From assembly GCA_034401135.1 (NCBI GenBank), contig JAWZSP010000005.1, positions 124,001 through 188,000 of the forward strand: DNA of 64,000 nucleotides, written 5' to 3'. This stretch comes from Volutella citrinella (Eukaryota > Ascomycota > Sordariomycetes > Hypocreales > Nectriaceae). The position numbers and the translations under genes were made by a program. How positions within the stretch are numbered: position 1 is the first letter of the stretch; each line of letters starts with the position of its first letter. This document shows, piece after piece, positions 1-64,000 of the stretch. The notes under the pieces are model-generated. The model made no database searches, was not told where the DNA came from, and saw only the letters and a program-made list of their open reading frames with translations.

Positions 1-1150
1 TTCATGAGCCAAAGAATATACAAACAAATCACTGATTCTTACAGATATCCGAAACATTGTTCACTGGGACTTTCCAAACACCGTCGAAGAATACTGTCAA
101 CAGGTGGGTCGTGCTGGCCGTGATGGCAAGCCCAGCAAGTGTATGCTCTATCTGTCTTCGGAAGATTCGTACATCAAGGAAAGCTTTGCCCGTGGCGACT
201 TGCCATCCCGACTGTCGCTTGAGTCACTTATCAAAGATATCTTCAAACCAGAAGTCATCAGACTTGGCCTAGGCGAGACTTTCAAGACCAGTCATTATTC
301 TCAAGCATCAGAGTTTGACATGCGCCAGAACACCCTGGGCTCCGTCTACGCCGCCTTAGAACTGAGATTCAAGCTTATTCGTGCTATCACCCCAGAATAT
401 AGCTCGTACAAGTTTGAAGCGACTCCAAGCTACTTTCCACGTCTGAAAAATGATAAGTCACTCGAAGCCAAGGCGATTCTTGACAATGCAGTGAAGGCGA
501 AGAAGTTTCATTCCATTGACCTCAGTGCTGTGGCCAAAAAAACTGGTTTGCACCGCCCCGCGATGGTCCAGCTTCTCAATCGCCTCAACGAGACCGGAGT
601 CATCAAGCTGACAGTCAGTGGCGTGGAGCAAAAATACAAGGTGATGGCTAGGCTCCCAGCTTCGGCTGCTGAGATCGCCACATTGACGGACAAACTCTTA
701 ACGAATTTGGAGATGCGCGAGGGGCAGGCACTTGAAAGGGTCAATCAAGTCATCGGCTTTCTCACAGCCCCGAAATGCTTTGCGCGCTCGATCGCAGAGC
801 ATTTTGGAATGAGCCTTCCCGACGGCAAAGACATTTGTGGGCATTGCACGTTCTGTATGGACGGCAAGCCGGTGCAGCTATTACCCTCGCCTCCTAAGCC
901 AGTTGACAAAAAAGCCATCAAGCAGATACTGAAGACCACCGATGTCAGAGATGATCCGCGGTTCCTGGCCAGGGTCGCCTTCGGGATCAAAAGCCCACGG
1001 TTGACGAAGCTCAAGTTGGACAAGACCACGGTGTTTATGTCAATGGCTGACCAAGACTTCAATGTATGTGCCTTTGTCATTAGGAAACGCTTATGCTAAC
1101 CTTGATTCAAGGCAATTTTGAAGGAATTTGAGAACGCATGTAGAAAGTGA
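1..1150 (+). CDS. RecQ-family ATP-dependent DNA helicase, C-terminal part (5' partial)
   Basis: This is the C-terminal part of a RecQ-type 3'-5' DNA helicase, a nuclear enzyme of recombination and repair; the ATPase half lies before the window. Bases 1-44 read as the end of an intron (acceptor cag at 42-44). The exon then encodes motif VI (QQVGRAGRDG, 98-127). About 55-75 codons later comes a helical region, then a winged-helix-like segment (around 540-610), then a cysteine cluster CGHCTFC (about 838-858) preceded by a CFARSIAEHFG stretch, which together match the RecQ zinc-binding signature. A 48-nt intron at 1064-1111 (GTATGT donor, GCTAAC branch) joins DFN to AILKEFENACRK and a TGA at 1148-1150. 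The distance between motif VI and the zinc cluster is longer than in canonical RecQ. Family assignment is secure; the orthologue group is not. Confidence 0.85.
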
Positions 1151-1812
1151 AAATGATGAGATGGGAAGGGGGTGAGACAACTAAGAAGTTGGCAGTCCTA
1201 ATCTCGATAAATCATTCACTTGGTAGATAGTTCAACTTGCGTTGCATGCCATCGAATCATCTCCTCGCCTGGTTTCCAGTACATCTGTCTGCCTATCTAT
1301 CCATCCGCTACCGAGGCGCTCGTGGTCCGATGGTAATCGGGAACGGGTCTGTCATTCCGCACGCTTATCGAACATGGTTAGGCCCGACCGTAATCGCGGG
1401 AGCTCAGAGGGCCTGGAACCGTCTCCGCATCCCAATAGATAGACCTATCTACCATGGCAGGCTACCCCGCATTCTGGTGCGGATCCGCGAACCCGATCGA
1501 GTAAGGAGAACTTGGCCAAGCCGATAGAGATTGTCACCCCAGACAGTTGCCACTTGTTGGATACTACCAATGCATGTCGTACGGGTATTGCTACCTGTGG
1601 CTCTACTGTAGAGGCAACTCTGCAGTAGCGTTTCTCTACCTTGGGTCCAGATGCCGGCTATCCCCAGTCGCGACAGATTCGTTTAAAACTCGGGCAGACC
1701 GTCATGCGTTGACGACTTTGTCCAACGGGTTCGTTCGCACAAATCCTCCAAACACGATCCCGTTTGCCCATACAGTCTTCGTTTCATTTATACTTGTTTC
1801 TACTCTTCCGCA
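1151..1812. other. Intergenic, promoter side of the OPT transporter gene
   Basis: No coding exon, RNA gene or repeat is recognisable here. Short open frames at 1237-1527 have no family features. The segment 1680-1812 is probably the proximal promoter and 5' leader of the OPT gene. Confidence 0.5.
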
Positions 1813-4152
1813 ATGGGTTCTCCGCCTGTTGCGCCTCACAAGGAGGAGAGCGTTGCTCTCGGCCACGGTGAGAAAGATGAACACGAGAGCGCCGTAAAGC
1901 CGATTGACGGTGGTAGCATTGCCACTGGCGATATTGAAGAAGATCAGCCATACGAGCCGCTACCAGGTGTAGCACTCTATGACGGACGTAGGCTAGTCAC
2001 CATCAGAGCCATCGTCACGGGTGCTGTCCTGGGCTCCTTGATTGCCTGCTCAAACCTGTATCTTGGTAAGTGGTCACAGAGGCTGAGCATTACCCGAGGA
2101 GGACAAAAGCTTACTCGACATGTGTAGGCCTTAAATCCGGCTTTGGAGCCGATGCCACTCTTTTCTCGGCCATCTTTGGCTACGGCATCTGCAAGTTACT
2201 TGAAAAGTCCAAGGTGCGTCATGATTGTGAAGAAAAGAGCATCAACTTGGACCGTTCAATTCCTTATATCCTCGTAGCTTCCTTTCCTCTCCGACGACTT
2301 CGGCCCCCATGAGAACAACATCATCCAGGCCACATCACTCGGCTGCATCGGAGTCGGCTTCATGTTCATGAGCGGTGTGCCTGCCATGTACCAGCTCAAG
2401 CTCCTTGGACAAGACCCGCAGTCCGACTACCCCAGACTGCTATGCCTCACCCTTGTCTGCGGTTTCTGGGGTCTAGGGTTTACTGTGCCACTCCGTCGCC
2501 TGTTCATTCTTCGACTGGCCCGGGAACTCAGTCTTTTTTTCCCGCTTGGCACAGCTTCAGCTATAACGATACGAGCCTTGCATTCTGCCGTCGACGGCGC
2601 CGCAGGGGCTGCAGAAAAGATCAGGACGATTGCCTACTCATTTTTGGTTTCTCTGGTGTGGTCCATTGGCACCTCCTATGCCCCTGGCATCCTGTACTCG
2701 TGGAATCCTTTCTGGTGGATATACGTATGGGGTGGTCGTAGTATTATTGGTGCCGTGAACTGGGGCTGGCTCTCGTGGCAATGGTCTCCTTCTCTGATAG
2801 GCATCGGCATGCTCATCGATCTCAACGCGTCCCTGTCCTATCTCCTAGGCACTGTTCTGGCTTGGGGCATTGTTGGCCCGATCCTTGTCGCCAAGGGTGC
2901 AGCTGTTGGTGTCCCGACGGATCCTGAAAACCCGGACTTCATCACCTACAACGCATTTATTCCACAACAGTTCAAGACAACACCTTCACCGCGATACTGG
3001 GTTCTGTGGCCGGCCGTCTTCATGATGCTGGCTGCATCCGTTGCCACGATCCTGCTGGAGACGAAGAACTTTGCCAAGCTCGGCGCGCATGGCTTCCGAC
3101 AGCTCAACGAAAAGGTTTTCAAGGTTACAGGAAAGCGCCTCATGGGGGACTCTTCCGCAGACACGCCTGAAACAGCTCCTGTCCCTGGAGACTCTGAAAT
3201 CCAAGACCCTGTGCCCCCGGAGCACCAGGTTCGATGGTGGGAGTGGTCATCAGTCACCGTTGCCGCTTTTGTGTTTGCCATTATCTCGCTCAAGTATACG
3301 TTTGGTGTCCCCGCCGCCATCATCCTTCTTAACGTTTTTCTGGGCTTCATCTGGTCGCTGGTGGTGATCCAGGTATATGGAGCTTCTGGCACCAACCCCA
3401 CGGGATCCGTTGCCAAGGGCTCCCAGTTCATCACCGGCAGCGTGATGCGTGGCCAGGTTGGCAAGATGGGCTTTGTACATACTGCCCGGGCCAATCTTGT
3501 TGGTTCTGTTCTATCTGCGGGCGCCGCCTTCCAGGCAGGGGAGCTTGCCCAGGACTTCAGAACAGGATTCCTCCTGGGAACGCCAGCCCGCGCTCAGTGG
3601 CACGCTCAGCTGCTTGGAACACTAGTTGCCGTGTTCTTGTCGCCGGGTCTGTTCCTTCTTTTCGCCAAGGCATTCCCTTGCATCACCGATGCCACTGCGA
3701 CAACCTGCCAGTTTGCTCTGCCCTCGGTCAGTGCATGGCGGGTCATCACTGAGGCCATCTTGGCTCCGAAATTTCCCATCACGCAGTCTAGTTGGATCTT
3801 CTCCGTCGTTGCATCCATCGTCGGCATAGCCATGGTCCTGCTGAAGCGATATCTAGCCAAGAACCCGAAACTCAGCAAGTGGGAGGTATTTGTGCCCAAC
3901 ATGTCCCTTGTCGGACTGTCCATGACCATTCCTGGGTCCGCAATGACCCTGACAGTGGCCATCGGCTCCGTTGCGGCATGGGTATGGAAGAAGCGCTGGC
4001 CCAAGTCATACGCAAGGTTCGTGTACGCCATTGCATCTGGAGGCATTGCGGGAGAGGGTATTGGGTATGTTGTCCTCAGCATTCTGCAAATCGCCCATGT
4101 TGGTGGAGACCGATTTGGGACCATGCTGGGGTGCCCAGGCGGCGCGTGTTGA
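1813..4152 (+). CDS. OPT-superfamily oligopeptide transporter (YGL114W/YSL-like clade)
   Basis: This is a polytopic membrane protein of the oligopeptide transporter superfamily, proton-coupled carriers of small peptides or metal chelates. Exons 1813-2065, 2128-2213 and 2278-4152 join in frame to 737 codons, the usual OPT length. An acidic cytosolic N-terminus (about 60 residues) precedes the first membrane segment (RAIVTGAVLGSLIACSNLYLG). The motifs SGFGADATLFSAIFGYG and HENNIIQ near residues 90-130 and about 14 hydrophobic stretches support the assignment. The NPGPF signature of the ISP4-type clade is not seen, so the YGL114W/YSL-like clade is favoured (inference). Intron 1 has GTAAGT, intron 2 GTGCGT. 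It lies beside genes for an aminotransferase, an amidohydrolase and carboxypeptidases, so peptide uptake is a plausible role. Confidence 0.87.
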
Positions 4153-4428
4153 GAGGGAATGGCCAATGTACAACTGCGATAAGTATGTGTGGGTGTATAC
4201 ATGGTCGGCAATCGTATTCAACTAGTACTAGCGCAAGTTGATAGGAAGCGCGCGATACGAGACGTTCGTCTTGACCTAAATTGGCAATCCAATCCGATGT
4301 GCGTGGCTGGACTTACCACTCACATCACCTTCAAGTCTTGTTGCTGTATATATGACCCGAGGCCTGTGTGTGTTTGAAGTCATCACATCACTTTTCCCGC
4401 CTGCCTCTGCTACACGTCGATTGAAATC

Positions 4429-4989
4429 ATGTCTACCCAATTTGTTCCCGTCCTTACGGCCGCAGCACCTACACCTTTGCCACAGTTTTCCCAGGCTGTG
4501 ATATACGGCGATTTGGTTTATTGCTCAGGCAACATCGGCATCAAACCTGGTGACAAGTTTGAATTGGTCCAAGGCACAACAAAAGACCGAGCGGTGAGTT
4601 GACCAGGCTATCTTGCGGCAGGGTCGTTTTCAATGCATCATCTGTATATTGCAACGCAACTAAACACCCTGTCTATAGAGACAAGCCTTGCTCAACCTTC
4701 AGACCATTCTTCAAGCCGCAGGCAGCGGCTTGAATAATGTTGTGAAGATGAACATTTATCTCACCAACATGGACAACTTTGGCATTGTCAATGAAGCGTA
4801 TGATGAGTTTTTTACCAATGATCGCAAGCCGGTGTGTATTTCTATCCTCATTGACGCTGTGTTGCCTCAGCACCACACGATTTACTGATTGGGACATAGG
4901 CTAGGACCTGCGTCGCGGTGTTTCAGCTGCCTTTTAGCACGGATGTGGAAATTGAGTGCACGGCGCACCTTGGCAAGACCGCCGCATGA
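4429..4989 (+). CDS. RidA/YjgF/YER057c/UK114-family enamine/imine deaminase
   Basis: This is a small RidA-type protein. Members hydrolyse reactive enamine/imine intermediates (for example 2-aminoacrylate) released by PLP enzymes; some paralogues have other roles. Exons 4429-4593, 4679-4831 and 4900-4989 give 135 codons, the normal length. The sequence runs from PLPQFSQAVIYGDLVYCSGN through the LQTILQAAGSGLNNVVKMNIYLTNM region to RKPARTCVAVFQLP and DVEIEC. The arginine in KPAR (residue about 108) is the usual substrate-carboxylate binding residue. A PLP-dependent aminotransferase is encoded 2.4 kb downstream, which fits a protective role (inference). Confidence 0.9.
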
Positions 4990-5593
4990 CTCGATTCTGG
5001 CACAGACAGACTAGGAGATAGATTTGGTCAATAAAACCGATTCCATCTATACAGAGCGCACGTTTGCCCCCTTCTCCTACCTTAAATCCGCAGCTGCCAA
5101 CCAATTAGCGATTGAGGAATCAGCAGTCGGAGCCGCCTTTCAATTGGTCCAACGAGAAACCCACAGGCCTAATCTTCTTCGGGAGCGCGGGTGCGCAGAG
5201 TGGGCCTCGGCTCTCCCTGTCCTTGACTCACCTCCATCTTTGGCCGCCTCCTCTGGTGCTGTTTATCCTACAACCACGGGGAACGAACATATGGCATACC
5301 GGTGAGATGATGGATGGCCTATATGTACCGTAGAAGACAAAAAGGTCAGCTCAGTATCTCGTGTCCAATCCGCGGCGTACAGTCTTAGCAGAAACAAATT
5401 CCATTATTTTCACTAGCTGTCTTGGTTTTCATGGATTAGCTGTACTCGGTAGCTCATTGGACAGACGGCAATTATCCAAGTGTGATGATTGCACAAGCAC
5501 CTGGTCTATTCGATTAAAAAAACACATCAATTCCTATGTAATCTCCGATTCAATACCTCAATTTTTATCTTGATGTCCTTATGTCTAAATCCA
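4990..5593. other. Intergenic between convergent genes
   Basis: This segment holds the 3' flanks of the RidA gene (+) and the amidohydrolase gene (-). No coding, RNA or repeat feature is visible. Polyadenylation signals for both genes probably lie here. Confidence 0.5.
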
Positions 5594-7153
5594 TCAACGC
5601 CCACCCATAGCAGGCCAAAGCATCTGCCCTTTCGGGGACTTTACTAACAGGCCTCCTTTCCATACGTACTTGATGTTCGCAGCACTATCAAACAAATGAA
5701 TATTATGCAGCGGACTCTCATCGAGGGCAATCAAATCGGCATCCCAGCCGACTTGGATCAGTCCCTTCTTTGGCGTCAGCTTCCCGAGTGTCTCTGCCGA
5801 GTTGATAGTTCCAGCCTCGATGGCCTGGAGGGGCGTTAAACCGGCCTTGACGGCGTAAGACACCTCGTCGCCATTCTTTCCATGCGCAGTATCCGAATTC
5901 GGGTCAGAGGCCGCAATGTCAGTGCCGAGCGCAATCTTTACTCCCTTGCGCACAGCCGTTTGATACGCTTGCATGTGAGCTTCAGCAATATTGACCATTT
6001 TCTTCGCCGTGGGCGGATTGAGCTTGTCTAGATTCTTCAACCCGGCTTCGATGACGTGCCGTGTCGCCACCAGCGTCACTCCATGCGCAGCCATCAACTC
6101 TGCAGCTTCCTCATCGATGTAGCTACCGTGTTCAATGGTGTGGCAGCCTGCCTTTACAGCTGCCATGATGCCATCCTTACCATGTGCATGTGCCGCTACC
6201 GATCTGCCCTGCAGACTGGCCTCTTCGATTATCGCACTGAGCTCGGCATCGGAATACTGGCGGTACTTGGGATCGTCTCGAGTGCTGAGGACGCCACCAG
6301 TCGTGACGACTTTGATACAGCGAGCTCCGCGACGTATCTGCTGACGGACGGCTGTACGACACTCGTCTACTCCATCCGCAATCACTAGGCAACTCACACC
6401 CGGCCAAGGGTTATTCCCAGAAGTGCCTTGACGAGAATAGACGTAGTCTGAGGGTAGCGTGCACGCGTCACAGCTTCCGCCGGTGATGCCAATGGCACCG
6501 CCAGCCCCAAAGATGTTTGGGCCCAGAATGAGACCCTTTTCCACCAGAGGAGCCACCTCGGTTGCATAGGAACCGACGTCGCGGACCGAAGTGATGCCAG
6601 CCATGAGCGTTTGGTGCAATCCGCGTGTAATGGCTGCACCCATGGCAGCCGGATGGGTCAAGACAAAATCAGGAAAGTCCACATTAATAGTGCCGGTGAA
6701 GTGAGTGTGACAGTCCCAGAGGCCTGGCATCAGGTATCCCACTGTTACTCGAGGAGCTGAGGCTAGTGTCCGAGGAATCTGGGACTGAGGCCCGACAAAG
6801 GTGATGGAACCGGCCTCAACAGAGATGCCGACGGCAGCATTGCGGATTGGCTCCCCGCGCCCAGGAATCAAGCAGTGTGCAAAGATGCAAACCTCGGGCA
6901 CGTCAAGGTCTTGGTGCACGCTGGAGGGTTGGGGTGTTGAATAAGGCTGCGGCGGCGGCGAAGATGCGCTGACTGGGCTCCAGCTGCCAAGAGTGTCGTT
7001 TGAGGCTGGACTCCAATGTCTAACAGACCGTTCATCGAATTGGGCCTGATGATGATGGCTGCTCCACGTCGGAGGGGGGGACTGACAGTCCGGAACAACG
7101 TATGCCTGATTTGGGTCCATGGTGGCGATGTGGTTGGCTTGCTTCAACGTCAT
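5594..7153 (-). CDS. Metal-dependent amidohydrolase (imidazolonepropionase/ochratoxinase-like)
   Basis: This is an amidohydrolase-superfamily enzyme expected to hydrolyse C-N bonds in amides or peptides with a binuclear metal centre. The coding region is uninterrupted. Visible metal ligands are the HxH of DCHTHF, the lysine of IKVVTTGG (probably carboxylated), AAHAHG, TIEHGSY and the aspartate of LGTDIAAS, in the order expected for the family. A C-terminal small beta domain follows (GWDADLIAL...VWKGG). The open frame extends upstream to 7327, but the aminotransferase stop is only 85 bp beyond that. Starts at MTLKQANHIAT (7153) or MDPNQAY (7120) are therefore preferred. A Pro/Ser-rich N-terminal stretch of about 80 residues precedes the fold. 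Fungal ochratoxinase belongs to this family; substrate here is unknown. Gene order with an aminotransferase of the same strand suggests joint regulation. Confidence 0.85.
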   Translation of the reverse strand: MTLKQANHIATMDPNQAYVVPDCQSPPPTWSSHHHQAQFDERSVRHWSPASNDTLGSWSPVSASSPPPQPYSTPQPSSVHQDLDVPEVCIFAHCLIPGRGEPIRNAAVGISVEAGSITFVGPQSQIPRTLASAPRVTVGYLMPGLWDCHTHFTGTINVDFPDFVLTHPAAMGAAITRGLHQTLMAGITSVRDVGSYATEVAPLVEKGLILGPNIFGAGGAIGITGGSCDACTLPSDYVYSRQGTSGNNPWPGVSCLVIADGVDECRTAVRQQIRRGARCIKVVTTGGVLSTRDDPKYRQYSDAELSAIIEEASLQGRSVAAHAHGKDGIMAAVKAGCHTIEHGSYIDEEAAELMAAHGVTLVATRHVIEAGLKNLDKLNPPTAKKMVNIAEAHMQAYQTAVRKGVKIALGTDIAASDPNSDTAHGKNGDEVSYAVKAGLTPLQAIEAGTINSAETLGKLTPKKGLIQVGWDADLIALDESPLHNIHLFDSAANIKYVWKGGLLVKSPKGQMLWPAMGGR

Positions 7154-7412
7154 TGGCTCGAGTTTATGATTGACACGAATCAATGGCAGTGTATCAACGG
7201 AATTGAATGATCTATTTAACAGCCCTCCAGGGAGCTGGTTTAGGGTAGCCTTGTTGATGTCTTGGACCTTGATCCGTCCCATTCCCTCTCCACCACAACA
7301 TCCCCCTATCGCGGTGTCGCCCCACACGCGCTCTGGGCTACCCGATTAGGCAAGATGATCCCCACGCCACCACAGTATGGAAACGAGGCTGAGTCAGCCG
7401 GTGATACCACCG

Positions 7413-8945
7413 CTAGTATGCGCAATGGCCGAGGGCCAAGGCGTCAAGGGAGGTGCGGACCCGTTGGATAGCCAGCTCGGTGGCGTCGGGGTGCTGCGTG
7501 AAGACAAGGCGGAAATGCCCAGGGCGATGGGACCCCGCAAACTGTCACCATGGTTATTGAGTGCACCTGAAGGGTGGAAGTGTCAACTTGCCTGTCCTGC
7601 GTTTAGAAATACGCCTTTTTCGATGAGCACATGACACAGCTGCAGTTCGGCGGTGGTGGTGCTCGTATCCTTGAAGTGGTGAATCCAGGCACCGAGGTCT
7701 ATCCAGATGAACAACCCGGCATTAGCCCTTTGGAATGGGATGCTGTATTTATCGAGAGCTGCGGCCGCTTTTTCGTAGGACTCCCTTAGTCGAGGTCTGT
7801 AGATGTCGAGATAGTCCTGCACAACCTCTGGCCGTCCAAGGAAGGCTGCAGCAAAACTGTCCACCATGCCCGGTAGCCAAGTGAACCACCTGCCCGACGA
7901 TCAAGCGAAAAACAGTCAGCGAAATGGCTTAAAAAGGCGCAGAAGTGAGAACAAACGCAATTTTTGACATGGCTGCGCGCAATTGAGCGTTTCGACTGAC
8001 GAGGAATGCGATTCGCACGCCACCCATATTGAAGTCTTTGCTCAAGCCGTAGAGGCAGTGCACATTGTCACGAACAGGGAGGCCCAAGACGCTTGAAAAG
8101 GTATCTTGTGCTGCATCAGTGGAAAAGGTAGACATAGCGTAAATCTCGTCTACGACTAAGTGCATCTGCCGCGAGGCGCACCAAGATGCAAGTGTCTCGA
8201 GGGTGGCAGGGGAGTAGCAGCGGCCTTGGGGATTTGTCGGGTTGCATATGAAGAGCCCCCGGCATTTTAAGCTTGGTGATTTCTGCATGGCAGCATCCAG
8301 CGCGCCTATGAGCTGTGTCGCTTCCATTGGGTCCACGAGCTCTTCCGTCGACACAGGAAGCGTGACTACGCCGTTGCGCACGGTCAGGTTGTAGTCCAGC
8401 ATGTAAAAGTTGGGTGTTGGGTACAATATGGCTTCGCCTTCAGCACAAAGCACCCACGCAATCATGTTGATGAGCGAAGTAACGCCGTTGGCTGCAAAGA
8501 GCTGATCTGGAGCCACGGGCTCTGATGGGTCAAAGAAGCGGTTGAAGAAGGCGGCGGCGGCGTTGGTGAGACGTTCCGATCCGGTGAGCGGCCCATACGA
8601 CAGTGTCTGTGAGGTGAAGTGTAGGCTTTTCTCTGCGAAATCACTCATCCAATCTCCCATCAAGTTGTTGATGGCGCCCGAAAGATTGATGACACCGTCT
8701 TTGCAGGTCTGAGCATCGTATTTGGGCAGGCTCTTGACTTTCTGCATCAGGTCCCATGCCGGGCCTTGCGTCAGAGTAGCAGCAGCCCTAGCCGAGATGG
8801 GAAATTCCTGATCCATGGTGAATTCGCCTGGTGAATATGGGAAGCAGTGGTAAGTTGGATTGCTATCTGGTTCAAACTTCAACGAGTCCGGTGAAGGGGG
8901 ATTCATGTGGGTGCCGGCCGATGGCCCGTTGCAAGCCGAGCACAA
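7413..8945 (-). CDS. PLP-dependent aminotransferase class I/II, ACC-synthase-like
   Basis: This fold-type I PLP enzyme resembles 1-aminocyclopropane-1-carboxylate synthases. Motifs in order: NLSGAINNLMGDWM, a YGPLTGSERL region, NPTNPQGRCY, the DEIYA motif, and SKDF with the PLP-binding lysine. The carboxylate-binding arginine is in HFRLVFTQHP of the last exon. The last join is clear: exon end 7592, GC-AG intron 7542-7591, exon 7413-7541, ending DALALGHCAY. The first intron, between about 7868 and 7928, is not resolved. After ISKIA-like sequence the frame meets TAA, and no GT...AG pair I tried restores the frame into WFTWLPGMVDSF. This could be a non-canonical intron, a sequencing frameshift or a broken gene. 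The start is MCSACN (8945) or one of the inner Mets (MNPPSP, MDQEFP). Confidence 0.78.
7542..7591 (-). other. GC-AG intron in the aminotransferase gene
   Basis: On the minus strand the exon ends GGACAG and the intron opens GCAAGT, with acceptor GTGACAG before TTTGCGGGG. Joining CAG to TTT gives a conserved C-terminus ending in HFRLVFTQ. GT donors nearby do not restore this frame. GC donors with the CAG|GCAAGT context are the usual GC-AG class of the major spliceosome. Confidence 0.8.
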
Positions 8946-9151
8946 GGTTAGCCTAGGCCATGAATCGGCCCACTAACTTGCACTGTGACTTTGTGGGGTT
9001 CCAGGGATGTCTTATCGGCCCCATGCAACTGGTGAGGGGCGCATCAGTCTGTGACACGACAAACCAGACCTGCCCATCCACCACCCATCGACCCCGATAC
9101 CACCACGGGGAGAGCGACAGCAGCACAGTCTTGTAGGATCCGGTAGCATCA

Positions 9152-11627
9152 ATGCTGCATGCCATGTACGCGCCACTCCCTGCACGCAACAAGAAGACAG
9201 ACATCACGCGCAGCAGAAGCGGATGTGCACGCTGCCGCCAAAAGCGAAGAAAGGTGTGTGGGATCCCCAGAACAGCCGGTCGGACCAAGTCGCTAACGCC
9301 TGATGCAGTGCAACGAAGGGAAGCCCAGCTGTGACCGGTGCAAAACCGCTGGGGTGGACTGCCACTATGGCGCCTTGACACTCAAGTTCCGTGAGGCTAC
9401 CCAGTGGGCAGCGCAAAAGGTTGAGGCAGGCAAGGCCGCAACTGTCATTCAGATGCCATCACCTGGCACAGCCGATGGACCCCGGGCACGCAGAGGTCCG
9501 AACCTCAACGAGAGTGCGTTGTCGGCTTCGCATGCTACGGTATCGCCGGATGGAGGCCCTGGACTCGCCTCTGATGCTGACGATGCGGACCGCTCTCGGT
9601 TCACTCCACCTGCCTCTTGTGTGCCACAGCCAAACGACTATGGGCATGCTTGGTTGGGCGCTCTGGATGTCGGCACTGCTGCAGAAGGATACGCCGCAGG
9701 TCCGTCCCCATCAACATCTGGCTCTGGGGGAGAACCGTTTACGTTGGAGGAGAGCCTGCTGCTGGCCAGTATGCCGCCTTCCTACGAAGTACATGGTTGG
9801 TCCAATATCGATTTGAATCTTGATGTGCCAGCCGATGGAGATGCTGCGTTCTTCACTCAGACACTCGACTTCCAAGATGAATCGGGACTCGCGCAGCTTT
9901 GCTGGGATGAGATGGATATCCAGGATCAGGCCCTGGGAGTCGCCTCGCCACCAGCGACCAGCGAGGACCAGACGCCTTCCGGAGTCGACAGCGATGATGC
10001 TCGTACCAACATCCTGGAAGGCGAACGAATAGCAAGAGATCAGATGCCAAACCAGCAACTGTCCCCCGTCACACGGGAAGAGCAACATGAGCAGCGGCAA
10101 CGTGATGCTCGCGATCGAATCAAAGCCCCCATGCCCTCCTGGCCCCTCAAATGGCCTAAACCAACAAAACCCCCGACAGCAAAAATCCTAGTTGGCGAGA
10201 GGATTTATCTAGCCCACTTTAAGGTGACGGTCCTGCAGGCCTTTCCACTTGAGCTTCCATTCCTTTGGCAACTGGTCAGGACCTCGCAGCCTGTTCGATT
10301 CGCCGCGCTGGCTCTGGCGGCGGCTAGCCTCGCTAATCTGCAAGGAAGATACACAGAGGGTAGCCAAGACACCTGGGCTGTCATGCCTGTACACGCGGAG
10401 AAAGCGGCTGCATTCCACAAACAGGCGTCCCAGGCTCTCGAGGGCGTGACAGAGTTGCCGTTGGAAGAGAAGCTGGCTACGATGCTACTCACCGTTTACT
10501 ACGAGCTGGAAGCTAGCTCGCCAAGAAATGCCCGTCATGCGCTCTATCAAGTCAACTTCACCATAATCGACAACCAGAAGGACATACTGTCCTCCTCTGA
10601 TGGTCACACCATTGTGCGGTGGTGGTTGTCTCTACGGTCCTTGATGACTGATGCTCAGGGACCACATAATCTCTATGGCCGCGAACTCATCATAGACACA
10701 CTTGTGGATGAGCTAGAGCTGAGAGCCGCTGATTCTGCGCAAATGGTCAATCTGGTTGGCGCAAAAGGCAGAATGCTCTGGCACCGGATTCTTGTCGCCA
10801 GGTGCTTTGGGACCTATGGTGACACCGCGGCGACTACAATGCAAAAAGTCAGCGATTGGTGGAGAATCTTCCAAGGTGACGATGGCAATAGTGAATTTGA
10901 CGAATCCAGCGATACATGTCAGTTCATGAGCGAGGATGAATTGTACAGCGAGCTGCGGACGTTGAAGGCAACGTTGGAGAGATGTCAAGCACCAAGTGGA
11001 CTGCAAGAACAGCTGCAGACGGAGCCCCCGTATCAAGGCGCAGTCGAACCTCTTGAATTTCCATCACACCGCCAGGCAATGGAGATGGCCGATTACGCGT
11101 TTGCGCAGATTGTGTGCGATGAACGTCTGCTTCGCGCCCTTGCGGAGAACTCGGCAGCCCTTCCTCGCCAATTTCCCAACAACAATGACTGGCTTATGGA
11201 CAGGAACCCCTGGGCCTACCTGATATTGCGGGTCGCGGCTGGAATCAACCTCAGCAAGTGTGGGCGGGAGAATGCATATAGAAGAGGCATCATTGCTTCC
11301 CTCTTCTGGACAGGCGTCTTCTGTCCCGGCCAAGTTTCCTCAGCCTTGATCAATGACACGGCCAACGCCATGATCAGGGTCCACACCTATTCCGAGAGTC
11401 CTTGGTATCCTCTCTGTGCGTTTCTAAGCTTTCAGAAAGCGCTGGAGCGAGATATTGAAAAGGGACGAACCGTCTTCTCGGCGTGTCTGACGTACGATGA
11501 GTGGACTACCAAGGATCAACTCTTCTCCAAGGGTAAGGATGAGCATGTCATCACGTTTGGGTGTGAGGCAGACGGAAGGTATTTTAGCAGCCTCGGGCCA
11601 ATGAGTGAAGGCTGTCATGACTCCTAA
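9152..11627 (+). CDS. Zn(II)2Cys6 transcription factor with fungal_trans-type middle region
   Basis: This is a nuclear zinc-cluster regulator. Exon 9152-9253 encodes GCARCRQKRRK and joins through a 55-nt intron (9254-9308) to CNEGKPSCDRCKTAGVDCHYG, completing the six-cysteine C-x2-C-x6-C-x6-C-x2-C-x6-C cluster near the N-terminus (residues about 25-53). The second exon runs unbroken to 11627, for 806 codons. A Ser/Asp/Glu-rich linker follows the cluster, then helical regions consistent with a fungal-specific regulatory domain (around KILVGERIYLAHF... and later). It is divergent from the aminotransferase gene with about 206 bp between them, so joint control of that gene and possibly the amidohydrolase is plausible. 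ATG 9152 or 9164 may be the start. Confidence 0.85.
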
Positions 11628-11755
11628 TGTTATTTGAGAGTAGTTGACTTACTCGAGCATGGGAAGGGAGTATATTGTTTTACAGGCTTTATTGGATCTT
11701 TACAACATGTAATCAGTTCCAAAGAAATGTCCAATTCATCAAGACGTCCCTGTGT

Positions 11756-13506
11756 CTACTGACGGAGCCAAGAGCGAATAACGGCCCCAACCGACTCTGG
11801 CTGGTGGTACGGCGCAAAATGACCAGCCGAGTCGATGGTGTAGAGTTGTAGCCGCTCTGTCCCCTTCCAGAAGCCTCCTCGCCCTACACCCCGCCCATCG
11901 CCATTGTCAGTGAGCTCTCCGGCCCTGAAGAACCATGAATTGTAGCTTCGAGTCCGATACTCCGCTTGGCCTTTCCACGGCAGTTCGTCGAGCATGCGCA
12001 TTTGGCCCGGTGTGTTTCTAGCGGACGCTGGTTAGCATTCTTCTCTGACGAATAGGAATGGTATTCACATGATGATGTCGTTGTTCCCGTTAATAAACAG
12101 CACTCGAATATCTGTGTTGTCGAGGATCCATGTCAATTCACGCGTCACAGGCAGGTAGAGTGACCCAGCCTTGACCCAGTTGGCGTTGGCGTCGAAATCG
12201 ATTAGCTCAAATGAGTAATTGGAAAAGCCCAGCTTCTCCTGGACCCATGGTCGATTGAAGAACTCCCAGGTCTCACCGTGTGCAAAGTTGGAGCACAGAG
12301 GAGGTGTCTCACACTGGTGTCGGCCTGATAATGAGATTGAAGGTTAGCCCAGCAACACTTGCATGTGGTACAATTTGGGAGGGAAACGAACTGTCATAAG
12401 GGTCCCATCCTCCCTTGCGGGTTTCTTCCATAAAGTATCGCCCAACCGTTTCATCACACACTTGTGCCGTGGTCGAACAAAGAGTGGCATCGTAGCTCTC
12501 ACGGCAGTATGCTCCCATGAGTTCGCAAGTAGGGACTGCAGCGGCCATGTCGGCACACGCAGTTTCGTTCATGAGGGGAGCTTCGCGGCCGTCTGCTGCC
12601 CAGTCTGTACAGAAAAACTCATAGTATCCAACAGATTGACGGCTTGAGTCTATGTACCCGTCGACAATGATTGCAGAGGAAATATTGATACGTGGAGCGC
12701 GCCCGAGGATGCTATTCTCCTGCTCAAGCGAGGCCATGTAGTGGGTGTAGCCCGAGACGTAGTGGCCACCCATGGACTCACCGGCAATGTTCCATGAACG
12801 ACCGGACAGCTCGGGGAAGACATCATGGGAGAAAATGTCGAGGAAGGAATAAATATCCCGGCCGCCTTCTAATAGGCTAAGGGCCATGAGTTTGGGGTCA
12901 GATATCTCGGAGAAGCCTATTCCCACAGGTTGGCTGTCAAAGAGATTAGCAGCCAGTCAGTCGACTAGCACCAAAAGAGTGGCCACTGACTCAACGTATA
13001 CCACGTTTGCGCGATCGATCCACGAGTACTCGGCGCGTCTTGTCGAATTCCCATCCTTGTTGACAACACACGGGCCACTGCCAATGAAGAGGCCCATTTC
13101 TCCCGTTGCGCCGGGCCCGCTGCAGGTCGCCGTCAGGAGGACCGCACTGACGAGGGAGTTTTGGTGCACTTACCCGCTCATCCAAAGAACTAATGGCGCA
13201 TTTTCCGGGTCCTGTCGGCTTTCAAAGTACCCTGGGCGTGGAGTGAGCTATGCAGGACGGTGTGAAGTCGTATGAAGGCTTGGACTTACAGAAAAACATG
13301 GATTTGTCGGCCGTGACGTTTACTGTTCCGGTAAAGTACCGCGATCCAGCATCGCAGAGATCTGATGACTGCTCCCTGACATTGAAGTTGGCGCCGGTCA
13401 CGGTTTGGCCCACGCCCAGCGGTTTCTGATCTTGGCCGTGGACAACATTCGGTGCCGCTAAAAGCAGTGGCGCCAGACACTTGAGCGCCTTCATTGTACG
13501 GTGCAA
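11756..13506 (-). CDS. Secreted serine carboxypeptidase (peptidase family S10)
   Basis: This is a secreted or vacuolar serine carboxypeptidase that removes C-terminal residues from peptides at acidic pH. A signal peptide is visible at MKALKCLAPLLLAAPNVVHG (start 13494; an upstream ATG at 13506 is in frame). The reading frame is split by several short introns. The catalytic serine sits in GESMGGHY, the aspartate in NGNNDI, and the histidine in AGHFAPYHQP. The usual oxyanion segment is LWMSG joined to GPGATGEMGL. The join at NGNNDIII|NTPGQM uses a GTGAAT donor near 12075. The GESMGG form replaces the more common GESYGG. The stop is at 11756-11758. The neighbouring gene is a divergent S10 paralogue. 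Exon borders other than those named were not all fixed. Confidence 0.86.
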
Positions 13507-13871
13507 CTCTTATCGTGTTACTGCCTGAATGGTGATTGTGAACCGTGAAGACATGTTACGCGCTCCCAGCTCTTTTGAAGGCAACGGCAATGCGTTACGC
13601 CGTCTACACTCTACCATGAGCGCATCTAGTGGCATCACATCGTTTGCATGGATGATGTGATGCGGATCGGAACACCCGTTTAGGCCTAGGGCGGCGAAAG
13701 AGGGGCTGCGCATCCAGCACAGGAAACTACAGGGATGGATATCGGTTCATTCGGAGTCCGTCCTCAAGGCCCTTGACCTTATCAGGGCGGAGCGCATCAT
13801 CTAAATGCTCCTTGGCTGGCCACAGTCATTTTCCGACCCCCAACACTTCCGCGTGCGATAGATAGGACACA
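13507..13871. promoter_or_regulatory. Shared divergent promoter of two S10 carboxypeptidase genes
   Basis: About 365 bp separates the two start codons, so both carboxypeptidase genes are probably driven from here. One CGG-N5-CCG sequence (CGGAACACCCG, 13668-13678) is present, a possible zinc-cluster regulator site; a single match of this kind is also expected by chance. No coding feature is seen. Confidence 0.55.
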
Positions 13872-15522
13872 ATGTTGTTGTCTCTGCGATTTTCAGCCGT
13901 CCTTGCTGCGGCCACCTGGGCCGAGGCTCTAGCTCCGCCCATTGTCATTGTCCCACCCAAGCAGGTCAAGACTGAATTCTTGGGCCAGCCGGGTGTTGAG
14001 CCATTTGTTCTGACAACAAGCCAAGTCCCTTCTTGGGTATGCAACAGCTCAACTCCAGGAACTTCGGGCTTCATTACATCCCAAGACGGCAATGGCGGCC
14101 AAGATTCCATCTTTTTCTGGTCTGTCGAAAGCAAGAATGACCCCAAGAACGACCCTGTGATTCTGTGGATGACTGGGTATGTTGCACTCCACCTTAAACA
14201 GCAGTATCATCCTCCGGCAATGCTGATTGATGCTCCTTAGTGGCCCTGGCGCCTCGTCTGTAGGGTATGGTGGACTCATGGAACTGGGACCTTGTCGCAT
14301 TGCGCCTGAGGGAGGATACACTGTCGACAACCCGTTCTCATGGAACGCCAATGCCACAGTGTTGTTCGTCGAGTAAGATGGCCCCTCGACCTATTTCATC
14401 GTCGATCGACATACCTGACCTCATTCCAGCCAGCCTGTTGACGTGGGATTCTCCCGCGGCCAGCGTCTGCCAAATGGGCTTGTTGATTCCTCCCGTGTCA
14501 TGGATCGATTCCTTCGCCAGTTTATGACTGCCTTCCCCCAACTCGCCGACAGAGACTTCTACATTGCTGGCGAGTCCTACGGCGGCTCCTGGGTTCCTGC
14601 TCTCGCCGCCACAATTCTGACATCCCAGAACAACCAAGAAGGCAAAATATCTGTTCAAAAAGGATCAGACCCCTCCATTTCTAAGACTCAAAAGGGCCGC
14701 AAGATCAATCTCAAGGGCATCATGATTGGAAATGGACTCGTTCGAAGATCTGTACAGAACATTGGCTTTTTCGAGACCGTGTGCTCTGGCGCAGACAGTC
14801 TTTTCAACACTTCCCAGTGTATGAAATGGGCGCCTCGTGCCATGTGGTGCGAGGAAAACCTCGGAGTGTGCGAAAGTCAAGGCATGGGATCTGTCGCTTG
14901 CAAGGACGCCGAGACCAAGTGCAGCGCTATTAGCAACGTCGTTGTCGGGGATATGCATCGCAACCCGTACGATTTTCGAAAGGCGTGCGATGATCCAGAA
15001 GCCTGCTACGCTGAAATGCGGCTCATCGATGAATATTTAAATCGGAATGACGTGAAGCAGGGGCTGGGAGTTCCCGACAATGTGTCTTTTCGCGGAATTT
15101 CCCTTGATGTTTTCAAGCAGTGGGAAAAGAATGGCGATCTTTGGCGTGCTAGTGATGAGTATGTCAACTTTTTGCTCAAATCAGTAAGTTTCCTTTCGTG
15201 CAACAGTTGCTACGCCTGTTGCTAATCAACATAGGATATCCGGGTCTTGATCTACGTTGGGGACAAGGATCTGTACTGCAACGCAGCAGGAATGCGCCTC
15301 CTTGTTGATCGTGGGCTGAGTTGGGACGGCCAGCCATTCATGCGGTTTAGGGACTTGGTTCCATGGTATGTCGGGGCCAAGATGGCAGGTCAATGGAAGA
15401 GCTTCGAACCGTTGACCTACGCCGAGATTTTTGATGCCGGGCACCTGTCGCCATATGATAAGCCAGAAGAGGCACTGACGTTACTGAATGGCTGGATTCA
15501 AGGTCACATACCGGCCTTCTGA
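13872..15522 (+). CDS. Secreted serine carboxypeptidase (peptidase family S10)
   Basis: This second S10 carboxypeptidase has exons 13872-14176, 14241-14372, 14430-15183 and 15235-15522, which join in frame to 492 codons. A signal peptide is visible (MLLSLRFSAVLAAATWAEA). The order of elements is LWMTG|GPGASS (oxyanion segment), FVDQPVDVGFS, GESYGGSW (catalytic Ser), IYVGDKDLYCN (catalytic Asp) and DAGHLSPYDKP (catalytic His). Many cysteines in the middle (CSGADSL..CMKW..CEENLGVCES) suggest disulfide-stabilised secreted protein. It is transcribed away from the neighbouring S10 gene. With the OPT transporter this gives peptide trimming plus uptake (inference). Confidence 0.92.
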
Positions 15523-16057
15523 TGTATTTTTGGAGGGCCAAGTGCACCTTGTTGTCAAATACATCTCAAACAAGATTTTGGTTCAAGCTACTACCCAATA
15601 CGCACGTAGACGGGGCCAATGGCGCCTTCACAATCCAAGACTCCCGGGCCTAGAACCGCTAAATCCGCTGCGGCTACCTCCCAAGCCCTCGCAATCGTAG
15701 ACCCACTGGCATGTGGCAAATTTCTGAAGCGCTGGCAGACGATTGGCTGGGTCTGCTGTAACCGAGGCGCTCCCTTTGACCCAATTAGGCAAGTTTAGAC
15801 TTGGGCCGCGAGATTGTACTAGCCAAGCAGCACCTTCTTGAATGTGCATGATAAGATGCAGGAAAATCTACTTTCTGGTGGCTACAGGAATAGCTACTCT
15901 TTTTCGCCTAGCTCAGGCACAGTATCCTTGGTATTGTCACTGGGCTATGTTGCACACCTGCCGCTGGTCATACCAACCCCGACGTCCTTGGCTTATACTC
16001 TTTTTCTCTGCTGCATGAAACGATTATGCGAGAATGGCCAACGATTTACTGCGGTAA
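15523..16057. other. Intergenic and unresolved 5' end of the ABCC gene
   Basis: There is a short intergenic stretch after the carboxypeptidase stop. From about 15840 the sequence may contain the first exon(s) of the ABCC transporter. An open frame at 15838-16095 and a hydrophobic alternative frame near 15890-15925 are both possible, but no join could be supported. Confidence 0.4.
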
Positions 16058-19000
16058 GTGTTGTCGACTATCTACCCGATCTTTGGTTTCTTTGACTTAC
16101 TCCATGCTAGCTTCATCTTCTTCTCCTTGGTGGCTGCTCATACCTTGACAGCACTGGTACAGCTCTGCCCACCCAAACGAAAGTGGCGCAGATGGACTCT
16201 ACTTGGAACAACTGCCATTGTAGGCTACAATAATCCCGTCTTTCAAAGCTTGCCCTAATCACATAAACTCCTTTAGGCCGCCAACATTGCCCTCATCGTC
16301 ATTAGCGTCCTAGCTATTGTAACATCGAAGCGGGCAGAGGAGTCTGTCATTACCACTGCTGAGCATATTTGCGTGACCATTGGGTCAACAGTGTCCTTAC
16401 TTTCGGTGCCGCTTACGGAACCCTCCATCACTCGAGCTTTTTATGAGCTGTCGGCCATCATCACATGGGCTGCCGAACTGATCCGGACCGCTGATGTCGA
16501 CTGGACCGCCACCGCGATCCCTGCTCTATGTCTTATTTCCTTACTAACTACCCTTGGTGAGCCTTGGGAACCATGGCCATCGCAACACAATTCTCAGCAT
16601 CCCATATCTCAGGCCTCCCTTATACCCTCCTTCGCCCTGTCATGGCTTGATCCGTTGATGAGGAGGGCGGCATCCACCAGCCTATCCAGTCATGACATTT
16701 GGCCTATTGACCACAAGCTATCAGTACGACACGCATTGGAGAAGGATGGTTTTCAGCCACAGCAGATACGAAAAAGCCTGGAAAGTGGCCTCGTACGAAT
16801 ACTCTGGCTCAACTTCAGATCTGGTATGGCCACAAGTCTTGTGCTAGCTCTCATCAACGTCTCAACCGCTCTTGTCCAACCATTCCTCCTCCGCTCGTTG
16901 CTTCAAAACTGCGATTTGGGCTTCATTGCGGCGCTATTCTCCGTTAGCCTGGTATCTGGCGTCACTGAGGCTCATATGAAGATGATGCTGCGCAGGATTG
17001 GAGTTAAGCTTCGGTCTGTCCTCACGGCTTTCGTGTGCGACGCATGTATGGATACAAGCTGCGATACATCTGCGGCTGATCCATCTGTCTTAATTGAAGT
17101 GGATAGTACCAAAGTCTTCGAGTTTGTAGAGCAATACCACTTGATCTGGATGGTGCCCCTTCAAGCGGCCGTTAGCGTCGCTGGTCTGGCTTGGCTCCTC
17201 GGATGGCGGAGTGTTCTGGCCGGCTTCACAGCTCCTGTAATGCCATTCCTCCCTTTCTGGTTTATCACTATAGCTAATCGTGTTTACTCAAAGATCTTAG
17301 CAGTTCCTCTATTATCTTACGCAACGAATCACATCAGCAAACGCATGGCCGATGTTATGAAAGCGAAAGACTCCCGAGCTTCGCTGGTCACTCAGGTGAT
17401 CAAGCAAGTCAAACAAATCAAGCTAGGTGCGCTGCAGACATTCTTTCAACACAAGATTGACGAAAAAAGAGTCGAAGAACTAGGGAAGGTCAAGAGAATT
17501 GCTCTTCTCAACGCTGCTATGGTGTTTCTTGTCTACGTGCTAACGCCGGCTCTGATATCGATCACGTTTGGCACGGCCGTCATTCTGGGCCAACCACTGT
17601 CTAGCACCACTGTCTTCCCGGCACTAGCCTTCTCGTTTAACATCACGAGATCGGTTTCACTAATTCCGAAGCTCGTGATGCTATACCAAGGCTGCCAGAT
17701 CTCGCTCGAGCGCATCACAAGTTTCCTCCGAGGCTCGCGGCTAGAGACTGGTTATACCAACGCGGTCACTTATGCGCCCGATCATAGTGGACTCTCTACG
17801 GATCTAGGATCATTCAAGATGCGGGGTTGTGATATCCGTGCATCTCAGTCGCTTCCCGCGTCCCAAATACTGCTCAGGAACTGCAACATGGAAGCCAGCC
17901 CCAAATCGTTGGTGGCCATTTCAGGACCCGTTGGATGTGGAAAGACAAGCTTGATCCGGGCCATCATTGGAGAAAGCGAAGCTTCTACCGGAACCGTTTC
18001 AGTGAGTGGAAGAATTGCATACGCACCACAGAAGCCGTTCCTAATATCCGGGACTGTGCGGGACAACATCCTCTTTGGCCTTCCATTTGATGGCCCCGTT
18101 TACGAACGGGTCCTCGACGCCGTCTCACTTCGCCCGGACCTGGCTAGACTGCCTCAAGGAGACTCTACTGTCCTAGGAGGAACCGGAGTCGCGCTCTCCG
18201 GAGGTCAGAAGACTCGCATAGGACTGGCCCGAGCAGCGTACGCCAGACGGGAAATGGTCGTTCTGGATGATCCTCTAGCGGCCGTAGACGCAAAAGTCCA
18301 GTCTCATCTCATCAATCACCTTCTCGGACCTCGCGGTATCCTCAAGGATTCGTTGAGAATTGTCACTACATCTTCCGAGGCCTTGATGGCGCAGGCTGAT
18401 AAACGATACACCATCGATGACGGAACCACGAAGCCAACATCACGGCCGCAACAGACCAGGGAGGATTCCGAAGACGCAGTGAAGATGATGGATCAAAGAA
18501 TTGTGGCTCAAGAATGGCCGACAACGCGCACGACAAGTTATGGTTCAATGAAGCCAACCCCCTTGGTACAAGTAACAGCAGCCTCGAATTCGGATGATGA
18601 CGAAAGCGCCCCGCTACTATCAAAGGTTCCGGTGAAACAGGAGTCATCGGATGTCGGCGATGCCCCAATTTCTTTTGGCACATATCTCCGATTTCTAAAA
18701 CTCGCCAAACATGGGGGCTGGTTCCTGGTACTGCTCACAGCTGCAGCTTCCAAGATCCTGGACATTGTTGCCGTCTACTTCCTGAAGCTGTCAAGCGAGG
18801 AGTCTGAAATTCGGGGCCAAGCTTACAAACTGGCCTCCTATTCGGCTTGCGCGCTCCTAGGAGGGGCCATTTCTGCTGTTTTCGTGCTCGTCGCCTACTT
18901 TATTTGCGTCATCCCTTCCTCTCGCTCCATCCACGCGGAACTGACCAAGGGCATTTTGGAGAGCAAGTTTTCATTCTTTGACTCGATCAGTCTTGGTCAG

Positions 19001-20606
19001 CTATTGAACCGATTCACCAATGACATCAACAAGATTGACAACTCTGTTGCCGCGGGCCTCATCGGCTTGGTGGCCCTTTTTGTCACGGCTACAGCATCCA
19101 TTGTCGTCGTTGTCGCGGCGTCGCCATTGAGCGTTTTATATCTTGTTCCCATTGGCGCAGTCTACTTCGCCATACAGTCACATTATCTGCATTCTTGCCG
19201 ACAGTTGAGGCGATTGGAAACGCTCGCACGAGGGCCCATTCTGAACAAAGCAGGCGAGATGCGCGATGGTGCGTCATCCATTGCGATATTCAATCAGGGC
19301 AACGGCTTCAAAGATGAAGCCAGAGATGTGATTGACGACCATATACGCGTGTGGCTCCCCTTTGTATCACTAGACTCTTGGCTTGTCCTCCGCCTTCAGC
19401 TTCTCTCGAGGTGGGTGCAAGGCGTCTACCATGTTTCCGCTGCTGCTGACACCTATTTGTAGCATTATCCAGCTCCTCTCCGCTTTGCTCTTGAAATACC
19501 TCGACACGTCACCCAGCACATTGGGACTTGTGATGAACTATCTAATCCAAATCACTTCTCAGTTCAACATGTTTGTCCAGATGCGAGCCACCCTCGAAGC
19601 TGACATTACCTCGGTCGAGCGAGTTTGGTCCTGTGCCGCCAATATCCCGGAGAGCGTCCCTGAAGACGAAACCGTGCCACTGCCCAGTTGGCCTCAACAT
19701 GCAAGCGTCGCTTTCAACTCGTATAGTGCCAGTTATAAGGCCGGCAAAGAGCCATGCCTGAAAAGTCTTACCTTTACTATTCAGCCCGGTGAGCATGTTG
19801 CCGTTGTAGGTCGAACTGGGGCGGGGAAGTCTTCCCTGAGTCTTGCACTTCTGCGTGCTCTCCATCATGAACATGGGCAAATTCTCATCGATGGCATTGA
19901 TATTGCAGGCGTGAGGTTGACCGAGTTGCGTAGGCGAATAACACTAATCCCTCAAGAACCTGCCATGTTTGAAGGCACAATTCGAGACAATTTGGATGTG
20001 GAGGGAACCCGAACGGATGAGCAACTGAGGCAAGCGCTGGATACCTGTCGGATGAACCAAGTGTTCAATCTCAATCCAGGGCAGGATCCTCTAGAATACC
20101 GGGTTTCAGCGATGGCGTTCGTTCCATTACCATTATCGCGGCCACTGCGGCAATGTACTGACGAGCCTTAGGTCAAACCTGTCTGGGGGACAGATCCAAA
20201 TACTGGCACTCTCAAGAGCAATTCTAGCCAACAATCGTATTGTCGTACTTGACGAAGGTAGCTTCAGAATGAATCGATCTTGACGGGACCCATTGTTGAC
20301 TTCTTTTCAGCCACTGCCGCAATGGACGCAGACACAAGTGCAATTATTCACAAGGTGATTCGGCACAGATTTCAGCAATGCACGACCATCACAATCACCC
20401 ACCATATCGAGTCAGCGGTGCGTGAAGTCAAATTTCGCTTGAAGAACATGTGCTAATCTGTTTCCTCACAGCTGGAAGCTGACAAGGTTCTGGTGATGCA
20501 TGATGGACATGTAGCAAGCTTCGCTAGCCCTGGGGATTTGCTCAACGACAAGAATTCAATTTTGTCTCAGCTCGTTGCCGAAGCTCGTGGCCAGCCTCGT
20601 GTATAA
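16058..20606 (+). CDS. ABCC (MRP)-type ABC transporter, full-size; 5' end uncertain
   Basis: This is a full ABCC exporter of conjugates or toxins. A hydrophobic N-terminal part (SFIFFSLVAAHTL..., joined at a GTAGGC donor near 16217 to AANIALIVISV) leads into membrane domain 1. NBD1 has Walker A GPVGCGKTS, signature ALSGGQKTRIGLARA and Walker B MVVLDDPLAAVD. Membrane domain 2 begins near 18690. An intron near 19410-19462 joins LLS to SIIQLLSALLLKYL. NBD2 has Walker A GRTGAGKSSLS. An intron at about 20102-20171 restores SNLSGGQIQILALSRAI, and further introns follow VVLDE (near 20257) and HHIESA. The end is TAA at 20604-20606. NBD1 has DDP in place of the catalytic DE, usual for the degenerate site of ABCC proteins. 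The first exon is unresolved, so the N-terminus may be atypical or incomplete. Confidence 0.85.
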
Positions 20607-20795
20607 ATGCTCGACGAGATTGACAGGCAGTTGCGATGGTGTATCATCCATCCTACTGGCTGGTCATCACTGAAGAGCAAGGCGCGCAAGATCATGTTGG
20701 TTTATCCGATCAATTACTAGCTAGTTTCGAACGTATTCCTTAGCTATTCTATCAACTACTAGTCCCAGGAGATTGAGACCTCAGTGTACCAATGG

Positions 20796-22601
20796 TTAAA
20801 AAACAGTACCCTTGGTTTGCTTCTTCACATTGATAATATTAATGTTGCGCCACATGACCACACCGATGAGACCCAAAACCCAGGTGGCAGTACCTGCGAT
20901 GAACAAGTACCTCTGCGCATCTCCGTAGGCATGCTGAATTGCCAGTCGTGTAGGTGTTCCAACTGGATAAGACAGCTGCGTCACAATGTCCATAAGAATC
21001 ATTGGCAGGTTCTCGGCCTCCTCGATCGGAAGGTACTCAGCCAGCTTCCTAGGCATGACGTCTTGCCAAACAGCAGCAGAGATAGTCATGCCCACTGCTT
21101 GGCCAATGCTTGCAAACATGGAGACCAGTGCGATTGCGACGGCGAAGAATTGTTGCTCTTGGACTGCGGCGAGGATGGCAATCTCGGCTGTGAGCATGAT
21201 GGTCCCACTGCCAAAGGCGATGAAGATCTGGGACATGGCAATGTAGCCAATGTTGGTATCGGGCTGGCGAAAGTGTGTCATGAGACCATTTCCAAGAATC
21301 GACAGAGGAATCGCAAAGTAGAGAGTAACAGGCTTGAAGTAGCCAGTGTACGACATGAGAGCTCCGACTAGGATGGCGCAGAAGAAGCCACCGACACTGT
21401 AGGTCGCGACGACATAGCTGGCGTGGGTGACGCTAAGGTTGTTGACCACCTGCAGGATGGAGCTGAAGTACATGTTCCAGCACATGGCGCTGAGGAAGAG
21501 GGCAAACGAAAGGAGACAGGCACCAGTGGCGGTGCGATCCTTCAGAAACCTCCAGGGGATGAAACAGACAGGGGCGAAGAATCTCTCCCAAACACCAAAA
21601 GCGATCAAGAGGACGATGCCAAAGACTAAAAAGCAGATGACAATGGGCGAGCTCCATTGCTTGGCCTGCTGGGCATAGAGGTTGAACGGTAGGAGGAAGA
21701 AGGCGACACCAGCAGAAAGCGAGACGAGACCGATGACATCGAATTCGCGGCCGTAGTACATGACCGATTCGATCAAGGTACGTCCACTCTTTTGTTGCGG
21801 AACCAGGCCCTTCTTTTTGGCCTTGAGATAATGGTTCATGAACAATCCAAATAGGGGGAGAGTGACTGCCGGAACGAGTATACTCTCCATCCCAAAAGCC
21901 CAGCGCCAGCCAGCCCCCTTTATAAATGCCGTGGAAATTGGACCGCCCAGCCAAGCAGTGATGATGGTGGGCGAGCCGACTAGAGCTTGGATGAGGCCTC
22001 GATGACGCAGGGAGGTCGTGTCGGCGATGAAGACGCTGAGGCTGTATCCGAGGCCGTTGATACCGACAGTGTAAAAGACTTGCGATGCGGCGTAGGCTTC
22101 GACATTGTTACAAGCGGCCGACATGATGAGTCCGATAGTAGCGAGACCAGAGCAGAGTATGAAACCCTGTGGGCGGCCAAAGATGTCGAGGGCCTTTGCA
22201 ATGCTCAGGTTCGTGACGCCGCCGATGACAGAACTCAGGACGCCCGTGGTAGCAGTGAGGGAATGTGCACCGAAGTCGGACGTGACATAGGGCAGCAAGG
22301 CGCCGCTGACTCCGGAAACGAGACCTTGGACGAAGTAGACGAACCAGATGATGACGTAGGCTGTCACCAAGGCTGTCGTGGACCAGGAGAGAGTCACAGC
22401 CTCGATCTTCTGGATACCACGCTGGACACCCTCGTCGACAGTGTCGCTGCCGGCGCCGTTGGGGGTTTCCGAGTCTCCATCCAGCGGCTGACCTGTGGCC
22501 TGCACCTTTTCTTTGGAGTCGTAATCGGCGTCGGTCGTGGCAGTCATGGCCTCGGGGAGACGTGGATGCTTGGGGGTGGTGTTGCGCGTCGAGTTCAGCA
22601 A
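20796..22601 (-). CDS. MFS siderophore-iron transporter (ARN/Sit/MirB family)
   Basis: This is a plasma-membrane or vesicular carrier of ferri-siderophores of the major facilitator superfamily. It is a single open exon of 601 codons with about 14 membrane segments, the number typical of the SHS/ARN family rather than the 12 of most MFS carriers. Recognisable stretches are LVTAYVIIWFVYFVQGLVSGVSGALLPYVTSDF, SVFIADTTSLRHRG, GWRWAFGM, WERFFAPVCFIPWRFLKDRT and YGDAQRYL near the end, matching the conserved loops of fungal siderophore carriers. The start is ATG 22601 or the inner MTATTDADYDSKEK at 22547. Its promoter faces the large intergenic space in front of the isocyanide synthase-PDR gene, so joint expression is possible (inference). 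Confidence 0.9.
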   Translation of the reverse strand: MLNSTRNTTPKHPRLPEAMTATTDADYDSKEKVQATGQPLDGDSETPNGAGSDTVDEGVQRGIQKIEAVTLSWSTTALVTAYVIIWFVYFVQGLVSGVSGALLPYVTSDFGAHSLTATTGVLSSVIGGVTNLSIAKALDIFGRPQGFILCSGLATIGLIMSAACNNVEAYAASQVFYTVGINGLGYSLSVFIADTTSLRHRGLIQALVGSPTIITAWLGGPISTAFIKGAGWRWAFGMESILVPAVTLPLFGLFMNHYLKAKKKGLVPQQKSGRTLIESVMYYGREFDVIGLVSLSAGVAFFLLPFNLYAQQAKQWSSPIVICFLVFGIVLLIAFGVWERFFAPVCFIPWRFLKDRTATGACLLSFALFLSAMCWNMYFSSILQVVNNLSVTHASYVVATYSVGGFFCAILVGALMSYTGYFKPVTLYFAIPLSILGNGLMTHFRQPDTNIGYIAMSQIFIAFGSGTIMLTAEIAILAAVQEQQFFAVAIALVSMFASIGQAVGMTISAAVWQDVMPRKLAEYLPIEEAENLPMILMDIVTQLSYPVGTPTRLAIQHAYGDAQRYLFIAGTATWVLGLIGVVMWRNINIINVKKQTKGTVF

Positions 22602-24843
22602 GGACAGAAATGATTAGTTAGAGCCGGACTCTCGACAAGAGAAGAGAAGAATGCGAAACTGGTCTTGCTGACAATGATTACTTGGAAGGGGGCTTGCATG
22701 GACACTCTGCGACGACCTTTAAGACATTGTCAGCAATCCAGCGCTGCGCAACAGAATAGGGAACAATCGTCAGCCGCCTGATTACATCTGGGGCCCAACT
22801 GGCGCAAATCCCGGCAAGCTATTGGCTGTATGACCTGATACCCGGTGGAGTGCGCAAGTTTGCTGGGTATTGAGAGTTGGCTGGCCTAATCTGCTCTATT
22901 TTGAGCACATTGTTGGTTACATCCATGCATCAGCCGTCGCCCCATAAGCTGCCCCCAGCACAGCCAAGGCTCTGCTTTCCGGTCAGCTGTTTGATTGCGT
23001 GGATAAGAGAACGTATTATTTACTTCTCGCAGCTGAATAAATCGATGCTATGAGAGCAAGGTCTGCCTCCGTCGGTCGCAGGGTCCCGGACTGATCTGGT
23101 TGGTGCGATTCCATATCCTGGTTCAAGTTATGGCTTGGGTTCTGCTCTCAAGTTAAACCGCGCGAGCCTAATAGCGCAAATTGGCCCCTGACCAGTCTAT
23201 TGCGTCGTGCTTGGCCGTGGCGCTATTGAGTCCCCCATGTTGATGGAATTCAAACAAAGAAACGAGAGGCAGTGGAACTGACTAGTGCTCTAGGGTAGTG
23301 CTTTGGGTGGACGACGTGATGCTGCTCCAAGGACTGGGAAACAACGCCTGCGCGGACCGCATTAGCTGAAGATGAGGCCCCAAGATTGCAGCGATCTAGG
23401 GAAAGATTATGCATCAGTAGTTGTGTGATGCCAATGTGCAGATTTCGTCAGTCTTGTGGCTGAGAGGCGGGACAAGGCGTCTCGGCTGGAGACAGCAAAC
23501 GCGTGATACGTTGCAGTTGGATGCACAATGCGGCCCCGGTCTGTGTCAGTGAGGCGTCCGAGGCTCTGGGGAGCTAGTTCCAAACTCCACCCACCTACCC
23601 TACCCGTCGGTGGTTTGCCTGTTCGTGCACAGGAAATGGGAGTGGGCTGGTGGGTGCTGGTCCGTCCTCTGCGTCCTGATAAATTGAACACCCATATCTG
23701 CACTGCACTACCATTTGCATCCACATTATTATGTCAAAGGTGCGTGCACATGGCCGATGTTACATCATCCAATGCATAAAATACCAGTCTAGATGCAAGT
23801 CTGCGGTCGCCGTAATGATAGACTCGTGTAGAAACTGCATGTGCTCGGGGTGCCAGCAGGGAAGAGGATCTCTTGTCCTTCAAAGTCATGTTTGTACAGA
23901 CCAATAGGGAGATGGTTGGCGGTCAGACATTTGGAGGTGGCTTGCATCGTAAGATTAACTGGCTCAAACTCGCTCCAAAGCCTCTCAAGGGGGGACGCTC
24001 GGGTACAGCCGAGCGATGGACGGTGGCCCGGCCCATTGTGGTGCCAAGGATCTGCCTGTCCACTAAGAAAATTAGCTCAGCGTGGGGAGGGATGGGTGGA
24101 GGGCGGGCTGCTCCGTGCGTGCTCCGCAGATCCTGCTAAAATTAACATGGTATCGTGTGCGGGTGTGCAAAGCAAAGCAAACAAACAGCTCCAGTGCCAC
24201 CCGGGTAATAATGTTTGTTCACCAGTAACGCGGCAGTGCACACTGCATATTCCTACGTTAAGTGCTAGTGTTGTACATTTATTTCCCCCAAGATGATGCT
24301 GGACTACTGCTACATGTACTGAAATGTTTGGCCATAATTCCACTGGTACACATCTTGGCCAAGACAACACACGTCATCTGGCGCGTTGGTGGTGGCTGGT
24401 ACGTTACAGCAGCACATCTGATTTGTAGATTCTATCCCGTATTTGCGCATCCATCCGGCATGTACGTCCTGCGTGCAGCCACCCTGCGTGACCCTGGTAC
24501 ATGCTCACGAGCAGATTTCGGGCCCGCGCTCTGACGGCATGATATACGCACCCCCCCTTGTAGTTCATTCCTTTCAGCTATGTCAAGCTATCTGATAGCA
24601 TGTCCTAGCCGGGCCATTGCTTTGCGTAGTCTACTTCAAGCTAATCACTCTCAGCTCCGTTCGAGAGGTCGTCGATTTGAGCTGCCTCGATTTCCTGGTC
24701 AAAAGAAGTCACTTGTGGCTTGAGCCTTGGGTCCATCTTTGTTGGTGCTCTCCACATGCTGCATCACGACAGACCGTACGCCTCGTCTTTTAGACTCTCT
24801 GTCTCACCGTCTTTGACCACAAAGGTGGCCCCTCTTGCCCGAC
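22602..24843. other. Long intergenic region between the divergent MFS and ICS-PDR genes
   Basis: About 2.2 kb with no exon, RNA gene or transposon relic that I can support. Short open frames on both strands (for example 23528-23779 and 23841-24296) lack family features and have low-complexity composition. The region presumably holds both promoters. A 13-bp palindrome containing a GATA core lies at 24587-24599. Confidence 0.5.
24587..24599. promoter_or_regulatory. GATA-containing palindrome upstream of the ICS-PDR gene
   Basis: GCTATC-T-GATAGC is a perfect 13-bp palindrome 245 bp before the ATG. It contains ATCTGATAG, which matches eight of nine bases of the SreA/Fep1-type iron-GATA consensus ATCWGATAA. 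Function is inferred only. Confidence 0.35.
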
Positions 24844-27800
24844 ATGAACCATCTACACGATGCAGCCATAACGGCCATGCCAACCTATGATTCAGAACAA
24901 TGTACCCCACCGGCTACGGACGCAGGTGGCTCAACTAACACGTCCCATTCCGATGGCACCACTGGACAAACCGAGTCCTCCATTGAGGAATCCGCTGCTA
25001 CCGATCCTGCTACCGAGACCCCGTTCCCGCCTATATTCTCTGAAACCTCTGTCGAAATCTTAGAAGTCATTTTCGACTATGCGCTGAATAAGTTCAGTGA
25101 CACGAAAGAGAGACTGGAGGCCGGCAGGCCAAAGTTCTTGACTGTCATTGACAAGTTTGTGGCTGCCGGGACTCCAGTGCAAATGTGTCTTCCAGCCTTC
25201 CCATTCAAATCGGCAAACAAGGAATACAAGGTTTTTGGTATCCTGCCCGATAAGGCTGAAGAACTCGCACTTGGACGACTGAATACCATGTGTCTGCGTA
25301 TTGCGGAGGTTTATTCCCCCGGTGCGAAATGTACCATCATCTCAGATGGCATTGTCTACAACGGTTGGTTTGGCTGACCGGGGAAACTTCGACGCCTGGG
25401 CTAATCCTTCCCTCCAGACTTATTGAGCATTTCGGATCGCGATACTTGGGCTTACGGAGAAAGCATACGAGCGATGGCTGTGCGACATGGCTTCGAACAC
25501 ATCGGATTTTCTCGAATTCGCGACCTGGGCGACTTTCCCATGCCGGCGGAGACGAAAGAGATTGCGTACGTCGCCAACGCAACCAACTTCCGGCGCCTCC
25601 TTTTCAACCGTTTCGGCAAGGACGACATCGACATCGACCAAGAGATTGCCACCAATGCCGATACCAAGATGACCTATCTTGGATACTGTAGGTTCCTGGA
25701 GTCGGACCTCAAGTACATCTTTCCACTTGGCGATGGGAGGACCAGCAACGCGTATAAGCGAGATGTGAAGTATCTCGCCAAGCAAATGTTGATTCGGGGA
25801 TATGTGAGCAACTACCAACACCAGCCCAGCTAGACAGTGTCCAGTGAAACTAATAGGCTATTGCACAGGCATTTGCAGCGGCCGTGAAGCATGCATTCCC
25901 AAATCACTTGCGACTCTCCATCCACCAATCCACCGGCGAGCACAAGATATCTATGAGCTTGCTCGACACAAAGACCGGCTTCACGACCCCATGGCACTGC
26001 AGTGTTTCATTGATGGCGGACGGGGTGTGGATGAGCGCTCCCAAGGGCGAATACGAGAAGAACCCCAACATGAAGATTGTCTACGAGGATGGACGCCCCA
26101 GCTATTTCCAAGAGATCGTGACCGAAGGCAACAGAGACCAGATCCTCAAGCCGCAAGCTATCATGGGTAGGGAAGACCAACCTGAACCGGATCGCGAAAT
26201 CGAGTCTGCGTCGAATGTCCTTTCATCCTTATCAGGGATAGAAGATGAGAAGATTGTTGAAATTGCAAAGTCGCTATCGGCATCCGAGTTTCGAGACGAC
26301 CAGGGTGAACTCATCAATCCCTTTTTCGGATCCAAAAACCCCATGCTGGACCCCAACTCGAGCAAGTTCAAGACTGAAGCATGGCTTCGAGCTGTCATGG
26401 GCATTGCGTCCAAGGATCTAGAGCGGTATCCGAGGGGTATCGCAGGTGTAGCCTACAAAGGCTTATCGGCCCACGGAACAGGAGCAGCATTGGGTTACCA
26501 GAAGACGTTTGGAAACTACCCGATGGAACTGGTGAAACTCGCCAAAGCACTCATCAGTAATGGGATTTCGCCCAAGGTACAGATACTAAAAGACTTTGAT
26601 GGGCTCGTCAAGAGCGGGGAGATGCTGTTGGTTCTTGGACGGCCAGGCAGGCAAGTGTCGGCGACCACTCGAGGTCATCTAATGCTAAATTGTTTACAGC
26701 GGCTGTTCCACATTTCTCAAAACCATCTCTGGAGAGACAGACGGTTTCCATGTGGGAGAGGACTCATATTTGAACTTTCAAGGCATCCCAAAAGAAAGCA
26801 TGCACAGAGATTTCAGAGGGGAATGCATATACCAAGCCGAGGTTGATGCACACTTCCCACAGCTGACAGTGGGCCAGACGCTTGAATTCGCTGGCAATGC
26901 AAGAGTATGTTTATTAGCCTGGTTGTTTAAACAATTGACTAATCTTCATAGGCTCCGAGAACCTTACTGCCTGGCGTTACTCGAGATGTATTTCAGCGTA
27001 CCCCGTGATTCGATGTTGGGTCAACTAACTCTCTTCTTAGATGTACGTAACGCATCTCCGTGACGTCGTTTTGGCAGCTTTCGGTCTAAGCCATACTATC
27101 AACACGATTGTAAGATGGAAATTCTGTTCCTTTGTTCCTGAACTCAGCTGACATATCCAAGGTTGGCAACGACTTTGTCCGAGGAGTCTCAGGTGGAGAA
27201 CGAAAGCGTGTGAGCATTGCAGAAGCGTAAGCAAGGCCAAACCAACCTGATGGCTCTGCTGATCAACCATACTGACATGACCACTCTACCGTAGGGCAAT
27301 TGGCGGTAGTACCTTGCAATGTTGGGACAACAGCACACGTGGACTCGATAGTGCGACGGCCTTGGAGTTCGTCCGAACCCTACGAACCTCGGCAAAACTG
27401 ACCGGAACAACGGCGCTGGTGACAGTCTATCAGGCCTCACAGTCCATCTATGATGCAAGTTTCGATTTTTTTTTGGTGACAAGTGCCTCTACTGACATGT
27501 GAAAAGACCTTTGACAAAGTTTCCGTTCTCTACGAAGGCCGTCAAATCTACTTTGGAGACACACGCGCCGCAAAGGAATTCTTTGTAGACATGGGCTTTG
27601 AGTGCGCCCCTCGACAGACAACAGCGGACTTTCTCACATCCTTAACAAATGCATCAGAGCGACGGATCCAGCCAGGCTTCCAAGGGAAAACCCCGTCTAC
27701 CCCAGATGAGTTTGCCACCGTCTGGAAACAGAGCAAGGAATGTGCACAGCTATATCGTGAGATTGACCAATTTGACAAAGAATATCCCCTCGGGGGACCG

Positions 27801-30800
27801 CAGCTGGAAGCATTCAAAAAGTCCCGAGAAGCCGTCAAGGCAACATCGCAGTACGTACTCATTAACTCCCAACTTAGTTGCATCGATGCCCAGCAGAAAT
27901 AACCAAGGACAAATTTAGGCGCACGAGATCACCGTACATGCTCTCCGTCTCGCAACAGATATGGCTTTGTGTTCGGAGAGGCTTCCAGCGCCTACGCGGC
28001 GATCTGGGAATCGTCGTCACCGGTGCCTTCTTCAACGCCATCATGGCACTGGTGATTGGAAGTATTTTTTACAACCTACCAAATGATACCAATGCCATCT
28101 ATGGTCGGGGGGCTCTGCTGTTCTTTGCCATCTTGCTGGCGTCCTTTGCGAGTGCGCTTGAGGTCTGTTGTGACTTGTCGTCCAACCACTGTTGCCGGGA
28201 CTCTGCTAATGATGAACCAGATCATGACGCTGTATGCCCAGAGGCCGATTGTCGAGAAGCACACCAAGTATGCTTTCTATCACCCGTTCGCAGAAGGAGT
28301 GGGTAAGTATTGCAGCCCAAGAACCTCTACGTCACCCTTCAGCGAGCTCATTCTTACAAGCTTCCATGATTTGTGACCTACCCAACAAGGTCTTGACGTC
28401 CATTACCTTCAACCTGGTTCTCTATTTCATGACAAACCTGCGCCGTACGCCTAGGCACTTCTTTGTCTTTCTCCTCTTTGCATTTACATGTACTCTGACA
28501 ATGTCAATGTACTTTCGCTGTATTGGCGCATTGTCTCGCTCCCTTCCAGAGGTAATCGGACTTCTGGCCCTTGCTTGTTTACCCAACCTAACAGTCCATA
28601 GGCTCTGGCCCCTGCTTCGATCTTCAGCCTCGCCCTTGCAATCTACACTGGATTCTCCATCCCAATCAAAGACATGGTTCCTTGGTTTCGCTGGCTCAAC
28701 TATCTGAACCCAGTCGCGTATGCCTTTGAAGCACTGATGATCAACGAGGTCAGTATCTGATCAACCGGTTGGGTGTTTGAGTGCTGCTGGCTAACCAATT
28801 TCATCCAGTTCCATGATCGCACTATAAAATGCTCGAGATTTGTTCCTAGCGGCCCGGGATATGGCGAGATTCTTCCCGAAAATAGGATCTGTGTGACGAC
28901 TGGAGCTGCTGCGGGGTCCAGCGTTGTCGACGGAGACACATACCTAGCAGTCAACTTCAACTACCATGCTGATAATCTTTGGCGGTATGTGCCCGCATGG
29001 GGAAGAGATACTGCGCTTTGCTGATGCTTTGGAGCAGAAACTTTGGCATCATGATTGCTTTGATGGTCTTTGGCTGCGCAGTCTATCTAGTTGCCTCCGA
29101 GTACATCTCGGCAAAAAAGTCCAAAGGAGAAATTCTGATCTTTCGCCGAGGCTACGTGCCCCATCTGCAGTCAAAGACTGACGAGGAAGGCTGTGCTTCT
29201 GACAGAGCGACGGCGGACATTTTGACCAACGAGAAGGCAAATGTTCATATTCCAAACGGTCTGCAGAAACAGACGGCAGTTTTCCAATGGAGCGATGTCA
29301 ACTACACCATCAAGATCAAGAAGGAGACGCGCGAAATTTTGAATCAGGTCAACGGATGGGTAAAGCCTGGAACACTGACGGCGCTAATGGTATTTCATTC
29401 TCCTTTGCCAAGTGAGCGGCCGGGATGCTGACAGTTCTTTGTAGGGTGTGACGGGCGCTGGTAAAACCAGCTTGCTCGATGTCTTGGCAAACCGTACAAG
29501 CGTGGGAGTCGTCACAGGCGAGCTTCTGGTCAATGGTCGGCTCCGAGATGCAGGCTTTCAACGAAAGACCGGCTATGTCCAGCAACAGGATTTGCATCTG
29601 GCAACGGCCACTGTGCGAGAAACATTAACCTTTAGTGCTCTCCTGCGACAGCCGCGGGCAACTCCACGTGAGCAGAAGCTGGCCTATGTGGAAGAGGTCA
29701 TTGACATTCTCGAGATGAGGCCTTACGCGGATGCGATTGTCGGCATCCCCGGAGAAGGTAACTCTTGCTTCTAGGATCGAATGCAACTTTGGATCCAGGG
29801 TAATTTGCTAATTTCTCGTGCAAGGCCTCAACATTGAACAAAGGAAGCGCTTGACCATTGGAGTTGAGCTTGCGGCCAAGCCTGCCCTTTTGTTGTTCCT
29901 CGATGAGCCTACATCGGGTCAGTCTCATGTCCCAGCAACGACCCACCGCGACGATTCGCTAACCGAGATGCACAATCACAGGCCTAGATAGTCAGACCGC
30001 TTGGTCTATTTGCGCACTCCTCCGGAAGCTCGCAGACAATGGCCAAGCCATTTTGTGTACTATTCACCAGCCATCTGCTCACCTGTTCCAAGCATTCGAC
30101 CGACTTCTGCTTCTCGCCATGGGCGGCAAGACCCTGTATTATGGCGACATCGGCACCTCATCTCAGGTCATGACCAGCTACTTTGAACGAAACGGAGCGC
30201 GTTCATGCAATCCTGGCGAGAATCCAGCCGAGTGGATGCTTGAGATCACTGGGGAGGCTGTTGGATCTGCAGAAACCCAAGATTGGGCCGCCGTCTGGAA
30301 CGATTCCGAAGAACTCAACGCCATCAAGGCTGAACTGTCGCATATAAAGGAAAGTCTTTCCGACCAGCCAGTCTCAGTTGTTGATTCTGGAGACGTCGAT
30401 ACACTGAGGCCATTTGCAGCCTCGTTTCAGACGCAGTTTTCGACTGTGCTCAAGCGAGTGTTCCAACAATATTGGCGCACCCCGTCGTATCTCTATTCCA
30501 AGGTTGCCTTGTGCCTGCTCAGCGTAAGTCTATCATACCATCGCCGCGACGCATCTAATGTTGTCACAGGCCTTGTTCATTGGTTTCTCCTTCTGGCAAA
30601 TGCCAAATTCCCTTCAGGGCTTGCAGAATCAGATGTACGCCATCTTCATGTTGTTGGTCATTTTCACCAACGTCTGTTCACAAATCATGCCTCACTACGC
30701 ATCTCAATGGGCTCTCTACAAGGCACGAGAGAGTCCTTCCAAAACATACTGTTGGCAGGTTTTCGTCCTGTCAAACATGCTTGTCGAGATTCCGTGGAAC

Positions 30801-31613
30801 TCACTCTCGGCCTTTTTGATCTTTGCCTCTTGGTACTATCCCATCGGACTTCGTCGCAATGCACTGGAGGCGAATCAAGGTTCTGAAAGAGAAGGACTCA
30901 TGTTCTTGTACATCCTTGCCTTCTTGAATTTTGCGGGAACATTTACAAATATGGTCATGGCACTCGTGGACTCTGTCGAGGCGGCTGGTAACATAACCAA
31001 CTTGCTACACTCGCTGTCGTTGATCTTTTGTGGGTATGTTCAATGGATCCTCCAAACTCAATGGCCTCTTTGTTTATAAGGCGCGTGCTAACATGCTCGC
31101 AGAGTCTTGGTATCACCCGATGCCTTGCCCGGCTTCTGGATCTTCATGTACAGAGTCTCACCCTTTACCTACTTCTTCTCGGGGGTGCTCTCCGTTGGTC
31201 TTGGCAACTCGCACGTCAAGTGTTCTGCGGAAGAATATCTATACTTCTCGCCGCCGTCGCCGCTGAACTGCTCCGCATACCTCGCGCCCTACATCAACGA
31301 CAAGGATGGTTATTTGACGCCAGAAAGTATGGGTTCAACCACTGAGTGCGTTTTCTGCAGTGGAAATGATACCAATATCTTCCTGAAAAAAGTCAGCGCA
31401 GAATACGGCGATCGTTGGAGAAACTTTGGCATATTTTGCGTTTACATCGTTTTCAACATTGTCGCAGCGGGCGGCTTATTCTGGCTCACCAAAGTCCCCA
31501 AAGGAAAGAAGAGTATGAATTTAGGTGATGGAAAGAAGGAAGCGCAAGAGATATTGCCAATGACGGCCGGGGGTGAGACTGGCATGTCTGCCGACGGTAA
31601 GAGCTCTGGATGA
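24844..31613 (+). CDS. Isocyanide synthase (Dit1/PvcA family) fused in frame to a PDR/ABCG exporter
   Basis: Twenty exons join in frame to 1893 codons: 24844-25363, 25418-25803, 25869-26650, 26700-26904, 26952-26987, 27041-27109, 27162-27226, 27295-27454, 27507-27850, 27919-28162, 28221-28302, 28361-28551, 28602-28748, 28809-28984, 29038-29389, 29445-29757, 29825-29917, 29982-30523, 30570-31033, 31103-31613. Residues about 70-385 are an isocyanide synthase ([61 protein letters not shown]). Such enzymes turn an amino acid into an isonitrile. From about residue 415 a complete PDR pump follows: NBD1 with Walker A GRPGSGCST and [10 protein letters not shown], membrane domain 1, NBD2 with GVTGAGKTS and [12 protein letters not shown], membrane domain 2 ending near the stop. 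No stop separates the two halves. An internal ATG at 26164 could start a separate pump. Two introns are GC-AG. Confidence 0.82.
26651..26699 (+). other. GC-AG intron inside Walker A of the PDR half
   Basis: The exon ends CCAGGCAG and the intron opens GCAAGT; the acceptor is TTTACAG. The join rebuilds [17 protein letters not shown], the standard PDR Walker A region. Without this intron the frame reads into non-homologous sequence. Confidence 0.88.
27455..27506 (+). other. GC-AG intron in NBD1 of the PDR half
   Basis: The exon ends ATCTATGAT, the intron opens GCAAGT and ends GAAAAG. The join gives [19 protein letters not shown], as in other PDR pumps. Confidence 0.85.
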
Positions 31614-31761
31614 ATCAAGGGAGGGAAAGCCATTGGTTGGTTTACTGGAAACAACTAAACATAAAGCCCATTTGGCTGCTTTCAATGTCCGTTCTATGAC
31701 AATCTATACACATTGGCTCAACATGCAGAGCAACTCTCGGATGACCAGTAGTTCCATGAGT

Positions 31762-32835
31762 CTAAATGTGCGGTGCAGAAGCTGCCGCTGGCTTTGAATC
31801 AGACTTCAGCATCCTTCTGAACCAATTGGCCTTTGCCTGGTTGGCCATGTGAATCAAAGGTTCATTAGGGTCATCCAACATGTCAAAACCATGCCAGGCT
31901 CCCGGCCAGATGTGCAGCTCGCACGTAGATCCACCACTCCAAAGCTTCGTAGCATAAGCAACTGCATCATCACGGAAGACCTCGCACTCTCCAACATCAA
32001 CGTAGGCAGGAGGAAGATTTGACAAGTCAGTCTCTCGCCCAGGTGCTTGGTATGACGTCACGCCGTCAGACCCACGTGCATCTCCGAGGATGAGGTCCCA
32101 AATGCTCCGTAGCCATTGACTACTAGCTGGGTTTCCGTGCTCAAACTGCTGGTAAGCCAAGGTGTCGCATCGGTCATCCAGAAGGGGCGAGTAGAGCATC
32201 TGAGCCTTGATGGGAATGGCAGGAGACTTTCTGTCCCGCGCCATGAGGCACGTCGCCGCCGCCAATGCGCCGCCGCCAGACACACCAAACACAACGATGG
32301 CGGCCGGGTCGATTCCCAGGGCCACAGCATTCTCCGAGACCCAAACTAACCCAGCGTAACAATCTTCTGCTGGGGCAGGCGCTCGTGTTTCAGGCGCCAG
32401 GCGGTGCTCAACAGACACAACAACACAGTCAATGCCCTCGAGGAGGTCGATGACTGGGGTCACGGCGGTGAATCTGTCGCCACTGACCATACCACCACCA
32501 TGGATGTGGTACAACGCGGGCCGCGGTGCTTTTGCTGGTTCCTTTGGCGCAAAAACGGACAGGATGACATTGTTGTTGTCCGGGCCGGGAACAGTGTGCT
32601 CTGTGTGGACCAGGTGCGGCTTGTCCTTGATGATTGTTTCGGCATTGAAGATGAATGTGCCATGTGAACAGCATTCGTCGCCACTTGCAACTCCACGCAT
32701 CAAGTCCAAGTCGAACTCTTCCGGGAATGAAGCGGAATCCAGCAGGGGTGCGAGACCTGGGTCGTAAATTGGGCGGGGGATTTTGATCCTAGAGTCAAGC
32801 TTCGCAGCCTGCGAGTACGGAAAAGGATATGTCAT
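31762..32835 (-). CDS. Alpha/beta hydrolase, HSL-type (esterase/lipase/deacetylase-like)
   Basis: This is an intronless gene of 357 codons for an alpha/beta-hydrolase of the hormone-sensitive-lipase type. The oxyanion motif HGGG is present (YHIHGGGMVSG, residues about 112-122). The nucleophile serine is in GVSGGGALAA rather than the usual GDSAGG. The acid is probably in DVGECEVFRDD, and the histidine in GAWHGFD. No signal peptide is seen, so it is probably cytosolic. It ends 148 bp from the ICS-PDR stop in convergent orientation. As a member of the putative secondary-metabolite group it could hydrolyse an ester or amide, possibly reversing the acyltransferase encoded at 33848-35310 (inference). 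Confidence 0.88.
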   Translation of the reverse strand: MTYPFPYSQAAKLDSRIKIPRPIYDPGLAPLLDSASFPEEFDLDLMRGVASGDECCSHGTFIFNAETIIKDKPHLVHTEHTVPGPDNNNVILSVFAPKEPAKAPRPALYHIHGGGMVSGDRFTAVTPVIDLLEGIDCVVVSVEHRLAPETRAPAPAEDCYAGLVWVSENAVALGIDPAAIVVFGVSGGGALAAATCLMARDRKSPAIPIKAQMLYSPLLDDRCDTLAYQQFEHGNPASSQWLRSIWDLILGDARGSDGVTSYQAPGRETDLSNLPPAYVDVGECEVFRDDAVAYATKLWSGGSTCELHIWPGAWHGFDMLDDPNEPLIHMANQAKANWFRRMLKSDSKPAAASAPHI

Positions 32836-33847
32836 GATGAAGGCGAGTAAGAGCCAAGAAGGATAAGCTTGGATGATAGTCGCACGCTGCGGCAGATGGC
32901 AGGGAGAAGAACAAGTAGAAATTCGTTTGGCTGCAGGGTGGGTGGTTCAGGCATCTCCTCTCTGCGTTTGAGCGAGCACATTTGATACTACATTACCGCG
33001 CTAGTAAACAAGAACAAGATCCCTCGTGGCTATCAGCTGATCAAGAACAATACGAGCGGAAAACAACACACACGCCTCCCTTGGTCCTAGAACAGCCTTG
33101 TGGCACTGGAACACTTCACCGGTGGTGGGGCTGACGGCGAGGAGGGGCACCCCCCAGTCGAAAAAGCGTGGGGAGGGGCTTGGCTGCATGTAATCTTACT
33201 CGAGGTGAGGTGGTTTGAGGCCATTGTCTTTGTTTGAGAGCATTTACGCCCACCATCCCCATCGAGCCCACCCACGTATGGTACAACCATAATTCCTGGC
33301 ATGGAGACTGACAATGGTCGGAGGAGGCCGAGCCGCCCGACTTTGGTGTTCTAGTGATCGGATTAGGTCTGTTGCCAGGGTGCCATATAATCCTCCGTTG
33401 TGGAACGGCGCATGACTGGCTTTCTTACCTACATTTGTGCGCGCATAAAATCGTCAACTTGCTCACTGCGACGAGGGGTCTGCGTTCAGCGTATCATTCA
33501 GCTGCTGCCACACTGGGCGCCGGCATAGCAATTCCCTTAGGGCGTGAAGGGTGCATAGCCATGTACGTACTTTCTCACGTATTTGCAATGTCCAAGTCCC
33601 CACGGTTCGCCCACGGCCGGCTCTACAGAGCAGACGGGCCAGACGGGACGATACTATATTAGCACCGGACTTGGCCTATTCTCACTCTAGAGCTGCACCA
33701 GACCAGACAATCTCATCCAGCCCCATACTGCTGTTTCGCCCTTTGGTGGGTAATCTTTGAACCTCGCATCCACTACAGCAACTTAAGTACCCCATCATCC
33801 CCATACACACGACTACATCGACGAGAGGCACCGGGAAACTCATAAAA
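32836..33847. other. Divergent promoter region, hydrolase / acyltransferase
   Basis: About 1 kb between two divergent start codons, with no exon or RNA gene. An AT-rich TATA-like element (actatatt) lies near 33653 on the acyltransferase side. Short open frames have no family features. Confidence 0.5.
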
Positions 33848-35310
33848 ATGGGTGAACCTCAGCTCAAAAAGATCCGGCCGCTAGGTAATCCATTCACACT
33901 TTATCATTCGCAATAACCCTCTAATTCTCCCTAGGCAAGCTCGAGGAAATCTCGGCCGCCGCGCACCACATCGACTTCTTCACCAACACCGGCCTGTCTG
34001 TCCACTACAAAGCGTCACCATCGTCGCCCGAACTCGACCTCGAAGAAACCATCTACAATGCTGTGGCACGCGTGATTAGACAGCATCCCGTGCTGTTTGC
34101 CGTACCCGTCGTTGCCGACACCAAAGAGCCTTACTGGGGCCGTCTCCCTTCCATCGATATCAAGAACGTCGTCTCCATCTTCGAGCGAAGTCAGCCCTTG
34201 GCGAGCAACAACAAAGACAAAGACACCGAACTGGATGCTCTCCTCGAGAACCAACACAACACGAGCTTCAGGTCTGGATACGGCACGCTCCCAGTGTGGC
34301 GACTGATTGTGTTGCGGGATGATAGTGCCGGCCATGGGTTCACGGCTTGCTTCATTGCTCATCATTCCATGAGCGATGGGACTGGCTTGCAGGTCTTCCA
34401 CAACTCGTTTGAAAATGCCCTTTGCGAGGTCGCCCAAGGATCGCTAGCGTCAAAGTCCGACTACACAATCCTGTCTAACGACGACCCAATCCCTCCGTCT
34501 CTAGAAGAAGTGCACCCTCTTCCCCTCCCGAAAACCCCCGCCGAGGCCAACCCTACCGCCGCAGTCAACGAGTGGACAGGCACGCCTGTCGAAGTACCGT
34601 GCAAGACGCGATACCGATCACTCTCCCTTGAGCCGCAGGTGATGCAACTCTTTGCGCAGGAATGCAGGAAGAACAAGGCAGCCCCAGCAGCAGCCCTGCC
34701 CTCTCTAATTGCCAGACTTCTTTACAAGAACCTTCCTTCCACAGTGGATTCACTGACGTGCAACATCCCCGTCAGTCTACGCTCAGATCTGTCGTCCAAA
34801 GTTTCCACCGGTACAATGGGCAATTTCATTGATGCTTTCAAAGTCAAGTTACTACGTTCCGATCTTGACAATCAAGATTTTGGGCAGCCGACGACTGCGA
34901 TATGGAGCCACGCGCGTAAAGTCCAACAGGAAACCAGACGTTACTTTGCGAATGTCGCTCCCTCTGGGGAACCCTATGCCAATGTCGCCATGTTCAAACT
35001 CATTCCAGATATTGGCGCGGCCCTAACTGGAACACTGGGCAACGCTCGGGGCGAGTCTTTCGAGGTGTCAAATCTGGGAAGCTTCCCACACCCTACCAAC
35101 ACAAGTGACAAAGCCGGTCCAAAATGGCAAAGCGGCAAGGTACTTCTCAGCCGGTGTGCATATGCCGCAGGTGGCCCGTTCATAGTGTGTGTACTCAGTA
35201 GCCGCGAGAACGTGGGCTTTGGGTTTACTTGGCAGGAGGGGTCTATTGATGCGACCATTGTTGACGATGCAATCAATAGTCTAGAAGATTATTTCAAGTC
35301 CCTCAAGTAG
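33848..35310 (+). CDS. Alcohol O-acetyltransferase/condensation-like acyltransferase (AATase family)
   Basis: This is an acyl-CoA-dependent transferase of the alcohol acetyltransferase / condensation-domain-like fold. Exons 33848-33884 and 33935-35310 (intron GTAATC...CTAG) join to 470 codons. The catalytic HHxxxDG motif is visible as AHHSMSDGTG (about residue 145), with further family features VYRSLSLEP-like and SLRSDL segments (NIPVSLRSDLSS) and the C-terminal VGFGFTWQEG. No thiolation or adenylation domain is attached, so it is a stand-alone enzyme. It is divergent from the HSL-type hydrolase and could acylate a small hydroxylated metabolite (inference). Confidence 0.86.
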
Positions 35311-35746
35311 TTGAGTACCATCCCAATCAGGAGCGGGGCATGCATTCTGCCAACCTTTCCGTCACTTCCATCTTGATGCAAAGGCGCGTGACCGGGAAGC
35401 CAGCCAGAGTAGCCACAGGCCAAAGAACCAAGGCATCATCTAACTCTTGTTCATTTCGTATCACCGCTATCTCAGAGGGGCCATGGCCATCCAATCTCAG
35501 GCTTTTCTCACCTGCGCCCCTGAGGCAAGGATCAAGTACCTGGTATGCAGTTGGTTGTCGGGCTGTGGTTCTGTGTTGGTCTGGGAAACGCCCCACGCAC
35601 ACACCACCTCCAACCACTCACTTTTCTGGCTTGGGGGCTGTTCGTCAGAGCTCTCGCTAGCAGTCAAATACCCATTCCATCCGTCACCTCTCCCTAAACA
35701 AACACTGGTCCCTCACCTACTCAATCCATTCTGCACGTCCACCATC
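35311..35746. other. Intergenic upstream of the DUF7730-like gene
   Basis: Contains only promoter-type sequence, with a C-rich stretch just before the ATG (tccatccgtcacctctccctaaac region). An open frame running through it upstream of 35747 shows no family features. Confidence 0.45.
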
Positions 35747-36620
35747 ATGGCGCCCAGTCTCAAGGCGCGCCAGCTCCTCACCAGGGCGCGCAGGCTCATA
35801 CCCTGGCTCCCACCCGAGCCTCGCAAGGCTGAAGAACAGGATGCGTCTTTGCTCTACAGTCGATTGCCCCCCGAATTGCGCCACCTCATCTGGGAGACGT
35901 ACTTCCGCGGCCACGCAGCTCACGTCTACATCTCGGGCATCCACAGGCTTTCCAACGAGATCGCCGCCAGAGAATGCGTAGAGTGGAACAACCATGACTT
36001 TGCGTATGGGCGCACGGATCATGGTGTCTGCGGTCGACCAGGTCTCCGATACAATCATCTATCGCTGCTGTTGACATGCAAGAAGATGTACCTGTGCTTG
36101 TCAACCCCACCCTCCCACACACCATTGCTAATTGATTCCAAGCTACTCTGAATGCATCATTCTTCTCTACAAGGAGACATTCTTTGACTTCTCATTTGGT
36201 GTACGGAGTATCGCAGTCATGTCGAAACGTGTTCCACACTTTGTGCATATTTCCCGGCTCAACTTCAACTGGAACCTAAGTTACCCGTTGTCTCTTAACC
36301 AAGACTACAAGAAGAATCCATACTCTTCGCGCGGAGGCAATTACCGGCCAGAGGTTGTCTGGCTACAGATATGGGATGCCTTGGCCAAGATTGAGAACCT
36401 TCAATGGCTCCGTGTCGAATTGGAGGTGACAAAATGGTGGGCCCCCCCTAATTTCTTTACGGAGGCGGAATGGACTATGTGGGATACTGTTAAGAAAGTG
36501 ACACGTCCTCGGCACTTTGAGCTTATTCTACCTTGGCCTGCCGCTGCATCGACCCTGGAGGAGACACTACCATGTACCATCATTCGCCGACCGGTCGTCG
36601 ACGAAAATGCCTGGTGGTGA
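35747..36620 (+). CDS. DUF7730/F-box-like domain protein of unknown function
   Basis: Exons 35747-36087 and 36143-36620 join in frame to 272 codons. An F-box-like helix is seen at LLYSRLPPELRHLIWETYF (residues about 38-56), followed by LLLTCKKIYSECIILLYKETFFDF, the pattern of the fungal DUF7730/F-box-like family. The second half contains LQWLRVELE and ends VDENAWW. The intron has donor GTACCT and acceptor CCAAG. Such proteins are numerous in filamentous fungi; some act as substrate adaptors for ubiquitin ligases, but no specific role can be given. A Lys/Arg-rich N-terminus (about 30 residues) precedes the domain. Confidence 0.8.
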
Positions 36621-36930
36621 AGTTCCTCAAGCCTAGTCTCTTCGAGCCGATAATACACAAATTTAAATCTTCTACTCATGCATTTTGGTCAACTAACCTC
36701 TAGAGCTGGAGACACTACTCAATCTCACTACCAGCAGTCCCAACTTGCATCTTGTGACCTTGACCAGTGGCGTGGTGCAAGCCAGAAGTATTACCTTCGG
36801 CCGCCCTCATCCTGGAAACTCTGTACTCGTTCTTTGGATCAAAAGGAACAGTGACAACGGCCTGTTTCTTTGAACAGTTGACTTACACTTACAAGTCCCG
36901 ACGTTTAATCTTTCTTTCAAACGATATCAA
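36621..36930. other. Intergenic between convergent genes
   Basis: A 310-bp 3'-flank region between the DUF7730-like gene and the minus-strand subtilase. Nothing else is visible. Confidence 0.45.
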
Positions 36931-39900
36931 CTAAATCAAATCCGACATGGGTGCTAAATGCCCGTTGTCGGCGTCTTTCATCGGAACAATGGAGCCAGGC
37001 GGCAGATGGCAGCCTTTGCATTGCTCATCACAACCATCCTGCCCCTTGTTCCACTGTACCGCATCACACGTCTCGTTTGGCCCTGTCTGGCATGGCTCCT
37101 TCTTGCAGTTGCACTTGTTGCCGCCTTGATCCAGAACGCAAACCCACTCTGGCTTAGAGTTTTGGTCGTCGTCTATCCCAGGGCGGCAGTTCCCGCACTT
37201 GTCGTCACACCCCCGGGATCCTTTTTGGATTATCTCGGCCCTCGGACATTCGTCTTTTCCTGCATCGCAGTTTTTGGGCTGGCAGCTGCATTGCCCTTGG
37301 TCTCGGCTTCCTGGACTGTACACGCAACAGATGTGAGCATTCGCTTTTCTTACTCGATATAGGGAATCTGGGTCAAGGTGTTCTTACAACACAGTGCATT
37401 CCCACTCCACAGGTGGTTTATCCGGTTTACTTGGTTCTTGTGTCTTTTCCGGCGCAGGTGGTATGGTTGTAGTCGCCGGGGCTGAGGTGACGTGACCTTC
37501 TGGGCGTGTTGTGGCTTCATCAGCCGGGCGTGTTATGCTTTGATCTGTCGCGCGTGTTGTGACAGTCATCATCGTGCTTGGTACGGACGTGGGCTCGACA
37601 GACAAGGAGCAGTCCTCCAGGTCAGGGAACTCCATGTCAACGCCCTCTTGACGTCGTCTCATAACAATGCAAGCCTGATCGATACGTTAGCATAGAGTCG
37701 TGATAATTTCAGGTAGACCTTCAGTTGCACTTACTTTGGCTTTACTCTGGAGATCCTTGAGTCGAATACCATTATACACGACCGGCAATCCATTGTCGTG
37801 TATTCGCTCCCAGGACCAGCTTAGTAAAAGTTCCTTCAACTTGGCTGGCGTGCTGACATCAATGCCCCTATTGTCCTTCCCAAACCTCAGGAGATATGCT
37901 GCCATTCCCGCCACTGATGCAGCCGCTGTTTCTCTGTCAGCGTTTTTATTCTGTCATGTCTAAGCACGAGATAAACTGACCCATGCTCGTACCAGTCCGA
38001 ATGACATAGCCATTATCCCCGTTACTGGCACATTCCACTCCCCATCCAGGGGCGTAAACATGCGGAATCTTGCGGCCAACATGTCTATTTGTACCTGGCC
38101 ACCTTTCAAGGCCTTTGAATGTCATTGTTTGTCAGCTTTACTTGATCATCCGTTCAGGAACCAGTCGATTGGGATCAAGTTACCTTCAAGATCCGTTGCG
38201 CCAACCACAATGAGCTCAGGTATGTGATCAGGAAGATCGTCCCGAGCAAAAGAGGCTGGGAAATTGTCAAGCTTAGTCTTTGAGTGTTGTTAGTAAAGCT
38301 CATGGCCGGTCAGGAAACATGGAAAAGTCAAGATGAATCGCCAGATGGTACTCATGATAGACGACTAATAAGGACACTCCCGGCCTACCAAAAGCCACTG
38401 GCACATTTGTACGTACCTTGGCCTCGTTCCCAGAACAAGTAACTGGTGTGACACCTCTTTGCACTAGGTCTTTCAAATGCTTCGCAAAGAGCGCTCTGAC
38501 TCTTTCGAAAATGCTGTTTCCTTCGGGATCTTTCATCGTGAGTTGACCGTCCATATACTCGGCAAAGCTGAATGACATGGAAAGAATGGCTCTCTTGTTC
38601 CCGACGTCTGTAGCAATCTTTCCAAGAGCCGAGATTAAGCCAGGGGGTCCTGAGCTGAGAGGCATGCGCACAAGAATTGGCGAGACGTTTTTGGCGACAC
38701 CGAATCGATATCCAGCTGCGCGGCTCAACATGCATGTGCCATGGCCCATCGGATCGTCTTGTGCCTGCTCGGCATCCGTTGCATGTATCCATCTGGTGTT
38801 CTTGGAGATGTCGTATCCACGCTGAAATTCCTAGGAGACGATGAGATCACTGCGCTATTGGCCTTGGAGGGAGTATTTACGTACTGGATGTTCAATAAAG
38901 GCTCCCGTGTCAATAATGTACAGAGGAACGTCTGCACCGGCTGCCTCGTCAAAGACGTAGCGTCTGTTATATGTCTCGAGGGGTACCATGTGCGCCTGGC
39001 CCATGAGGACCAAATCCTCCGTACTCATTTGCTGGACGATGCCCTGGTACTGGACATCACATTTTCCATTGCAGGGCGCTTGAACAGCCGAGACCTAGAC
39101 TTGATATTAGTTCATGTCATTGTGCGTTGTAGGACGGAATGTGACTTACACCGGGAAACTTCATCATTTCGACTGCTTGGGACTGGGTTAGCTGCGCATT
39201 CCAGTACACTATGCCGTACTCGTGCACATTTTCAGCCTTTATGAGCTGCGTCCATTCCCTCATCTTAGCCTCGATGGAAGCAGTACTGGCCGAATTCTGG
39301 TTATCCGGATAAATGATATACTCAACGGGAAGCTCGCAAGCTTCCTCACCTGTTCCATCTTGGCGTCGACGAACCCCTTGTGGCCCATTTGTTGCCGTGC
39401 AGGGGTTTGTTGTGGTCGTTGAAGTAGGTTCTCGCTCGGTTGTTTGGGTGACTTTCGATTCTGCAGCTGTCGACTTCTTCTCATCTTCTTCTTTCGTCTT
39501 CTTCTTTTCCTCTTCAGGATCTTTCGGCTCAGCTTCTGGGTCCCCTGGTGGTGTGTTGGGCTTGAACGGGACCGGCGGGGTTGGAGCAGGGAACGAAGGG
39601 AACTTGGGAAGGCCACCACCACCGCCGCCGCCTCCGCCTCCAATCTTTGGAAGCCAGAACCATCCTAAAAATCCGATAATAACGGGCAAATCAGTTGATG
39701 TGTGTTGGCCGTTCACCTCGGTTTCAATAGCAGTAACTTTTGTTACTGGCTCGGTGATAGTAGCCAAGTCCTTATCCTGGACGGCACTGAAGCTCCCAGT
39801 CTCGCCGGCAACAACAAAAAGCGTTTCGGATGGAGCGTCAGTAGTTGTTGCAATCTCGGAGGAAGCCTTGTTCGAGTTGCTTTTATTTCCCGGATCCGAA

Positions 39901-40634
39901 TGTGTTATTGGTGCACTCGTAAGGGCCGTGGGTGCAGGTTCCTTTGGTGAACCGTCAGTCGTTTCCTGGGGGGTTCCATGCGTCGTGCTCGGTCCATCAG
40001 CGATTGATGGATTGATTTCAGCCGTTTTTGTGCTGGGCTCCGTCTGCAGACTAGAGATGGGTCCGTCTGAGCTGGGAGAGTCGGCGGTCGTACCTTCGAC
40101 AGGTTTTGCTGCCTCGGAACTGGCTTCAACAGTCATTGTGGTGGAACCTATCGGCAACGGTTTGGGTTCGATAATTGACTCGAGCTGGGTCGGCTCGATC
40201 GAAGTACTGGATTCTGCTGGCAAGGGGCGCGTTGATATTGGATCGAACACATCATCCTCTGAACCAGTTGAGAGAGTTGCTGATGAATCTCCGACTGGAA
40301 GACCATTTGAAGTTTTCTCGTCTACCGAGAGAATTGTTGTTTGTAAACTCCCCGATTGCAGTGTCTCTGTAGCGGCAGAACTGAGTGGTAGTGTCACTGT
40401 TGAGGCTGGGTCGTCAACTGTGGTATGAATGGTCTCCGGCAATGTCGTGTCGGTGGTGATTTGGGTCACTGTCGAATTCAAGCCCCAAAAGACCCCGGAT
40501 GTCGTTGCTCTGGGGATACCAGATTGGCTCGTCTCTTGTGCAGCCGCGCATTGTAATGCGAGCAAAAGGCCTAGTATTGACTTTCGCATTGATATCGCAG
40601 GCCCCTGACGGCCGGACATCTGTATTGACACCAT
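36931..40634 (-). CDS. Secreted subtilase (peptidase S8) with Ser/Thr-rich N-region and Cys-rich C-terminus
   Basis: This is a secreted subtilisin-like protease with an unusual layout. A signal peptide (MRKSILGLLLALQCAAAQ) is followed by about 300 Ser/Thr-rich residues, a run of 11 glycines (about 39612-39644), a Pro/Lys/Glu-rich linker and an I9-like propeptide region (VEYIIYPDNQ...). Exon 1 (39150-40634) joins at FPG|VSAVQAPCNGKC. The catalytic residues are Asp in LYIIDTG, His in GHGTCMLSRA and Ser in RTGTSM|ETAAASVAGMAAYLL; the last join uses acceptor ...cagag near 37913. The C-terminal tail has Thr/Pro-rich sequence and then two eight-cysteine modules. The divergent gene at 42724-45738 is its paralogue. 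Inner exon borders between 37914 and 38749 are only partly fixed. Extracellular or wall-bound location is inferred. Confidence 0.83.
37009..37146 (-). repeat. Second copy of an eight-cysteine module in the subtilase C-terminus
   Basis: The module runs from WVC to CDEQCKGC, with spacing C-x8-C-x-C-x4-C-x7-C-x11-C-x3-C-x2-C. Copy 1 lies just upstream, at about 37186-37410 on the same strand and split by a 72-nt intron (37316-37387). It has spacing C-x11-C-x-C-x4-C-x6-C-x12-C-x3-C-x2-C and also starts with W-x-C. This is a tandem protein-domain duplication. Confidence 0.75.
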
Positions 40635-42723
40635 TTCTTGTTTTCGTGTGGGAAGTCACGAGAGCCAATGCATTGAAGTGGTTATGGTGCAGTCGGAATC
40701 TGTATTTAAGCCGTCCATCAACCTTGTTCTGGATATGGGCCCCGGTGGGTGCTCAGCCTCGAGGATGCCCATGATGATAATCTCTATTCACGAGAAGCTC
40801 ACTTTGAACTGACCGAGAGAGAAATGCCGCTTTTGGACATCATAAGGATTACTGCAACGCTCCCTTGGGCTGTGCAGGGGATTGCGAAGTCACGTCCCCA
40901 CAATCCACATCAAATCAAAGGCTCCATCCACGACCACGTGCTCCCGGGATATCCGTTTCTTTCTAGAATCGCAGCAAATATGGACATTCGTCAATAAAGG
41001 CCTGAGGCGGTTTGTCGAGATATTATTTTTATCACATCGCGCCCCGGCCGGTTGCCCCGATGCTAACTAAACCTGAAAGCCCAACTCAACCCTAGCCCTG
41101 GGTCTATGACGCTCCGTGATATTGTGAAGAAGGCCATTCCCTGGGGCCTTAAATGCATTATGAGACTTTATGAGCAAGATGGCAAAGCTAAGCAATGCGA
41201 ACCTGGTCTTCTGGATATAGCTGCGAATTGCAAATGGCCCCGTCTCCGGTAGCGGGCTCCTCATTACGAATTATCCCTCGGTTATTGGTGCTGAAAACAC
41301 CACACCTAACACACGCCCGCTGCACAACCCTCGTCGCGACAGCCTCACACTTTTTTTTCTTTTCTTCTTCTTTTTTTTTTATAGAGAAGGGAGGGGTCAA
41401 TTCGAGCCTTGCGTTAATAAAGAGCAAATGATCGAGCAGCAAAAAGCACCTTTTCAGTAGGCAGTGAAGCCTCTAGCGCTACCCTATATTACCCCCGGTC
41501 GCGGCCTCCAATCGCCACCACACTAGTGACCGAATATGATAGCGGGACGCACCAGCATGGGACATTTTCAAGGAAAGTATCCATCTGGTAGGAAGGTTTA
41601 GGGTGGCCGTGGCGATGAGGGTCATGACCGACAGTCTCAGGCGTTTAGGCCAGACGAGAGGGTGTAAGCGTTTGGAGAGATTTAGGATTTCCATTATGTC
41701 TCACCTTCCCGGATACTAGAAAAGCCAGCATTTCCCTACTAATCCCAAAGCATACTTCAAGCCGCATTTGATTTATGCCTCAATGTCACCTCGTGGCCGC
41801 TTCAAGTGAAGGCTATGTCCTTGACCTCCGCCACGGCTGCTCTGGCAAAGACAGAAGACAGGCTGTGCGTAGCAGTGAGACGGGAGGCACGCTGGCAATG
41901 TAATATGTGACGGGCGTAGGGGATTCTCCGATAAAAATAAAGAACTGGCATCCCGCTGATTGTATACGTGGGAAAGATCTGCGTCTTGTATGAATTCGCT
42001 ACCGAATGTGACTGTGGAGAGTGCGGCCGATCGTGATTAGCTTCCAAGCTTGCGACACCGAGGTCCTATTATTATTTTGTAGCTCCCGGTAGTGCCATTG
42101 ATGGAATGGCTTCTCACAAATACTAGACAGCGATTTGCCCGTCGGTGAATAAAGGATTCCTAGTCTAGTGCTGGGACATCCACCCGGTTTGATCCTTGCC
42201 CACAACAATCCTCCTGTAATCCCAACACGGGGATAGCGCATCTTGTCATCCTGTTATGCATAGATCCACTCCATAGCCCGGGGCATCTCATTGGCTTCCA
42301 AACCTCCAGAGGATGGCACGTGTTTGATCACTGGCATTGGTGCCATGACGACGGCACGGGAACGGCCGACGGCTAGCCTCCGGCCAGAGCGACTGGACGC
42401 GGGCGCTGCGGGACATCGTGACCCAAGGATTTTGAGCCTACCCGCGCACCTATAACCATACCAATGAATAAGACGCTCCAATACTCTAAGGCGGCCGCTA
42501 GTATGCACTGTGCACAAGTGCTACTTGAAACCCCAGGGCCACAAGTGTCAGAGGGTGAGCTGCTTGCAGAATTTAATCCGTCACAGGTGGCCACCCAGCG
42601 CTTCTAATGTAAAAAAGAATATACACAAATACTCACCATTCGTCTCTCAATACATGCCCGTTTGTTACTCTTGATTCCAGATTGGGCTCCTCAACTCCCC
42701 ATTGTGGTGCCCCCTAGCCCAAT
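40635..42723. other. Intergenic region between the two divergent subtilase genes
   Basis: About 2.1 kb with no supported gene. A pyrimidine-rich simple tract (ttttttttcttttcttcttc-type) lies at about 41350-41382. Short open frames on both strands (for example 42254-42594) look like chance frames. The region must contain both subtilase promoters. Confidence 0.5.
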
Positions 42724-45700
42724 ATGCTTCCCACCACAATCATCTTGAGCTTTGTGTTGGCTGCGCCTTCAGTTAACTCTCAGAAGTTCCAGACGAGCAA
42801 GCGACTATCAGTTGTCACTACTACAGTTACCAAGACAGGATGCAATGCGGTCTCATGGGCAAACTCTTTGGCAACCCCGACACCTTCTCTGCCCTCAAGA
42901 AACGACACATTAACTATTACTGTCACAAGTACAATTTGCTCGTCCGATGATCAGTCATTACCAACCCCTAATATCCCGAATAAAATTACTACAACGATGA
43001 GCCACAACATCGTCGAAACGTCAAGTAAGGGCACTAAGACCATTTCCTCTGTATCATCGGCCCATGTGCTATCAACCGACACACAGACGCCTGGTACGTC
43101 CGACGCACTTTCGCTACCCACGCCAATTGCTACAAGCAGAGGTACGAAAGCGACGACGACGGCAATGACGACTATTGAACCACACGTGCCAGTAGATCCA
43201 AGCAGCGCCGTATCTTCAACATCAACGAATGCTACCATGGTACTCGAGGTCACTACCTACGCGTCGGGAACAGAGACTGGGATCTATTCCCGGGTGACGA
43301 ACGAGGCGTACATCCATATCACCGAGCCCACCGTTATTACTACCCAGATCGCAACCACAATCAGCGGCCATTCGGCCACTACCGTTGTTGCTGTGCGCGT
43401 TGGCAAAGGCGGCTTAGCATGGCTGCCCTTGGCAATCCTCAAATTTATCCAAGGTGTGATACAGATCTTTTGGCCTTCCATGGTAATTCCTCTGCCACCT
43501 CCGGTATTGGTCCCTTTCGATCCGGGAGAGGGAGACGGCGGCGAGGACGCCAAGCCAACGAAGGACCGTGACTCGCCTTCAACTGTGCCTTCCCGCGCAA
43601 CTAGTAAGGGGACCCCGAGCAGCACCACAAGTTCTGCTGGGTGTGAGAACACTCAGAACAGCGTTGAATGGGAAACCGCTGGTCCCAACGATTTTGGTCT
43701 TTTTGAGCGTGCCGACCCCGACCCCGGTAGTAGTTGCGAGGTGCCAAGGCAATATATTGTCTATCCCAAGGTCATCGACAACGCCGAAAGCAAAGCCGTT
43801 ATTTACCAGCAGATACTTGCTTATGCCGGCTCGCCTGAAAAAGTTGTGGAGGCCAAGGCCGGACCCTTGGATGTGATTCTCTGGAAGACTATGATCACCC
43901 CAACCCAAGCCTTGGAGCTTCACAAACGTCCCGACGTAAGATACCCTTTTGCCAAATCACTCTGACGAAACTCATCAGTATTTTCAGGTCGGCGCTGTTC
44001 AGCAGTTTCATACCGTGGGTCGTTCAACCCAGGCTCAGACAGATTTTGTGCAATACAGAGCTGAGACAGACATGGTTGTTATTGGACAAGCGCCCGACGT
44101 ACCATTGAAAAACTATAATGGCATGTATGCCTTTGACGAAGAATCTGGTGAAGGTGTTGACCTCTATCTCGTTGATACCTATTTCAACCTGGATAATGAT
44201 GTTTGGCCTATTACTCTGAATTAATGAGGGAAGCTACTAACAGAGAATAGGAATTCAAGCGGGGGAAAAACCACTTTGAGAAGGCCCGGCAGATTGATGC
44301 TTGGCATTCTAAGCCACCTCCAGTAAACACACAGGAGCACCATGGTACATGCATGCTTAGCCGTGCCGTTGGGTATAAATATGGCATCGCCAAGAATGCC
44401 AATGCCATCGCTATTCGTGTCTACAACGGCCCTGTTTCATACGTCCTTGCCGGCTTGGGGAAGGTGTTGGAAGATCATGACCCTGCTAGGGTAGCGGTTC
44501 TGTCCATGTCTATGAGCATCATACGAAAGGAGTCCAAAACTGGAAAACTCCAAAACGTCGATGTCGAAGGCAACGACATTTTCGACCTACTCAGGCACTT
44601 TTTCTGGACTGTCTTCAAGGTTCTCGTCAAATGGAATATAATTCCTTTGGTTTCGGCAGGCAACGGCTCCAAGGCAAGCAGACTGGTGGCTCTCTATTCT
44701 GAGCATGGCTAACATTTACTAGAAACATATTAACAATATTCTTCCCGGAATGCTAGCTCTCCCAAAAAGTAAAAGATACATTCCAGAGCTGATCCTCGTG
44801 GGCTCGTCGAGCAACATAGGAGAAGAACGCAGTCCCTTTTCCAACTATGACGAAGACGCAGACTTACCTCATGTACACGCTCCTGGTGAGGACGTAGGTT
44901 GCGCCTCGTCCGAGGGTGGTGCGAGCTCTATGCGTGCGGTTGGGACTTCTCCGGGTATGTCTCTTCTTTGCCCTGAGGAAAGCAAACTAATCGATTTGTA
45001 GCGACTGCTTCCGCTGGTGGGACAATGGCTTCTATGATTGCCAGGAAGCTGAGAGAAGGGTTACCCTTGAAGACGGTGCAACTTGCAAGGTTGTTTTTTA
45101 TGCTGGAGGCGCACAGGCGAAAAAAGGATGGCCCTTTGGTTATCTGGAATGGCATCAAGCCCGACGATGTTGGCATGGGAGACGATGGTCCATCTTGCCC
45201 TCTTTTCCCCATGAAGAGAGACATCGAATGCAGGCGGCCAACGACTTTACAGACGGTAACGCGGTCAGATGCGACAGCCGCCTCTGCATCCACTGCTAAT
45301 GTTGCCTCTACCGCACTACGCGGTTCTGGCACTAGCAATGATCTAACCCGTACTGTCGATGCGGTCGTCAGTAGTCAAGTAATCTCTACGGCAACCAGCA
45401 ACACTGCTGCGTTGCCAAGTGGTTCTAGCATTGGCGATGCTGCATCCCACACAACGGATTACAGGCCAACTGGGGTTGTGAGCAGCAACACACCGCGAAC
45501 AGTCGCTAGCAGTAGTATAACAGCACAAACTCGGATCAGCTCTGCAGCAACTACTGCCCGAGCACCAACAAATGTTGACCAGCCTGATAAGACGCAGCCT
45601 ACTGAAACACAGCCTGCTCAGGACAAGCCCGATAAAGAGCAGCCGACCGAGAAACCGCCCGCTACGGACAAGCCTGATAGAGAGCAGCCCACGGAGAAAC

Positions 45701-45738
45701 CACCCGCTCAGGACAAGCCACATAGAGGATTCCGCTAG
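42724..45738 (+). CDS. Secreted subtilase (peptidase S8), paralogue of the divergent gene
   Basis: Exons 42724-43935, 43988-44200, 44251-44673, 44723-44954 and 45002-45738 join in frame to 938 codons. A signal peptide (MLPTTIILSFVLAAPSVNS) leads into about 250 Ser/Thr-rich residues, a hydrophobic/Pro segment (WLPLAILKFIQG...), and an I9-like propeptide (RQYIVYPKVIDN). The catalytic residues are Asp in LYLVDTYF, His in EHHGTCMLSRA and Ser in VGTSP|ATASAGG. The catalytic Ser is followed by PATASAGGTMASM instead of the usual xAAPxVAG, so the protein may be less active. Intron 44674-44722 is GC-AG. The C-terminal tail is Ser/Thr-rich and ends with a 15-residue tandem repeat (DKPDxEQPTEKPPAx). It lacks the Cys-rich modules of its paralogue. 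Confidence 0.87.
44674..44722 (+). other. GC-AG intron where the paralogous subtilase has GT-AG
   Basis: The exon ends AACGGCTCCAAG and the intron opens GCAAGC, with a GGCTAAC branch and TTACTAG acceptor. The same position in the minus-strand paralogue (GGGAACGAGGCCAAG) is followed by GTACGT. Confidence 0.82.
45622..45711 (+). repeat. Two copies of a 45-bp coding repeat (15 residues)
   Basis: Units 45622-45666 and 45667-45711 encode DKPDKEQPTEKPPAT and DKPDREQPTEKPPAQ; a third copy breaks off after DKPHRG. A degenerate upstream copy (DKTQPTETQPAQ) is also visible. Charged Pro-rich repeats of this kind often form extended wall-associated tails (inference). Confidence 0.85.
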
Positions 45739-45914
45739 AAAGCTAGGGTATAACACGAAGGATGTTAACAGCTAGGGATCGCATAATTGAGGATTTCAGA
45801 ACTAGCTTTAAAGCACCAAGTCCCTAACCCAGCCGGCCGACTCTGACCCTGACGTAGTATAAAAGCCCTGGGATTATTAACTCAAGTTGAATAATCACCT
45901 CTCTATAGTTATTC

Positions 45915-47898
45915 TTAATAGAGATCCAACTGAGATTCCTCGTTATTAGTGGGCAACAAGATGTCTTGCGCAATAAACCCATAAGACCACCCGCCAGATA
46001 GCTGAAGCCATATTGATTGAATATCAATGGACCTCGCAGAAGTATCTCCAGTCGCAAATTTCACCGAAGCCTGCAGGTTTGGCAGCGAAATAAGCGGCGG
46101 ATATCCATCCCCGGGCTGTGGTCGGAAATCAGTTCCAGAGTCGTCGTCGTCAGAATAGGAAGCGCCTGGTGCATCTGGACTCAAGATCAGTTCATCGACT
46201 TCGCCCAGATAAGCCGCTTTGTAAAGGTCGTGCATGACACGAAGCGCCACAAGCCACTGTTTAGCAGACTTCCATTCCGCTGCCCAAGACGAGATGAGTT
46301 CACGAATCAGGTCCCAATACATTTTGGCTTCATCCTGCGTCTCCTTGTCCGAGTAAGCCTCGTCTTGAGAGTATTGGAGCCATAGTAGCGTGTTTGCAAT
46401 AATGAGGATTGAAGACGCAACCCATGTAGTTTGGAGTAGGTCCCGATCATGGTGTGGCGGAGCGTTCATCAACATTGCCAGCATTTTGCCGAGACCCAAT
46501 GCATTGGTTACACACACGCCAATGAGTGACTCATCTCGGTGCAGGTACGAGAATCCTGCGGCATCGACGGCATCCACAAGGTTCGTGTACATGGTCAGGT
46601 GCGGAAGGTAGCCTTGATGGGCCACACAAGCGGCGCTTCTCAACAAGAAGTGCATAGCAACAAATGACCTGCCTTGGCCGAGATCGCATTGGTTCCGCAG
46701 ATTGTCTGTACTCCAAGTCAAGCTCGAGTGAAGCGAGGCCGTCCACTTGTTCAGCGCGGTATGACGCAGATGGAATAGACTTCTAGAGTCCGAGGGGGGG
46801 AACTCATCGAACCGGCGTCGCGAGTATACAGCAAAGTCGCAGAGGTCACTCCACAGACACACTGATTTTAGAAGAAAAGGAACTAGCCCGACGTCTGAAG
46901 GGCGTTGACTGCCATCGAGCGCCTCCAACGTGATGCCTCTTGATTCCTCCTGGTATGCCAGAGACACATCGGTGCCGGGGACTGCAATAGCCACAGTCTC
47001 GATGGCGATGGTGCGATGCTTGGCCAGAAAATATGCAAGAGCTCTGTCCATTAACAAGCAAGCCCAAAAGGTGCGACGGCGGACTTCCTGTTCTCGCAGG
47101 CCGTGCTTTTGGTGAAAGTCCTTGTTGAGACGCATAATCTCTGCCATGCGAATGGCAGTTCCAGCAAAGAGCCAATGGCGTGATCCGGAATTTGAGACGA
47201 GCTCGGCCTTGGCAAGTACGAGATTAGCTTGAATATTGGCGACTGCAGCTCGCAAATCTGCTCGTTAGCAATACATGCTCATCATGGTACGTGGATACGG
47301 AAGTCGAGGGCGAACGAACCAGTTGGCCTATCCAACGACTCTTTGGCAAGAGGCCGGGCCATGACAAGATGGCGCTTGGACACTTCTCTACCAGATTCCA
47401 GGCCGAAGAAGCCCTGGGACTGGTACGTATCCAGATAGCGGCCGCAGAGAGCGATGATGGCCGCAGCCAGCACAGGCTCCTGGGCACATTTAGCCTCGAA
47501 GTCTGGCCGATGATCAAACGAGCAGAAATCCACCATGAAGTGCCGCTCGAAAAAGACATCAAGGCACGCCTTCAGGGCATTTCCGGTAGCACTGCCGGCG
47601 GGGGGAGTATCATGGCGGCTAGGGCCGCTTGTGGGCATGGGGACATGTGTCGGGTATCTCGGATCGTCGTCCGACTGGGGCGTTGACTGGTGAATTGTTG
47701 GATAATTGCAAGGCAGATTCTTGGCGGCGCATCTCCTGCAACGTGGACGACCCCCGTCACACTTGGACTTGCGCCGACGGCTAATCCGCTGCTGTCAGTA
47801 TGACTCTCGTCGGGAGAACGCCACCGGGTTGTTTACCAGATATCACAGGCTTGCGGCGTCCTTCCGAGCACTCGTCGCGCTGGGCCGTTGGGTGCCAT
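45915..47898 (-). CDS. Zn(II)2Cys6 transcription factor, probable regulator of the amino-sugar cluster
   Basis: Exons 47837-47898, 47299-47780 and 45915-47257 join in frame to 628 codons. The first intron (47781-47836) splits the zinc cluster and restores ACDICRRRKSKCDGGRPRCRRCAAKNLPCNY, a perfect six-cysteine cluster at residues about 18-48. The second intron is only 41 nt. A fungal_trans-type middle region follows (FFERHFMVDFCSF..., FAGTAIRMAEIMRLNKDF, EVRRRTFWACLLMDR), the classic pattern. The acidic stretch SYSDDDDSGTD near residue 560 may serve in activation. It is divergent from the NagB gene over 427 bp, and that shared promoter carries three CGG-N5-CCG sites. This suggests self-regulation and control of the AnmK/MurQ/NagA/NagB genes (inference). 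Confidence 0.87.
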
Positions 47899-47911
47899 GG
47901 TCGCAGACTGG

Positions 47912-47922
47912 CGGGAAATCCG
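47912..47922. promoter_or_regulatory. CGG-N5-CCG palindrome (CGGGAAATCCG)
   Basis: Lies 13 bp upstream of the regulator's ATG. The spacer differs from the ATAAG type, so this is the weakest candidate of the set. Confidence 0.45.
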
Positions 47923-48050
47923 GGAAATGCTACTTCTTTCCGGTTGATGGTGATTGCTTTCTCCCTACGGCTGCCATGATGAAACTGAAGTCGGTGAACG
48001 GCAAGGCTCGGCTTTTGCGATATTTGGTACGGGCCCCACTCATATTCTGC

Positions 48051-48061
48051 CGGATAAGCCG
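48051..48061. promoter_or_regulatory. CGG-N5-CCG palindrome (CGGATAAGCCG)
   Basis: Sequence CGGATAAGCCGAT, 265 bp upstream of the NagB ATG. The 12-bp core recurs in the NagA promoter. Confidence 0.65.
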
Positions 48062-48112
48062 ATGGCCTGTTTCGCTTCAGTGGGTGGCGTTTTGGTTCAT
48101 TGGCCGATTCAT

Positions 48113-48123
48113 CGGAAAAGCCG
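48113..48123. promoter_or_regulatory. CGG-N5-CCG palindrome (CGGAAAAGCCG)
   Basis: Sequence CGGAAAAGCCGAC, 203 bp upstream of the NagB ATG. Its exact 13-bp reverse complement occurs at 52487-52499. Confidence 0.68.
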
Positions 48124-48325
48124 ACTCCCTGAGACCCACACCCAAAGGGATGCCCATACCGTGCCGTCTATTGGTGCCTTGATCGAGCTGCTATCACTGG
48201 TGGCCCATTGGCTCTCAGGAGGAGAGAGGCCTGGACAAGGTCAGACATTAAAGTACGCACTGCCTCCTCGGCTGTCGTCAGCTAGTCACGGGCTTAGGAG
48301 CAACCTAGTAACGACACAGCCCGCC

Positions 48326-49533
48326 ATGAGATTGATTGTTCGCAACGACGCCCAAGCGGCGGCTGATTACCTCGCCCAGTACATCATCAAGAGGATCAGA
48401 GAATTCGACCCCAGCCCATCTCGGCCATTCGTCCTGGGGCTTCCTACTGGCAGCACCCCAATAGATGTATACAAACTCCTTGTCGAAAGCCACAAGGCAG
48501 GGCACGTAAGTCATGATTTCCCTCCTGTTATTGTTGGATCGGCTGCTTATAGCGTTTCTAGGTATCATTTGAGCATGTCATTACTTTCAACATGGTGAGC
48601 TTTTATTTTTATGACACCCTGTTCTGACTGCAGTCTCCTGACTCTGGTTTATTTAACAGGACGAGTACGTCGGACTACCAAGGGACCACGAGCAGAGCTA
48701 CCACTCCTTCATGTGGCGACACTTCTTCTCACATATCAATGTGCGGCCCGAAAATGTACATATTCTCAATGGCAACGCCCCAGACCTCGAGGCTGAATGT
48801 GCTCGATACGAGGAAGCCATTGTTGCAGCAGGGGGAATCCACCTTTTCCTAGCAGGCATCGGCGAGGACGGTCACATTGCCTTCAACGAGCCGGGGTCTA
48901 GCCTGGCCAGCCGGAGCCGAATCAAGACACTTGCCTATGACACAATCTTGGCCAACTCTCGATTTTTCGGGAACCATCTCGACAGCGTGCCCCGAATGGC
49001 ATTGACAGTGGGAGTGCAGACTATTTTGGACGCGCGAGAAGTGGTCGGCTTGGCACTCGGCGCACGCAAAGCCGTTGCGTTGCAAAAGTGCGTGGAGGGA
49101 GGTGTCAATCACATGTGGACGCTGTCGGCTCTCCAACTGCATCGGCACTCCATGATGGTGGCAGATGAGGATGCCACTCTGGAGCTGCAAGTGAAGACCG
49201 TCAAGGTAAGGAATGCCTCACTGAGCATGATTGCGGTGTCCTTCAAGACTGACTCTTGGCTAGTATTTTAAATCCATCGAAAAGATTGCTCAGCAGAATG
49301 GGGTTGAGCAAGCCATACCCAGGAAGCTGCGGTTGCACACAGCGGAGAGACCAGTCAATGGTGTAGTTGTGTTTGATGAGGCTTCACCTCAACACACGTC
49401 CCCCATTGATCTGCTTCAGCCCTTTCTTTTACGGGCAAACAACACAGTGCTCTCGGCCCCATCATCACGTCCTACGACCCCAGAGCCGGCACTCGATAGC
49501 ATGCAGTCTCGCATTACTGCAAACCAGGCATAG
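48326..49533 (+). CDS. nagB: Glucosamine-6-phosphate deaminase (NagB)
   Basis: This enzyme converts glucosamine-6-P to fructose-6-P and ammonium, the last step of amino-sugar catabolism, in the cytosol. Exons 48326-48505, 48562-48597, 48660-49205 and 49264-49533 join to 343 codons. Characteristic parts are [18 protein letters not shown] (phosphate loop), [21 protein letters not shown] (catalytic Asp in DEY), [17 protein letters not shown] (Asp/His/Glu relay) and LALGARKA. The 36-nt second exon is unusually short but contains the conserved [11 protein letters not shown]. The C-terminal extension of about 60 residues ([12 protein letters not shown]...) is Pro/Ser-rich, common in fungal homologues. 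It is divergent from the zinc-cluster regulator; CGG-N5-CCG sites lie in the shared promoter. The symbol is the bacterial family name. Confidence 0.95.
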
Positions 49534-50020
49534 AGGTTTTAGACAGTTTATATAGATATGGCCATCCATCTGTAGTTCATTAACACACATGAGACCAAAG
49601 GATTCGACATGGATGCCGCACTGCATTGAAATACAAATATCTTGATGGGTGTTACCAAGAAGACTTCCGATCCCTTGTGGGCCACTGCGTTGTCAATTCT
49701 CACTCTCAGCCGGTGGATAACTACGTCCTTTGTTCGAAGGCAAGTCTGCTACCCTTTTTTCCTCTCCGTTCTATAGAATATTCGAAGTTCTGGCATGCAA
49801 AGCAAGAACTTACCGTTAAGTTGCCCATGTGACCAAGATTTCCCGGACGTCCTCAACATATTTGCATCTAGCAGTTACTGCTCCAAACAGTACAATATGT
49901 CCTGGGGACTGTAAAGAGTAGATTAACTAGCATTAAGGCTCATGGATCTCGCTAACTAGACAACCATCGCCTTCTACAACCCTCTCAAGCTCTATATACT
50001 TCCTAGCTGTGTTCACCCTC
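49534..50020. other. Intergenic between convergent NagB and MFS genes
   Basis: Contains the 3' flanks only. No coding or RNA feature is seen. Confidence 0.5.
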
Positions 50021-52074
50021 TTACATCTTGTCAATCGAACCTCTTTTCTCACTCTCAGCCTCAATAACGACTTCACCTTTGTGCTCAATATCGGCTTCTT
50101 GTGTCTCAATAGCCTGGGTTCGCTTATCCTGCCACATGACAACACAGATACAAGCGGCAAGGAGGACAGATACCACGACCATTGTAATATTTCCCTTTTG
50201 GAAACCCTGAGAGCAATACATTAGTGACACGTTTCATTCAACTCGAACGTCGAGGCACTCACGGTTGCCGCATCTGTGACAGGGTAGAGGGTGACGCCCC
50301 AAAAGGAGAAAAGTACCGATGAGGCTCCTGGCTTTCTGTTAGAGGTTGCCTTTGCGTTTTGTAACAGTAATGGCTCACCATTCATCGAGTATAAAATAAT
50401 GGCTCGTGCCGCATCGTCTCCACCACGAGCGAGAACCTTGTTGGCCCAAGTAAACACCACTGGCTGAATCATATAGGCAGTTCCAGCCAAATCTTTTCCA
50501 TGTTAACAACGATTCAGGGCCTTGGAAGTCCAGAAACTTACAATAAGCACCCATCTTAGCGCCAGTACCAACAAACTTCCAACAGAGAAGGACCACACAG
50601 GTGATGATCTGTACACCGCAGGCAATGAACCCAAAGGGAGCAATCTTGCCAGTAGCATCGATGGCGACCGATGTGCTCAGTGTAAGTACGATACCTGTCT
50701 CATTAGCATCTTGCGCGGTGTCAAAAGAAAAATATATGGAGATCTTACCAATGGCAGTGATTCCGAGAGGATACGTGTTGTTTTCTGAAACCGTGAACAA
50801 CTTGGACGCCTTCATCCAAAGCACCATGCATGTCTGAGTAGAGTAAGCTTCTAAAGCTCCACCAAGAACCCAAAACATGTTGAAGATCCAGCTACACGGC
50901 CAGCCAGTTAGCGAAACTCAGGTTCTGGTATAGTTTGGCAACTCACAAGTTCGGCGTGAAAATGACTCGCTTGACCAGAGACAGGCCGATTTTGTGACCC
51001 TCTGGGTTTTTGGGCGGTAGACGGGACAACGCCAGTTCTCTCTCATGAGGCTTGAGGTAGAATGCTGTTGTAGTCTCAGGGAGATCGGGGAAGAAGAAAT
51101 AGCCAAACGCAGCGACGGGAAGAGTCACGATGCCACAGATGATGAAAACCTGTGCCAAGCAAGTCAGTCTGGGATAATAATACGGCAAGAGACCAGGCAC
51201 TTACCCAGCGCCAACCAGGAAGGCCTGCCAACCCATTCATCGTTCTCCAAATTGCCGTCATCAAAATGCCTGCAATCTGTCATTTAGAAGCCATTCAGAG
51301 TCGCCAGTGATGTGAGTTTCTTACCGCCAAACATGGTGCCAGCCATTCCCGAGGCCTGGAAAAGGCCGACTCGCTTTCCGACTTCAGGGCCCTTGTACCA
51401 ACTTCCGATTATGTACTGAGTACCGCTGTATGTGGATGCTTCCGCCATGCCCTGGAAAAATCGAACGGCTGCAAGGTGCGAGAAGGAGCTGCAAGCAGCA
51501 CATGTCATGGTGAGCAGAGCCCACACGACTGTCATCAGGGGAAACCAGATTCGAGGCGCAACCTTCTGGATGATGATACCGTGGGGCACTTGTCCGAGGA
51601 TATCTATGTCCTGTTAGTCCCCGAATCAATGATGCGTAGAGACGTGAAACTGACAGCCCAAGGCCAGCATGGTGACCAGCAGGTTGTACTCATTGCCCGT
51701 GAGGCCGATGTCTTCCTTCATTCCAGACACATAGGCATTCCCAAGAACGGCTCGGTCTGCGCATAATATTCCGTTAGTCTCGTGATGTTGGTGGCGGTCG
51801 ATCAAAGTTGGGTTCAAATACCGAGGTAGTTGAAGAAAAAGGCGACACAGCAGTATGTCTGTGGTTGGGAAGATTAGCAACAAGTACAGACACCATTGAC
51901 ATTCGAGTACATGACTTACCAAAATGAAGAAGTCGATTTTTTGCAGCAACTATCGACTCACGTTAGCCTTGCCACGGCCTGTGTTGACGACCAGAGACAG
52001 ACCTTGCGCTCCTCGGGCGAATCTGGTGCCTCGCCCCAGACGGCAACGCGGAGTTTGTGGAGCCTTGCACCCAT
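50021..52074 (-). CDS. MFS transporter of the anion:cation symporter (ACS) family, candidate amino-sugar importer
   Basis: This is a 12-segment MFS carrier related to the Dal5/Fen2/Liz1/Vht1 group of fungal acid and vitamin symporters. The start MGARLHKLRVAVWG joins after EERK (intron with acceptor gtcgatag) to LLQKIDFFILTYC. Further visible parts are NYLDRAVLGNAYVSGM, YILGQVPHGIIIQKVAPRIWFP, RFFQGMAEASTYSGTQYIIGSWYK, LPGWRWVFIICGI and GYFFFPDLPETT, all conserved in ACS carriers. At least eight short introns split the gene; one near 51655 joins LALG to YILGQ. The cytosolic tail is acidic (EADIEHKGEVVIEAESEK). It is flanked by NagB and MurQ genes and shares a promoter with MurQ that contains a cluster-type palindrome, so it may import (anhydro)MurNAc, a lactyl-ether amino sugar with a carboxylate (inference). 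Exact exon borders were not all fixed. Confidence 0.86.
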
Positions 52075-52711
52075 TGCGTGGCAACAGCAGATATTGAATG
52101 AGTGAGTGAGATGGAGCGAGTATTGTCTCCTTGCGCGGTGATGATGGTGAAGGGTCAAAGGGCGCGAGGACCCGGGGGGTTTTATGCCAGGTCCAAGGAA
52201 GTGAGCAAAAGGACTGAGCGCTACCGCATTGAGCTGGCCCCACACACTCTTATCTGGCGTCTGGGGAAACCCCAGTATCTCCCGTCCCCAATCTCCCCGT
52301 ACAGAACCCCAGAAAACCAGTCAAGATGCAGCCAGTTATCTCAACGCCTGGTTGGAGCCGTTCTCTTGCTTGGGTCGCGTGAGGGGAAAATTTGCTAGTG
52401 GATCGAGGTCGAGCCATGGCGTCGGAGACGACCAGTGGCGGATCGGGATAGCCAGTGCCGGGAACACTAGAGATTCCCGTCAAACCGTCGGCTTTTCCGC
52501 TCGGGATATCGGGCATGACGGATGTGCCCTGCCGACAAGTGACCGCAAATGATGTCAGGTCCAGTCTCATCTCCTTTGCCCCTGTGCTTAGTGCCGCTCT
52601 TGCGTAATCTCAGCCGCATTCTTCAAATCTTCTTCAAGGCCCTCTTATCAAAACACTGCTCAAACCCTGGGATAACTATCAGAAGGATCTTTGACCTCAG
52701 CGCCGACAATC
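52075..52711. promoter_or_regulatory. Divergent promoter of the ACS transporter and MurQ genes
   Basis: A 637-bp region with one CGG-N5-CCG site at 52489-52499. A short inverted repeat ggggaaacccc lies near 52262. No exon is recognised. Confidence 0.6.
52489..52499. promoter_or_regulatory. CGG-N5-CCG palindrome (CGGCTTTTCCG)
   Basis: The 13-mer GTCGGCTTTTCCG (52487-52499) is the exact reverse complement of the site at 48113-48125. It lies 213 bp before the MurQ ATG and about 415 bp from the transporter ATG. Confidence 0.66.
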
Positions 52712-54048
52712 ATGCTTCTTCTACCTGTTGGCCATGTGCCGGCTCGCGAGCCTGATTGCAATGGTGACCACGACGGCGGCCTTGTGAACGGTAGTGGCCC
52801 CGCCCCAGAGACTGGCGACCTCAACGTCTCAAAGTTGGATCTGGCGTCCCTGCAAACTGAGCAGAAGAACCCACGGACAAGGGATATTGACCAACTGTCC
52901 ACTCTCGACTTGTGTCGTAAGATGCCTCCCTTGGCGCTGTGGCTATACAATGTGTTGCTGACTTTTATTCTAGGTGTTATCAATGAGGAAGATGCCACTG
53001 TCGCCAAAGCAGTACAAACCTGCTTGCCGCAAATAGCAGAAGCAATTGACGTGATAGTCGACCGCCTTTCCGCTGGTGGTCGCGTTGTGTACACAGGTGC
53101 TGGGACAAGTGGAAGGTAAGAGGCCTCACAACTTCGGTTCCGCAAACAAACAGTATTTGACATCAAGATGTAGGTTGGGTATCCTTGATGCATCCGAAAT
53201 GTGAGTCATCTTTCTTACCTTGACACCCTGGCACCGCTGACCACATAGTATTACAGTCCGCCAACGTTTTCTGCAAACCCTGGGCAGTTCATTGGCTTAA
53301 TCGCAGGCGGGGAGTATGCCATTCGGAATGCTGTGGAGGGCGCCGAGGACTCGGAACAGATGGGGGCCTCTGATCTTGCCAACATCAGCCCGCCACTTGG
53401 GAAGAACGACGTTCTCTTGGGGATTGCCTCGTCGGGGAGAACACCATATGTGCTCGGAGGCCTGAAGCATGGCCGTTCTGTTGGAGCTGCCACCGTGGGC
53501 TTGGCATGTGTCAAGCCTAGTGCTCTTAGCGACATTTGCGACGTCGCCATTGAATGTGTGACTGGCCCTGAGGTTGTCACGGGAAGCACAAGGCTCAAAG
53601 CAGGTACTGCGACCAAGATGGTAACGAAGAACCCGCTTCCGCCCCTGAATCTACGGACCAAGACTGACCCCAGCACTGGCAGATACTGAACATGCTGTCT
53701 ACCGGATCCCAGATTCGCATCGGCAAAACCTTTGGCAACCTGGTAGGGACATTACTCCATCAGCAATCTGATACTTTCAAGACTGCTAATTCGCACCTTG
53801 TACAGATGGTGGATTTACAAATGTCGAATAAAAAACTTCGAGATAGAGCTCATCGGGTAATCCGTTCCGTGGCTCCATCGTCACCAAAGTTTGATATGCA
53901 AGACGAAACAGTCCTCGACAGGATCCTAGACGACTGTCAAGGGAATGTGAAGCTAGGTATCGTGGTAGCGACCTTGGGAATCTCCCCTCAAGATGCTCGA
54001 GCGAGATTAGACGCCGCAAATGGCTCCCTGAAGCGTGCATTGGAATAA
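52712..54048 (+). CDS. murQ: N-acetylmuramic acid-6-phosphate etherase (MurQ-like, SIS domain)
   Basis: This enzyme cleaves the D-lactyl ether of MurNAc-6-P, giving GlcNAc-6-P and D-lactate. Exons 52712-52916, 52974-53115, 53174-53200, 53257-53620, 53683-53742 and 53806-54048 join in frame to 346 codons. The full MurQ signature is present: [84 protein letters not shown] (catalytic Glu region), LLGIASSGRTPYVLGGL, GPEVVTGSTRLKAGTATKM and [27 protein letters not shown]. The C-terminal helical domain is complete (VVATLGISPQDARARLDAANG). About 40 extra residues precede the bacterial-type start. The tiny 27-nt exon 3 encodes part of the substrate loop. Relatives are also called glucokinase-regulator-like, but the EGAED and SGRTPYV motifs favour a true etherase. 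Confidence 0.93.
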
Positions 54049-54339
54049 ACTTGATAGACAAGGCTATAACTTGGCAGGCCACCATGAAAATTTAGAGAAA
54101 AAGGGTGTTTGTTTGCTTTCATAAATTGGTAATGAATACACAGATGAATACAAACATCAACATCGAAACTGTTCTATTACGGCGTCTCTCTGCTCACTCT
54201 GCAAGGCCCGCACGGTGCTTCTCATGATATCGGGCAATCTAGCCTCTGGTCGCTAGTCTACTTAGCCGCAACGCTAGCCCGCCAGTCCCAAAGGGTCGGT
54301 CTAGCGAAGGCCAAAACAAAATTACCGGTATCGTCGCAT

Positions 54340-54350
54340 CGGATTTGCCG
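54340..54350. promoter_or_regulatory. CGG-N5-CCG palindrome (CGGATTTGCCG)
   Basis: Sequence ATCGGATTTGCCGAT, a near-perfect 15-bp inverted repeat 366 bp upstream of the AnmK ATG. Confidence 0.6.
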
Positions 54351-54411
54351 ATGTGGCGTAGAGGATTTCGCAGCTTGAGGACCCGCTTATTCCCCTCATC
54401 ACGCGTGTCGT

Positions 54412-54422
54412 CGGGTTATCCG
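54412..54422. promoter_or_regulatory. CGG-N5-CCG palindrome (CGGGTTATCCG)
   Basis: The reverse complement reads CGGATAACCCGAC, one base from CGGATAAGCCGAC. It lies 294 bp upstream of the AnmK ATG. Confidence 0.6.
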
Positions 54423-54705
54423 CTGCACTCGAACCAGAGTCCGAGGCTAGCACAGCTCCGATCTACGATTTGTCACTAAATGTGCCGCAAGTGACGCGCT
54501 CCCTCTTTCAGCAGCGCACCACAGCAAAGAAGTAGGTATATCTTTTCATTTACCACTGCGGCCCCTTCATCGCAACGCTGCTCTAGACCGTCGTTCTCCG
54601 TCAACACACGGCAAAGGGAACTCTTCAGGTTTCAGTGAAAGCTATATCCGAACTCATTACCAAAATACAGCACATTCCTAGTCGGGGACTTGACATAGAG
54701 AAACA

Positions 54706-56158
54706 ATGGTTACTCTCAATGTACTGGGTTTAAACTGTGGCACAAGCATCGATGGTATGTGTGCCTATCCTCTTTTTGTGAAGAAATGTCTGTTTTGCGA
54801 GCAGCTGGCTCATTACGCCTTAGGAATCGATGTTGCACACTGTCGCATATCATCAGTCGAATCATCAAATGATGTGCGAATTGAACTACTTGGATACACG
54901 GAAGTTGCAGTGGACCCCGATCTTCGTCGTCAGGTCTTGCGTCTCTGCCGGCCTAACCAGGATGAAGCTGCTACTACTATGGCCGAAGTCTGTGACCTCA
55001 ACTTTGCTTTGGGACGTGAATTCTCGCGTGCCATTGAACAGAGTGGCTTTGATCTCGATCAAGTGGATGTGATTGCAAGCCATGGCCAAACACTCTGGCA
55101 CCAGCCGCTCGGCGACAACAGGTCTACGTTACAGATGGCAGAGCCGGCTGTCATCTCTCGCCGGACTGGAAGGTAGGCAAGACGGGTCCCTCAGACGTTT
55201 TACACGCTGACCAGATATCTAGAACTGTTATTAGCAACTTTCGTGTTGCTGAACTTGCAGCAGGGAGACAAGGTGCTCCCCTGGCCGGTTTCTTCGAAGC
55301 TGGCCTTCTTTCAGACCCGGAAAAGACAATCATCAGTCAAAATATTGGAGGCATAGGTAAGCAGGCGCATTCCTTGTGAGCTTGTCCGAGATACTCATCA
55401 AGTCTCCAGGAAATGCAACAGTGCTTGTGGCCAACGACACATCCTCGTCCACGAAGCCTGGAGCGGTTTATCAAGCTTTTGATACAGGCCCAGGCAACGT
55501 CTTCATAGATGCCGCCATGCGCATTCTCACAGACGGGGCTCAGCACTTTGACAGAGACGGTCTTCTCGGTTCCAAGGGAGAGGTACACATTGATCACGAA
55601 CTTGTCAACGAGTACCTGGAATCAGAGCCTTATTTCCAGGTCCAGCCTCCAAAGACAACAGGTCGAGAGCTATTTTCCGACGATGTGGCTCGCCAGCTGG
55701 TAACCAAGATGCATGCCAAGAAACTGTCGTTGGAGGCCATCGTTGCCACCATCACACGAATCACAGCAGAGTCCATTGCCCGCGCATACGAACAGTTTGT
55801 TCTGCCAAAGCTGAAGCAAGGAAGCAATATTGATGAGATATACATCTGCGGCGGAGGAGCTTTCAATCCTAATATCCTAAAACATCTTCAGGCTCGCTTT
55901 CCCCAGTCCAGGGTCCTGCAGCTGAGTGATGCACCTATTAAAGTCGACCCGAGTGCGAAGGAGGCAGTGCTGTTCGCGTTGTTAGGTTTCTTGGGAGTTT
56001 GTGGTCGAACGGTGCCGGTGGCTGCTGACGCCGAGACAACAGTCCCAGCTGTCATGGGAGTGATAACTCCTGGCACAAACTATCGCCAGATCATGCAGAC
56101 AGTGACACAGGACAAGGAGTTCGCCAAAAGTGAACCTCTGGGCCGGGTCCTCATGTAG
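54706..56158 (+). CDS. anmK: 1,6-anhydro-N-acetylmuramic acid kinase (AnmK-like)
   Basis: This ATP-dependent kinase opens the 1,6-anhydro ring of anhydro-MurNAc and yields MurNAc-6-P, the substrate of the adjacent MurQ. Exons 54706-54754, 54824-55172, 55223-55356 and 55410-56158 join in frame to 426 codons. Family motifs in order: GLNCGTSIDGIDVAHCRI (phosphate loop), IASHGQTLWHQP, QMAEPAVISRRTG, FRVAELAAGRQGAPLAGFFE, QNIGGIGNATVL, AFDTGPGNVFIDAAM (catalytic Asp region), and CGGGAFNPNI near the C-terminus. The first element has CGTSIDG where bacteria have SGTSLDG. The C-terminus is about 50 residues longer than in E. coli. It carries no targeting signal, so a cytosolic location is likely. It sits between MurQ and NagA on the same strand. 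Confidence 0.94.
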
Positions 56159-56574
56159 AACAGTCAGTTTTGGATTCAATACATTCCGTTCAAGCAGCAG
56201 CCTCATCTACTACATCAACTGTGACAAAACTATGTGCATTCTTTGCGTACCGATGAAAGCATAGATAACAGAGCATTGCTGCTGCTACAACGCATTCAGT
56301 GTCCGAGGTGCAGATGTGTAGCAGTGAAGGTGTCGCGCTATCCAACTACATCCCAGTAGATTTTAGAGCTCGCACTGAAGATCCTACTGCACAACATTTT
56401 ACCGTCGCACGGAATATTCTGCCTCAAGTCTTGATGGGTGGGTGCAGCATTCATCGGGCATGGATCGGACCATCCGTCTGTCGGAACAGCATCCCGCCTC
56501 AACTTCAACGACGAGGGAAACGGAGCAACAAGCCCAAGATGCGCCCCATAATTGCCCGCCCACACTCCAAACTG

Positions 56575-56585
56575 CGGATAAGCCG
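56575..56585. promoter_or_regulatory. CGG-N5-CCG palindrome (CGGATAAGCCG)
   Basis: Sequence CGGATAAGCCGAC, identical over 12 bp to the site at 48051. It lies 328 bp upstream of the NagA ATG. Confidence 0.68.
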
Positions 56586-56595
56586 ACGAATGCAC

Positions 56596-56615
56596 CGGGA
56601 AACCCGGCCGTTCCG
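56596..56615. promoter_or_regulatory. Two overlapping CGG-N5-CCG matches
   Basis: CGGGAAACCCG (56596-56606) and CGGCCGTTCCG (56605-56615) overlap by two bases, ten bases after the site at 56575. Spacers differ from ATAAG, so affinity may differ. Confidence 0.45.
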
Positions 56616-56902
56616 ATCAAGTTCCGGCCTCTAGCAAAAGCCACATGCAAGGACAGCTGGGTCTGAGTGGTCATTGCCGTACCCTGACAATAGATTCTAG
56701 TAGCGAGTCGATAGCCAAGGATTTACCCTCGTAGGGAATCTTACAGCGGTCTAGACAATAAGAGCAAGATGCTGGGACGCCTTGATTGTGACTTAAAATT
56801 CGTGAAGCTAATGAGCGCCGTTGGGACGAAGCTTGTCGCAGCACCAACTATCTTGAGGCCCAGATCTTCTACTGTTCGACTTTCCGATCTACTTGTATCG
56901 CA

Positions 56903-58333
56903 ATGCCTGGCACCATCTCAGAGACCGGAAGAGGCATCACAAAGTTCACCAATTGCCGCCTCGCTCATGGGGATGACCTTGTGACGGAGGACCTTTGGGT
57001 CAGTTCCGAGACTGGAAAAATCCTGTCAAGCCAGGCCACCTTTTTCGATTCAGGTGCTATTCCTGATGAGGTTATTGATCTGGGAGGGCGCATCGTCTCT
57101 CCAGGCCTGATTGATGTGCAACTCAATGGTGCATTTGGCTTCAACTTTTCCACATTGCCAGATGACATTGCATCATACCCGAAGAGCCTAGCAGATGTAA
57201 ACAAACGCCTGCTCAGCACTGGCGTTACTTCCTATCTGCCGACGCTTACCACGCAGAAGCCTGAGCTGTATCAAAAGGTAGGTTCCTTGTTGAAGTGAAG
57301 AGAGGGAGGGTTATGTGTTGCTTCACGGCTGACAGAAACTCTAGGTGTTGCCGTATCTCGGCCCAGACAAGTCTGAATTGTCGAGCAATGGAGCCGAGTC
57401 CCTAGGCGCCCATGTTGAAGGACCTTTCCTTAGCCCTACCAAGAATGGCATCCATGACATCAACGTGATGCAGCGTGCCAATACCATGACAGATATCCAG
57501 AACTGTTATGGTGCGGAAAACCTGGGTGATCTGGCGAGAGAAACAACCGGTCCTTCTGGCAACATCGCTAAAATCACATTGGCTCCTGAAATCGCCAACA
57601 TGACAGAGCTTATCCCTGAACTTCGACGTCGTGGTATTGTGTGCTCTATCGGACACTCCGAGGCTACATATGAAGAAGCGTCGGCTGCTGTTTCTGCGGG
57701 AGCAACAATGATTACCCATTTATTCAATGCTATGAGGCCTCTTCATCATCGGAACCCAGGAATCTTTGGGGTTCTTGGCGTTTCTGGATCACAGCCAAAG
57801 CCATACTTTGGAATTATCGCCGATGGTATCCATCTTCATCCGACAGCTATCAAAATAGCCTTCAACACTCACCCGGATGGGTTTATCCTAGTAACGGATG
57901 CTATGCACCTCGTTGGCCTCCCAGATGGCGTTCACCCTTGGACAAACGGACAATTGGAGAGTAATATTGTCAAAGTCGGGCCACATCTCTACCTGGAAGG
58001 GACTGACAAGATTGCGGGGAGGTGAGTGCAAGTACACACAAATCCTGCTCAGATACACTAACAAGACATAAAAGCTCCATCACTCTAGTTGAGTGTGTTA
58101 ATAACTTTCTTGCTTGGACTGGTGCTGGTATTGGGAAAGCTCTCAGGACCGTCACATCAACACCAGCATCCATGCTCGGAGTCCAACATTCCAAGGGGAC
58201 CCTGCATCCAGGAGCAGACGCAGACTTGGTCATATTCTCTGAAAACAAAACCGATAACGGAGGAGTTCAGCTTGTGATTGATGAGGTATGGAAGCGAGGC
58301 TGCCGAGCTTATTCCAGCACTCTGGTAGTTTGA
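56903..58333 (+). CDS. nagA: N-acetylglucosamine-6-phosphate deacetylase (NagA)
   Basis: This metal-dependent amidohydrolase converts GlcNAc-6-P to GlcN-6-P and acetate, between MurQ and NagB in the pathway. Exons 56903-57277, 57345-58021 and 58075-58333 join to 436 codons. Visible residues are the metal ligand Glu in HVEGPFLSPTKNGIH, His in SIGHSEATYEE, His in THLFNAMRPLHHRNPG, the substrate contact DGIHLHP, and the catalytic Asp in LVTDAMHLVGLPDG. The small beta domain is formed by both ends (VIDLGGRIVSPGLIDVQLNG at the front, GADADLVIFSENKT at the back). The third exon restores KIAGSSITLVECVNNFLAW. It lies downstream of AnmK on the same strand; the promoter has three CGG-N5-CCG sites. Confidence 0.95.
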
Positions 58334-58455
58334 GTAGTAGTGACAGTATATGTACGCCTCGAGGTTGCGAGATGGGGCATTGACTTGTGGACAACGAAGA
58401 TCAGATACGGGACGGAATGCGAATACACAAAAGGACGTCCAATTCATGCTATTAA

Positions 58456-59589
58456 TTATCCTAGCACTACAGATGAATGCGGCTGGTCTTGCTTGATAGA
58501 TGCAGGCATGACCGGCTCCTCCCATGAGGTTACTTGTCGCCGCCTGGCCTGGTCGACCATTACGCGAAACAACTCGGGCAGCGGCCAGTCAGCCGCCCTG
58601 GCCATTGTGGGAACGACGCTCTGGAGGGCAAATGAGCAATACGGACCGGCCTCGAGGAACCAGGGCCGGCCGGTGGGGTCAATGCGGAAGTCGAACAAAC
58701 TATAGTCCCGACAGCCCATGGCGCGGTGGCTGCGACGAGCTGCTTCCCAGACGGGGGCGACGGCCGGGTCGTCCGTGTCGACAATCCAAGTGGAGCGGTC
58801 GGCCGATTGAGACTGGGACTGGGACTGGGGCTTTTGCATGGCTGCCTTGACCAGGTCTCCGGCGTCATTGCGGATGAGCTTGTCGGCCAGACTGCGGATG
58901 GGGTGCGTCGACGGGTCGAGGGCGTACTCCTCCAAGGGCAGACAATGCAGCTCGCCCTCAATCTCGAGGACGCCGCAGCGCACCTCTCGGCCGAGCTCGA
59001 TGTAGTCCTCGACCAGGACCCGGTCCGACACGGCAAAGGCGGCCGCCAGAGCGTCGGGGAAGCCGCCGGCGTCGCGGACCAGCGTAACACCGAGCGAGTT
59101 GTCGCTGTCGACGGCCTTGACCACGACCGGCGGCGACAGACTAGGCACATCGCCCGGGTACAGCAGCTCTGCATCAGGCACGTCGACGCCGGCTGCGGCC
59201 ACAATGGCGCGAGTGTGGGCCTTGTCGGCGGCGAGGGCCATGACGGCGCCCGTGTTGCCCACGTACGGCAGCCCCAGCAGGTCGAGCAGCGACCGGTAGC
59301 TGGTCATGCCGGGCAGACAGAACATCTGTGGCACCACAACGTCTGGCCGCATGGTCGCCAGGTGCTGGACGGCTTCCGTGGGGGGCCAGACCTTGGCCGA
59401 TGCCAGGGCCTCCTTGCTGGGGTCGGTGGGGAATCTCCAGCTGCCGCCAGGGGAGATAAATGCCAGCCGCATGGTGTAGCGTGCAGGGTCCGCCGTGGCC
59501 TCCCAGCAGTCGCGGGCGTAGAGCAGCGAGACGTCGGCCAGGAACGAGTCCGTGGGCGAGCCTGTGAGATGCAGTATTGTCAGTGGCAT
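58456..59589 (-). CDS. D-alanine-D-alanine ligase-like ATP-grasp protein
   Basis: This is an intronless, GC-rich gene of 377 codons for an ATP-grasp ligase related to bacterial Ddl. An N-terminal pre-ATP-grasp part has LPGMTSYRSLLDLLGLPYVGN followed by ALAADKAHTRAIVAAAGVDVPD. The ATP-grasp core has PPVVVKAVDSDNSLGVTLV and the glutamate-rich LVEDYIELGREVRCGVLEIEGE. The metal-binding end reads DFRIDPTGRPWFLEAGPYCSF, where the usual Ddl sequence is E-x-N followed by a PG-type loop. The acidic residue is kept but the asparagine position is not, so activity or substrate may differ. A QSQSQSQS run lies near residue 255. It is convergent with NagA. Its upstream region lacks a CGG-N5-CCG site. Bacterial transfer is possible but unproven. 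Confidence 0.82.
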   Translation of the reverse strand: MPLTILHLTGSPTDSFLADVSLLYARDCWEATADPARYTMRLAFISPGGSWRFPTDPSKEALASAKVWPPTEAVQHLATMRPDVVVPQMFCLPGMTSYRSLLDLLGLPYVGNTGAVMALAADKAHTRAIVAAAGVDVPDAELLYPGDVPSLSPPVVVKAVDSDNSLGVTLVRDAGGFPDALAAAFAVSDRVLVEDYIELGREVRCGVLEIEGELHCLPLEEYALDPSTHPIRSLADKLIRNDAGDLVKAAMQKPQSQSQSQSADRSTWIVDTDDPAVAPVWEAARRSHRAMGCRDYSLFDFRIDPTGRPWFLEAGPYCSFALQSVVPTMARAADWPLPELFRVMVDQARRRQVTSWEEPVMPASIKQDQPHSSVVLG

Positions 59590-60570
59590 TGGAGCAGATG
59601 TTGATGATTATTGCTTAGCAGAATGAGAGCGGTGTGAAAGTGGTATGAACGCAGTATGAGAGCAAAGGAGATAATCTGAAATACCAGATTATCAAGCTAG
59701 ATATTTGAGGCTTTACGGCCCATCAATCACAAAACCGATCATGGCCAATTTCAATTGCTCCGATCATCTTGCCCCACATCAGGCTTGTCTTACACAACGA
59801 TCGCAGATCGAGCACCGTGACGGGCGATTTCCATCCTGGAACAGCAGATCCACAGCTCCAGAGTTCAGTGCAAAAAGACCCTGCATGCGGCCTTCTTTGG
59901 TGGGCTGCGGAACAGATGATGTCACTGTCGCCATTCCCATTCCTCACGACATTTAGGCTCCACGTAGCGCCCTTGGCGCCCTCGCATCATATATCCGTGT
60001 AAATGCCAAGAATGCATGCCTAAATCAACGGATCATCGTTGTTCGAATGACTGGCAGTGTCTTGACTGTCAGCTCATTTTGGCAGTGCACTGAAACATCT
60101 GTATTGCAAGGTTGATGATGGCCTTCGTTGTTAACGAGAGGTACAGAGGCTGTAGATGGCAATGTGATTGCCTAGGCCCTGAATAGATCTGGGTTTGAGT
60201 TCCCTGTGCAAAATAAAATCGAATCCAGGCCATCTAGTGGGCGTTTTAGTTGCTGTGCGAGGTCAAGACGATGAAATCCCTCACTTCGTCCTTGACGTCG
60301 CACATCTCCCGTCTCTTACTCCACACAAGACGTGTCCATAGATCTCGATCAATTTTTATTTTGCATCCTTAATATAAATAGATGCAAGCACGCATTGGAC
60401 TGCCGTCACTCTCTTGTCGGCCCCACATTGATGTTGGCTGCGCCGCATCCCAAGGATGGCTGTGTTAAAGGACACCGTAATCTCAGTGTCTAGGCAGCAA
60501 GCAACTACGATCAAAACAGCGACACAGTCTCAATATGCCTTCGAAGTAGATTTTGAGTCGCCAAAACGCA
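59590..60570. other. Intergenic between divergent Ddl-like and Arf-like genes
   Basis: About 980 bp with two promoters and no supported gene. It includes the 9-bp inverted repeat at 59670-59693. A T-arm-like stretch near 60188-60205 is not accompanied by a tRNA fold. Confidence 0.5.
59670..59693. promoter_or_regulatory. Perfect 9-bp inverted repeat upstream of the Ddl-like gene
   Basis: GATAATCTG and CAGATTATC are separated by 6 bp (AAATAC), 81 bp upstream of the Ddl-like ATG. Each arm contains GATAA/TTATC, so a GATA-factor dimer site or a transcript hairpin is possible. Confidence 0.4.
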
Positions 60571-61496
60571 ATGTCGCAGTCTAAACTCCCCCAACAGCGC
60601 ACCTGGCTGGACTCGTTTCGCGATGCGCTGGCGTTTACTGGCCTCACGCGACTGACACCAAAGACGCTCACACACAGCTTCGGCAGTCTGCCACGGCGGC
60701 ATAGAATCTTACTCACAGGCTTGGATGCTTCAGGAAAGTCGACAATCTTGCTCAAACATTTAGCCAGCGGCATGGATGTCAAGTCATTCATACCGATGAT
60801 CGGGGTGTATATTGAGGCGCTTGAGCACGACAACGTCACCTTCTTCACACATGACGTTGGAGGGTGTGCCCCAGGATACTATAAACTGGTTGACAGAGCC
60901 ATGTATAGTCTCGCCGACGCCGTGGTCTACGTTGTCGATTCAAATGATGGTGACCGCAAATTAGAGGCCCGGGACGAGCTCATGATGGAAGGCTTGCTGG
61001 ACAAGACAGGCATGCGGCCGAATGTTCCTCTCCTCATTCTTGGCAACAAGCAAGATCTACCTGTAGGGCATCATAGATTCGCTCCACGCATTGGCTAATA
61101 CTTTTTGTCTCGTGCTTAGGGAGCGAAGCCAACAAACCAACTGGAGGAATTCTTCATAAGCAATATCTCAACGTCGGTCGGTAATCGGCCCACGGTGTGT
61201 CACGAGTGCGTACTAGGTACTCACAATAAGATACTAACCTTACTCTCCAGCACGTTGTCGGAACTATCGCGACTATCGGTGAGGGGGTAACGGAGGCTTT
61301 TGCTTGGTTATACGAGGTACTAGCAGTACAAGATGGAGAAAGCCTGGACTATGGCGAGAAGAGCACTCTCGATGACATTACAAATACAGGTGACCTCGAG
61401 CAAACAATCAACACCAAGATCGGGTCTATTCTTGCCACCTCAGGGCGAAGACTTGTTAGAGGTCAGGCTGTCACGGGTCCTTTGGGCGCTTCATGA
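60571..61496 (+). CDS. Arf-like small GTPase with altered switch regions
   Basis: This is an Arf/Sar-family small G protein. Exons 60571-61062, 61120-61194 and 61251-61496 join to 270 codons, longer than the usual 180. The P-loop is GLDASGKST, the G4 motif is NKQDLP, and YVVDSNDGDR matches Arf proteins. Two key positions differ. Switch I reads IPMIG where Arf proteins have the Mg-coordinating Thr in IPTIG. Switch II reads DVGGCAP where the catalytic Gln of DVGGQ is expected. The N-terminus starts MSQSK rather than MG, so there is no N-myristoylation site. A C-terminal extension of about 70 residues follows the GTPase fold. Membrane-traffic function is therefore uncertain; a GTP-locked or nucleotide-only binding role is possible (inference). 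Confidence 0.85.
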
Positions 61497-63747
61497 CGCT
61501 GCGAATACGACAACGATGCGAACGAAAACTATTTTCGCTAAATGAGGAAAAAGCTCCAAGGTCAGCGCCTGTCAAATTCTACTATGTAATTGGATTCAAA
61601 TGTGAGGGACTCAAAAATCAGCCAGCTGCAATTGAAAAGCTCGCCACTAAAGCACGTGGTGGCGTGGCTTCCAGGCTTCATGGGCATTTACCCTACAACG
61701 TCAACGTGACAAGGTTGGAATACCAGGTGGCCTCAACGTGGGCACAATGAACGAGATTGCTTGAGTTGGTTAGCTAGGAAAGCCTCGGCAGTCCGAGGTC
61801 TTCGGTATTCAGGCACCGTGCCGGAAACACAGTCAGTGGCCTAATACGTAATTATGAGACTGCCGCCGTCAACGTTGATTGCTCGCATCCTATCCAATGA
61901 CGCGGCTTGAGTATGAAGCTAAAGGTCTATCAATATCTAGCTCATGTGGATTGGTAAGTCAGATTGCCTTTCAGAGGGTGGCAGTTGTTTACGCCTATCT
62001 CCGAGTTGACAGGTTGGGGCTTGGTCTGAATAGCGTCAAATGATTCTTGTGCCCCGTCTGGAAATACGAAATCAACAATATTTAGGCTAATACTAGCTCC
62101 TCTGCTAGCATATTTCGAAATTACAATGCAAACCCGCTGCAATGTCGAGGGGACCGCCCAGGGCCAGTGACGTGTTCAGCTAGCCAGTGTGGAAGTAGGC
62201 TCCTTCGGCACTGCACACTTGGCTCCGCGACCCTGGCTGTTGTTTCGGCTAATCTCAGGCACACACTTGGGCAGAGAAAATCGGCGTTAACTGCGCCATT
62301 CCCGCTGTCAGGGATGCTAGTTGCTAGCGGCATCGCATCCAAAAGGGCAATGAGTGTCGTCGTGCTTCTTCCATAATGGTGAGGTAAGATTTTGGAGCCA
62401 CCCGGCAAACTGGTCCGACCAGAATGCCAGCTCTGCCAGCTGTTGGTTCGCGCCACTGTCCCAAGCGAGGGCTTCGAGCAGGGCTTTGTTCAAGGAACGC
62501 CTGTCTCCCTCTTCCCTGTCTTCTGGGTAGTACCCGGTTGGGCTGCAGGGATTAGAGGCCCCTCCCCACAACGTCTGTTCGCCGGCCCGTGTTTGTGGGC
62601 TGTGGGCTGTGGAAAGGGAAAAGAAGAAATGGAGGAGGGGATCAGCCCAGCGGCGAGATTGTATCGACTGGTGCGTTTCTTAAGATGGGTTTGCTATATT
62701 ATGTGTGCGTAGCATTCGAATAATTAACCCATCCAGTTATATGGTGTGAATGCGGAATTGGTGTGCCGCGGCCCGCCGAGGATGCAACCGGTTCGAGCAG
62801 CCCCAAGAGCCAGGGTTGAACCCGGCCGACGATGTGACCCTGGCATCTTCCGACCGGATACCGACCCCAAAACAAGGCGCCATCTCGAGGAAGGATCTTT
62901 AGCAAAACACCTCGCTTACTCTCCGCAAGGTTAATCGCTCATGGGGGTGCACATCGAAGGAAGCTCACATCGCATCGCGACACTCGTCGGTTCTGCTTGA
63001 TTGCTATGTTATGCCATCTGCTGCAGAAAGGATCGACAGTGTGTGCCTGATCAGGTCCAGAAGGGATGGTGATATCGTAAATATGCAGCCTGCGTATCAC
63101 GACTGTCTCAAACTCTCCCCCTTCCATATGCATCGGGCATTCCCAGTGTGGCAGTTCTTTGCGGCACCAGCACCACGAATCACATCGCACTGCGCCATAC
63201 ATTGGGGCAGCTGCAGCCAATGCCTGTCCGCGTCGTTCCTGATCTCGTTCTCTCAATGACATCCCTGCCCACGTCTGTGTGGACCCGTCAACCAGGTCTG
63301 TGGTTGGCGATAGCAGGGATGTGCCGACCACACAACTCCTGCAGCAAGTCCCAGTCACCTGGTGTCTGGACACAAGTCGCCCAGTGCAAATCCCACAAAG
63401 GTCTCCAAAACGTTCGATATAGATCCACAGCACAAGGGTCAGCATGGGCGGCTGCGTCGCAGTCGGGAAGGGGGCCGCTCTTTCGCTGCAGTCGCTCGGG
63501 GATGGGGGGGGGAACATTGGTGACGTGAAAAGGAAGGAAAAGTAGGGAGCGAGATGGCACTAATGCACATTTGAGCACTGGTTCGTCTGGTCTCTTCAGG
63601 AGACGCACATGTATTTGAGTCGACGGTCGAGCACCACACTGTCCACTCTTGTTGGAGCCGTTTTTTGTTTCCTGGAGCGTGGATTCCTGCAAACTCCAGA
63701 TATCGATCCATCTCCATGTCTAGAGAGGAGCACGGCTGCCGATCGTC
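61497..63747. other. Intergenic region, no supported gene
   Basis: About 2.25 kb. Several open frames of 60-190 codons exist on both strands (for example 62939-63517 minus), but none has a recognisable family or convincing intron structure, and their composition is Cys/Arg-rich as expected of chance frames. The promoter of the gene starting at 63748 lies at the end. Confidence 0.45.
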
Positions 63748-64000
63748 ATGTCTGCCCTCATAGGACAACCCCCGGCGACCCCGGATGATCTGAACATCAT
63801 TCGGGGCCTGCTGCGCGTCTACGGCCTTCCCACCACCAATGCGAGCCAAGGTTACCTGTACGCCATCAAGCGGCCCGCAAACCCACCGAATGAGTCCAAG
63901 CAGCCCGAGATCATCGCTGGAATGATCATCGTCATCCTTGCCATCGTTATCCCGACTGCTGCTAGAATCTGGATCCGCCTTAAGGATGCGACGGCCCGCG
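63748..64000 (+). CDS. Integral membrane protein, rhodopsin-like/PTH11-type, 5' part only
   Basis: The frame opens at ATG 63748 and is still open at the window end. After about 60 residues (MSALIGQPPATPDDLNIIRG... NESKQPE) comes the first membrane segment IIAGMIIVILAIVIPTAARIWIRL, followed by basic residues. This first helix, ending TAARIWIR, is typical of the large fungal family of rhodopsin-domain (SAT4/PTH11-like) membrane proteins. The rest lies outside the window. These proteins are candidate receptors, with few known ligands. Confidence 0.65.
   Translation, partial: MSALIGQPPATPDDLNIIRGLLRVYGLPTTNASQGYLYAIKRPANPPNESKQPEIIAGMIIVILAIVIPTAARIWIRLKDATAR

What the first reader, a model, noticed from the sequence alone, without database searches (positions are those of the whole stretch)
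45915..58333. A fungal gene cluster for complete catabolism of anhydro-N-acetylmuramic acid
Within 12.4 kb lie AnmK, MurQ, NagA and NagB, an ACS-type MFS carrier and a Zn2Cys6 regulator. By family knowledge the four enzymes form a closed path: anhydro-MurNAc to MurNAc-6-P, to GlcNAc-6-P plus D-lactate, to GlcN-6-P plus acetate, to fructose-6-P plus ammonium. All four show their catalytic motifs and good intron structure, so they are resident fungal genes, not contamination. Fungi do not make peptidoglycan, so this implies scavenging of bacterial wall fragments (bacterivory, mycophagy, soil necromass). The known fungal GlcNAc cluster has a GlcNAc kinase and an Ndt80-type regulator instead. I do not know of a described fungal muramic-acid regulon, but I cannot search.
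Basis: partly seen in the sequence, partly recalled or inferred. Interest (0 to 1): 0.93.

Follow-up and report, generated by a model that had tools for sequence, protein, structure and literature searches.

The report
Fungal gene cluster eating bacterial wall sugar
This fungus carries a compact, apparently co-regulated set of genes that should import and fully break down a sugar found only in bacterial cell walls, which suggests that some fungi feed on bacterial wall debris by a route described so far in bacteria.

Summary
Window 45915-58333 holds six intron-bearing fungal genes: Zn2Cys6 regulator, NagB, ACS-type MFS carrier, MurQ, AnmK-family kinase and NagA. MurQ, NagB and NagA pass NCBI equivalog cut-offs; the kinase does not, and its nearest solved structures are levoglucosan kinases. 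A separate standard GlcNAc cluster exists, so these NagA and NagB are extra copies. All four promoter-bearing gaps carry CGG-N5-CCG sites (10 seen, 0.55 expected); the convergent gap has none. I read it as an anhydro-MurNAc catabolic regulon that combines bacterial-type MurQ and kinase with fungal-type NagA and NagB. No enzyme, transport or expression was tested; linkage of NagA, NagB and the regulator in other fungi was not examined; several fungi list kinase or carrier without a listed MurQ. Ten literature searches listed no such fungal cluster; a 2026 ant paper calls murQ transfer previously unreported.

The parts
45915..47898 (-). Zn2Cys6 transcription factor (zinc cluster CDICRRRKSKC...CRRCAAKNLPC plus fungal TF domain), probable pathway regulator; exons 47898-47837, 47780-~47299, ~47257-45915
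   Evidence: PF00172 and PF04082 over cut-off; models; second intron boundary uncertain
47899..48325 (.). Divergent promoter regulator/NagB with three CGG-N5-CCG sites (47912, 48051, 48113); the last two match CGGAWWWGCCGA
48326..49533 (+). NagB, glucosamine-6-phosphate deaminase, 342 aa; exons 48326-48505, 48562-48594, 48660-49205, 49264-49533
   Evidence: TIGR00502 389 bits, cut-off 236.9; model
50021..52074 (-). ACS-type MFS carrier, 482 aa; exons 52074-52003, 51949-51920, 51858-51822, 51756-51655, 51603-51325, 51269-51205, 51149-50947, 50891-50749, 50694-50542, 50492-50379, 50327 (or 50324)-50263, 50206-50021
   Evidence: PF07690; the only PDB hits at E <= 0.01 are two D-galactonate transporter entries; orthologs share contigs with the kinase in eight fungi; splice choices near the 3' end uncertain
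52075..52711 (.). Divergent promoter carrier/MurQ with one CGG-N5-CCG site (52489; CGGAAAAGCCGA on the - strand, 52488-52499)
52712..54048 (+). [quoted passage not shown] exons 52712-52916, 52974-53115, 53174-53200, 53257-53620, 53683-53742, 53806-54048
   Evidence: TIGR00274 377.7 bits, cut-off 302; 289 bits to H. influenzae MurQ structure 4lzj; only copy found in the genome (one further weak SIS match, 23 bits)
54049..54705 (.). MurQ-to-kinase promoter with two CGG-N5-CCG sites (54340 CGGATTTGCCGA; 54412)
54706..56158 (+). AnmK-family kinase (proposed anhydro-MurNAc kinase), 426 or 422 aa; exons 54706-54754, 54824-55172, 55223 (or 55235)-55356, 55410-56158
   Evidence: PF03702 222 bits; sister clade to levoglucosan kinases; keeps bacterial AnmK H, T and Q after the SHGQT motif
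56159..56902 (.). Kinase-to-NagA promoter with four CGG-N5-CCG sites (56466, 56575 CGGATAAGCCGA, 56596, 56605)
56903..58333 (+). NagA, N-acetylglucosamine-6-phosphate deacetylase, 436 aa; exons 56903-57277, 57345-58021, 58075-58333
   Evidence: TIGR00221 245.2 bits, cut-off 225.65; model

Best explanation
This is a dedicated catabolic gene cluster for 1,6-anhydro-N-acetylmuramic acid (anhydro-MurNAc), a breakdown product of bacterial peptidoglycan. The ACS-type carrier imports the acidic sugar as an anion (inferred). The AnmK-family kinase opens the anhydro ring and phosphorylates it to MurNAc-6-phosphate (inferred from clade, residues and linkage). MurQ removes D-lactate to give GlcNAc-6-phosphate (inferred from a score above the equivalog cut-off). 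Cluster-specific NagA and NagB convert this to GlcN-6-phosphate plus acetate and then fructose-6-phosphate plus ammonium (same basis). The Zn2Cys6 protein controls all six genes through CGG-N5-CCG sites (sites shown, binding inferred). MurQ and the kinase are of bacterial origin (inferred); NagA and NagB look like duplicates of the fungus's own GlcNAc genes.
For: MurQ, NagB and NagA pass equivalog cut-offs. MurQ is single-copy, while NagA has a second copy (65% identical) and NagB two more (78% and 66% in the main exon) elsewhere. One copy of each lies in a standard GlcNAc cluster with hexokinase, Ndt80 and GH3, so the window copies are extra. The kinase clade is separate from levoglucosan kinases and keeps H109, T118 and Q120 as in bacterial AnmK, where levoglucosan kinases have L, A and T. 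The carrier's only PDB relatives move D-galactonate, an acid sugar. CGG-N5-CCG: 10 sites in 2465 bp against 0.55 expected, 0 of 200 first-order simulations as high, in all four promoter-bearing gaps and none in the convergent NagB/carrier gap. CGGAWWWGCCGA: 5 of 32 genome copies lie here. 32 of the 80 kept bacterial kinase loci have murQ in the flank. The genome also encodes a secreted-looking SLT-domain protein and GH24-type matches at two places.
Against: The kinase scores higher against levoglucosan kinase than against AnmK structures and misses every NCBI AnmK equivalog cut-off. Of the diagnostic columns, 9 group the window clade with bacterial AnmK but 14 group it with levoglucosan kinase and 4 are its own. 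Malbranchea, Talaromyces, Pseudogymnoascus, Onygenales, Emmonsiellopsis, Coniochaeta and Lachnellula appear in the kinase-clade or carrier lists but not in the listed 120 MurQ hits, and Sporothrix, Niveomyces and Cutaneotrichosporon appear in the MurQ list only; lists were cut at 120. Listed partners lie on different contigs in Mariannaea (MurQ against kinase and carrier), Saitozyma (MurQ against carrier) and Coniochaeta (kinase against carrier). No Amidase_2 and no GH25 were found, so how free anhydro-MurNAc arises is open. Outside the window the motif is about as frequent as a reversed control (27 against 26), and the flanks examined show no wall hydrolases. No expression or enzyme data.
Confidence: 0.77

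Rival explanations
1. The kinase is a levoglucosan (1,6-anhydroglucose) kinase and its neighbourhood with MurQ is incidental, or the locus serves several anhydro-sugars.
For: Nearest solved structures are levoglucosan kinases (322 bits against 144). 14 of the 27 diagnostic columns are levoglucosan-kinase-like, 9 AnmK-like. A fungal protein annotated AnmK (Rhodotorula toruloides) showed levoglucosan kinase activity in yeast; the other five tested were close to the empty-vector control (PMC9476349, abstract, found passages and section 14). No levoglucosan-kinase-type copy was found elsewhere in the genome: the C3 copy is a different subfamily. Some fungi list the kinase or carrier without a listed MurQ.
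Against: Sister clade, not inside the levoglucosan kinase clade; keeps bacterial H, T and Q after SHGQT; linked to MurQ in several Ascomycota and one basidiomycete; the carrier resembles an organic-anion carrier while levoglucosan is neutral; the promoter motif ties it to MurQ, NagA and NagB.
Confidence: 0.12
2. The cluster handles MurNAc or MurNAc-6-phosphate more broadly (lysozyme products), with the kinase only one entry; a hexokinase would phosphorylate free MurNAc.
For: GH24-type matches at two places, which would yield reducing MurNAc ends; an unnamed MurQ in the fungal MurQ set, P0063, has a C-terminal tail that looks to me like the start of a BadF/BadG-type kinase, though Pfam did not confirm it.
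Against: No BcrAD_BadFG match above cut-off in this genome (one at 28.7 bits, cut-off 31.5) and no MurNAc kinase in the cluster.
Confidence: 0.15
3. Detoxification or signalling: the cluster clears muropeptide sugars that would otherwise trigger or disturb the fungus, rather than feeding on them.
For: Muropeptides are known signals to fungi (recalled); the catabolic end product alone does not distinguish nutrition from clearance.
Against: A linked carrier and a complete route to fructose-6-phosphate suggest feeding.
Confidence: 0.06

Closest known systems
Bacterial anhydro-MurNAc route (AnmK, MurQ, NagA, NagB of peptidoglycan recycling)
   Same: Same four reactions in the same order (recalled); murQ lies in the flank of 32 of the 80 kept bacterial kinase loci
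   Different: Here eukaryotic, intron-bearing, with an MFS carrier of fungal type, a Zn2Cys6 regulator and fungal-type NagA and NagB
Fungal GlcNAc catabolic cluster (hxk3, dac1, dam1, nag3, ron1; Trichoderma reesei, PMC4950302, passages read)
   Same: Shares the NagA and NagB reactions, feeds fructose-6-phosphate and has a linked regulator
   Different: No hexokinase, Ndt80 or GH3 among the six genes here; has MurQ and the AnmK-type kinase; the standard cluster is separate, on C1. The terms muramic, peptidoglycan and etherase do not occur in that paper's main text
Levoglucosan kinase (Lipomyces starkeyi, PDB 4yh5, 4zxz)
   Same: Same PF03702 family; joint fungal clade; 14 of 27 diagnostic columns
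   Different: Separate sister clade; three residues after the SHGQT motif are AnmK-like here and changed in levoglucosan kinase
murQ acquired by Camponotini ants (PMC13320244, passages read)
   Same: Bacterial murQ in a eukaryote
   Different: Single gene, read by its authors as possible antibacterial defence and called previously unreported; here a whole pathway in a fungus
Entodinium caudatum transcripts for MurNAc-6-phosphate etherase and an anhydro-GlcNAc kinase (PMC6925433, passages read)
   Same: A eukaryote proposed to use peptidoglycan sugars
   Different: Transcriptome of a ciliate; no gene cluster or regulator in the passages read

Membership tests
MurQ (MurNAc-6-phosphate etherase) | Score above NCBI equivalog TIGR00274 over the full length | tested here: met
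   377.7 bits, cut-off 302, residues 47-346, profile 1-291 of 291
MurQ (MurNAc-6-phosphate etherase) | Single-SIS enzyme rather than the two-SIS glucokinase regulatory protein | tested here: met
   346 aa, 289 bits to MurQ structure 4lzj against 82.5 for the best regulatory protein
MurQ (MurNAc-6-phosphate etherase) | Release of D-lactate from MurNAc-6-phosphate | not testable with these tools
   needs an enzyme assay
AnmK (anhydro-MurNAc kinase) | PF03702 with the DTGPGN aspartate motif | tested here: met
   222 bits; FDTGPGN present; role of the Asp recalled
AnmK (anhydro-MurNAc kinase) | Score above an NCBI AnmK equivalog cut-off | tested here: not met
   351 bits against 387 for the best of 14 models, none passed; so described as AnmK-family, proposed to work like AnmK, not filed as an NCBI equivalog
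AnmK (anhydro-MurNAc kinase) | Substrate preference for anhydro-MurNAc | tested here: inconclusive
   keeps H109, T118, Q120 as in bacterial AnmK, but 14 other columns are levoglucosan-kinase-like; MurQ linkage; no assay. Part of the bacterial set was picked by the pattern SHGQT[LV]WH, which includes that His
Levoglucosan kinase | Falls inside the clade of Lipomyces levoglucosan kinase | tested here: not met
   sister clade: 32 window-type rows 92, 12 levoglucosan-kinase-type rows 100, both together 100 (SH-aLRT, unrooted)
NagA and NagB | Scores above TIGR00221 and TIGR00502 | tested here: met
   245.2 (225.65) and 389 (236.9) bits
Fungal GlcNAc (Ron1) cluster | GlcNAc hexokinase and Ndt80-type regulator in the cluster | tested here: not met
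   neither is among the six modelled genes, and the Ndt80 matches of the genome lie on C1 and C4, not on C5; both are present at C1
Zn2Cys6-controlled regulon | Linked Zn2Cys6 protein and a shared CGG-type inverted repeat in each promoter | tested here: met
   PF00172; CGG-N5-CCG in four of four promoter-bearing gaps, none in the convergent gap; binding not testable here

The most novel reading that the evidence does not exclude
A complete muramic-acid catabolic regulon in a eukaryote: a bacterial kinase and murQ (possibly as a linked pair) were captured by fungi, joined to duplicated fungal GlcNAc genes, an anion carrier and a dedicated Zn2Cys6 switch, kept patchily across Ascomycota and Basidiomycota, and used to feed on bacterial wall debris released partly by the fungus's own secreted SLT-type and GH24-type enzymes.
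Probability: 0.45. Interest if true: 0.88.

Novelty: new variant of a known kind. Interest (0 to 1): 0.83.

Why it matters
Muramic acid is the marker sugar of bacterial necromass, a major soil carbon pool, and its breakdown is usually attributed to bacteria (recalled). A fungal pathway with its own carrier and regulator would make fungal consumption of bacterial walls genetically testable (one regulator deletion, one etherase deletion), and could explain part of how fungi such as the Fusarium solani group, Clonostachys and Dactylonectria live with and on bacteria. It would also be a clear case of a metabolic cluster built from bacterial and duplicated fungal parts, and it indicates that murQ in eukaryotes is not unique to ants.

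Tried and rejected
Contamination: rejected, all four enzymes carry spliceable introns and the locus sits in a 4.57-Mb contig. Glucokinase regulatory protein instead of MurQ: rejected. The locus being the standard GlcNAc cluster: rejected, that cluster is on C1. Second AnmK-family gene on C3 as a redundant copy: rejected, it is a distant subfamily on a long branch, 37% identical at best to the rows of that tree. The D-Ala-D-Ala-ligase-like gene at 58456-59589 as a seventh member: not adopted; no CGG-N5-CCG site lies in the gap to NagA or in the 4 kb upstream of its start, though two lie inside its frame. Wider regulon: of 32 genome copies of CGGAWWWGCCGA, 5 are in the cluster, one lies inside the open frame of the Ndt80 gene on C1, 20 were fetched with 3-kb flanks and 6 were not read. 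7 of the 20 lie outside any 100-aa open frame; Pfam on 20 flanking frames from 11 of the 20 loci found no wall hydrolase. GH25 and Amidase_2 searches found nothing. Requiring the named fungal MurQs alone to be one clade was rejected because eight unnamed sequences fall among them; with those eight the 44-row set has support 99. Among 39 spacing and orientation classes, CGG-N6-CGG was also raised (6 against 1.26, 0 of 200); I do not interpret it. The CGGAWWWGCCGA form was read off these gaps by eye before it was counted, so its window count is not an independent test; the spacing scan was run afterwards on the same gaps and is not fully independent either. The papers on levoglucosan kinase and AnmK structures that I tried by identifier were not held, so which residues touch the sugar is not confirmed. 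Literature: ten searches; the rows listed (lists were capped) show no fungal MurNAc cluster. PMC9159588 names a murQ gene in Monascus purpureus among chitin pathway genes, without comment in the passage read.


Full report
Setting. The cluster therefore sits about 170 kb from the contig end. The best protein matches are mostly to Hypocreales such as the Fusarium solani group and Dactylonectria, at 72-82% identity for MurQ, kinase and carrier; the single best kinase match is Malbranchea (Onygenales) at 76%. No near-identical match was listed, so the species is not identified.

What is there. Six genes were modelled by hand from GT-AG introns: regulator (-), NagB (+), carrier (-), MurQ (+), AnmK-family kinase (+), NagA (+). 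The regulator's second intron, one kinase acceptor and the carrier's last introns have alternatives. Pfam and NCBIfam support each assignment, except that the kinase stays below every AnmK equivalog cut-off (351 against 387 bits for the best). MurQ aligns with Haemophilus MurQ over residues 43-345, including the glutamates of the DASE-PPTF and VEGAED motifs, which I recall as catalytic.

Which substrate does the kinase take? Its nearest solved structures are Lipomyces levoglucosan kinases (322 bits) and only then bacterial AnmK (144 bits). A tree of 84 rows (32 window-type fungal; 12 levoglucosan-kinase-type out of 59 in the wider tree; the first 40 of the 77 bacterial sequences extracted from 80 loci, after dropping six long-branched ones) puts all fungal rows on one side (100), split into the levoglucosan kinase clade (100) and the window clade (92). 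In the wider alignment of 170 rows, 9 columns group the window clade with bacterial AnmK against levoglucosan kinase, 14 group it with levoglucosan kinase against bacteria, and 4 are its own. The many shared fungal columns are expected from common ancestry. Three of the nine AnmK-like columns cluster after the SHGQT motif: H109, T118 and Q120 (97-100% in the window clade, 91-99% in bacteria), where levoglucosan kinases carry L, A and T (92-97%). The bacterial set was partly chosen by a pattern that includes the His; Thr and Gln were not in the pattern, and Pseudomonas AnmK, taken from the PDB, has all three. The structure papers I tried were not held, so I do not claim which residues touch the sugar.

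Linkage in other fungi. No fungal genomes can be searched here, so I compared species, locus tags and contig lengths in three protein lists, each cut at 120 rows. MurQ and the kinase share a contig in seven genomes: F. nematophilum (tags 013621 and 013622), F. lateritium, Dactylonectria macrodidyma, Cephalotrichum gorgonifer, Clonostachys rosea, Penicillium riverlandense and the basidiomycete Naematelia encephala. They are merged into one gene model in F. decemcellulare (P0131) and Paramyrothecium foliicola (P0145). The carrier shares the contig with the kinase in eight: F. lateritium, Dactylonectria, Cephalotrichum, Naematelia, F. oligoseptatum, Malbranchea, Clonostachys rhizophaga and Mariannaea. 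Against this, Mariannaea's listed MurQ is on another contig than its kinase and carrier, Saitozyma's MurQ on another than its carrier, and Coniochaeta's kinase on another than its carrier. Malbranchea, Talaromyces, Pseudogymnoascus, Onygenales, Emmonsiellopsis, Coniochaeta and Lachnellula appear with kinase or carrier but not in the MurQ list, while Sporothrix, Niveomyces and Cutaneotrichosporon appear only in the MurQ list. Because of the cut-offs I cannot say whether these are real absences. Linkage of NagA, NagB and the regulator in other fungi was not tested.

Extra copies. MurQ is the only one found in the genome (one further weak SIS match). NagB has two other copies, 78% and 66% identical in the main exon, and NagA one, 65%. 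One copy of each lies with a hexokinase, an Ndt80-type regulator and a GH3 gene on C1, the arrangement of the Trichoderma GlcNAc cluster (PMC4950302, passages read). The window's NagA and NagB are far closer to these than to the bacterial NagA (30-34%, three loci) and NagB (46%, one locus) seen, so they look like fungal duplicates. Fungal MurQs and fungal kinases each form one side of a branch against bacteria; the trees are unrooted, and transfer from bacteria is inferred from the families' distribution. 32 of the 80 kept bacterial kinase loci have murQ in the flank, so the two could have come together. Most of the kept kinase loci carry Chloroflexota-type names, but the named bacteria nearest in the MurQ list are mainly Planctomycetes, so a common donor is not shown.

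Regulation. Reading the gaps between genes I saw a repeated CGGAWWWGCCGA. It occurs five times in the window, all in the four promoter-bearing gaps, against 0.06 expected, and 32 times in the genome against 26 for the reversed pattern. A scan of 39 spacing and orientation classes in the 2465 bp of these gaps found CGG-N5-CCG ten times against 0.55 expected (0 of 200 first-order simulations as high): three, one, two and four times in the four gaps; one other class, CGG-N6-CGG, was also raised. The fifth gap, between the converging NagB and carrier genes, has no CGG-N5-CCG site. Such inverted CGG repeats are typical of Zn2Cys6 proteins (recalled). None lies between NagA and the next gene, which suggests NagA as the edge. 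Outside the window the long motif is near background; 20 of the other sites were fetched, and the flanking frames scanned from 11 of them gave no wall hydrolase.

Upstream supply. The genome holds one SLT-domain protein with a signal-peptide-like start and GH24-type matches at two places, but no GH25 or Amidase_2 match and no BadF-type kinase above cut-off. SLT enzymes produce 1,6-anhydro ends (recalled), so the fungus might make its own substrate or take what bacteria release. FAD-oxidase_C proteins, the family of D-lactate dehydrogenases (recalled), give 15 matches; which one would use D-lactate is not resolved. The carrier's only PDB relatives at E <= 0.01 are two D-galactonate transporter entries, which fits an acidic sugar better than neutral levoglucosan.

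Novelty. Ten literature searches in an open-access library listed no fungal muramic-acid cluster; lists were capped and most subscription papers are not held. A 2026 ant genome paper (PMC13320244, passages read) states that transfer of murQ had not been reported before and may be unique to Camponotini. A ciliate transcriptome (PMC6925433, passages read) reports MurNAc-6-phosphate etherase and an anhydro-GlcNAc kinase. A Monascus genome paper names a murQ gene (PMC9159588, one passage). The chemistry is known; a regulated fungal cluster for it is, as far as I could check, new.

Verdict. Confirmed observation, well-supported interpretation, untested biochemistry.

Noticed in passing
58456-59589 (-): Intronless gene for an ATP-grasp protein resembling D-alanine--D-alanine ligase (PF07478 60 bits; far below NCBI cut-offs), in the most GC-rich stretch of the window, tail-to-tail with NagA and without the cluster's promoter motif; possibly another gene of bacterial type.
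   Followed up: partly
43839-45738 (+): A gene that reads by eye like a subtilisin-type protease (no Pfam match for the two pieces scanned) with a proline-rich tail of 45-bp tandem repeats (45577-45719, 3.2 copies).
   Followed up: partly
L028 8653-9918 (-) (own genome C3): A second AnmK-family gene of a different, distant subfamily (GLNSGSSFDG, GYDGQTIYQEP) with a Zn2Cys6 gene nearby; function unknown.
   Followed up: partly
P0063 (protein of an unnamed source, 359 aa): A MurQ that falls in the fungal MurQ set and continues into what looks by eye like the start of a BadF/BadG-type sugar kinase (not confirmed by Pfam), suggesting a MurNAc kinase-etherase fusion in an unnamed organism.
   Followed up: partly
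L142 1168-1986 (+) (own genome C1:134569): Small secreted-looking protein with a transglycosylase SLT domain in a fungus; a candidate maker of anhydro-muropeptides.
   Followed up: partly
L026 about 9173 (own genome C1:1618173): One further CGGAAAAGCCGA copy lies inside the open frame of the Ndt80-type regulator gene of the GlcNAc cluster; chance or cross-talk cannot be told.
   Followed up: no
L131 around 3000 (own genome C4:4862193): A CGGAWWWGCCGA site between an aldo/keto reductase and a glutathionylspermidine-synthase-type ATP-grasp gene.
   Followed up: no
P0131 and P0145: Gene models of 722 and 634 aa that join MurQ and the kinase in Fusarium decemcellulare and Paramyrothecium foliicola; merged predictions or true fusions.
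   Followed up: no
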